A stretch of 35,304 nt of DNA from the NCBI GenBank assembly GCA_007121535.1, contig SKKK01000130.1, forward strand, positions 1-35,304. Reading direction: 5' to 3'. Positions 1 through 35,304 of the stretch are shown piece after piece; position 1 is the stretch's first letter, and the number at the start of each line of letters is the position of its first letter. Source of the stretch: Planctomycetaceae bacterium. GTDB taxonomy: Bacteria; Planctomycetota; Planctomycetia; Pirellulales; Pirellulaceae. The notes under the pieces were generated by a model. That model did not search any database, was not told the origin of the DNA, and saw only the letters and a list, made by a program, of their open reading frames with translations. Both the position numbers and the translations under genes were made by a program.

Positions 1-2
1 GA

Positions 3-467
3 TTGGAAACAGCCTGCGAACAGGCTGACGGGTTCAGCCGCGTCCGGGAACCGCAAGGCGTCGAAGTCGATTTGATTCGGATCTTGGAAGAGCTAACGGC
101 CACGGTTCTTGACGGTTTCTTTGGAGACGATCCGATTCCGCCATGCAAGGTGATTGATGCTTGGCGCGCGGCTTGGGAGGGCATGGCGGTCACGCTGCGG
201 ATGAGCGAACCCCGCAAAAACCTGGATGGCTTGACCGTCCGTTACCGGCTTCCCTGGGTCGCTCTGAAGAGCAGTGCCATGACCAAGCGCGGGTTTCCGC
301 GCGCCTGGAGCACCTACTTGCACGAGCGGGCACACTGTTTCGGCGGCGACCAGTCGGCAGCCTTTTCCCTGGCGCTAACGCACCTTCTTCAGATCACGCT
401 CCGGCATGGCCCGGACATCGCCCGGGCAGAAGCAAAGTGGGTCGAAGCGTGCGAAAGAGGAAGTTGA
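3..467 (+). CDS. C-terminal part of a hypothetical protein with an HExxH motif
   Basis: The frame is open to the left edge, so the true start probably lies outside the window; the first in-window start would be the TTG at 3. About 154 residues are visible and no family is recognised. The most informative part is the segment HERAHCFGGDQSAAFS near residues 106-121. It holds an HExxH pattern (H-E-R-A-H), as in zinc metallopeptidases, followed by a Gly-Gly-Asp and a helix of small residues. Whether this binds metal cannot be told from sequence alone. The gene stops at TGA 465-467, about 25 bp before repeat debris starting near 493. It may be the tail of a larger multidomain protein. The coding call is fairly safe because the upstream frame is open and the protein looks folded; the function is unknown. 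Confidence 0.55.
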   Translation: METACEQADGFSRVREPQGVEVDLIRILEELTATVLDGFFGDDPIPPCKVIDAWRAAWEGMAVTLRMSEPRKNLDGLTVRYRLPWVALKSSAMTKRGFPRAWSTYLHERAHCFGGDQSAAFSLALTHLLQITLRHGPDIARAEAKWVEACERGS

Positions 468-492
468 TGCCAGAATCGAACTGATCGAAACG

Positions 493-567
493 CGAAGGGG
501 TCGGGAGCCGTTTTCGGAGAGCGCGTTTCTCGTGCGTAGGTCCGTTGCCCGAAAACGACTCTCGACC
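493..567 (+). repeat. Partial core copy (D) of the MITE-like repeat
   Basis: The left arm GGGGTCGGGAGCCGTTTTCGG and right arm CGAAAACGACTCTCGACC match the inner arms of the full element at 933-1103, in the same orientation. The TAAGCACCCGGCCA ends are absent. It is therefore a truncated or diverged core. Confidence 0.6.
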
Positions 568-932
568 ATCTCGATTCCTCTCCGTCAACTGGCTTCGACC
601 GGGAGCGCACCCAGGCGGTGCCGCTGGCCGAACGGATCGCCGCCGTCGATGCGCTGAGCCAAGCGGGCGACGCGCGGCTGGACTTGCGGCGCGACGACTA
701 CTGGGTCGCCAGCCCGGCCGGCCCGACGAAGCGGGACAGGTTCGCTTGGGCATCGCTAATCCAACCTGTCCCGCTTTCGGTCCTCTCCCGACGGCAAGCG
801 TCGGGGATCACCGTGGTCCGAGGTGAACGCTTGTTCGTGGCCACGTAACCTGAACCACTCGCCGTCAAGCGTCGAGGATGCCCAGCTTCGCGGCCCAGTC
901 GAAACCAAAACCCGATCGTCCGGGCCGGGCAA
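568..932. other. Gap without a supported gene; decayed sequence
   Basis: No convincing gene is present. A plus-strand frame around 600-712 reads like protein (PLAERIAAVDALSQAGD, then LRRDDYWVA) but has no homolog I recognise and no good start. It is probably a fragment. The rest holds the hairpin at 729-776 and unstructured sequence. Confidence 0.4.
729..776. repeat. Perfect 14-bp inverted repeat (hairpin)
   Basis: AAGCGGGACAGGTT at 729-742 is the exact reverse complement of AACCTGTCCCGCTT at 763-776, with a 20-nt loop. There is no T-run and no adjacent gene end, so it looks more like a dispersed palindromic repeat than a terminator. Confidence 0.6.
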
Positions 933-1103
933 TAAGCACCCGGCCAAATATTTCTTGGTGGAATCGGGCGAAAGGGGTCGGGAGGCGTTTTCGGGTGACC
1001 CGCTTCCTATGTGGTAGATCGTTGCCCAAAAACGACTCCCGACCCCGTTGCCTCCCCGTACAAGGCTACCTCGAATGGCAAGAAACTTCTGGCCGGGTGC
1101 TTA
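933..1103 (+). mobile_element. MITE-like element, full copy A (171 bp, 14-bp perfect terminal inverted repeats)
   Basis: The left end TAAGCACCCGGCCA (933-946) is the exact reverse complement of the right end (1090-1103). Inside is a second inverted pair: GGGGTCGGGAGGCGTTTTCG from 974 and AAAAACGACTCCCGACCCC ending at 1046. The whole element could fold into a long hairpin. A second full copy lies at 19541-19711 in the opposite orientation, and partial copies lie at 493-567, 17136-17170, 23884-23916 and 34173-34270. It has no coding capacity. Both ends carry TA, compatible with a TA target duplication of the Tc1/mariner/IS630 kind, but palindromy makes this ambiguous. The element ends 56 bp from the stop of the Rpn gene. 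Confidence 0.75.
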
Positions 1104-1158
1104 GGCCACGCGTCCACCGTCGCCCCGGACCGGTTTTCGATGCTTGGATCGATCCAGG

Positions 1159-2130
1159 CTAACCCGCGGATTCTTCGCGGGCGTCGAGCCACGATTGGAG
1201 ATCGGATAGCGAGCGGATGTCAAACACGGCTTGGCCGAGTTCCTTGAGCGACTCGTAGGACAGTTCCCGGACTCGCTGTTCGAATTCCTCGGGCAGCGAA
1301 CCGCACGTTCGCTCTAGTTGCGCCAGCAAGACACTGGCGACGCCTTCCGTTCTCCCCCGTGCTTCTGCAATTCGTTCCACCGATGTGACGTAGGGCATGT
1401 TCAAACTCTCCTCCAGATCGGTCAGTTCTTGTTCGAATTTCTCGCTCAGATCCTCCCGCAGGCTCATCATCCAGTCGATAAAGCGGAAGATCTCGCGTAC
1501 TTCGTCTGCATTATACCCCAAATTGTACAGGTTGCGCACCAATTGCCACTTGGCTCGATATCGCCCCTCGGGATCGCCAGCCGTGCGCAGCGCCTCGATC
1601 TGAGCCCGGGCGACCTGGACGGGCAGCGAATGGTCGTCCTGCCACGGGCCGGCTAGTTTGTCGATCAGCTTGCATGTCGGGAACTGCAGGCGGCTTTCGA
1701 AATCGCCGATGCGGAACGTGTACTGGCTCGGGCGCCAGTTCTCGTCCAAGTCGGCCAGGACCACGAGCGTCACGACTCGCTGCTCGAACGCCCAAACCAG
1801 ACCGCTATTGTACCGGAAGATGCGGAATTCAAAATTGGCTTCGCGACCGGACTGCACCTCCAGATGCAGCAAGATCCACTGCTCCTCGCCCGACAACAAC
1901 CGCACTTTCGCCAACAGATCCACGGACTTCGGACGCCGCCGGCGGCGCGGCAGGATGCGGCTCAGTTCCCTGTCCAGCCACTGCGGCGGCTGACTCCAGT
2001 CGATCGCCGCCGCCATCGTGGGGAAATAGAACTCGACGATCGCCCGGAAATGCTTCCGCCCGAACTCCTTCCATGCCCCGTCGTAATCGCTGTCCTGCCT
2101 CGATCTGTCGCGCTGCTTGCGTTTCGCCAT
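1159..2130 (-). CDS. Rpn-family PD-(D/E)XK nuclease / putative transposase
   Basis: This protein belongs to the Rpn (recombination-promoting nuclease, transposase_31/DUF4351-like) group. Members have a PD-(D/E)XK fold and have been reported to stimulate RecA-independent recombination. The core is visible as SVDLLAKVRLLSGEEQW followed by ILLHLEVQSG, giving the Asp and the Glu-x-Gln of the active site. The C-terminal third (from about residue 235) is the usual helical tail, ending SLSDLQSWLD. The start is placed at ATG 2130 (MAKRKQRDRS); a longer in-frame start at 2172 would add 14 residues. A TACAAT sequence about 30 bp upstream of 2130 could be a -10 box. The gene lies between MITE-like copy A and the AraC regulator. 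It is full length at about 323 residues and appears intact. Its natural role in planctomycetes is unknown. Confidence 0.8.
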   Translation of the reverse strand: MAKRKQRDRSRQDSDYDGAWKEFGRKHFRAIVEFYFPTMAAAIDWSQPPQWLDRELSRILPRRRRRPKSVDLLAKVRLLSGEEQWILLHLEVQSGREANFEFRIFRYNSGLVWAFEQRVVTLVVLADLDENWRPSQYTFRIGDFESRLQFPTCKLIDKLAGPWQDDHSLPVQVARAQIEALRTAGDPEGRYRAKWQLVRNLYNLGYNADEVREIFRFIDWMMSLREDLSEKFEQELTDLEESLNMPYVTSVERIAEARGRTEGVASVLLAQLERTCGSLPEEFEQRVRELSYESLKELGQAVFDIRSLSDLQSWLDAREESAG

Positions 2131-2168
2131 CCGTCCCTCGACTTTCCTGTCTGCTCGTCGATTGTACA

Positions 2169-2393
2169 TCAAAGCCCGACTACCACAATGGTCGGGCAGC
2201 CGTTGAAGACGTCCGTCAGCTCGAAGACCTCGCGGGGCTTTTGTTGGATCGCAGTACGGATCGCCAAGTCCACCGCTTGCAACTCAGGGGACGACACCTC
2301 TTTTCCGGCATGCCGGCTGTCAGCTTTCCGGACGATCGGAAGTGGGGCCGGTGATGCGGTGTTCTCGCCGGTATTCTCGGGGCGTGCAGCCAA
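2169..2393 (-). CDS. Small hypothetical ORF (74 aa), doubtful
   Basis: This ORF overlaps the 3' end of the AraC-type gene by 74 bp in another frame and fills the gap before the Rpn gene. Its C-terminal half (ELQAVDLAIRTAIQQ, then CPTIVVVGL) reads like folded protein and lies mostly outside the AraC gene, which is why it is listed. There is no convincing ribosome binding site and no family is recognised. It may equally be a gene remnant or chance. Confidence 0.2.
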   Translation of the reverse strand: MAARPENTGENTASPAPLPIVRKADSRHAGKEVSSPELQAVDLAIRTAIQQKPREVFELTDVFNGCPTIVVVGL

Positions 2394-3201
2394 AGGCTTG
2401 CCGAAAGGCTTCGTTGAAACGACTGAGCGAACTGAAGCCCGACTTCAACGCGATGTTCACGACCAAGTCCTCGGTGGTGACCAACAGACGCTGGGCGTGG
2501 GACAATCGGTGCTGCGTGACGTATTTGAGCAACGTGGTGCCGAACGTACGTTGGAAAACGTTCATCGCATAGTTGGGATGCACCCCGAAGTGCTGGCTGA
2601 TCGTCTCGGCCGTCAATGGTTCGGTATAGTGCTCTGCGATAAAACAGGCCATCTGCTCCGCCCGGCTCAACTGCTGTCGGCCCAGCACAGGCGGCGATTT
2701 CCGCCGGGAACCCGGTGGCAGGTCCGCTACGGTCAATGCCAGCCGCCGCAATCGCGCCTCGATCTCCAGCAAGCTGATGTGATGGCACTCCTCCCTGCCC
2801 GTCCCCAAGTCTTCGCTCCAGGCCTGAAATCGCGCCCAATCCGACGCCAATCGGCCCTCGTCGGGCTCGACGATCATCTGGCCATGCAAAATCGGCTGCG
2901 TCAAGGATTCGGGCAGACGCCACTGCAAGAACCAGGCCAGAGGAATTGTCATCACAAAATACTCGCTCAGCCCCTCAAACTCGATAATCTGATGCGGCAC
3001 GGCAGCCCAAAAAGCGGTCAGCCTGCCCTCAGGAATAGCGATTTTCTGTCCGCCTATGAGGTATACCAGACTGCCGTTCTCCAGTAGGTTCAGTTCGATT
3101 TCATTGTGGCGGTCCGAACGCGGCATCGTCGTCGGCGTCCAGCGGACGCAACTGAAGCCGTACGGCGAGAAATCGGGGCGAGTGGGATCGAAGTGGACCA
3201 T
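2320..3201 (-). CDS. AraC-family transcriptional regulator
   Basis: The N-terminal half (about residues 1-150) looks like the cupin sensor domain of AraC-type sugar regulators (EIELNLLENGSLVYLIGG). The C-terminal half carries the two helix-turn-helix motifs: LTAETISQHFGVHPNYAMNV, then the second motif ending GFSSLSRFNEAFRQAFG and the family signature CTPREYR. The start is set at ATG 3201; an in-frame TTG at 3219, preceded by AGGAAAG, would add six residues and cannot be excluded. The gene is divergent from the dehydrogenase-led operon, which begins 114 bp away. This is the classical arrangement of a local activator that senses the transported sugar. The effector cannot be named from the sequence. 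Family assignment is firm and the regulatory target is inferred from position. Confidence 0.9.
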   Translation of the reverse strand: MVHFDPTRPDFSPYGFSCVRWTPTTMPRSDRHNEIELNLLENGSLVYLIGGQKIAIPEGRLTAFWAAVPHQIIEFEGLSEYFVMTIPLAWFLQWRLPESLTQPILHGQMIVEPDEGRLASDWARFQAWSEDLGTGREECHHISLLEIEARLRRLALTVADLPPGSRRKSPPVLGRQQLSRAEQMACFIAEHYTEPLTAETISQHFGVHPNYAMNVFQRTFGTTLLKYVTQHRLSHAQRLLVTTEDLVVNIALKSGFSSLSRFNEAFRQAFGCTPREYRREHRITGPTSDRPES

Positions 3202-3249
3202 AACCTTAGTATCCTGCAAGAACTTTCCTGATTCAAGGAAGTAAACCAG

Positions 3250-3297
3250 TATTCGTTATGGGAAAATGCGAATATTTCGAGCATTCACGAGCATTCA
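3250..3297. promoter_or_regulatory. Candidate operator between the AraC-type gene and the sugar operon
   Basis: The divergent intergenic space holds a tandem 10-bp direct repeat, CGAGCATTCA at 3278-3287 and again at 3288-3297. It also holds a short inverted pair, TATTCG (3250-3255) and CGAATA (3269-3274). AraC-family proteins commonly bind direct repeats, so this is the best operator candidate. It has not been tested. Confidence 0.4.
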
Positions 3298-3314
3298 AGA
3301 TCAGGAGATTACAT

Positions 3315-4499
3315 ATGTCCTTGACCAAACCAGCAGCAGTCCGGGCCGTGGCGATGACGGCACCGGGCAACATGGAGCTGCGCAGTTACCCTTATCCGCA
3401 ATGCGATCGTGATTCCGCCATTTTGAAGGTCGAAATGACCGGGGTATGCGGTACCGACAAACATATCTTCAAGGGCGAGGCCGGTTTTATCCGCGGCAAA
3501 CCGATCTTCCCCTACATCGGCGGCCACGAGGTGATTGGTACCATTGTCGAGATCGGCGAGAACGCGGCGCAAACGTTGGATTACGACCAACAGCCGCTAA
3601 AAGCGGGCGACCGCGTGGCGCTGGCGGTCGAAGTGAATTGCGGTAAGTGTTGGTACTGTCGCCATCATTACAACAACACGACCTGCGAAAACCAAATCAT
3701 GGCCTATGGCATCCACCCGAACGCGGATACCCCGCCCTATCTGCGCGGCGGGTTTGCCGAGTATATGTACATCGTGCCGGGCACTTCGCTTTTCAAGATT
3801 CCCGAAGAACTGCCTACGGACGTGGCAGTGTTTGTCGAGGAGATGGCCGTGGCGTTCCACGCTTTGGCGCGGGCGGTTCAGCCCTTTGCCGCCGTCAAGG
3901 AGGGTTTCGGGCCAGGGGACTCGGTGGCCGTACTGGGCAATGGGCCTTTGGGACTGTTGCACGGCATCATGGCCAGCATCCACGGCGCGGGACTGTGCAT
4001 CGCCACCGACTTGGCCGATCTCCGACTGGCCAAGGCCAAGGAGTTGTACGCCGATGTCACCGTCAACGCGGCGCGGACTTCGCCGGATGAGCGCGTTCAG
4101 CAGGCGCGGGAACTGACCGAGGGAGTCGGTCCGGATCTGGTGATCGAATCGGCCGGCGAACCCGAGGTGTTTATCGAGGCGTTGGAGATGGTGCGGAAGG
4201 GGGGCACCGTGATCGAGGTCGGCAATTGGGTGGACACGGGAAAGACGGTACCGCTGAACGTGATGAAGCACGTCGCATCCAAGAACTTGCATATCCACTC
4301 GGTCTTTCACTGTGGAACCAACTGGCGCCCCGTGCTGAACATCCTGCAGAAGCAACAGACGCGGTATCCGTTCGCTTCGATGATTTCGCATCGGATGGGG
4401 TTGGACGAATTGGCGACCAACATGGAAGTCGTGACGGATCCGAACCGGTGTGTTAAAGTGGAAGTGGTTCCACACGCGTGCAAGAGTCATGGATCATGA
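3315..4499 (+). CDS. Zinc-dependent medium-chain alcohol/sugar dehydrogenase
   Basis: This is a medium-chain dehydrogenase that probably oxidises a sugar or polyol with NAD(P)+. The catalytic zinc site is visible as GVCGTDKH and the following GGHE. The structural zinc knuckle has four Cys in CGKCWYC plus TTC. The Rossmann part begins near SVAVLGNGPLGLL. The start is ATG 3315, preceded by AGGAG at 3303-3307 with 7-nt spacing; an upstream in-frame ATG at 3258 lies in the operator region and is less likely. It is the first gene of the transport operon and overlaps the RbsD-like gene by ATGA (4496-4499), so translation is probably coupled. No sugar kinase is present in the window. The pathway may therefore start by oxidation rather than phosphorylation, which is an inference. 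The exact substrate is unknown. Confidence 0.9.
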   Translation: MSLTKPAAVRAVAMTAPGNMELRSYPYPQCDRDSAILKVEMTGVCGTDKHIFKGEAGFIRGKPIFPYIGGHEVIGTIVEIGENAAQTLDYDQQPLKAGDRVALAVEVNCGKCWYCRHHYNNTTCENQIMAYGIHPNADTPPYLRGGFAEYMYIVPGTSLFKIPEELPTDVAVFVEEMAVAFHALARAVQPFAAVKEGFGPGDSVAVLGNGPLGLLHGIMASIHGAGLCIATDLADLRLAKAKELYADVTVNAARTSPDERVQQARELTEGVGPDLVIESAGEPEVFIEALEMVRKGGTVIEVGNWVDTGKTVPLNVMKHVASKNLHIHSVFHCGTNWRPVLNILQKQQTRYPFASMISHRMGLDELATNMEVVTDPNRCVKVEVVPHACKSHGS

Positions 4500-4903
4500 A
4501 ACGAACGAGATTGCTGAACAGCGAACTGAGTTACGAGATCAGCAAGATCGGGCACACCGCCTCGATCGTTGTTTGTGATGCGGGGCTGCCGATTCCATGC
4601 GGAGTGAAACGCATCGATCTGGCCATCGAACGGGGCTATCCGTCGTTTATCCGAACGCTGGACGCCGTGTTGAGCGAATTGCGGGTCGAGGAAATCGTGA
4701 TCGCTCAGGAAATCCATGCAAAGAACCCCGGGATCTTCCAGGAGATGATGGACACGTTCCGAGCCCACCAAATGGAACCGGTTGTGACCGAAGTCCCGCA
4801 CGAAGCATTCAAGGATCTCACCCGGTCCAGCGAAGCGATCGTTCGGACCGGCGAATGCACTCCGTACGCGAATGTCATTCTGAAGTCGGGAGTAGTCTTT
4901 TAG
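4496..4903 (+). CDS. rbsD: RbsD/FucU-family sugar pyranase (mutarotase), RbsD-like
   Basis: RbsD interconverts pyranose and furanose forms of D-ribose, and FucU does the same for anomers of L-fucose. This protein resembles RbsD closely: [15 protein letters not shown] with the catalytic His, [20 protein letters not shown], and the conserved end [12 protein letters not shown]. Its length of about 135 residues is normal. The start is ATG 4496, which overlaps the stop of the dehydrogenase gene; the TTG or upstream ATG starts are less likely. Its place between a sugar dehydrogenase and a sugar ABC transporter fits a role in presenting the correct ring form after import. Whether the natural sugar is ribose or another pentose or deoxyhexose is not decided by the sequence. 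Confidence 0.92.
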
Positions 4904-4946
4904 AGTTTTCATTCACCATCCGCACAACGCAAGGGAGGCAGTTCTC

Positions 4947-6011
4947 ATGACACGGACTTCGGTAACGTCTTCATTCGTAGCGTGGCTCTGCGACCCGCGC
5001 GCAGCAGTCTTTACGGCTTGCAGATCCATGCTACCCGCGTTGCGGATTTCGGCCTTGCGAGGAATGCTGAGCCTGCCGCTCTTGCTGCTGGGTCTCTTCT
5101 TGGCTGGCTGCGGCGGTGGTTCTTCGGACAGACCGGCCGGGCCGCCTAGAGTCGCGGTGATCATCTCGACCCTGAACAACCCGTGGTTTGTCGTGCTGGG
5201 CGACGCGGCCAAAGAGCATGCAACGCGGTTGGGCTACGACGCGGTGGTCTTTGATTCGCAGAACGATCCGGCCACAGAAGCCGCCCATTTCGACAATGTG
5301 ATCGCTTCGCGTTTTGCCGCCGTCTTGTTCAACCCGACGGACGCCGACGGTTCGATCGCCAATGTTCGCCGGGCGAAACAGGCCGGGATTCCGGTGTTCT
5401 GCATGGACCGTGAAATCAATGCGACGGATGCGGCCGTCTCGCAGATCCTGTCTGACAACTATTCCGGCGCCGTGGCCGTGGGTCAGTACTTCATCAAACG
5501 GGTGGGCGAATCGGGCACGTACGCCGAGTTGTTGGGGTTGGTGGGAGACAACAACACATGGAACCGATCCAAGGGTTTTCACAGCGTGGTAGACCGCTAT
5601 CCGGACTTGAAGATGGTGGCCCAGCAGAGCGCCGATTTCGACCGGGCCAAGGCATTGGAGGTGATGGAAGCGATCCTGCAGGCGAACCCGAATATCGACG
5701 CGGTGTTCTGCGGCAACGACGCCATGGCGATGGGCGCCTACCAGGCGTTGCTCGCAGCCGGTAAAGACAGCCAAGTCAAGGTGTTCGGGTTCGACGGGGC
5801 CGACGACGTGGTCAAGTTGATCGCAGAGGGCAGAATCGCGGCGACCGCCATGCAGTTTCCGAAGCTGATGGCCCGCACGGCGGCAGAAATGGCGGACCGT
5901 TACTTGAACGGCGATCATGATCTGCCTCAGAAGATCCCGGTCGCGGTCGAGTTGGTGCATCAGGGCAATGCGGATCAGTTCGGCGACTACGGCAGGAGGG
6001 ACGCAGACTGA
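4947..6011 (+). CDS. Sugar ABC transporter substrate-binding lipoprotein (RbsB-like)
   Basis: This is a periplasmic-binding protein of the ribose/galactose class (Peripla_BP_4). It has a long N-region followed by the hydrophobic stretch [11 protein letters not shown] and a lipobox LAGC with Cys55. It is therefore predicted to be a lipid-anchored substrate receptor. The mature part starts [15 protein letters not shown], typical of RbsB. The segments [13 protein letters not shown] and [14 protein letters not shown] follow at the places where family members contact sugar or line the hinge. The start at 4947 has a good GGGAGG at 4933-4938; a shorter start at 5028 would give a more ordinary signal peptide. 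The stop overlaps the start of the DUF2291 gene by one base (TGATG). The ligand is not known. Confidence 0.92.
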
Positions 6012-6655
6012 TGTGGGGACGGCGGCGATGGATCACGGGGACCACGGTCGCTGCGGGGACCATGGTGCTGCTGTATTTTCTACCTCTGTTCCACGTCGTT
6101 CCGCTGGAGCAGGCCAGGCAACGCGCGGCCGTTGCCGTCTATGACCCAGTGGAGTTCGTCGATTGGTTCTGGACCGAGCAACTGATCCCCGGGGCGGCAG
6201 AGGCGATCGACGCGGCGGAACTGGTTGCGACCGTCCAACAGGATCGCCAGTTGGCACGAGAGACGCACGGCCGTCGCGTGGGCCTGGGGGGCGCGTACTA
6301 CTTCTTTGTCGCCGGCAGCGGTCGAATCGTCTCCGTGGACAGGTACTCGGTGGGATTGGCTTTGTGTGACGACCAGCAGCAGATTCAGGTGTTGTTGGAA
6401 ACGGGTCCGATTTTCGGAAACGCCGTGCGGGATGGTACAGGGTTGTTGGACGTCAACGATTTCGCCAACTCGCAGGATTTCAACGCCCTGTCTGCGGAAA
6501 TCAATCGTCGCATCGAACAACAGGTGCTGCCCGATCTGCGAACGGGAGCCGCCATCGGCGTTACGGTGCGTTTTGTCGGCTGTGCCGAGATCTTGGATGA
6601 AGGCACCGACTTGAGTCCCCTGCGGATCGTGCCTTTCCTGGTGGAGATGCCATGA
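6011..6655 (+). CDS. DUF2291-family membrane-anchored periplasmic protein
   Basis: The protein has a positively charged N-terminus and one membrane segment (about residues 8-25). A soluble domain of about 185 residues follows, including GRRVGLGGAYYFFVAGSG and FANSQDFNALSAEINRR. These features match the DUF2291 family, which is repeatedly found inside ribose-type ABC transporter operons and whose function has not been settled. The gene sits between the binding protein and the ATPase with one-base and four-base overlaps, so it is almost certainly cotranslated with them. A role as an accessory subunit of the transporter on the outer face of the membrane is reasonable but inferred. The length is normal for the family and no defects are visible. 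Confidence 0.85.
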   Translation: MWGRRRWITGTTVAAGTMVLLYFLPLFHVVPLEQARQRAAVAVYDPVEFVDWFWTEQLIPGAAEAIDAAELVATVQQDRQLARETHGRRVGLGGAYYFFVAGSGRIVSVDRYSVGLALCDDQQQIQVLLETGPIFGNAVRDGTGLLDVNDFANSQDFNALSAEINRRIEQQVLPDLRTGAAIGVTVRFVGCAEILDEGTDLSPLRIVPFLVEMP

Positions 6656-8292
6656 TCGGTACCGGCGACGTCGTGCTGGAAGCCTGCGGCATCTCCAAGT
6701 CCTTTCCCGGCGTCAAGGCGTTGGACCAGGTCAGCCTGACGCTTCGCAGCGGCCGGCTGACCGCGTTGCTGGGAGAAAACGGAGCGGGGAAATCGACCCT
6801 GATGAACGTCGTCGCCGGTGTGTTCCCACCGGACGCAGGTGAACTGCTGCTCGCGGGCCAGCCCGTTCGCTTCACCAGTCCGCGTCAGGCCCAAGATCAC
6901 GGCATCGCCATGATCTTCCAGGAACTGAACCTGGTGCCCGGTCTGACGGTGGCGGAGAACGTTTTCCTGGGCCGCGAGCCGCTACGGCGCTGCGGGTTGA
7001 TCGACTACGCCGAGCTGAACCGCCGCGCCGCCGAGTGGCTCCAACGGCTGGATTTGGACATCCCGCCGAGCGCGCCGACCCGACGCTTGCGAGTCGGCCA
7101 GCAGCAGGTGGTCGAAATCGCCAAGGCGTTGGCCGGCGAGGTCCGCATCCTGATCATGGACGAGCCGACTTCGGCGCTCAGCGAGCGCGAGACGGAAGTG
7201 CTGTTCCAACGGATCACCGACCTGAAACGGCGGGGCGTGGCCATTGCCTACATCACGCACAAGCTGGACGAGTTGGCTCGCATCGCCGATGACGCGGCGG
7301 TCATGCGGGACGGTCGGATGATCGGCTCAGCGCCGTGGAAGGAACTATCGCGTCCGGACATTGTGCGGATGATGGTCGGCCGCGACCTGGTCGAACCGGT
7401 CCGTCGGACGCGATCGGCCGTGACGATCGAAGAAACGACAACGGCTCAGGGTACAACTCGCGCCGGACAAACGGATCAGGCTGAAAGGGAAGAGGATGCG
7501 GCAGCGGTTTCCTCGCCCAGCCCCATCGACGAGGTACTGCGAGTCGAGCAACTAACGCTCCCGCATCCGACCCGGCCTGGTGACTTCCTGGTCGCCCACG
7601 TCAACTTTCAGGTGCGGCGCGGCGAGGTGTTGGGAATCTTCGGATTGATGGGCGCCGGCCGCACCGAATTGCTCGAGTGTCTGTTCGGGTTGCATGGGCG
7701 GGCTTGCTCGGGCAACGTCTTCGTCGGCGGACGACGCGCCGTCCTGCGGTCGGCGGGCGACGCGATTGCCGTGGGGCTGGCGATGGCCCCGGAAGATCGC
7801 AAGCAGGACGGATTGGTGCTGTCGATGAGCGTCGCGGAGAACACCAGCTTGGCCAGCTTGGACCGGGCCGAACGCTTCGGCCTGATTCGGCCTCGTGCCG
7901 AACGAGAACACGTGCAGGGCTATTTGCAGCGGTTCCGCGTCAAAACTTCCTCGTTGCGGCAGCGGGTCCGCAACCTGAGCGGTGGCAACCAGCAAAAAGT
8001 CATCCTGGCCAAATGGCTGGCCACCGCACCTCGATTGCTCTTGTTGGACGAGCCGACGCGAGGTATCGACGTTCGTGCCAAGCAAGAGATCTATGCGTTG
8101 ATCGACCAGTTGACTCGGGACGGTTTGGCCGTCATCGTTGTTTCGTCCGAGTTGCCTGAGATCTTGATTGTGTCCGACCGCATTTTGGTCCTGTGCGAAG
8201 GCCGGGCGACGGGGGAGTTTTCGCGGGCCGAGGTGACGGAGGAGAAGATCATGCACGCGGCGCTGCCAAGAAAGCCGGCTTCGTTATGCTGA
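6652..8292 (+). CDS. Sugar ABC transporter ATP-binding protein (RbsA-like, two nucleotide-binding domains)
   Basis: This is the duplicated ATPase of ribose-type importers. Domain 1 has Walker A GENGAGKST (41-49), a signature-like VGQQQVVEIAKAL (148-160), Walker B LIMDEPTSAL (167-176) and the switch His in THK. Domain 2 has the degenerate Walker A GLMGAGRTE (331-339) usual for this family, the signature LSGGNQQKV (442-450) and LLLLDEPTRGID (462-473). The linker between the domains (about 252-294) is long, rich in Thr, Ala and Glu, and looks unstructured; this is somewhat unusual. The start is ATG 6652, overlapping the DUF2291 stop by ATGA. The permease start lies inside its last codons. Residues needed for hydrolysis in domain 1 are intact. 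Confidence 0.93.
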   Translation: MIGTGDVVLEACGISKSFPGVKALDQVSLTLRSGRLTALLGENGAGKSTLMNVVAGVFPPDAGELLLAGQPVRFTSPRQAQDHGIAMIFQELNLVPGLTVAENVFLGREPLRRCGLIDYAELNRRAAEWLQRLDLDIPPSAPTRRLRVGQQQVVEIAKALAGEVRILIMDEPTSALSERETEVLFQRITDLKRRGVAIAYITHKLDELARIADDAAVMRDGRMIGSAPWKELSRPDIVRMMVGRDLVEPVRRTRSAVTIEETTTAQGTTRAGQTDQAEREEDAAAVSSPSPIDEVLRVEQLTLPHPTRPGDFLVAHVNFQVRRGEVLGIFGLMGAGRTELLECLFGLHGRACSGNVFVGGRRAVLRSAGDAIAVGLAMAPEDRKQDGLVLSMSVAENTSLASLDRAERFGLIRPRAEREHVQGYLQRFRVKTSSLRQRVRNLSGGNQQKVILAKWLATAPRLLLLDEPTRGIDVRAKQEIYALIDQLTRDGLAVIVVSSELPEILIVSDRILVLCEGRATGEFSRAEVTEEKIMHAALPRKPASLC

Positions 8293-9257
8293 AAGACCAT
8301 CGCGAACTACTGGTCCGTTTTCAGTCGCTGATCGCGCTGGCTCTGATGGTCTTGGCGCTCAGTCTATTGTCGGACACTTTTCTCACGCCCCAGAACGGTT
8401 GGAACATCCTGCGGCAAATTTCCGTCAACCTGTGCCTGTCGCTTGGCATGACCCTGATCATCCTGGCCGGCGGGATCGACCTTTCCGTGGGGGCCGTGTT
8501 GGCCTTGTCAGGCGCCGTTGCGGCAGGACTGTTGAAAACCGGCGTGGCCGTCACGCCGTTGGAAGTGCAGCTTCAGTTCACCGTTTTCGGAGCCATCGTC
8601 GCCGGACTGTTGACCGGTGCGGCCGCGGGCTTGTTCAATGGCTGGGTGATCACCCAGTTTCGTTTGCCGCCGTTCGTGGCGACGCTGGGCATGTTCAGCA
8701 TTGCCCGCGGGCTGACGATGCTCTGGACGGGCGGGTTCCCAATCACCGGGTTGGGACCGGACTTCGGGTTCCTCGGCACGGGTGTCTTCCTGGGAATTCC
8801 CATGCCGGTTTGGATCAGCGGTGTGCTGGTCGGGGCCTTGGTCGTGTTGACTCGCAGAACCCGGTTCGGCCGCTACATCTACGCCGTGGGCGGCAACGAG
8901 CGGGCGGCTTTGCTGACCGGTTTGCCGGTGAACCGCATCAAGCTGGGGGTTTACACGCTGGGCGGCCTGTTGGCTGGCGCCGCCGGCTTGATCGTGACCG
9001 CCCGGCTGGATTCCGCTCAACCCAACGCCGGACTGGGCTACGAGTTGGATTCCATCGCCGCGGTGGTCATCGGCGGCACCTCCCTGTCCGGCGGTCGCGG
9101 CAGCGTGGTCGGCACGGTCTTGGGCTGCCTGATCATCGGCGTGCTGAACAACGGCCTGTTCCTGCTGGACGTATCCCCGTTCTGGCAGCAGGTGGTCAAG
9201 GGCTTCGTGATCCTGGCCGCCGTGGCCATCGACAAGATGAGTTCGAGAGAGACGTAG
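8286..9257 (+). CDS. Sugar ABC transporter permease (RbsC-like)
   Basis: This is an inner-membrane permease of the BPD_transp_2 (RbsC) family with many hydrophobic segments. The family signature region is LGMTLIILAGGIDLSVGAV near the N-terminus. GGNERAALLTGLPVNRIK is the cytoplasmic coupling segment that contacts the ATPase. IAAVVIGGTSLSGGRGSVVG and a final membrane segment follow. The start is ATG 8286, which overlaps the end of the ATPase gene by seven bases; the longer open frame from 8193 is ATPase sequence in another frame. This gives 323 residues, normal for the family. It is the last transporter gene. A palindrome at 9273-9321 separates it from the glycosidase-like gene. Confidence 0.92.
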   Translation: MLKDHRELLVRFQSLIALALMVLALSLLSDTFLTPQNGWNILRQISVNLCLSLGMTLIILAGGIDLSVGAVLALSGAVAAGLLKTGVAVTPLEVQLQFTVFGAIVAGLLTGAAAGLFNGWVITQFRLPPFVATLGMFSIARGLTMLWTGGFPITGLGPDFGFLGTGVFLGIPMPVWISGVLVGALVVLTRRTRFGRYIYAVGGNERAALLTGLPVNRIKLGVYTLGGLLAGAAGLIVTARLDSAQPNAGLGYELDSIAAVVIGGTSLSGGRGSVVGTVLGCLIIGVLNNGLFLLDVSPFWQQVVKGFVILAAVAIDKMSSRET

Positions 9258-9272
9258 CATTCACGCATCTTT

Positions 9273-9321
9273 GTAGGTTGGGACTCTGTCCCGACCGGGT
9301 CGGGTCGGAGACCCAACCTAC
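9273..9321. repeat. Palindromic repeat after the permease gene
   Basis: GTAGGTTGGG (9273-9282) pairs exactly with CCCAACCTAC (9312-9321), and most of the inner bases also pair, so the 49-bp sequence forms a long imperfect hairpin 16 bp after the permease stop. It could end or attenuate transcription. It lacks a T-run and looks like a dispersed repeat; part of it (GGGTCGGAGACCCA) recurs at 34147-34160. Confidence 0.6.
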
Positions 9322-9358
9322 TTTGGTTGCGGCCAAAGGCCGCGTTTGGAGAGCAACC

Positions 9359-10831
9359 ATGAACCGACGACGCTTTCTTCAACAAACCGGGCTTTGGGCA
9401 GCAGGCGCTGCCTGGACGTCCGGCGGTGGATCGTTTCCGCTGGCCTTCGGCGCTGACAGTTCCGCGCAGACCGGGACGACCGGGCCGTTGCGAGTCCATC
9501 CGCAGAACGGCCGCTATTTCGCTGACGCTACCGGCCGAGCCGTGTACGTGACCGGCACCCACACTTGGAACAACTTGTCGGATATCGGCGTCGGCGACCC
9601 TCCCGCAGCGTTCGATTTCCCGCAGTACCTGGACTTCCTCCAGCAACATCATCACAACTTCATTCGGCTGTGGCGGTGGGAACTGACTCGCTGGGATGCC
9701 CGGGCGACGCCACAATGGACCAGCCATACCGAAATGTATGCCGTCGCGCCGCATCCCTGGAAACGCACGGGACCCGGCTCGGCCTTGGACGGCCAGCCGA
9801 AGTACGATCTCCACCAGTTCGATCCGGCCTACTTCGATCGACTTCGCCAACGGGTGCGCGCGGCCCAAGCCCTCGGCATCTACGTGGGGATCATGCTGTT
9901 CGAGGGCTGGGGCCTGCAGCATCTGCCCGAAGCCTGGAAATCGCACCCGTTTCATCCCTCGAACAACATCCAGGGCCTGGACGGGGACGCCGGAGGGGAC
10001 GGCCGCGGACTGGTGACGCATACCCTGAAACTGCCCGCTGTCACCCGTTTGCAAGAGTCCTACGTCCGCCACGTGATCGACACCGTCAACGACCTGGACA
10101 ACGTGCTGTACGAAATCATCAACGAAAGCGGTGCGTACTCGATCGAGTGGCAGTACCATCTGATCCGGTTCATCAAAGCGTACCAGCAGGACAAGCCACA
10201 GCAGCATCTGGTAGGCATGACGTTTCCCTATTCACGGGACGCGAAACAGCGCGGTACGAACGCTCAACTGTTTGCCAGCCCGGCCGATTGGATTTCGCCC
10301 AATCCCGATGCGCCCGGGAAGTACGATTACCGCACCAATCCGCCACCGGCCGACGGTTCCAAGGTGATCGTCTCCGACACGGATCACCTGTGGGGCATCG
10401 GCGGCAATCCCGATTGGGTCTGGAAGACGTTTGTGCGCGGCCATCATCCAATCTTCATGGACCCGTATGATAATCGCGTGCTGGGCAAGTCACCGCCGGA
10501 GTCCTGGAATCCCGTCCGCGACAGTATGGGCCACACGTTGCGGTTGGCCGAGCGTTTGGACTTGGCCCCCTTGACGCCCCGCGAGGATCTTGCATCGACC
10601 GGGTACTGTCTGACCGATCCGGGCCGCCAGTACGTCGTCTACCTGCCCGAAGGCGGCCGGGTCGAAGTCGATCTTTCAGCCGCCACCGAACCGCTGGCGG
10701 TCGTGTGGATTGCCCCGGTTGCCGGCGCCAGCACAGCGGGCAAACCGGTCGCCGGCGGTGCGAAACGCACTCTGCAGGCACCGTTCAGCGGTCCAGCCGT
10801 GCTACTGTTGCTCGGCAAGCAGGAGCCTTAG
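9359..10831 (+). CDS. Secreted glycoside-hydrolase-like protein (TIM-barrel, clan GH-A type)
   Basis: The N-terminus NRRRFLQQTG followed by an Ala-rich stretch is a twin-arginine-like export signal. The next segment, LRVHPQNGRYFADATGRAVY then VTGTHTWNN, is typical of cellulase-like/DUF4038- or DUF6298-type barrel proteins. LYEIINESG places a likely acid/base Glu at residue 256. At the expected position of the nucleophile the protein has SDTDHLWG (Asp340, Asp342), so the second catalytic residue may be an Asp or the enzyme may be unusual. The C-terminal part (about 400-490) resembles the small beta domain (collagen-bind-2 type) that often follows these barrels. The start is ATG 9359. Its position after the sugar transporter suggests it frees the sugar the operon imports, which is an inference. 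Substrate unknown. Confidence 0.75.
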   Translation: MNRRRFLQQTGLWAAGAAWTSGGGSFPLAFGADSSAQTGTTGPLRVHPQNGRYFADATGRAVYVTGTHTWNNLSDIGVGDPPAAFDFPQYLDFLQQHHHNFIRLWRWELTRWDARATPQWTSHTEMYAVAPHPWKRTGPGSALDGQPKYDLHQFDPAYFDRLRQRVRAAQALGIYVGIMLFEGWGLQHLPEAWKSHPFHPSNNIQGLDGDAGGDGRGLVTHTLKLPAVTRLQESYVRHVIDTVNDLDNVLYEIINESGAYSIEWQYHLIRFIKAYQQDKPQQHLVGMTFPYSRDAKQRGTNAQLFASPADWISPNPDAPGKYDYRTNPPPADGSKVIVSDTDHLWGIGGNPDWVWKTFVRGHHPIFMDPYDNRVLGKSPPESWNPVRDSMGHTLRLAERLDLAPLTPREDLASTGYCLTDPGRQYVVYLPEGGRVEVDLSAATEPLAVVWIAPVAGASTAGKPVAGGAKRTLQAPFSGPAVLLLLGKQEP

Positions 10832-10883
10832 CACCGTTGAAAAAACACCAAACCGGCACACTGCCATCCACCGGCTCCCCTGA

Positions 10884-11013
10884 GCGGCATGGCGCTAGCC
10901 ACCGGCCCTTCGCCAGCGGCATGGCGCTAGCCACCGGCCCTTCGCCAGCGGCATGGCGCCATCCACCGGTTCCCAAACAACCGAAATACCGGCGGCTAGC
11001 GCCTTGTCGCTCA
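10884..11013. repeat. Tandem and inverted GCGGCATGGCGCTAGCC-type repeats
   Basis: A 32-bp unit beginning GCGGCATGGCGCTAGCCACC is present at 10884-10915 and again at 10916-10947, with a diverged third copy from 10948. An inverted counterpart, CCGGCGGCTAGCGCC then GTCGCTCA, lies at about 10990-11013, so the block can form a hairpin. The same family recurs as a cleaner palindrome at 26375-26437. The 256-bp gap from 10832 to 11087 holds no gene. Confidence 0.7.
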
Positions 11014-11087
11014 CATGAAAACACGACCGTTACTACCTTTTTCGAGTATTGTTGAGAAACTTGTTCACTTAAGAAAGCGAGAGATTC

Positions 11088-12869
11088 ATGCCAAGAACCA
11101 AGCTGTATGGAATCGCGGTTTTGATGGGGCTGATGTTGGTCGCCAAGATCGGATTCGCTGCGGAGCGTTCCCTGCGGTTGTCCGGCAGCGCCGAAAACCA
11201 GTTGGTCCGGGCGAAGATGTCCGGGAACCTGGATTCGTTCAACAAAGGGCTGCGCGGCGCTCCGGATCATCTGGTGTACGATCCACAGCAGGGTGACTTT
11301 GTACACGCCAGCCCATGGCACGAATACGGAGTCGGCTTCCGCCAGGATCTGGGCGTGGTGTCTCAGCAGCGGCCGGCTTGGTGGATGGCCGAGTGGACCG
11401 AAGCGATCGAGGCGAATTGGATTTCGCTGACCGGCGTCTACCCCAACCAGCCGCAACCTCAAACAGCTTGGAAAATCGAGATCCGCCGCAACGGCCAATG
11501 GACCACTCATGCCGCGGGCGTGGGCGGTTGGTACGATCGCGGTCGTTATACCTGGGGTGGCCCCGATGTGGAGCCGATCACGCTGGAAGCAATCCGAGTC
11601 GGTGTGTTCAGCAAGGATGATTCCACGCCGATCAGAAGCATCCATTTCCGTGGCGAACCGGGCAGGTCGTGGATCGTGGCTCGATTGTCGCACGACGACG
11701 TGGTGACGCCGGCGCCGTTCCAGGCTCGGATCACGCCGTTGACTGCGCCCGTGATGGTCGGCCAGCCGGTCGCGCTGGACGGCAGCGGCTCGACGATCGC
11801 CACCGGGCAGTTCACTTGGGATTTTGGCGATGGTTCGACGGCGGAAGGACAGCAGGTTCAGCACCGCTTCCAGCAACCGGGAATCCGCAAAGTCAGCTTG
11901 ACCGTAACCGATGGCAAGCACCGTGACACCGGCATGGCGATCGTGCGAGTTCACACGCCCGAGACGGTGCACGTGCCTCAGGTCCACTTGGATACGGACC
12001 AGAAGAACGAGCAGGATGACCAGCATTACTTCGGCTACGCGTTGTTCAGCGAGTTGGACGTGCTGGGCGTCAACAGCGTGCATCACGGCGGCGGTCAAGA
12101 GTTGATCAACTATCGCGAAATTTTGCACGTGCTGGATCTGGCGAAGCGCAGCGGCTTGCCCGAACATCGCGCACCCTTCATCTTCCGCGGCGCCGACATC
12201 CGTCTGTCGCCGCCGGCCAGCGGGAACTGGTACGACACTCAGCCCGAAATTTCCGACGCCAGCAAGGCCATTCTGGCTGCGGCCCGCGGTGCATCCCCGA
12301 CTAACCCCGTCTGGGTCGTGCCCGTCGGTCCGGGCACCAACGTCGCTTCGGCCATACTTCAAGCCCGCGAGGAAGGGTTGGAGTTGAAGGACCGTCTGCG
12401 CGTGATGTGGCTGGGCGGCTCGAACAACGCGATCATCCGGGAATTCAACGGCAACAACGATCCGTGGTCCCTGGTCGTCATCGCCCGTAGCGGCCTGGAC
12501 ACGTGGATCATCCCGGCGCCGGTCGGCGGGCGCGTGGCGATGGACAAGCGGACCGAAGGCCACTTGTACGCCGACAACCCGCTGGGTCGGTACCTGAAAC
12601 AGATCATGCCCGAGCGGAACAAGGCCCTGTACGACGCATCGGCATTGTCGGCCATCATCAGCATGAGGCTCGATCTTGGTTGGATCAAAGAAGTGGAGCA
12701 CGTCACCGTCGGCGGCCCCGATCAAGACTATGCCTGGACTCGCAGCGACGATCCCGGCACCGTGCGAGTGATCCGCGAAATCGACCAACGGGCGATGCAA
12801 CGAGATCTGTTCGGCAGCATGCAAGGCAACCCCACGCGGCTGATCGGCGTGCCAACGGCCGCAGACTGA
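11088..12869 (+). CDS. Secreted PKD-domain protein with a nucleoside-hydrolase-like domain
   Basis: A signal peptide is visible (LYGIAVLMGLMLVAKIGFAA). Residues about 27-210 form an unassigned beta-rich region with many Trp. Residues about 215-288 are a PKD domain (VALDGSGSTI, then FTWDFGDGS and HRFQQPG). From about 298 a nucleoside-hydrolase-like domain starts with LDTDQKNEQDD, resembling the Asp cluster that binds calcium in inosine-uridine hydrolases and in DUF1593 proteins. It continues with VWVVPVGPGTNVA and GGSNNAIIREFNGNNDP, which fit that fold. Export suggests action on an external N-glycoside or polysaccharide-related compound, but no substrate can be named. The start is ATG 11088 with GAGAG upstream. 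A minus-strand open frame of nearly 700 codons lies opposite and is judged a shadow. Confidence 0.8.
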   Translation: MPRTKLYGIAVLMGLMLVAKIGFAAERSLRLSGSAENQLVRAKMSGNLDSFNKGLRGAPDHLVYDPQQGDFVHASPWHEYGVGFRQDLGVVSQQRPAWWMAEWTEAIEANWISLTGVYPNQPQPQTAWKIEIRRNGQWTTHAAGVGGWYDRGRYTWGGPDVEPITLEAIRVGVFSKDDSTPIRSIHFRGEPGRSWIVARLSHDDVVTPAPFQARITPLTAPVMVGQPVALDGSGSTIATGQFTWDFGDGSTAEGQQVQHRFQQPGIRKVSLTVTDGKHRDTGMAIVRVHTPETVHVPQVHLDTDQKNEQDDQHYFGYALFSELDVLGVNSVHHGGGQELINYREILHVLDLAKRSGLPEHRAPFIFRGADIRLSPPASGNWYDTQPEISDASKAILAAARGASPTNPVWVVPVGPGTNVASAILQAREEGLELKDRLRVMWLGGSNNAIIREFNGNNDPWSLVVIARSGLDTWIIPAPVGGRVAMDKRTEGHLYADNPLGRYLKQIMPERNKALYDASALSAIISMRLDLGWIKEVEHVTVGGPDQDYAWTRSDDPGTVRVIREIDQRAMQRDLFGSMQGNPTRLIGVPTAAD

Positions 12870-12961
12870 GCCCGTCTGCAACAGCCATTGCTCACCGCTT
12901 TACCGTTTGGTCTTTCGACGTAGACGCAAACGCCGCACGACGAGCAGCTATTGAAAGCAAT

Positions 12962-13186
12962 ATCGCGGGCATTTTGGCGGCGCGGGGCGAGTTGAACGGG
13001 CCCTTGCGGATTCAGCGGGAGGAATCGCTGCCGGTGTATGAGCGGCTGGGAGCCACCCGCGAACTGTTAGTAGGACGGGCGGACATCGCAATCCGACTGC
13101 TTCAACGACGCGCACCGGGCGACCGCGACGAGGCGGCAAAACTGCTGAACATGGCTTTGGAAGCTAGCGAGGAAAACCAGGCGTAT
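12962..13186 (+). pseudogene. Fragment of a tetratricopeptide-repeat protein
   Basis: In the plus frame ending at the stop 13229-13231, the translation contains IAGILAARGELNGPLRIQRE, then ESLPVYERLGATREL and a second diverged unit VGRADIAIRLLQRRAPGDRD. This matches the repeated unit of bacterial TPR proteins (ELDEALRI, then ELPVYERLGD). About two repeats remain. There is no start codon of its own, because the frame runs in from inside the preceding gene, so it is read as a relic. The sequence after 13190 (CTCGCTCACCCTTCGGGTTG) looks like a dispersed intergenic repeat. Confidence 0.6.
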
Positions 13187-13283
13187 CTCCTCGCTCACCC
13201 TTCGGGTTGCGATGCACGGCGTTTCGGGTAAGATGAATGCAATCAATCGTTACCAAACGACTTACGGGAAAGGTGTCGCTTCC

Positions 13284-16200
13284 ATGCCAACGGTCCTCCG
13301 AAAATGTGCCTTGCCCTGTTGGATCACCATGACCATATGTTCGCTGTTGCTGCCATCGGTTGGTCTGGGGACCGACGATTCGAAGCAACTGTACGTGGTT
13401 CCGACTGGCGACGACGCTTGGTCGGGCACGATGGCCGAACCCAATGCAGGTCGGACGGACGGTCCCTTTGCCACGCTGCAACGAGCGCAGCAGGAAGTTC
13501 GGCGGCGGAATGCAGACGGCCCTTCGGCGGCAGTCACGGTCTTGTTGCGAGCTGGCGTTTATCGGCAGCACGAGCCGCTGGTATTCACGCCCGAGGATTC
13601 GGGGTCCGAGGCCTTTCCGGTGACCTATGCAGCTTATCCCGGCCAGCGCCCGGTCATCAGCGGTGGCGTACCGATCACCGGTTGGAAGCAGGACGGGCAC
13701 CTCTGGTACGCCTCGGTGCCAAAGACCGTCGAGGGCAAACCCTGGCGGTTCAACCAATTGTTTGTCGACGGGCAACGACGCACGCGGGCTCGGACCCCGA
13801 ACCGCGGCCAGTTCTTTCGCACCGACGGACCCACCGCCGCTGGCATGAATCGCAGCTTCTACTTCCACGAAGGTGATATCCGGCAGTGGGATCGTCTGCA
13901 GGACGCCATCGTCGTGGTCTATCACTCGTGGGAGACATCGATCCATCATATCCGTTCGGTGGACTTGGAATCCAACAGCGTCCAACTCCGCGAACCGGCT
14001 CCCTGGCCCATGGGCCGTTGGCAGCGGCAGCAGCGTTACTTTGTCGAGAACGTATTCGAGGCGCTGGACGAACCGGGCGAGTGGTATTGGAACTCGTCGA
14101 CCGGCCGGTTGACCTACTGGCCGATGCCGGGAGAGACGTTGGGCCAGGTCGAAATCGTCGCGCCGCTGATCACCTCGACGCTGCTGGAAATCGTCGGCGA
14201 CCCGGCGAATGACCGTTACGTCCAGCACCTCCATTTTCGCGGCATCGCCTTTCAACATGCGAACGCCAACCTGCAGCGACTGCGCAATCCGGGCCAAGCC
14301 GAAATCTACCAGCCGGGCCTGATCCAGGCTCATGGTCTGCGCCATGCCAGCTTTGTGGATTGCCAGATCGCGCACATCGGCGCTCACGGAATCTGGTTGG
14401 GCGCCGGATGCACGCACAATCGGATCCAACGTTGCCATTTTCGCGATTTGGGTGGTGGCGGGGTCTACCTGGGCGGCGGCTGGGGCGTTCACGACCACTT
14501 GCCGACGGGGCACAACGTCGTGGACAACAACCTGATCCACGACGGCTCGCACATGTTCCGCGGTGCTCACGGCGTCTGGATCGGGAAGAGTTCGCATAAC
14601 CGAGTGACTCATAACGAGATCTCCAACTTCGATTACTCGGGGATTTCCTGCGGCTGGTCGTGGGGATTTCAGCCCAGCAGTGCGAACCATAATCAACTGG
14701 ACTTCAACTACATCCACCACCTGGGCAACGGAGACGGCTTGAGCGACATGGGCGCCATCTACACCTTGGGCATTTCGCCGGGCACCACCATCCGCAACAA
14801 CCACATCCACGATGTCTACAGCTACGCCCATGTCTCGCACGGTTCGGGGATCTATCCTGACGAGGGCAGTACCGGCATCCTGATCGAAAACAACGTCGTG
14901 TACCGGGTGCGCAACAGCCCGCTGTTCATGCACTACGGCAAGGAATGCGTGGCTCGCAACAACGTTTTCGCCTTGGGAGACGCCGGCCAATTGCGTCGCT
15001 CGCGCGAGGACCTGCGATGCCACTACATCGCCGAAGGCAACATCGTGTACGGCGGAGACAATCCCCGGATGCTGGACGGCCCCTGGAAGAACGGCGACTG
15101 GCAACTGGGACGCAACGTCTACTGGTCGCGCGACGGCAACCCTTTGTTTGCCGGGATGGACTTCGAGGCTTGGCAGGTCCACGGCAAGGACGAGGGCTCG
15201 GTGGTCGCCGACCCGCGTTTTGTCGATCCGGACAGTGGCGATTTCCGCTTGCATCCGGATTCGCCCGCGTTGGAAATGGGCTTCCAACCGATCGATATCG
15301 ACCGCGCCGGATTGTACGGAGACCCCGAGTGGGTGGAACTGCCCGGCCGTTATCCCAACCGGATTCGCAACGAGGTCCCGCCGCCCGTCGACGTTCCCTT
15401 GGTAATTCACTTCGATTTCGAAGCCGATCGGCTGGACGCCGAGCCGTTGGAGGGCCGGATCGTTCGGGGGGAACAGGGCGCGTCCTTGCGAGTTTCGGAT
15501 GACACCTCAGCCGGTGGTACCCGCAGTCTGAAGTTCACCGACGCGCCGGATCAGCGGTACACGTGGACGCCGCATATCTACTACCAACGCACGTACGAGG
15601 AAGGCGAGGTGACCCTGGCCTGGGATATGCTGAACAGCAGCGATGCGCCCGCCAGTTTCTTTATCGAGGTGCGTCAGATGGATGCGGGATCGCCCTATCT
15701 GGTCGGCCCGACCGTGTCCGTGGCGCCCGACGGTACGGTCTCGGCCAGCGGCCGCTCGATCGGTACGATCCCCTTGGGCCAATGGGTCCGCGTGTCGATC
15801 GACATGCGATTGGGCGACGATGCGTCGGGCGAGTATCGGCTGACGCTGCACGTCCCCGACGAAGATCCGATCGTACGAAATCTGCCGTACCGCAGCGATG
15901 CCTTTCGCCGGATCGATTGGTTGGGTATCTCCAGCACCAGTCAGTCCGCTACGGTCTTCTACATCGACAACCTGAAAATGGGCACCGCACAGGAACTGGC
16001 CCAGCCGCCTCGTCGCCGCCCACCCGCTCCGTCCACCGCGCTGCGCAGTCCTCCTGAACCCGGCAGCGATCCGACACTGGTCGCGCATTGGACCTTCGAG
16101 GACGCGGGCTATCTTGTCGAGGACCGTTCGGGCTACGGCAACGATGGCGACAACTGGGCTCGATTGGCCGTCGGCCCGTTCGGCACGGCCCTGCTGTGCG

Positions 16201-16742
16201 ATACGATCCACACGCACATGGCGGTCGAGGACCATGAGAGCCTGCACTTCGGAAATGGTGATTTCACGATCGCACTCTGGCTCTGCCCGACCATGTTGGC
16301 GATCCATCACAGCGATGCCCGCCGCCGCTTCCTGTCCAAGAACGACCACCCGCGCACCTGGTTGGTCATGGACATCACACCGGCCGGTCGTATCAGCCTG
16401 GAGATGGCCGACCAGGATCGCGTCAGTTGCGTGCGTCGCACCGAGGCCGGCATCCCGGAAAACGAGTGGAACCATCTGGCGGCCGTCGTGGATCGGACCA
16501 ACGGTCAGATCCGCTTCTATCTGAACGGCCAATTGGACAGCAAACATGATATCCCGTCCGCTTTTCGCGGTCCGCTGAACGTTCCCGCCGACCTGACCAT
16601 CGGGTCTACCTGGCATCCCTTCGTCGGCCTGCTAGACCAGGTCCGCATCTTCCGACGTTGCTTGGACGAATCCGAGATCAAGGACTTTTTCCAAAGCGAG
16701 CGGGATCGACGCAGCAGTGCCACGCATCAGGTCGTCCCGTAG
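13284..16742 (+). CDS. Large secreted right-handed beta-helix protein with LamG-type domain
   Basis: With the start at ATG 13284 (GGGAAAGG just upstream) the protein has about 1152 residues and a signal peptide ending near LLLPSVGLG. An in-frame ATG at 13233 is possible but would hide the signal. Residues about 30-110 (LYVVPTGDDAWSGT, then GPFATLQRAQQEVR) are the usual opening of parallel beta-helix proteins. The central 500 residues contain many N-x-I-x-x-N and HNR-type turns (NRVTHNEISNFDYSGI, NNHIHDVYSYAH), typical of the Beta_helix/pectate-lyase-like fold. A jelly-roll-like region follows (about 720-900). Finally there is a LamG/concanavalin-like domain (VAHWTFED to GLLDQVRIFRRCL). It is probably an extracellular polysaccharide-binding or lyase-type protein; activity and substrate are unknown. 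Confidence 0.82.
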   Translation: MPTVLRKCALPCWITMTICSLLLPSVGLGTDDSKQLYVVPTGDDAWSGTMAEPNAGRTDGPFATLQRAQQEVRRRNADGPSAAVTVLLRAGVYRQHEPLVFTPEDSGSEAFPVTYAAYPGQRPVISGGVPITGWKQDGHLWYASVPKTVEGKPWRFNQLFVDGQRRTRARTPNRGQFFRTDGPTAAGMNRSFYFHEGDIRQWDRLQDAIVVVYHSWETSIHHIRSVDLESNSVQLREPAPWPMGRWQRQQRYFVENVFEALDEPGEWYWNSSTGRLTYWPMPGETLGQVEIVAPLITSTLLEIVGDPANDRYVQHLHFRGIAFQHANANLQRLRNPGQAEIYQPGLIQAHGLRHASFVDCQIAHIGAHGIWLGAGCTHNRIQRCHFRDLGGGGVYLGGGWGVHDHLPTGHNVVDNNLIHDGSHMFRGAHGVWIGKSSHNRVTHNEISNFDYSGISCGWSWGFQPSSANHNQLDFNYIHHLGNGDGLSDMGAIYTLGISPGTTIRNNHIHDVYSYAHVSHGSGIYPDEGSTGILIENNVVYRVRNSPLFMHYGKECVARNNVFALGDAGQLRRSREDLRCHYIAEGNIVYGGDNPRMLDGPWKNGDWQLGRNVYWSRDGNPLFAGMDFEAWQVHGKDEGSVVADPRFVDPDSGDFRLHPDSPALEMGFQPIDIDRAGLYGDPEWVELPGRYPNRIRNEVPPPVDVPLVIHFDFEADRLDAEPLEGRIVRGEQGASLRVSDDTSAGGTRSLKFTDAPDQRYTWTPHIYYQRTYEEGEVTLAWDMLNSSDAPASFFIEVRQMDAGSPYLVGPTVSVAPDGTVSASGRSIGTIPLGQWVRVSIDMRLGDDASGEYRLTLHVPDEDPIVRNLPYRSDAFRRIDWLGISSTSQSATVFYIDNLKMGTAQELAQPPRRRPPAPSTALRSPPEPGSDPTLVAHWTFEDAGYLVEDRSGYGNDGDNWARLAVGPFGTALLCDTIHTHMAVEDHESLHFGNGDFTIALWLCPTMLAIHHSDARRRFLSKNDHPRTWLVMDITPAGRISLEMADQDRVSCVRRTEAGIPENEWNHLAAVVDRTNGQIRFYLNGQLDSKHDIPSAFRGPLNVPADLTIGSTWHPFVGLLDQVRIFRRCLDESEIKDFFQSERDRRSSATHQVVP

Positions 16743-16795
16743 CCGATCGTCGCCGCCCCGTCGACGGGCTGCCGAGAATCGAGACTTCGCGTCCC

Positions 16796-16951
16796 TCATC
16801 CCAACACATCAGAAGGAGTTTTGACGGCCAGCCCCGGCTGGTTCATCCCATGCAGATAGATCATCGTCGTCCGCACGTCCTTGTGCCCCAGCCGTTCCTG
16901 AACCGTCCGAATATCCGCCGTTCCTGCCTTCACCATGCGAAAACCATGAAA
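16796..16951 (-). pseudogene. C-terminal fragment of a tyrosine recombinase (integron-integrase-like)
   Basis: The last 51 codons of a minus-strand frame read [20 protein letters not shown], then [19 protein letters not shown]. This is the C-terminal end of an IntI-like tyrosine recombinase, with the conserved LGH box and the catalytic Tyr (MIYLH). Sequence before about residue HGFR loses similarity, so the rest of the catalytic domain and the N-terminus are gone. It marks past integrase activity and is not a functional gene. Confidence 0.7.
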
Positions 16952-17035
16952 AAACAAGGGTCGTCCAAGGTGTTTTGGTGACGACGAACTTTGAGTCCAG
17001 TGTCGAGGCTGAAAAAGCGAAAAACCCCAGGGAGT

Positions 17036-17055
17036 TTGGGGGACTGGTCCCCCAA
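17036..17055. repeat. Short perfect hairpin
   Basis: TTGGGGGA and TCCCCCAA form an 8-bp perfect stem around a CTGG loop. There is no T-run on either side. The gap from 16952 to 17290 otherwise holds only this hairpin and the repeat fragment at 17136-17170. Confidence 0.5.
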
Positions 17056-17135
17056 TCAAGGAAATAACGGTCGCGGAGCGACTCCGCAGATTCCAGGCGG
17101 GTACTACGGCCGCTGCTGACAGTGATGAGAAATGC

Positions 17136-17170
17136 GGGCCAAAACGATTCCCGACCCCTTCCGCCCGAAT
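17136..17170. repeat. Partial copy (E) of the MITE-like repeat
   Basis: The sequence CCAAAACGATTCCCGACCCC with its flanks matches the inner right arm of the element, in the orientation of copy B. The rest of the element is missing. Confidence 0.45.
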
Positions 17171-17290
17171 CTCGTAGCGACCCATGGCTGCCTCGGGGAT
17201 TGCATCCGTTTGGCGGCGATGCGACCATGTTCGTCTGGTTTGCTGAACGGAAGAGATTCGGGGTTCTTCGCACGGAACTGGTGTACTGCA

Positions 17291-19540
17291 ATGCCTTGGC
17301 CTTTACCTTCCGACTTTCACAGGGTGGTCCAACATCCGCAGATCGCGTTCCGTGATCCGCACCTGCAAGGCTGCCGGATCGAACGCGACGCGCTGAATCA
17401 ACCACGGGTTTGGTCGGGAGCGTTTGCGGTTGTGTACAAAGCGATGGACTGCGAGGGGCGTTATTGGGCTCTACGGGCTTTCACTTCCGAATCCCCGGAA
17501 CGCCGCGAGCACTACGAGCTGATCGGTTCGCATCTGAAGCGTCGGGCGCCGTCGTGTCTGGTGGATTTCGAGTATCGGGATGCCGCCATCCGTTCTGCGG
17601 GCGACGGGAAATGGTACCCGCTGGTCGTGATGGATTGGGTCGACGGCATGACGTTGTGGACTTGGGTACAGAGCAAGTGCCGCAAAGGCCGAGGGGTTTC
17701 GCTGGCCAAGGCTGCTCGACATTGGTGGAAACTGACAAAGGAGCTGCAAGCCGCCGAGATCGCTCACGGCGACCTGCAACATGCGAATGTCTTGATAACG
17801 CCGGCCGGGCGATTGAAGCTGGTGGATTACGACGGCATGTGCGTGCCATCGCTGGCCGGGCGGCGGAACTTGGAGATCGGCGTCCGAGCGTATCAGCATC
17901 CGCAACGGAACGAATCGACGTTGCTGACGACCAGTCTGGACAACTTTTCCGCGTTGGTCATCTACGTCGCGTTGCGGGCCTTGGCGGCCGATCCTTCGTT
18001 GTGGGCTCGATACGTTCAGCAGCCGAACTACGACAAGCTGCTGTTCCGCGCCGAGGATTTCGTGGACCGGGAACAATCGTCCCTTTATCGCGACCTGATG
18101 AACTCGCCGGAACCCGCCGTCCGGACGCTGGCCGCCAAGCTGTTCTGCTTCGCCCGCGAGAGTTTGGAACGCACGCCGCCGTTGAACGAACTGGTGGGCG
18201 AACCGTTGCGTCGCAAGGCGCCGGTACGGGCCGCTACGGACGAACGGCCTTGGGACGCTCAGGAGCCGTCGGTCATGCCGCGTGAGAAGCCAGCGGCACG
18301 GGTCGTCTTGAAAGTGATCGCCGGGCCGCTGCAGGGTCGATCCTTCTGTGCCCAACAGCACAACACCATGCTGGTCGGGCGCGGGACGGACTGTCATGTT
18401 CGAATCGTAGGCGACCGCCGAATTTCGCGGCACCATTTCCTGTTGGAACTGGTACCGCCTCACGCACGGCTTCGGGACTTGGACAGCCAGAACGGGACCT
18501 ATGTCAACGGCGTGAAGTACGGTGGACGATCCAGCGACGTCCCGAACCGGGCGAGCGATGGGCAGACGCCGGTCGAAATCGATCTGCGGCACGGCGATCA
18601 GATCACCGCCGGGCAAACGGTTCTGCTGCTGCACGTACAGGGAGTCCCGAGTGGGGCTTGCCCCACCAAACCGGAGGCCCCGGACGTGCAAAATCCGCCG
18701 GAACGGGCTGAGAGTTCGCGGGTCTTGGATCAACTGAAGATCCTTGCTCCGGTGGGAAAAGGCGCATGGGGAACCGTCTACCAAGCTCAGTTCCGCAAGA
18801 CTCAACAAACCGTGGCCCTGAAGATCGTCAACCCGGCGGTCGAGATCGGTCAGGCAGCACGTCGCAACGTCCAGCAATCGATAGCCCCGCTCCTGACGCT
18901 ACGGCATCCGAATCTGGTCTCGTTGCTGGAAGCCGGAGAAGCAGGCCAGGCATTCTACTTCGTCCAAGACTACTGCGATGGCGGCAACTTGAAGCAGTGG
19001 ATCACCGATCAGGGAGGCCGAATGACCTTCGACGCCGCGCGCGATTGGATGCTCCAGTGCCTGGACGCACTGGACTACATCCATCGTCAGCAGATGGTCC
19101 ACGGGAACATCAAGCCGGAGAACATCCTGTTGCACGTCCAGCCAGGCCAGCAGATCGCAAAGTTAGCAGATTGCGGGCTCGCTCGGATCCTGGATCAAGC
19201 CGGTTGCCTGGGAATGACCGCGACCGCACGGGCCTCGGACGATTATCACTTCCTGCCTCGCGAGCGAGTGATCGATTTCCGCGACGTGCGGCCGCAGAGC
19301 GATCTCTGGAGCCTGGCAGCCGTGTTCTATTACATGCTGACCGGCCAATTCCCCCGCGATCGGCTTGGCCAAGAACCGCTCTCGGGCATCCTGGATTCCG
19401 ACCCGATCCCGATCCGCAAACGTGACCCTCGCATTCCCGACCCCGTCGCCCGCGTCATGGACCGCGCCCTGAGCGCCCATCCCGGCAAGCGGTTCCAGCA
19501 TGCCGCATTGATGAAGGATCTTCTGCGGCAGACAAGTTGA
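17291..19540 (+). CDS. Kinase-FHA-kinase protein; second kinase domain lacks the catalytic Asp
   Basis: Three domains are visible. Residues about 35-270 are a protein-kinase-like domain with HGDLQHAN (159-166) and DYDG (179-182) in place of HRDLKPEN and DFG; the VAxK Lys appears as Arg (WALRAF). Residues about 338-450 are an FHA domain with GRG (363), the phosphopeptide-binding ISRHH (378-382) and NGT (401-403). Residues about 482-745 are a second Ser/Thr-kinase domain with a good Gly loop ([10 protein letters not shown]) and Lys511 in VALK. Here HRD is HGN (604-606), replacing the catalytic Asp by Asn, and DFG is DCG (627-629). Domain 2 is thus probably a pseudokinase and domain 1 is atypical. 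The start is set at ATG 17291 ([10 protein letters not shown]), where kinase-like similarity begins; the frame is open from 17132. The stop is followed at once by MITE-like copy B. It likely has a signalling or scaffold role. Confidence 0.85.
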
Positions 19541-19711
19541 TAAGCACCCGGCCAGAAGCTTCTTCCCATTTGGAGGTAGCCTTGCACGGGGACGCAACGG
19601 GGTCGGGAGTTGTTTTCGGTCAACGACCTACCAAATGGGAAGCGGGTCACCCGAAAACGACTCCCGCCCCCTTTCGCTCGATTCCACCAAGAAGTTTCTG
19701 GCCGGGTGCTT
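19541..19711 (-). mobile_element. MITE-like element, full copy B (about 171 bp)
   Basis: The left end TAAGCACCCGGCCA (19541-19554) starts directly after the TGA of the kinase gene, and the right end is at 19699-19711. The reverse complement aligns with copy A (933-1103) along its whole length with scattered differences, including the inner arms around GGGGTCGGGAG and ACGACTCCCG. The right end reads GCTTG rather than GCTTA. It has no coding capacity. Insertion right at a stop codon means the kinase transcript would end in this hairpin. Confidence 0.75.
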
Positions 19712-19755
19712 GCGAACCGCAGCAGCTCGGCTACCGCAATCTGCGTCCGCGAAAC

Positions 19756-19838
19756 GTAGCCGAATCCCCGAGAATTCGGGACGTTGGCGAGCGTGGCGTC
19801 TTAGTCACGAGCGCCCGAATTCTCGGGAACTCGGCTAC
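19756..19838. repeat. Palindromic GTAGCCGAAT-type repeat
   Basis: GTAGCCGAATCCCCGAGAAT followed by TCGGG pairs with CCCGAATTCTCGGG then AACTCGGCTAC, with two mismatches and a loop of about 33 nt. A sister copy is at 33980-34042. It has no gene and no obvious terminator features. Confidence 0.65.
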
Positions 19839-20387
19839 TTTCGGCAGCGATGCGCAACTTCAAAGATCCCGGTCGGACCGGTAGAATCCCGGTTCGGGTC
19901 GATGCTCCGCCAGCTTGTCGCGGGCCGCCGCGAAATCCTCGAACGACTGGAACTCTCTCGTAAAGAACCTGTCACCGTCTCTTCCTCGAAGAATGGCCGC
20001 AGAGAATCGGGAAGTGAAATCGGAAAAGTCATGGCCGTTGTCATGTCCTTGATGACCGCAGTTCGGAAAAAGTCGGAAAAAGCCGGTCGATCAGTTCAGT
20101 GGTCATTGGTCAGTGGTCAGTGGTCAGTGGTCACTGTTCTCTGTGCTCTCTGTGTTCTCTGTGGCACACGCCGAGACCTTGATCGGTCCCTGTCGTATGG
20201 CTTCCATCAAGGTGTCTCGGTCCATTACGTGCTCCTATTCTGGATCGCAAAGGGCATTTGCTGACAGATCTCGCAGACCTGTTCCGCATTGTATCCCGTT
20301 CGCGCCGCCGCCGCAAACGGAATGAATTTCGTTCTACGATTCCGACCGATCTACTCCATCCCCACCACGGCGGGTATAATCGACCGC
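19839..20387. other. Gene-free stretch with small repeats and gene relics
   Basis: No gene is supported. It holds five tandem heptads TCAGTGG (20096-20130, the second one with a single change), a CTCTGTG-rich simple stretch (about 20138-20165), a minus-strand relic (20124-20225), and ACGGAATGAATTTCGTTCTAC (20317-20337), which recurs with two changes at 34363-34383. A TATAAT at 20375-20380 lies 7 bp before the ATG of the Rpn-like relic. Confidence 0.5.
20124..20225 (-). pseudogene. Possible N-terminal relic of a small conserved planctomycete protein
   Basis: From ATG 20225 the minus strand reads MDRDTLMEAIRQGPIKVSA, which resembles the start of a family of proteins of about 70 residues that I have seen in planctomycetes. 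It then runs into the simple repeat (ATENTESTEN) and stops in the heptad array. Recognition is from memory of the pattern only. Confidence 0.3.
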
Positions 20388-20495
20388 ATGGAACAACAAG
20401 ATTTGGGTTACAAGCGGGTGTTCGCCCATCCCGAAATGCCGGAAGGTTTGCTGCTTGTGTCCGTGAGAACGTCGAAGCGGACGGTACTCGTCTGA
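20388..20495 (+). pseudogene. N-terminal relic of an Rpn-family nuclease
   Basis: From ATG 20388 the sequence reads MEQQDLGYKRVFAHPEMPEG, the typical start of Rpn-family proteins (YKxxFxHPEMVxDLL). Similarity is lost after about 20 residues and the frame stops at 20495. A TATAAT box 7 bp before the ATG would suit a leaderless transcript. It is a truncated relic 135 bp upstream of the intact Rpn gene. Confidence 0.5.
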
Positions 20496-20630
20496 GACGA
20501 CAGCGCACCTGCTAATTGCCTAACACGTTGCCTTTCTCGGTTTACGTCATTCCGCCCACCCCATGCTAACGGGCTAAACCGTTTTCGAGTTCCTGGGGGT
20601 GCGTATTGCGGATTTACGGAGGAAATGCCA

Positions 20631-21488
20631 ATGTCGAAACCTTACGACGCCACGATCAAGGACCTGGCCGCTGTGGGCCCGGCGGATTTTGTTTCCTGGT
20701 TCGATGGGCCTACGACGCAAGCGGTGACGTTGTTGAATGTGGATCTGTCCACGGTCACGACCGCCGCGGATGTGGTGTTCGCGATCGGCGATCCGATGAC
20801 CGAGATCCTGCACCTGGACGCGCAGGCTGGGCCATCGGCCACCAAGCACCGGGATGTGCTGGCGTATAATGCGCTGCTGCACCGTCAGTATGGGGTGCCG
20901 GTGCATAGTTGCGTGCTGTTGCTTCGTTCGCAAGCCGAACACCCCAACATGACGGGGCGCGTGCAGTATGCCGCCCGCCCGGAGCGTGGTAAAATGGAAT
21001 TCGGATTCGAGGTCATCCGACTATGGGAAATCCCCGCCGAACAGTTGCTTCGCAGTTCGCTGGCAACGGCGCCGTTGGCCGTGCTGGGCAAGTTGCCAGA
21101 AGCCCTTGGTTTGAAGGACGGCTTGGCAGCGGTGGTCCGGCAGTTGGCAGAGCGGCTCGAGAGCGAGGCAACCGGGGATCAGGCGGATCGGCTGCTGGTG
21201 GCGGCGTACGTTTTGACGGGACTGCGGCTAAGAGCCGCGGATGAAGTAAGACTGCTTTTTCAAGGAGCATCGATAGCCATGCGAGAATCAGTGACTTTTC
21301 AGGCGATTTTGGAAGAAGGACGCGTCGAAGAATTGCACCGCGTGATCCTGCGGCAGGGTCGACGGCGGTTTGGAGAAGCGGACGAGGCGACTCGGCAGCA
21401 GATCGAGGCGATGCGCGATATCGAGCGGCTCGAAGATCTGACTGAGCGGTTGCTGATTGCGTCGAGCTGGGATGAATTGATGGCGTGA
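20631..21488 (+). CDS. Rpn-family PD-(D/E)XK nuclease-like protein
   Basis: About 285 residues. The N-terminal half has the core of this family: IGDPMTEILHLDAQAG, then KHRDVLAYNALLHRQYGVPV and a VLLLR strand. The usual active-site Glu of the xLHxExQ strand is replaced: LHLDAQAG has Asp where most relatives have Glu, so activity should be treated with caution. The C-terminal helical tail (EEGRVEELHRVILRQGRRRF, then LEDLTERLLIASSWDELM) matches the DUF4351-like tail of Rpn proteins. The start is ATG 20631, with GGAGGAAATG just upstream; ATG 20625 is a close alternative. Only 43 bp separate it from an antitoxin pseudogene on the same strand, so Rpn and toxin-antitoxin genes may once have formed one transcript. 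Confidence 0.8.
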   Translation: MSKPYDATIKDLAAVGPADFVSWFDGPTTQAVTLLNVDLSTVTTAADVVFAIGDPMTEILHLDAQAGPSATKHRDVLAYNALLHRQYGVPVHSCVLLLRSQAEHPNMTGRVQYAARPERGKMEFGFEVIRLWEIPAEQLLRSSLATAPLAVLGKLPEALGLKDGLAAVVRQLAERLESEATGDQADRLLVAAYVLTGLRLRAADEVRLLFQGASIAMRESVTFQAILEEGRVEELHRVILRQGRRRFGEADEATRQQIEAMRDIERLEDLTERLLIASSWDELMA

Positions 21489-21531
21489 CGCTGGAGCTGC
21501 AACCTGAGATCCTTGCGAAAGGACAATGCCG

Positions 21532-21777
21532 ATGCCGGTGACGTTCTCTGACGAGTTACTTGCCGAGGCCGGTCTTTCGGAGCGGGAAGCCAAGCTGGAG
21601 ATTGCTTGCCGTCTGTACGATGCCGGCAAGCTGACGATGCCACAAGCGACTCGCTGAGCGGGAATCGCTCGCGTCGAGTTCGAGGCGGCTCTCTTGGAAC
21701 GCCAACTACCTCTGGTGCGCATCGATGAACGTTACTGGCAGCAAGAACTCCACAGCCTGGAACGCCTGCGATCGTAG
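21532..21777 (+). pseudogene. UPF0175-family antitoxin killed by one in-frame TGA
   Basis: The 81-codon frame reads FSDELLAEAGLSEREAKLEI, then ACRLYDAGKLTMPQATR, a stop at TGA 21655-21657, then AGIARVEFEAALLERQLPLV to a final TAG at 21775. The intact relative at 22151 shows the same layout. UPF0175 homologs often carry Trp or another residue at the stop site, so a TGG to TGA change is the simplest explanation. No frameshift is present, so decay is recent. It was probably an antitoxin partner of a DUF3368 toxin whose start is preserved at 21780. Confidence 0.8.
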
Positions 21778-21779
21778 CC

Positions 21780-22124
21780 ATGCCGGTTGGCGTCAGTGAT
21801 ACATCACTGCTGTCCGGCATCGACAACCCCGAGATCGGAAACTTACAGGAAGCAAGAACCATGTTGGCAGAACAAGTCAAGGACTGGAAGAGACAGTGGC
21901 AGGACGAAGCCCGGAAAGAGGGGGAGAAAGAAGGCTGGAAGGCGGGAGAGAAGAAGGGGCAGAAAAAGGGCGAGTCCACCATTTTGATCAAGCAACTGAC
22001 CCATAAGTTCGGTACGATCGATGCGCGAACCCGACGCCGGATTGCAGACGCCAGCAGCAAACAACTTCTCAACTGGGCGGAACGGGTCTTGACCGCGGAC
22101 AGGATTGAGGATGTCTTCGGTTGA
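21780..22124 (+). CDS. Chimeric ORF: DUF3368-like start joined to an Rpn C-terminal tail
   Basis: Three bases after the antitoxin pseudogene, ATG 21780 opens with MPVGVSDTSLLSGID. This resembles the start of DUF3368 toxins (MIVVSDTSPIRAL in the intact toxin at 22399) including the first acidic PIN-domain residue. From about residue 19 the sequence switches to EARTMLAEQVKDWKRQWQDE, a highly charged Lys/Glu/Gly stretch, and ILIKQLTHKFGTIDARTRRR to LTADRIEDVFG, which is the C-terminal tail of Rpn-family proteins. The catalytic domains of both parents are missing. An internal ATG at 21861 after GGAAGCAAG could express only the 87-residue Rpn tail. It may be a deletion product or a small regulatory protein; the frame is fully open, so translation is possible. 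Confidence 0.6.
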   Translation: MPVGVSDTSLLSGIDNPEIGNLQEARTMLAEQVKDWKRQWQDEARKEGEKEGWKAGEKKGQKKGESTILIKQLTHKFGTIDARTRRRIADASSKQLLNWAERVLTADRIEDVFG

Positions 22125-22150
22125 GACCGTTGGCGGAAAGGACGGTTCCT

Positions 22151-22402
22151 ATGGCATTGATGATCCCCGACTCCGTGTTGGAACAAGCGGGTCTATCTGA
22201 GGACGAGGCTCGAGTTGAGATCGCTTGCCGCTTGTTCGAACTGCACCGCCTCAGTTTATGGCAAGCGGCCCAGTATGCCCGTCTGACCCGGGTCGAGATG
22301 GAAGCACAGCTTCTTCAACGTAGAATCCCCTTGTACGAAGTGACCGAAGAGCAGCTATCGGCCGAACTCCGCGCGATGGATCGATTGGGAATCCCCGGAT
22401 GA
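22151..22402 (+). CDS. UPF0175-family antitoxin
   Basis: A small protein of 83 residues (MALMIPDSVLEQAGLSEDEA, then IACRLFELHRLSLWQAAQYA, RLTRVEMEAQLLQRRIPLY) of the UPF0175 family. These proteins contain a helix-turn-helix-like region and usually pair with DUF3368 PIN-domain toxins. The start is ATG 22151, with GGAAAGGA about 10 bp upstream; ATG 22160 is possible. Its stop overlaps the toxin start by ATGA (22399-22402), so the two are translationally coupled, as is usual for toxin-antitoxin pairs. It is intact and closely related in layout to the pseudogene at 21532, which suggests a tandem duplication. Confidence 0.85.
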   Translation: MALMIPDSVLEQAGLSEDEARVEIACRLFELHRLSLWQAAQYARLTRVEMEAQLLQRRIPLYEVTEEQLSAELRAMDRLGIPG

Positions 22403-22890
22403 TCGTCGTCAGCGACACGTCGCCGATCCGCGCACTATCGTTCATCGAGCAGCTATCGATCCTCGAGAAGCTTTTCGGAGCCGTGGTCATTCCTCCCGCC
22501 GTGGTCGACGAGCTAGCTCACCCGGCACGACTGGCGATTGATGACTCTCCCGTCATGCTAGCCCAGTTCCCACTCAGCGAAGTGCGCGCACCCGTCGATG
22601 CGTCTCGCGTCGACCAGTTGGCACAGATTCTTGATCGCGGCGAGTCGGAAGCAATCGTGCTGGCGGAGGAACTCCGATGTTCCGCGATTCTGGTGGACGA
22701 AGCAGCCGGACGGCGAATCGCGCTTCGCAAGGGCCTAGTACCGCTAGGCAGCGCCGGCATGCTACAGCGCCAAAAAAAGGTGGGCTTTCTTCGCGAAGTC
22801 CGGCCCCTCTTGGATCGTCTGAATGATGATCTCGGATTCTTCATCGGTCATACGCCTCACCGTCAGATTCTCGAGCTTGCCGGTGAGTAG
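22399..22890 (+). CDS. DUF3368-family PIN-domain toxin
   Basis: The protein (163 residues) begins MIVVSDTSPIRALSFIEQL, with the first conserved Asp of PIN-like ribonucleases. It continues with VIPPAVVDELAHPAR (conserved Glu), LDRGESEAIVLAEEL (acidic pair) and ILVDEAAGRRIALRKGL (last Asp). This is the full set expected of a PIN domain in DUF3368 proteins, which are predicted RNases of type II toxin-antitoxin systems. It follows the UPF0175 antitoxin with a four-base overlap. The length is normal and the end, at 22890, is 12 bp from the FGE-like fragment on the opposite strand. RNA target unknown. Confidence 0.85.
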   Translation: MIVVSDTSPIRALSFIEQLSILEKLFGAVVIPPAVVDELAHPARLAIDDSPVMLAQFPLSEVRAPVDASRVDQLAQILDRGESEAIVLAEELRCSAILVDEAAGRRIALRKGLVPLGSAGMLQRQKKVGFLREVRPLLDRLNDDLGFFIGHTPHRQILELAGE

Positions 22891-22901
22891 CATGAACTAC
22901 A

Positions 22902-23591
22902 CTACTCATCTGACGACTTCACCAGACTTAGTGCCACGCGAAACCCTAGCCGGTCATTTCGGTACGAGGGTGGCGGACCGGAACGGAATGCGGATCGGCA
23001 GTACAATGCCGGGTAGAACCAGGCACCACCGCGTGCCACGCGATTTGAGCCTACTGCCGGGCCCTGCGGATCGTTCAACGGTGAGTTTGCGTAATAAGCA
23101 GGATGCCGCCAGTCGGCACACCACTCCCAAACGTTGCCATGCATGTCGTATAGGCCCCAAGCATTCGATAACTTTCCCCCTATTGGATGCGTCCTACCGT
23201 CAGAATTGTCTGCGAACCATGCCTGGTTTTGCAATTCCACCTCACTATCTGTCCCGTGCCAACGCGTCGTTGTTCCCGCTCGGCAAGTGTACTCCCACTG
23301 AGCTTCGGTCGGCAACCCGTACGTTCCGCCTTCCTTCTCCGACAACCACTCACAAAAGGCGGTCACATCATTCCAACTCACGTTTACGACCGGATGACTG
23401 TCTGTTTGCTCAAACCCCAAATTTCCGTTCCATAAGAAACGTGGACCTTGTTTCCACTGGCCATCCACATAGCCAAAACCGCCTCTCTCATCCCGCTCAG
23501 CTTCCGTCTGGTATCCGCTATCTTGAACGAATTGACGAAATTGGCCGCGCGTCACCTCGTACACGAGCGGCCGTGTCGATGCACCAAGGGT
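22902..23591 (-). pseudogene. Formylglycine-generating-enzyme-family (SUMF1-like) fragment
   Basis: The frame reads VYEVTRGQFRQFVQDSGYQT, HPVVNVSWNDVTAFCEWLS, YGLPTEAQWEYTCRAGTTT, LYDMHGNVWEWCADW and GGAWFYPALYCRSAFRSG, ending NDRLGFRVALS. These are the ordered motifs of the FGE-sulfatase fold, whose members activate sulfatases or have other roles. Only one of the two active-site Cys positions of true FGEs is present, as in many family members. The usual N-terminal section (GMxFxxIPAGxFxMGS) is missing: upstream of 23591 the frame meets a stop and no start with a ribosome site is seen. It is therefore a 5'-truncated gene, with GTG 23564 the only possible start. Confidence 0.7.
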
Positions 23592-23795
23592 TCAATAAGT
23601 CCATTCCTCCAGGTCGAGCAGGAGTTCCGAGCAACTAAGATTCCCGTCGGTGGTCGAGTCTCCGAGTGCAAGTCGAGGTGCAACCAAACGTAGACCGATT
23701 CAAGATGTCGCGGACGAATGTGCCGCGAACTCCAGAACCCCGACTTCCGGCCAGTCTACCGCGTCGATGCCTTGGCCGGAACAGTTACTGGGCTA
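23592..23795. other. Gap without a gene
   Basis: This short stretch separates the truncated FGE-like frame from the recombination scar. No gene or structure was recognised. Confidence 0.4.
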
Positions 23796-23863
23796 GCCGA
23801 GGCCGGTCTTTCGGAGCGGGAACGGATTTTGACCGCGACAGGATTGAGGATGACTTCGGCTGA
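23796..23863 (+). pseudogene. 68-bp scar joining UPF0175 antitoxin sequence to an Rpn 3' end
   Basis: GCCGAGGCCGGTCTTTCGGA and the next bases are identical to codons 11-19 of the antitoxin pseudogene (21562-21588). Directly joined is a copy of the last 45 bp of the chimeric ORF at 22080-22124 (TTGACCGC, then GACAGGATTGAGGATG, CTTCGG and TGA), with one base lost and a few changes. The gene parts in between are gone. It shows deletion between neighbouring units of the Rpn/toxin-antitoxin array. Confidence 0.7.
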
Positions 23864-23883
23864 GGCTGACTCGAAAGGTTACC

Positions 23884-23916
23884 GTAAATGACAAGAAATT
23901 CCTGGCCGGGTGCTTA
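23884..23916 (+). repeat. Solitary right end (F) of the MITE-like element
   Basis: It ends with TGGCCGGGTGCTTA (23903-23916), identical to the right terminal repeat of copy A, preceded by ATGACAAGAAATTCC, which resembles ATGGCAAGAAACTTC in copy A. Nothing else of the element remains. Confidence 0.65.
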
Positions 23917-23919
23917 AGT

Positions 23920-23955
23920 TCTGTCAGAAAGGGGTCAGCCCCCTTTTTCGACAGA
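23920..23955 (-). terminator. Candidate hairpin terminator or repeat after the DUF4838 gene
   Basis: TCTGTC, GAAA and GGGG pair with CCCC, TTTTTC and GACAGA around a short loop. It lies 2 bp beyond the stop of the minus-strand DUF4838 gene. The T-run sits inside the right arm, so on the minus strand there is no U-tract; function as a terminator is uncertain. Confidence 0.4.
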
Positions 23956-23957
23956 GC

Positions 23958-26261
23958 CTAAGGTTCGGTCTGCCGGATGAAGAAGATGCGATCGATCATC
24001 ACGCTATCGATCTGGCCGGGGCGCTCCGGCGGGGCCACCCACAAATACAGCTTGCCTCGCAAATCGTGAACGCCCAAGTCGAATACCTGATATCGATCTG
24101 AGCCGGTCGGATCGACGTCCACTCGACGATGCGCGATGCTTTGGCCGTCGCGGCTGTCGTAGATGCCCATGGTCATGGCCACCCCGTTTTCGGCGGAACC
24201 TTCGTAACGGGCGACGACATAGCAATGCCAAGGGTTGCCGATGCGAAGGTCTTCGGAAAACCGCACTTGAGCCGCCCACTCGCGATGATCGCCCGGCATC
24301 CGGACCGCATACCCGTCGGCAGCCTGCGGATCCTGGACCACCGACGCCCATTCGCCGGGGCGGGCGAGGTGGATTTGATGGGCCGGAACGTCGAACCATT
24401 GGTCCGAGTCCAGGTCGCGGCAGAGTTCAGGGGGTGGTCCCGGCGGTCGAAAGCGGCTGCGCAAATTGGCTTCGTAGTCCTGGAATGTACCGTGTTCGCG
24501 ATGTTGTCGCACGTCGAATTCATTGGCCAGCCGAATGAACTCTTCACATGCCGCCACGGGATCCTCAGGGCCAGCGAACGGCAGTCGACCGATACGCGCG
24601 ATTCGTTGCAGAGCGTCGTAGCGGTTCAGCCACACGTGGTCGAGGGGCAGCCGTTCGCGACGCACGCGTTCGGCAAGCTTCGGGGTATCGGCAACCGCTG
24701 CGGCCGCGCGTTCAAAGCAGGCCGTCGCCGCGTTCAGATCCTTTAAGGTCAGCCACGCCGAGGTGTCCTCCATGAAGCACCGCAGATAGACATCCGAACG
24801 TTCGGCCGTATCGTGGATGATCTGTAAGTATTCCATCAAATGCGGCGCCGCCGGGCCGTAGTAGCCCTCCAGAAACTCGCGGATCAGCCGATCTTCGTCC
24901 TGTTCGGGGTCCCACATCAGTTGAGCAATCAACCAGGCTCGCAGCCGAACAAAATCTCCTACGGACGAATGGGCATCGCCCTGTTCGAACAACCCGACCA
25001 CGCGATGATCGACGAAGAAACGGATGTTCGGCCCCAGGACTCTCAAGTTGGGATGCGGCAGAATGTAGCTGCTAAAGTTGGTGACGTAATCCCATACGAA
25101 CAGACGGTCGGCGATCTTGCTCCAACCCCGGATATCGTGGCGAAAGGCTTCGTTCTGCGGTCCGTCCGCCAACGGTTGAGCGAACGAGCACTCGATCGAA
25201 CACAGCCGGATCACCACGTTGTGCCGCGGTCGAGCGTGCTTGGGTGGCTGCCGCGTGTACTGATAGGCCAGCGTTTCGACCAGCACGTCGGGAAATTCTT
25301 GCTCGATCCGTTCTGCCACGGCGTTGACAAAGCGCAGCAGCAGTCCGGCCGGGGACTCCTCCGCTTGTTCCACGCGGCGGCAGTTCTCGCATTCGCAGCG
25401 ACCGTACCAATCGTTTTGGCTGATCGAGACGAACCGGGCACCGGGCTGCTTGCGCAAGCGTGCGATGGCGTTGGCGGTCAGTTCGCGCCGCATGGCCTCG
25501 TTGGTCAGGCACAATTGGGCGAGGTGGTGAGTGCGTCGCCCGTCGATCTCGCTGTACCACTCCGGGTGTTGGTCGAAGTATTTTTCCGGTGGCAACAAGG
25601 GATAGAAGGTGTGCACGAAACCGCAGAACGACCGGTTCCCGCCATATTCGGCGGGGATGCGGTGATGGTGCCCGTTCAGCTTCCGACGCGCGGCGAACAG
25701 GGGATCGAAGGCATCCCGGTAGAAGGCGGCCCGCGAATGCAAACGAGGCTCGTGCACCCGATCCAGAGGCTCGATTCGCAAAGTGGGTCTTTTCGGAATG
25801 TAGCTTTCCGTCGACGTCCACCAGCGGCACCCTACCACGTCCTCCAAGAACGTGTACACCGCGTACAAGTCGCCTCGGGTCGCGTGACCCGCCAGCACCA
25901 GATGCGGCCCGCATGTCCTGATGACGATGCCGTCATAACCGATCTGCTGAAGGTTCAGATCGGGGGCGATCTGTTTCAGGCGAGCTGCATTGCCGACGAT
26001 GATCAGCTTCTGCTGGTCGCCGCTCTGATTCTCGCGACGGATCGGCAAGGTGGCGCCGGTGACCAGCGCCAGATGCTCCTGCAGTTCGGCTGCGGCCGTC
26101 CGCTGAACCGGTGTCGGGTCATCCGGCAGGCAGATGACATATTCGCTCTGGCCCTGCTTGACCAACACCAGCGATTTGTCGTCGTCGGCCGCGGTCGCCA
26201 CGGTGATCCACAGCATCAGCACAGCACCCGAGCAAATTCCGGTTGCATACGAGCTTTTCAT
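23958..26261 (-). CDS. Secreted DUF4838-family protein (glycosidase-like)
   Basis: With ATG 26261 (GGAGG seven bases upstream) the protein has 767 residues and a signal peptide ending ITVATAA. Residues about 30-130 look like the small alpha/beta domain found before GH20/GH67-type barrels (PTPVQRTAAAELQEHLALVT, GATLPI). The centre is the DUF4838 region: HPEWYSEIDGRR, LCLTNEAMRREL, QNDWYGRCECENCRR with a Cys-rich loop, and VLVETLAYQYTRQPP. The last 150 residues are a beta-rich domain. DUF4838 proteins are common in planctomycetes and Bacteroidetes, are thought to act on polysaccharides and are mostly uncharacterised. A motif 80 bp upstream (26341-26361) is shared with the M14-like gene next door. 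The open frame extends to 26465 but that part is intergenic repeat. Confidence 0.85.
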   Translation of the reverse strand: MKSSYATGICSGAVLMLWITVATAADDDKSLVLVKQGQSEYVICLPDDPTPVQRTAAAELQEHLALVTGATLPIRRENQSGDQQKLIIVGNAARLKQIAPDLNLQQIGYDGIVIRTCGPHLVLAGHATRGDLYAVYTFLEDVVGCRWWTSTESYIPKRPTLRIEPLDRVHEPRLHSRAAFYRDAFDPLFAARRKLNGHHHRIPAEYGGNRSFCGFVHTFYPLLPPEKYFDQHPEWYSEIDGRRTHHLAQLCLTNEAMRRELTANAIARLRKQPGARFVSISQNDWYGRCECENCRRVEQAEESPAGLLLRFVNAVAERIEQEFPDVLVETLAYQYTRQPPKHARPRHNVVIRLCSIECSFAQPLADGPQNEAFRHDIRGWSKIADRLFVWDYVTNFSSYILPHPNLRVLGPNIRFFVDHRVVGLFEQGDAHSSVGDFVRLRAWLIAQLMWDPEQDEDRLIREFLEGYYGPAAPHLMEYLQIIHDTAERSDVYLRCFMEDTSAWLTLKDLNAATACFERAAAAVADTPKLAERVRRERLPLDHVWLNRYDALQRIARIGRLPFAGPEDPVAACEEFIRLANEFDVRQHREHGTFQDYEANLRSRFRPPGPPPELCRDLDSDQWFDVPAHQIHLARPGEWASVVQDPQAADGYAVRMPGDHREWAAQVRFSEDLRIGNPWHCYVVARYEGSAENGVAMTMGIYDSRDGQSIAHRRVDVDPTGSDRYQVFDLGVHDLRGKLYLWVAPPERPGQIDSVMIDRIFFIRQTEP

Positions 26262-26340
26262 GATGGTTCCTCCGGCTGCTTTAGATCGGTTCGATTCCAA
26301 AGTGAACGCCCTACGTCCGATCTTCCGTTTGGTGGCTAGT

Positions 26341-26361
26341 GCGTTGTCCAGGCGAGATCTT
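26341..26361 (-). promoter_or_regulatory. Shared upstream motif, copy 1
   Basis: GCGTTGTCCAGGCG, one variable base, then GATCTT occurs here and at 27791-27811 with a single mismatch. It lies 80 bp before the DUF4838 start; the other copy lies 75 bp before the M14-like start. On the minus strand it contains TGGACA, a possible -35. No good -10 follows here. Confidence 0.45.
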
Positions 26362-26374
26362 GGGGTCGCGATGA

Positions 26375-26437
26375 GTGAGCGGCACGCGTTAGCCGCCGGT
26401 GGCGTGCAGAACCGGCGGCTAGCGCCCTGCCGCTCAC
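26375..26437. repeat. Palindromic GTGAGCGGCA/CCGCTCAC repeat
   Basis: GTGAGCGGCACGCGTTAGCC then GCCGGT pairs with ACCGGCGGCTAGCGCC then CTGCCGCTCAC around a loop of about 11 nt, forming a hairpin of about 63 nt between two minus-strand genes. It is the same family as the block at 10884-11013. Confidence 0.7.
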
Positions 26438-26474
26438 AATCCGCATTCTTCTCACGTCTTCCCATGTCGATCCA

Positions 26475-27716
26475 TTACGGTCGCGTACCCGCGTAGTACT
26501 CGGCAAGGCTCTTCATCAAAATCGCCCCGGCATCCAGACTCATCTGCTTCGAGGTCCAATCGCCCGAACCTTCACACAGGATGGTGGAGACGCCGAATTG
26601 CAGGAACGGTCCGTTGTTCCAATGCGAACCGTTGCCGGGCTTGGCGCGAATCGCCAGTGGCTTGACCAGCTTTTCGGGGTCGTTCTTCAGCATAATGTCT
26701 TTCAACTCTTCCCACGGCCCGAGGATCGAGCCCATCTCGGGACCCGGCAGCAGGATCGGCTCGACCGGTCCGCCCCAGGTATGCATGCTCCAGACGGTGG
26801 CCGGTGGCGCGTCGGAGGCCATCAACTGCTCCAGATCACGCTGCACGATGTACGCCTCATGAGCCTGACGCTCGGGGTCGGCCCCGTCGGGAAAGTACGA
26901 ACGGTTCATATCGACGCCTTGCCCGTTGACGCGGTACCAGCCGTTGGACGGCCCGTCGGGACTGGTCATCAAGACAAAGTGACAGACGCTGCGCCGGCGG
27001 AAATCGGCGCCCGCATCGCTCAGCAGCCAATCGATCATGCCAGCCATGCGCCATTGAGCATTGTGTTCCCCCGGATGCTGGTTGCCGATCCAGTGACCCC
27101 AACGGACCTCCGGCGCGTGGGGGCTGTCCGGATCGGTGATTTCCAAACGCAGCAGTTTTCGCTTGCCCAACGAATGCCCCAGCATATGAAGCGTTGCATG
27201 AGGATGCTTGGCCCATTCGTTCTTCAGTTCCACCATCTCTTCATAAGACATGGGCACCTGAGCCCCGAAGAAAACGACGTCTTCGGTGAACTCGGGGAAG
27301 AACAACGAATCGCCTCGCCGACCCGGATCATCGGGCTGACGCCAGCGGATCGGCTGCCAATTTCTTGCGTCGTAGGACCACGTCGCCGAATTGTGATTGA
27401 AGCGATACGCATCCCCACCGGTAAACTCCACGTCCAAGCGCAGCGTATTCCCTCGGGCATTGCGAAGGATCTGGAAGTACAACATATTGCACCAGGTGGG
27501 CTGGTTCGGTGCATGCCCCAACGAGATCTTGAAGTGATTGGGGCCCAGCCGTTCGATGGTTGCACCGTGCGACCCCAGCGGGCCGTCGAATTTGAAATCC
27601 TCGACCGACAGTTCCCTCTCAGCCGCCATTCCGACCGCACCGCTGACGGCCAGCCATGACGCCAGCAGCGTCAGCGCCCCACAAGCGGCGGTCCAAGCAA
27701 TCGTCGATTTCCTCAT
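26475..27716 (-). CDS. Secreted M14-family (carboxypeptidase-like) zinc peptidase
   Basis: A signal peptide is present (LTLLASWLAVSGAVGMAA). Residues about 35-160 form the beta domain that precedes the catalytic domain in cytosolic-carboxypeptidase-like M14 proteins. Catalytic residues are visible: GNQHPGEH (zinc ligands His214 and Glu217), DMNRSY (Asn-Arg, 270-272), SMHTWGG (zinc ligand His312) and ILCEGSGDW (catalytic Glu382). All key residues are in place, so the enzyme is probably active, cleaving C-terminal residues or amide side groups of an extracellular substrate. The start is ATG 27716 with GAGGAG about 9 bp upstream. Length 413 is normal. It is followed on the same strand by the DUF4838 gene and shares an upstream motif with it. 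Confidence 0.85.
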   Translation of the reverse strand: MRKSTIAWTAACGALTLLASWLAVSGAVGMAAERELSVEDFKFDGPLGSHGATIERLGPNHFKISLGHAPNQPTWCNMLYFQILRNARGNTLRLDVEFTGGDAYRFNHNSATWSYDARNWQPIRWRQPDDPGRRGDSLFFPEFTEDVVFFGAQVPMSYEEMVELKNEWAKHPHATLHMLGHSLGKRKLLRLEITDPDSPHAPEVRWGHWIGNQHPGEHNAQWRMAGMIDWLLSDAGADFRRRSVCHFVLMTSPDGPSNGWYRVNGQGVDMNRSYFPDGADPERQAHEAYIVQRDLEQLMASDAPPATVWSMHTWGGPVEPILLPGPEMGSILGPWEELKDIMLKNDPEKLVKPLAIRAKPGNGSHWNNGPFLQFGVSTILCEGSGDWTSKQMSLDAGAILMKSLAEYYAGTRP

Positions 27717-27769
27717 GGTCGATCTCCTCTATTTGCAGTTTTCTGTCGGAACACCTTTCGCTCGGCACG

Positions 27770-27811
27770 ATTATAACAACTTGTGCCAGGGCGTTGTCCA
27801 GGCGTGATCTT
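27770..27811 (-). promoter_or_regulatory. Candidate promoter with shared motif, copy 2
   Basis: On the minus strand TGGACA (27795-27800) is followed after 19 bp by TATAAT (27770-27775), a slightly long but plausible sigma-70-type promoter about 54 bp before the M14-like start. The -35 part lies inside the shared motif (27791-27811) also found before the DUF4838 gene. Confidence 0.45.
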
Positions 27812-27918
27812 TCGACCAAACGCAGAACCGAGCGGGGATCTGTTGTGTAGCATGAATAGCACCGCACCAACGTCTGCGGTGGCTACGTCGACAATCACCC
27901 GGTACCGAGGCCAGCACG

Positions 27919-28252
27919 ATGCGAGTGCACGCCACCCAATCCCCGTTCGCCTGGGAAGAACTGGAAGACAGCCCAAGCTCCAAGACGCTCAGGCAATTAC
28001 TGAGCTTGCCTGGCCGAGTTGCGCCGGAATGAAACGCTGCGGAAGTTGCTTGGCCTCGCTTCGGAAGAAGCTGTGCCGCAGAAGTGGAACCTGTCGCGAT
28101 TCTTGGACAACCTGGGACAAGAACCGCACTTGTCCGAACTGCATGAGATCTTTGACCGAATGATTCAGAATCTGGGTGATGTGGTTCCCGACTTGGGACG
28201 CCATACGGCTGGTGACGCCACCAACGCAATGCGGGCAAGACGTACGGGCTGA
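27919..28252 (+). pseudogene. Transposase relic (DUF772-type N-terminal part)
   Basis: From ATG 27919 the sequence reads MRVHATQSPFAWEELEDSP, typical of the start of DUF772/IS4- or IS1182-like transposases, and stops after 37 codons. In the frame beginning at 28007 it continues CLAELRRNETLRKLLGL, AVPQKWNLSRFLDNLGQEPH and VVPDLGRHTAGDAT, again typical of such transposases, ending at 28252. A deletion and frame change join the two parts, and the catalytic DDE domain is missing. No insertion-sequence ends were identified. Confidence 0.65.
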
Positions 28253-28318
28253 CGGTTCGCGTTCCCCGGAGCATCGACTTGCGTCGCTTTCCGGCCTTGC
28301 CGCGCGTCACAGGTCGCC

Positions 28319-29854
28319 TCAGACGTGGATGTGTCGCCAACCGCCGTGGAGGAAACGTCCGAGGAACAGCAACGAGCGGATGGCGATTTCGCCGTTTAAC
28401 GCGATCCACACGCCGATCAGTCCGTATTCGAGTTGATAACCCAGGATGTAGGCAGCGGGCAGACGGATCAGATAAGTGCTGGACCAAGTGATGATCATGG
28501 CCCAGCGGGTGTCGCCGGCGCCGCGCATTCCGGTGCGCAGGACCATGGCCAGCGCAAAGTTGGCTTGGATCAGCCCACAGATGAACAGCAGTCTGGGCAC
28601 CAATTCCAAGTGCAGTGGATCGTTGCTGATCAGACGCGTGAGCGGTTCGCCACCGATGCACAAACCGATGCCGGCCAGGGACATGAAGGCCATGGCAATG
28701 ACCGTACAGACGAAGATGCCCTGGGTGGCCATCCGCGGATTCCCCGCGCCCAGGTACTGGCCTGCCAGCGTGGCGGCGGCGATGCCCATGGCAAAGCCGG
28801 GCAGGAAACTGAACGCTTCCCACTGGACGGTGATGATGTGCGCGCCCATCAGGCCTTCCCGGGCGATGCCGTCGATGGCTTGAGCGCGTGCGATCAGTCC
28901 CACGATCCCGATGACCAACAGATTGCCGATCCACATCCCCATGCCTTCGACAAAGCTGGGAACGCCGACACGGACGATCCGCCAAAGCAACGCGGGATAG
29001 ATCGGCAGCGACCATAAGTGCAGACGCAGATCCTTGACACCACGGATCATCAGCAGCAGAATCAGCAGCGCGCCCGATGCATGGGCCAACACCGTGCCGG
29101 TGGCGATCCCGACGACACCCCACTCACCAGGCGACTGGAACGTCCAGTGCCCCAGGCTGATCGTTGCGCCGCTGAAATACCAACTGGCGCTGATGTTGAC
29201 CAGGTTGACCACCACCATCACGTAGAACGGCTTGACCATCTCGCCCGCCCCATGCAGACTCATGATCCCGATAAACATGAACGAAGCGAAGGGGACCCCC
29301 AGGGCGTGCGTCCGCACATAGCGGATACAATAGTAGCGAGCTTCTTCCGACAATCCGCCGATCGTCGCCAGGACCGGAGCGACCGCGTACAAAGTTATCG
29401 CGATCAGGATGCCCCAGCCGATCGAAAAGCCAGCGGCTTGGCCGAGTCCATGCATTGCCTCGCGCGTATTGCCGCGTCCCAAGCAGCGGGCGATCAGCGC
29501 CTGGGATCCGATTCCCAGGGAGCTGACAGCGATGCCGATGAACCAACCGACGTACGAGCCGATACTGACGGCGTCCAAAGCGGGCGTCGCGATCTCGCCC
29601 AAACCGCCCGTCAACATGATGTCGACCAGCCCCACCATCGCCCCCAGCAGGTGTTCGAAGAACACGGGCGCCGCAAGGATGATGATGGCTTGTGTCAGCG
29701 TCTTTCCAGCCAGTTTTCCGGAACGGATCTGGCCGTCCAGCACGGGGGTCACCAATTCGTCCGTCGGTTCGACGACGCCCATGACCCCGTTGTCCGGTAA
29801 GCCGTTGTCTGGTGAGCCGTTTTCCCTTGAGTGATCGGATTCCGTGATGGACAC
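28319..29854 (-). CDS. MATE-family efflux transporter
   Basis: A 511-residue membrane protein with about twelve hydrophobic segments. The internal twofold repeat of the MATE family is visible: PVFFEHLLGAMVGLVDIMLT in the first half, and VPSFVEGMGMWIGNLLVIGI in the second half. The end has RTGMRGAGDTRWAM, also typical. Such proteins export drugs, organic cations or metabolites in exchange for Na+ or H+. The N-terminus (about 45 residues) is an extra hydrophilic tail with the near-repeat DNGLPDNG encoded by a short tandem DNA repeat; a shorter start further in is possible. It is followed downstream only by transposase debris and appears to be a single-gene unit. The substrate is unknown. Confidence 0.9.
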   Translation of the reverse strand: MSITESDHSRENGSPDNGLPDNGVMGVVEPTDELVTPVLDGQIRSGKLAGKTLTQAIIILAAPVFFEHLLGAMVGLVDIMLTGGLGEIATPALDAVSIGSYVGWFIGIAVSSLGIGSQALIARCLGRGNTREAMHGLGQAAGFSIGWGILIAITLYAVAPVLATIGGLSEEARYYCIRYVRTHALGVPFASFMFIGIMSLHGAGEMVKPFYVMVVVNLVNISASWYFSGATISLGHWTFQSPGEWGVVGIATGTVLAHASGALLILLLMIRGVKDLRLHLWSLPIYPALLWRIVRVGVPSFVEGMGMWIGNLLVIGIVGLIARAQAIDGIAREGLMGAHIITVQWEAFSFLPGFAMGIAAATLAGQYLGAGNPRMATQGIFVCTVIAMAFMSLAGIGLCIGGEPLTRLISNDPLHLELVPRLLFICGLIQANFALAMVLRTGMRGAGDTRWAMIITWSSTYLIRLPAAYILGYQLEYGLIGVWIALNGEIAIRSLLFLGRFLHGGWRHIHV

Positions 29855-29911
29855 CAGGGTTCCTTATCTACGTCGTGCGGGGATCCCAACGGAAAGCGGC
29901 TGTGTTCTCGT

Positions 29912-31294
29912 CTACGGGCTGTAATAATTGTACGTCAACTTGGCTCTCCGATAGTGGTCCTGCTGCCAGAGCCGAGGCCGGTCCGGGTTGGGATTCGGTT
30001 CGGGGTTGTGGTAGATGCGGAGCTGGTTGCCGTTGAGGACCAGAATTTCCTCACGCCAATCTCCCGAAACATCGGCCACGTACAATCGATCGGCCTGTTC
30101 GGGGAACCGGTGAAGGAATTGGCCGGTGACGGGGTCGAACAGGGCCACGTCGCCGCTGCGATGGCGTTCGGTGGCCGCCGCCAGTTGCTTGTCTTCGCCC
30201 GTCCAGTGGATGGTCCAGATCAGTTCCACTCCACGGTCGGTCCAGCCTTCGGGAGCCACCTCGGCCATGTCGTACTGGATGATCAATTGGCCTCGCGAGT
30301 CGAACACAAAGGGCCGCTGGTTCACGTTGAAGCGACTGCGGTTCCAGATCTCTTTGCCGGGACGGCTGGGATCGAAATTGCCGGCCGCAAAGTTCTGCGG
30401 CTCCCAACGACGGTATTCGGCTTCCCAGATCAATCCTTCGTGATTGTACAAGAACACTCGCTCCGGCCCGCCTTCCTCGACCGCCACGACTTGCAGTCCC
30501 GGGATGTCCTCGCGGACTTTGTAAGCCCCGATGGCATCCAGATGACCTTGCACCGGCACCTTGTACAGCAACTGGCCGGTCGGGCTGATGATGTCGCCAC
30601 CCAACACGTGGTGCCGGCCATCCCCGTCCAGGTCGGCGATGCGCGCTCCGTTATGGGCGCAGGTCAGGAAATCGTCGCGGGACCACAGCGGTTGGTCTCG
30701 GCCGGCCTGCAAGTCTTCCAAGGCGTAGGCGGCCAGATAACGCCCGACGCGATATCCCTGCTTGTTGGTCGCCTGCAGCAGCAGATCGCGATCGCCCCGG
30801 CCGCGAAAATTGGCGATCACCAGATGCTCCCAACGTTCGGCGCCTTCGGGATAGGCAGGCTCCGCCGTCCACAGCGGCTTGCCCGTCCGACCGTCGACCA
30901 CGTGCAACGCACGGCTGTGAGTCAGGAACAGCACTTCGGTGCGACGGTTGCCGTCGATATCTGCCGCCGTGACTCCCGGGGCGTTGTGCCCCGGCAGCCC
31001 CTCTCGCTCGGAACTGCCACCGATGCGAACGTCGATCTTCTTGCCCCAAAGTTCTCGGCCGTCATTGGCATAAGCGCCGACGTGGCCCGGCACAGTCACC
31101 AGAAAATCCATGCGTCCATCACCGGTCAGGTCGGCGGTCAGCAAACCACCTTGGGAGTCCTGCGGAGCGGGCAATGCCAATTCGATGACGAACGGATTCT
31201 CGGGGTATTGAGGCCAGTCGGAAGCCAGGGCGAGCGTCTGGATCGCCGCTACCAGCCAAACGACCATGATCATGTTGCACGTGGCTCGAAGCAT
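29912..31294 (-). CDS. Secreted FG-GAP/beta-propeller-type protein
   Basis: The start is ATG 31294 with AAGGAGA upstream; the frame is open further but the signal peptide begins here (MLRATCNMIMVVWLVAAIQT, LALA). The 460-residue protein carries repeated Asp-rich turns: LTADLTGDGRMDFLV, VTAADIDGNRRTEVLF, ARIADLDGDGRHHVLGG and VADVSGDWREEILVLNGNQ. These are FG-GAP/VCBS-like calcium-binding blades of a beta-propeller. The pattern and the end (HYRRAKLTYNYYSP) recall rhamnogalacturonan lyases of the PL11 kind, so a polysaccharide lyase role is possible but not shown. It is probably exported and acts outside the cytoplasm. It is separated from the LOG gene on the same strand by about 75 bp. Confidence 0.75.
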   Translation of the reverse strand: MLRATCNMIMVVWLVAAIQTLALASDWPQYPENPFVIELALPAPQDSQGGLLTADLTGDGRMDFLVTVPGHVGAYANDGRELWGKKIDVRIGGSSEREGLPGHNAPGVTAADIDGNRRTEVLFLTHSRALHVVDGRTGKPLWTAEPAYPEGAERWEHLVIANFRGRGDRDLLLQATNKQGYRVGRYLAAYALEDLQAGRDQPLWSRDDFLTCAHNGARIADLDGDGRHHVLGGDIISPTGQLLYKVPVQGHLDAIGAYKVREDIPGLQVVAVEEGGPERVFLYNHEGLIWEAEYRRWEPQNFAAGNFDPSRPGKEIWNRSRFNVNQRPFVFDSRGQLIIQYDMAEVAPEGWTDRGVELIWTIHWTGEDKQLAAATERHRSGDVALFDPVTGQFLHRFPEQADRLYVADVSGDWREEILVLNGNQLRIYHNPEPNPNPDRPRLWQQDHYRRAKLTYNYYSP

Positions 31295-31368
31295 CGTGTT
31301 CTCCTTGTCGCGGTAATCGTGTGAACTTATCGAAAGACTCGTCATGTCAGCCTTATCACTCACTCCCC

Positions 31369-32001
31369 TCATGTCGCCTCGGACTCGATCCATTTGGGCA
31401 AACTGGGGGCCTGCCAAGCACGCATTTGTTCCAAGAGATGATCGGCTCGATCGCTCTCCAATACAAGGCGTCGATGTTCGGGCTGAAGCAATCGGACATC
31501 GACGGCGTGATCCAGAAAACGCAGGAAGTGGTCGAAGTACCCGGAGACGTTCAGCAGCCCCATCGGCTTGGCGTGCAATCCAAGCTGACTCCACGTCAGC
31601 ACCTCGGCAAATTCCTCGATAGTACCATACCCACCGGGCAAGGCGATGAACGCTTCGGCCAATTCGGCCATCCGAGCCTTGCGCTGGTGCATCGAGCCGA
31701 CGACCTGCAGATCGGTTACCCCGTGGTGCGCCAATTCCTTCTCCAGCAGTTGCTGCGGAATCACTCCGATCACGCACCCGCCCCCTTGCATGACTCGATC
31801 AGCGATCACGCCCATCAACCCGATATTGCCGCCTCCGTACACCAAGCTGATCTGCTGCTTGACCAGCGCGTCGCCCAACTCCCGAGCCGCCCGAGAAAAC
31901 GCCGGGTCATCGCCCGTGCTGGAACCGCAGAAGACGCAAAGACTGCGCAATTTGCCAGCGGCAGATGCTCGGTCGGGGATCGGGCCGGGTGCTTGCTTCA
32001 T
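31369..32001 (-). CDS. LOG-family nucleotide 5'-monophosphate phosphoribohydrolase (TIGR00730)
   Basis: A 210-residue Rossmann-fold protein. It has LCVFCGSSTGDDPAF at the N-terminus, the glycine-rich LVYGGGNIGLMGVIADRVM and the diagnostic PGGYGTIEEFAEVLTWSQLG. This PGGxGTxxE motif defines LOG proteins, which cleave ribose phosphate from nucleotide monophosphates; in plants and some bacteria this yields cytokinins. In most bacteria the physiological substrate is not settled. Key residues are intact. The gene is divergent from the MutS-like gene with only 84 bp between the starts, so the two probably have back-to-back promoters. The start at ATG 32001 gives a short extra N-terminus of about 18 residues. 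Confidence 0.9.
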   Translation of the reverse strand: MKQAPGPIPDRASAAGKLRSLCVFCGSSTGDDPAFSRAARELGDALVKQQISLVYGGGNIGLMGVIADRVMQGGGCVIGVIPQQLLEKELAHHGVTDLQVVGSMHQRKARMAELAEAFIALPGGYGTIEEFAEVLTWSQLGLHAKPMGLLNVSGYFDHFLRFLDHAVDVRLLQPEHRRLVLESDRADHLLEQMRAWQAPSLPKWIESEAT

Positions 32002-32085
32002 CAGCAGTCCTTGTGCTTGGCGTTACGTCGATGGTCGTTTATCTTACTAGCCGGGATTCGTTTGCACAGTACCGAAAGGAACACG

Positions 32086-33945
32086 ATGGGAAAGACCAGG
32101 ACCGAGATCGAAGCCGAGTATCGCAGCGGGTTCGATGCAGCCACCGATGCCCAACGACGGATCACGGCCAGGGATCGATGGTTGACCCATGCCCGCACCT
32201 TGCTGTTCTTGATCGCCGCGATGCTGCTGGGTGTCGGCTACATCGGCGGGCATCTGCGCGTCTGGTATGCGGCCGGCGGCCTGTTGCTAGCTGGATTCTA
32301 CGCGTTGGTGACCTACCACGAACATCTCCTGAGCCGATTGGAACGTCACCGTTTGCTGCGAAAGATCCATCGCCAGGCGATCGCCCGACTCCATCGCGAC
32401 TGGTCGAACCTTCCCGAGCAGCCGATCGACGTTCCTCTTCCGCACCAGGCTTTGGCTCGCGATCTGGATCTGTTCGGGCACGCGTCCCTGTACCATCTGC
32501 TGTGCGTCGCCAATACTCCGATGGGCCGACGCGTCCTGCGAGACTGGCTGTTGGACACCGCCACCCCCGAGCAGGTCCGCAGTCGTCAGCGATCGGTCTC
32601 GGATCTGGCGTCGCAGCGTCAACTGCGGCTGAAGCTGGATTTGGAAGGTCGTTTGTTGACCGACCGCGGCAAAGGGGTTCAGCAGTTCATCGCTTGGGCC
32701 TCGGGGCAACCCTGGCTGCTGCAACGTCCGTGGCTGCTCTGGACCTGCCGCTTGCTGGCCGCCACCATGTTGGGCGCGATCGTGTTGACCGTATCCGGCG
32801 CGATCGAAGCCCAATATGGTGGGATCGCGATCCTGACCCTGCTGGCTGGTAATCTGATGATCAGCGTCTTGTTCCTGGCCAGTATCCACGACATTTTCGC
32901 TCGGTTGAGCGCTCGCAGCGGCAGAATTCGCAGCTACATCGGGCTGTTTCGCTTGATGGAACAAATCCCCGAGGCAAGCGGCGATTTGGAGACGATCCGC
33001 CGCGAAGCGACCGAACGGGGCGGCGGTGTGCTGCTGAGGTTGGGCGAATTAAGCCGCATCGCCGGCTTGGCGAGTCTCAGCCATTCGGCCTTGTTCTTCC
33101 TGCTGGTCTATCTTCCGTTGCAACTGCTGTTCTTGTATGACTTTCACGTGCTTTACGCGATGGAAGTCTGGCAGCGCAAGCATGGGCGGTACGTCGAGGA
33201 TTGGTTCCTGGCGTTGGGGACGTTCGAGGCGCTTGCATCCCTGGGCCAATTGGCTCACGACCATCCCGATTGGTCGTTTCCCGAAGTCAAGACGGACGCA
33301 ACGCGGTTCGACGCTTCGCAGTTGGGGCATCCGTTGTTGCCCGAGTCGATTTGCGTTGCCAACGACGTAACGGTCGGCCCGGAGGGTACGTTCCTGCTGG
33401 TCACCGGATCGAACATGTCGGGCAAGAGCACACTGCTGCGATCGATCGGCGTCAACGCGGTGTTGGCCGAGGCGGGAGCGCCCGTCTGTGCCCAGCGGTT
33501 GTCGATGCCGCCGCTGGTGTTGGCCACCAGCATGCGCATCCATGACTCGCTGGAGTTCGGCGTATCATTCTACATGGCCGAACTGATGCGTCTGAAACAG
33601 GTCGTCGATCTGGCCGCCGGGACGAACGATCGTCAAGATCGCCGCATGTTGTATCTGCTGGACGAGATTCTGCAGGGCACGAATTCCCGCGAGCGGCACA
33701 TCGCCGTGCAGCGCGTGCTGGATCATCTCTTGCACCATCGCGCCATCGGCGCCGTATCGACTCACGATCTGGAACTGGCCACCAGTCCCGTGTTGCGCCA
33801 GGCGTGCCAGTGCGTTCACTTTCGCGAGACCTTGCACGACGCCGATGCGGACCAGCCGATGACCTTCGACTACCGCTTGCGTCCTGGCGTCGCGACCACC
33901 ACCAATGCGCTCAAGTTACTGGCGATCGTCGGCCTGGGCGACTAG
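32086..33945 (+). CDS. Membrane-anchored MutS-like ATPase
   Basis: The start is ATG 32086 with GAAAGGA upstream, giving 619 residues. Hydrophobic segments at about 37-54, 59-77, 220-238, 244-266 and 334-352 indicate an integral membrane protein. The C-terminal 200 residues are the MutS ATPase domain: Walker A TGSNMSGKSTLLR (440-452), Walker B LYLLDEILQGTNSRER (522-537) and the switch STHDLELA (558-565). Mismatch-recognition domain I is not visible; the part before the ATPase matches the MutS core/clamp region only loosely. It belongs to a group of MutS relatives with membrane segments whose role is unknown, so annotation as a mismatch repair enzyme would mislead. The ATPase motifs are intact. 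Confidence 0.88.
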   Translation: MGKTRTEIEAEYRSGFDAATDAQRRITARDRWLTHARTLLFLIAAMLLGVGYIGGHLRVWYAAGGLLLAGFYALVTYHEHLLSRLERHRLLRKIHRQAIARLHRDWSNLPEQPIDVPLPHQALARDLDLFGHASLYHLLCVANTPMGRRVLRDWLLDTATPEQVRSRQRSVSDLASQRQLRLKLDLEGRLLTDRGKGVQQFIAWASGQPWLLQRPWLLWTCRLLAATMLGAIVLTVSGAIEAQYGGIAILTLLAGNLMISVLFLASIHDIFARLSARSGRIRSYIGLFRLMEQIPEASGDLETIRREATERGGGVLLRLGELSRIAGLASLSHSALFFLLVYLPLQLLFLYDFHVLYAMEVWQRKHGRYVEDWFLALGTFEALASLGQLAHDHPDWSFPEVKTDATRFDASQLGHPLLPESICVANDVTVGPEGTFLLVTGSNMSGKSTLLRSIGVNAVLAEAGAPVCAQRLSMPPLVLATSMRIHDSLEFGVSFYMAELMRLKQVVDLAAGTNDRQDRRMLYLLDEILQGTNSRERHIAVQRVLDHLLHHRAIGAVSTHDLELATSPVLRQACQCVHFRETLHDADADQPMTFDYRLRPGVATTTNALKLLAIVGLGD

Positions 33946-33979
33946 CCGCCGGTTTCCGGCCCACACCGGCGGCGAAGTG

Positions 33980-34042
33980 GTAGCCGAATTCACCAGAATT
34001 CGGTTATTTTTGAGCATTCCGAATTCTGGCGAATTCGGCTAC
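33980..34042. repeat. Palindromic GTAGCCGAATTC repeat
   Basis: GTAGCCGAATTCACCAGAAT then TCGG pairs with CCGAATTCTGG then CGAATTCGGCTAC with one mismatch over 24 bp, around a 15-nt loop. It starts 35 bp after the MutS-like stop and is of the same family as 19756-19838. Confidence 0.7.
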
Positions 34043-34172
34043 GATCCTCTTGCATGTCCTTTTTCGATTCAGGAAATTCTTCCTCCTGCCGACTTAAGAA
34101 GCGGTAACGAAACTGGCCTTGGAGATCTTCGGTCGGCGGTTACGGCGGGGTCGGAGACCCACGCCGAACGGG

Positions 34173-34270
34173 AGCCTTGCTTGGGCGACGCAACGGGGTC
34201 GGGCGTCGGTTTCGGGCAACGATCAACCACGTGGCAAGCAGCTCGCCCGAAAACGACTCCCGACCCCTTC
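34173..34270 (-). repeat. Truncated copy (C) of the MITE-like element
   Basis: From AGCCTTGC through GACGCAACGGGGTCGGG to CCGAAAACGACTCCCGACCC it follows copy B (19541-19711) in the same orientation, with scattered changes, but both TAAGCACCCGGCCA ends are missing. The whole gap from 34043 to 34394 contains this, the palindrome at 34337-34376 and no gene. Confidence 0.6.
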
Positions 34271-34336
34271 CGGGAAATGCGACAGTCATTCGATCGCCGA
34301 TCCGCACGCGGTCTCCGGCCGCAACCAGAGCAAAAC

Positions 34337-34383
34337 GGAATTCATTCCATTCGGAACGGACAACGGAATGAATTCCATTCTAC
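34337..34383. repeat. GGAATGAATTCC palindrome and dispersed repeat
   Basis: GGAATTCATTCC (34337-34348) pairs perfectly with GGAATGAATTCC (34365-34376). The right part, ACGGAATGAATTCCATTCTA then C (34363-34383), recurs at 20317-20337 with two differences. It lies 11 bp from the end of the last gene. Confidence 0.55.
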
Positions 34384-34394
34384 AGGACGACGAA

Positions 34395-35304
34395 CTAAAG
34401 CGAATCGTCCGGGGGTTCTTCGGTCGAAACGTGATAGAAGGTGGTGCTGGCCTCTTGGCAGGCGACTTCGAACAGATCCGATCGGATGTGCTGTTCGTCC
34501 AGGTGTCCCACCGTCCATCCGGATCCCGGCGGGCGCAGAGCGACTTCGATCGTACGACCAAAATTCCCCTCGATGGTCCAGGCCTGGCCCAGCTTGGCAT
34601 CGTAGGCCAGCAGCATGAAGGTGTGTCCGGGGATTCGCACGTAGTCACCATGAATGCCAGACTGTGCCGCAAGCTGCGAGACATGGCCACCGTTGCGGTA
34701 CGGCGTCCTCGCGCCGAACAATCGTCCGAGATTGGCTGTCGCGTTGCTGGCGCCGACCGTGCAGGAACCGGTCGCCCAGAGGTAGAAGGCGTGGCAATCC
34801 ATTCGATACTGTTCGGCATACCGCCAGCCACGTTCCTTGTGATAGAATTCGCGGAACGTTCGCATCGCCACGTGTCGGCGGGCGCGGGCTAAACGGGTCT
34901 CACCCGAGGTTGCCACGTAGTAAGGCGACGGAACGTGTCCCAATGCCGTGTCCGCTCCGTACTCATCCGACTGGCCGTGCAGATTGACATAGATCCGATA
35001 AACCCTGGCAGGTTGGACGATCGGCGTCTGCCGGTCGTAATTCGTCACATCGAACACTGCCATCTTCTCGCCATCCTGCGGATCCTCGGTCAACTTGACC
35101 GGAATGAATTTCACGGTGGTCGATTCGTGATCGCTTAGGTCCGTGATTTTGACTTCCGCCACAACCGGTTTGGCGGCTTCCAACACGCGCGGTTCTTGAA
35201 TTCGCAGGAACACGCGGATACGGTCAGCAAACGCAACTTCATCTGCGCTGGCCAACGAATAGTTGTAGAAAACGCGGAGTCGTTGCAACCCGGCGGCTTC
35301 GGCA
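34395..35304 (-). CDS. Partial protein with a C-terminal Cys-His (NlpC/P60- or transglutaminase-like) region
   Basis: The frame is open to the right edge, so the N-terminus is outside the window (TTG 35288 is the first possible internal start). The visible 300 residues begin with a beta-rich domain (LQRLRVFYNYSLASADEVAF, VKITDLSDHESTTVKFIP). A helical-looking segment follows, with RMDCHAFYLWATGS and later IPGHTFMLLAYD and AWTIEGN. A Cys in a DCxxF context followed by a His strand and an Asn/Glu-containing strand is the arrangement of papain-like NlpC/P60, CHAP or transglutaminase-type proteins. This is a pattern match and no specific family is recognised. A Cys-peptidase or amidase role is thus only a suggestion. 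Confidence 0.6.
   Translation of the reverse strand, partial: AEAAGLQRLRVFYNYSLASADEVAFADRIRVFLRIQEPRVLEAAKPVVAEVKITDLSDHESTTVKFIPVKLTEDPQDGEKMAVFDVTNYDRQTPIVQPARVYRIYVNLHGQSDEYGADTALGHVPSPYYVATSGETRLARARRHVAMRTFREFYHKERGWRYAEQYRMDCHAFYLWATGSCTVGASNATANLGRLFGARTPYRNGGHVSQLAAQSGIHGDYVRIPGHTFMLLAYDAKLGQAWTIEGNFGRTIEVALRPPGSGWTVGHLDEQHIRSDLFEVACQEASTTFYHVSTEEPPDDSL

Follow-up and report, generated by a model that had tools for sequence, protein, structure and literature searches.

A 171-bp planctomycete repeat as a probable IS630-type MITE with a different, probably captured mobile hairpin inside

What moves a 171-bp repeat that stands twice in a stretch of 35,304 nucleotides from a Planctomycetaceae bacterium (contig SKKK01000130.1; this whole stretch is the window below), and what is the second inverted pair that it encloses? 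The repeat is in all likelihood a non-autonomous MITE of IS630 type, served by an outside transposase, and its interior a different, probably captured mobile hairpin. Copy A (933–1103, forward strand) has TA at both ends, and copy B (19541–19711, reverse strand) has the final A (the next base) changed to G. The earlier note, made from the letters of the window, had the two in opposite orientation and aligning end to end, with perfect terminal repeats of 14 bp in A and of 13 bp in B, where the last A has become G; both statements are borne out. The terminal repeats of A and B begin TAAGCACCCGGCCA (the MITE-type outer end is also written AGCACCCGGCCAGA). Those of A occupy 933–957 on the forward strand (25 nt, 14 perfect) and 1079–1103 on the reverse strand (25 nt); with mismatches allowed, the arms measure 25 nt in A and 23 nt in B. 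Each copy holds a nested 71-bp hairpin without assigned strand (975–1045 in A, 19600–19670 in B). Mechanically listed open reading frames overlap both copies, and the MITE copies vary by indels in the alignment of genome copies.

Four partial copies had also been listed for the window, and they fared unequally. Two keep inner MITE sequence beside hairpin arms: that at 17136–17170 consists of inner MITE flank and one hairpin arm (17136–17171, no strand), and that at 34173–34270 is a decayed MITE without recognisable ends (34184–34272, no strand), formed by a hairpin at 34196–34266 and inner flank. The fragment at 23884–23916 is re-read as the right end of a MITE (23875–23916, forward strand, 42 nt, 83% to A) with TGGCCGGGTGCTTA intact. 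The fourth, at 493–567, is the hairpin standing alone (498–568, no strand), with neither the ends nor the inner flanks of the MITE.

The first base of copy B lies directly 3' of the TGA stop of an open reading frame that ends at 19540. The gene concerned (17132–19540) encodes a product in which FHA and protein kinase domains are recognised. Relatives (two compared, one cut by a contig edge) resemble it only from residue 44–52 onwards, so that translation probably starts further downstream than the first ATG, and on the same ground the idea that the fragment at 17136–17171 belongs to the kinase protein was rejected. In the genus-mates G009 and G104, orthologous sequence covers the left flank of B up to 19541, and the opposite side is unrelated; the downstream neighbour of the kinase gene differs between the window and these genus-mates (G009:C1029, G104:C680), with the break at the MITE boundary. 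The window holds other repeats as well. One inverted repeat family, GTAGCCGAAT...ATTCGGCTAC, occurs at 19753–19841, near copy B, and at 33980–34042, and short repeats containing the motifs GGCGCTAGCC and AGTGCGTTGTCC are found at 10883–11015, 26335–26438 and 27785–27811.

The earlier note expected a very high copy number in the genome, and the counts agree. The window's own genome (G000; a draft of 9.32 Mb in 706 contigs, 95% complete) holds 40 near-full-length copies at 85–100% identity, these being the 40 scored among 514 first-look candidates. Exact TAAGCACCCGGCCA matches there 93+87 = 180 times, with 0+0 for the reversed control; AGCACCCGGCCA with at most one mismatch gives 243+239 matches vs 49+44 for its control, and the 25-nt end with at most three mismatches 163+158. 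The further copies also share their boundaries, as the 30 that were aligned with flanks demonstrate, apart from point changes among the last bases of L013, L017, L018, L021, L028 and L029. The flanks of these 30 are unrelated to one another, save for one right flank, another repeat, common to L019 and L029. Many MITE copies are one-ended or truncated. Across 149 genomes of the family, the 25-nt end occurs in five: G000, G009 (81+90), G104 (20+28), G089 (1+4) and G016 (1+0); it is absent from the genus member G073, and the reversed control matches once among the 149, in G105. When five candidates per genome were scored, only G000, G009 and G104 yielded MITEs of full length. A separate small element of 98–100 bp with GCACCGTTCGAGAAATAACTG ends is present at L019, L068, L090, L298 and L342 (G000) and at L108 (G073). 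It has TTA or TAA on both sides in five of these six listed copies, and in L019 and L029 it adjoins the TA MITE exactly at the latter's right end.

Comparison of an interrupted site with its empty counterpart provides insight into the insertion itself. One copy (L009; G000:C700:1400-1570) sits within a transposase gene of IS91 type, recognised as Zn_Tnp_IS91 on the joined flanks. The genus-mate G104 is uninterrupted at this site: 128 bp align without a gap at 95.3% identity, and a single TA stands at the junction. The joined flanks also give a gap-free alignment over 129 aa with four proteins of other genomes; among the open frames listed across joined flanks, this is the one that was followed. 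The single TA of the empty site indicates that the insertion consisted of TA + AGCACC...GGTGCT + TA. Duplication of TA is the pattern expected of IS630/Tc1 elements. The TA is intact at 40 of 55 left ends and 45 of 55 right ends, where the 55 'copies' are pairings of ends from fetched loci, some of them overlapping (L046 and L116 appear twice each). L009 is the only clean empty site, so that the search for empty sites with TA duplications proposed earlier yielded one. The joined flanks of L022 have a 43-bp, 81% match that looks like a single-TA site and is too short to use. The window's own sites have no usable empty site in relatives, copy A being without a two-sided match.

The inner inverted pair had been noted as belonging to each full copy. 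The pair is real, but it is a separate and more widely spread repeat rather than a mere part of the MITE. It forms a hairpin of 71–73 bp in which the arms are conserved and the loop varies. Nine of the 149 family genomes, in five genera, contain exact hairpins, with controls at 0 (G000 91, G009 54, G084 17, G120 11, G104 8, G073 6, G065 5, G101 2, G016 1). One position pair in the arms changes together, being G-C in 61 distinct hairpins, T-A in 19 and another combination in 7. At locus L310 of G065, inverted hairpin arms enclose a gene for a Y1 tyrosine transposase, and a complete hairpin stands on either side of it. This gene scores 48.8 bits against Pfam Y1_Tnp (cut-off 23) and does not reach the cut-off of the NCBIfam REP-transposase model (67.4 vs 80 bits); Y1_Tnp is the only domain found in its product, a C-terminal HTH domain being absent (Pfam, E<=0.001). 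Related Y1 genes, in G009 and G120, are likewise flanked on either side by similar arms of GGGG type. In all, three of 70 loci examined, from 108 Y1 matches in nine genomes, are flanked by arms (one by exact and two by similar arms), and the 11 Y1 matches of the own genome include no locus with the exact arm pattern. The spread over nine genomes and five genera, the stand-alone copies and the arms around the G065 gene together argue for a separate repeat. Most likely it owes its spread to a TIRYT/RAYT-type tyrosine (HUH) transposase; that the hairpin would be mobile in its own right is suggested by the G065 gene and by the published related repeats discussed below.

How, then, did the hairpin come to lie inside the MITE? 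It is found inside 44 of the 55 end pairings; among the remaining 11 are truncations, three longer copies and two of 130 bp. The longer copies (L048, L091 and L094) have an extra GC-rich hairpin in the loop. Sequence like the GGCGCTAGCC/AGTGCGTTGTCC repeats of the window also occurs inside L091. The 130-bp copies, L041 in G000 and L129 in G089 (another genus), have the same TAAGCACCCGG ends and a different interior hairpin, GGACATTCCTGTC. Conversely, G009 has the same 71-bp hairpin inside an element of 161–162 bp with GGATCGGC ends (L333, L392 and L396). All three complete copies of this element have TTA or TAA duplications, and its left-end forms are present in G000 too, for example at L032. 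Two element families therefore carry the same hairpin, and since they differ in duplication length, they presumably use different transposases. A first comparison of loops gave a mean similarity of 82% (39 hairpins) inside MITEs vs 46% (17) outside. Because it mixed genera, it was repeated per genome. In G000 the loops of MITE hairpins are 86% similar (32), those of stand-alone hairpins 65% (4) and random 31-mers 29%; in G009 the values are 61% (4) for MITE hairpins vs 74% (5) for stand-alone ones, and the contrast seen in G000 is absent. These means leave out hairpins that are not 71 nt long (1 of 40 inside and 10 of 27 outside in the first comparison, 1 of 33 in G000 in the per-genome one). 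The similarity in G000 would fit, if weakly, a single capture followed by amplification, as many of the copies were picked for likeness to A and G009 lacks the contrast. A bolder reading, which we consider rather unlikely, is that planctomycete MITEs repeatedly acquire the same tyrosine-transposase hairpin and become composites that would have two independent modes of spread, cut-and-paste through the outer ends and single-strand copying through the inner hairpin, which would perhaps prefer palindromes as targets.

We return to the reading of the outer ends as those of an IS630-type MITE. A Tc1/mariner/IS630-type transposase acting in trans had been proposed from the TA ends, and an IS630-like element with the same ends was to be sought. 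Such an element is found in G016, which belongs to another genus of the same family. It is 1165 bp long (G016:C163) and has TA at both outer ends, and its transposase is recognised by DDE_3 (E=1e-30) and by the NCBIfam IS630 model (109.4 bits, cut-off 100). The gene is broken by stops and frame changes, and the element is present in a single copy. The one 25-nt end of G016 is the left end of this element, which shares 14 of 14 and 23–24 of 28 bases with the MITE ends; the right end agrees more weakly (11/14 and 16–19/28). A 192-aa query from the element finds seven places in five of 396 genomes of the order at E<=1e-20, G016 not being among the five. TAAGCAC- or TGAGCACC-type starts stand on both ends in five of the seven places, 1.14–1.20 kb apart, and the remaining two, copies in G105, have one such end each. 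A scan of GTDB contigs returned 70 loci, the query itself being one of them, and the closest four are all planctomycete records. Exact TAAGCACC stands just past the gene in eight of the 42 loci scanned for it (about 0.4 expected by an estimate of our own, which is no tool control); four of these eight, from G016, G124 and G088, had entered the counts above. The IS630 genes of the genus-mates G009 and G104 have no matching ends that pair at IS630 distance (14-mer, at most four mismatches; in G009 two stretches were also read directly).

The earlier proposal is thus upheld in the TA duplication at one empty site and in an IS630 element that shares the 14-bp end, and it falls short in the own genome. 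The 192-aa query finds no transposase of this IS630 clade in G000 at E<=1e-20, a draft in which absence is no proof, and two weak DDE_3 fragments are all that was seen. As no partner gene was found there, we infer from the end sequences that the MITE would be moved in trans by a transposase of this clade. The same absence is what another TA-duplicating transposase family would also lead one to expect, the likeness to IS630 then being coincidence. The small elements of G000 with TTA or TAA duplications point in that direction too, as other enzymes evidently use GCACC-type ends. Against this, the agreement with the left end of the G016 element concerns a TA-flanked IS630, and five related IS630 elements are bounded at left and right by TAAGCAC-type ends, which makes coincidence improbable. 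Much harder to credit is a tyrosine transposase that spreads all 171 bp, with the outer ends as mere passengers. The hairpin does occur alone in more genera than the MITE, but the TA duplication and the sharp outer boundaries speak against this proposal, and the same-ended copies without this hairpin contradict it. Equally hard to credit is a host sequence kept for a function, such as a terminator or an RNA processing hairpin, and no mobile DNA at all: the fold is very stable (z-scores vs shuffles of -8.15 for A as DNA and -9.17 for B as RNA) and copy B starts right past a stop codon, but Rfam has no match anywhere in the window at gathering scores, flanks are unrelated, one-ended or truncated copies abound, and the insertion within the transposase gene at L009, with its empty site, refutes host function as the origin; the host may later have put the MITE to use.

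The assignment as an IS630-type MITE is supported by the common boundaries, the TA duplication at one site, the high copy number and the G016 element with the same 14-bp end. We propose that an IS630-family DDE transposase, supplied from elsewhere, would bind the terminal repeats of about 25 bp and move the MITE, inserting it at TA, which would be duplicated. An ancestor of the 171-bp elements probably picked up the hairpin, which would now be a passenger.

By the features tested, the MITE is of a known kind (RUP-like, IS630-type), with a new sequence family and an unusual nested cargo. RUP of Streptococcus pneumoniae is described as a MITE of IS630-Spn1 in the cited text of PMC2229807. Like RUP as presented there, the planctomycete repeat is a non-coding element of about 100–200 bp with TA ends and IS630-like ends that inserts in IS transposase genes; unlike RUP, it has an unrelated sequence, is longer, holds a separate mobile hairpin, and has its matching IS630 known only from another genus and in broken form. 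Correia/NEMIS and ERIC are likewise small, with terminal repeats and TA ends; their sequences are unrelated, and the cited sections of PMC2229807 describe no tyrosine-transposase repeat inside them. The inner hairpin in turn resembles the TIR repeats of TIRYTs in its arm layout around a Y1 gene (cited passages of PMC3733652, PMC6006769): in the former, inverted arms that start with GGGG enclose a Y1 transposase gene and are found again in the genome as pairs, and the motif GGGGWSAS is attributed to some TIRs. The hairpin arm, GGGGTCGG, has seven of the eight bases of this motif and so differs from it by one base, and the G065 protein would be at most a putative member of the TIRYT groups. A C-terminal HTH domain marks the transposases of subclass 2.1, according to the cited part of PMC6006769. 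With REPINs, as characterised in the cited portion of PMC3116915, the hairpin shares two conserved inverted ends, a variable spacer, a fixed length, the hairpin form and a tyrosine transposase nearby; unlike them, it has no GTAG or GTGG tag in its arm on either strand. Nesting as such is not new, since in A. variabilis and H. neapolitanus, according to the cited passages of PMC3733652, REP pairs lie inside longer palindromes. There the palindromes count as targets rather than transposons, and none was found without REPs; the MITE differs from this account in that its outer ends agree with those of IS630 elements and are also seen around other interiors. Among the titles and abstract starts searched, a partial coverage of the literature, we found neither an IS630 MITE of planctomycetes nor a REP or TIR repeat in a MITE, nor, there or in the cited passages, a description of one hairpin carried by two MITE families.

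Through its end sequence and one empty site, an abundant planctomycete repeat family is tied here to a named transposase family. Anyone annotating such genomes will encounter these repeats. A repeat of one mobile system rides inside small elements of another, and the nesting provides a natural setting in which to test whether the tyrosine-transposase hairpin targets palindromes or helps the MITE to spread.
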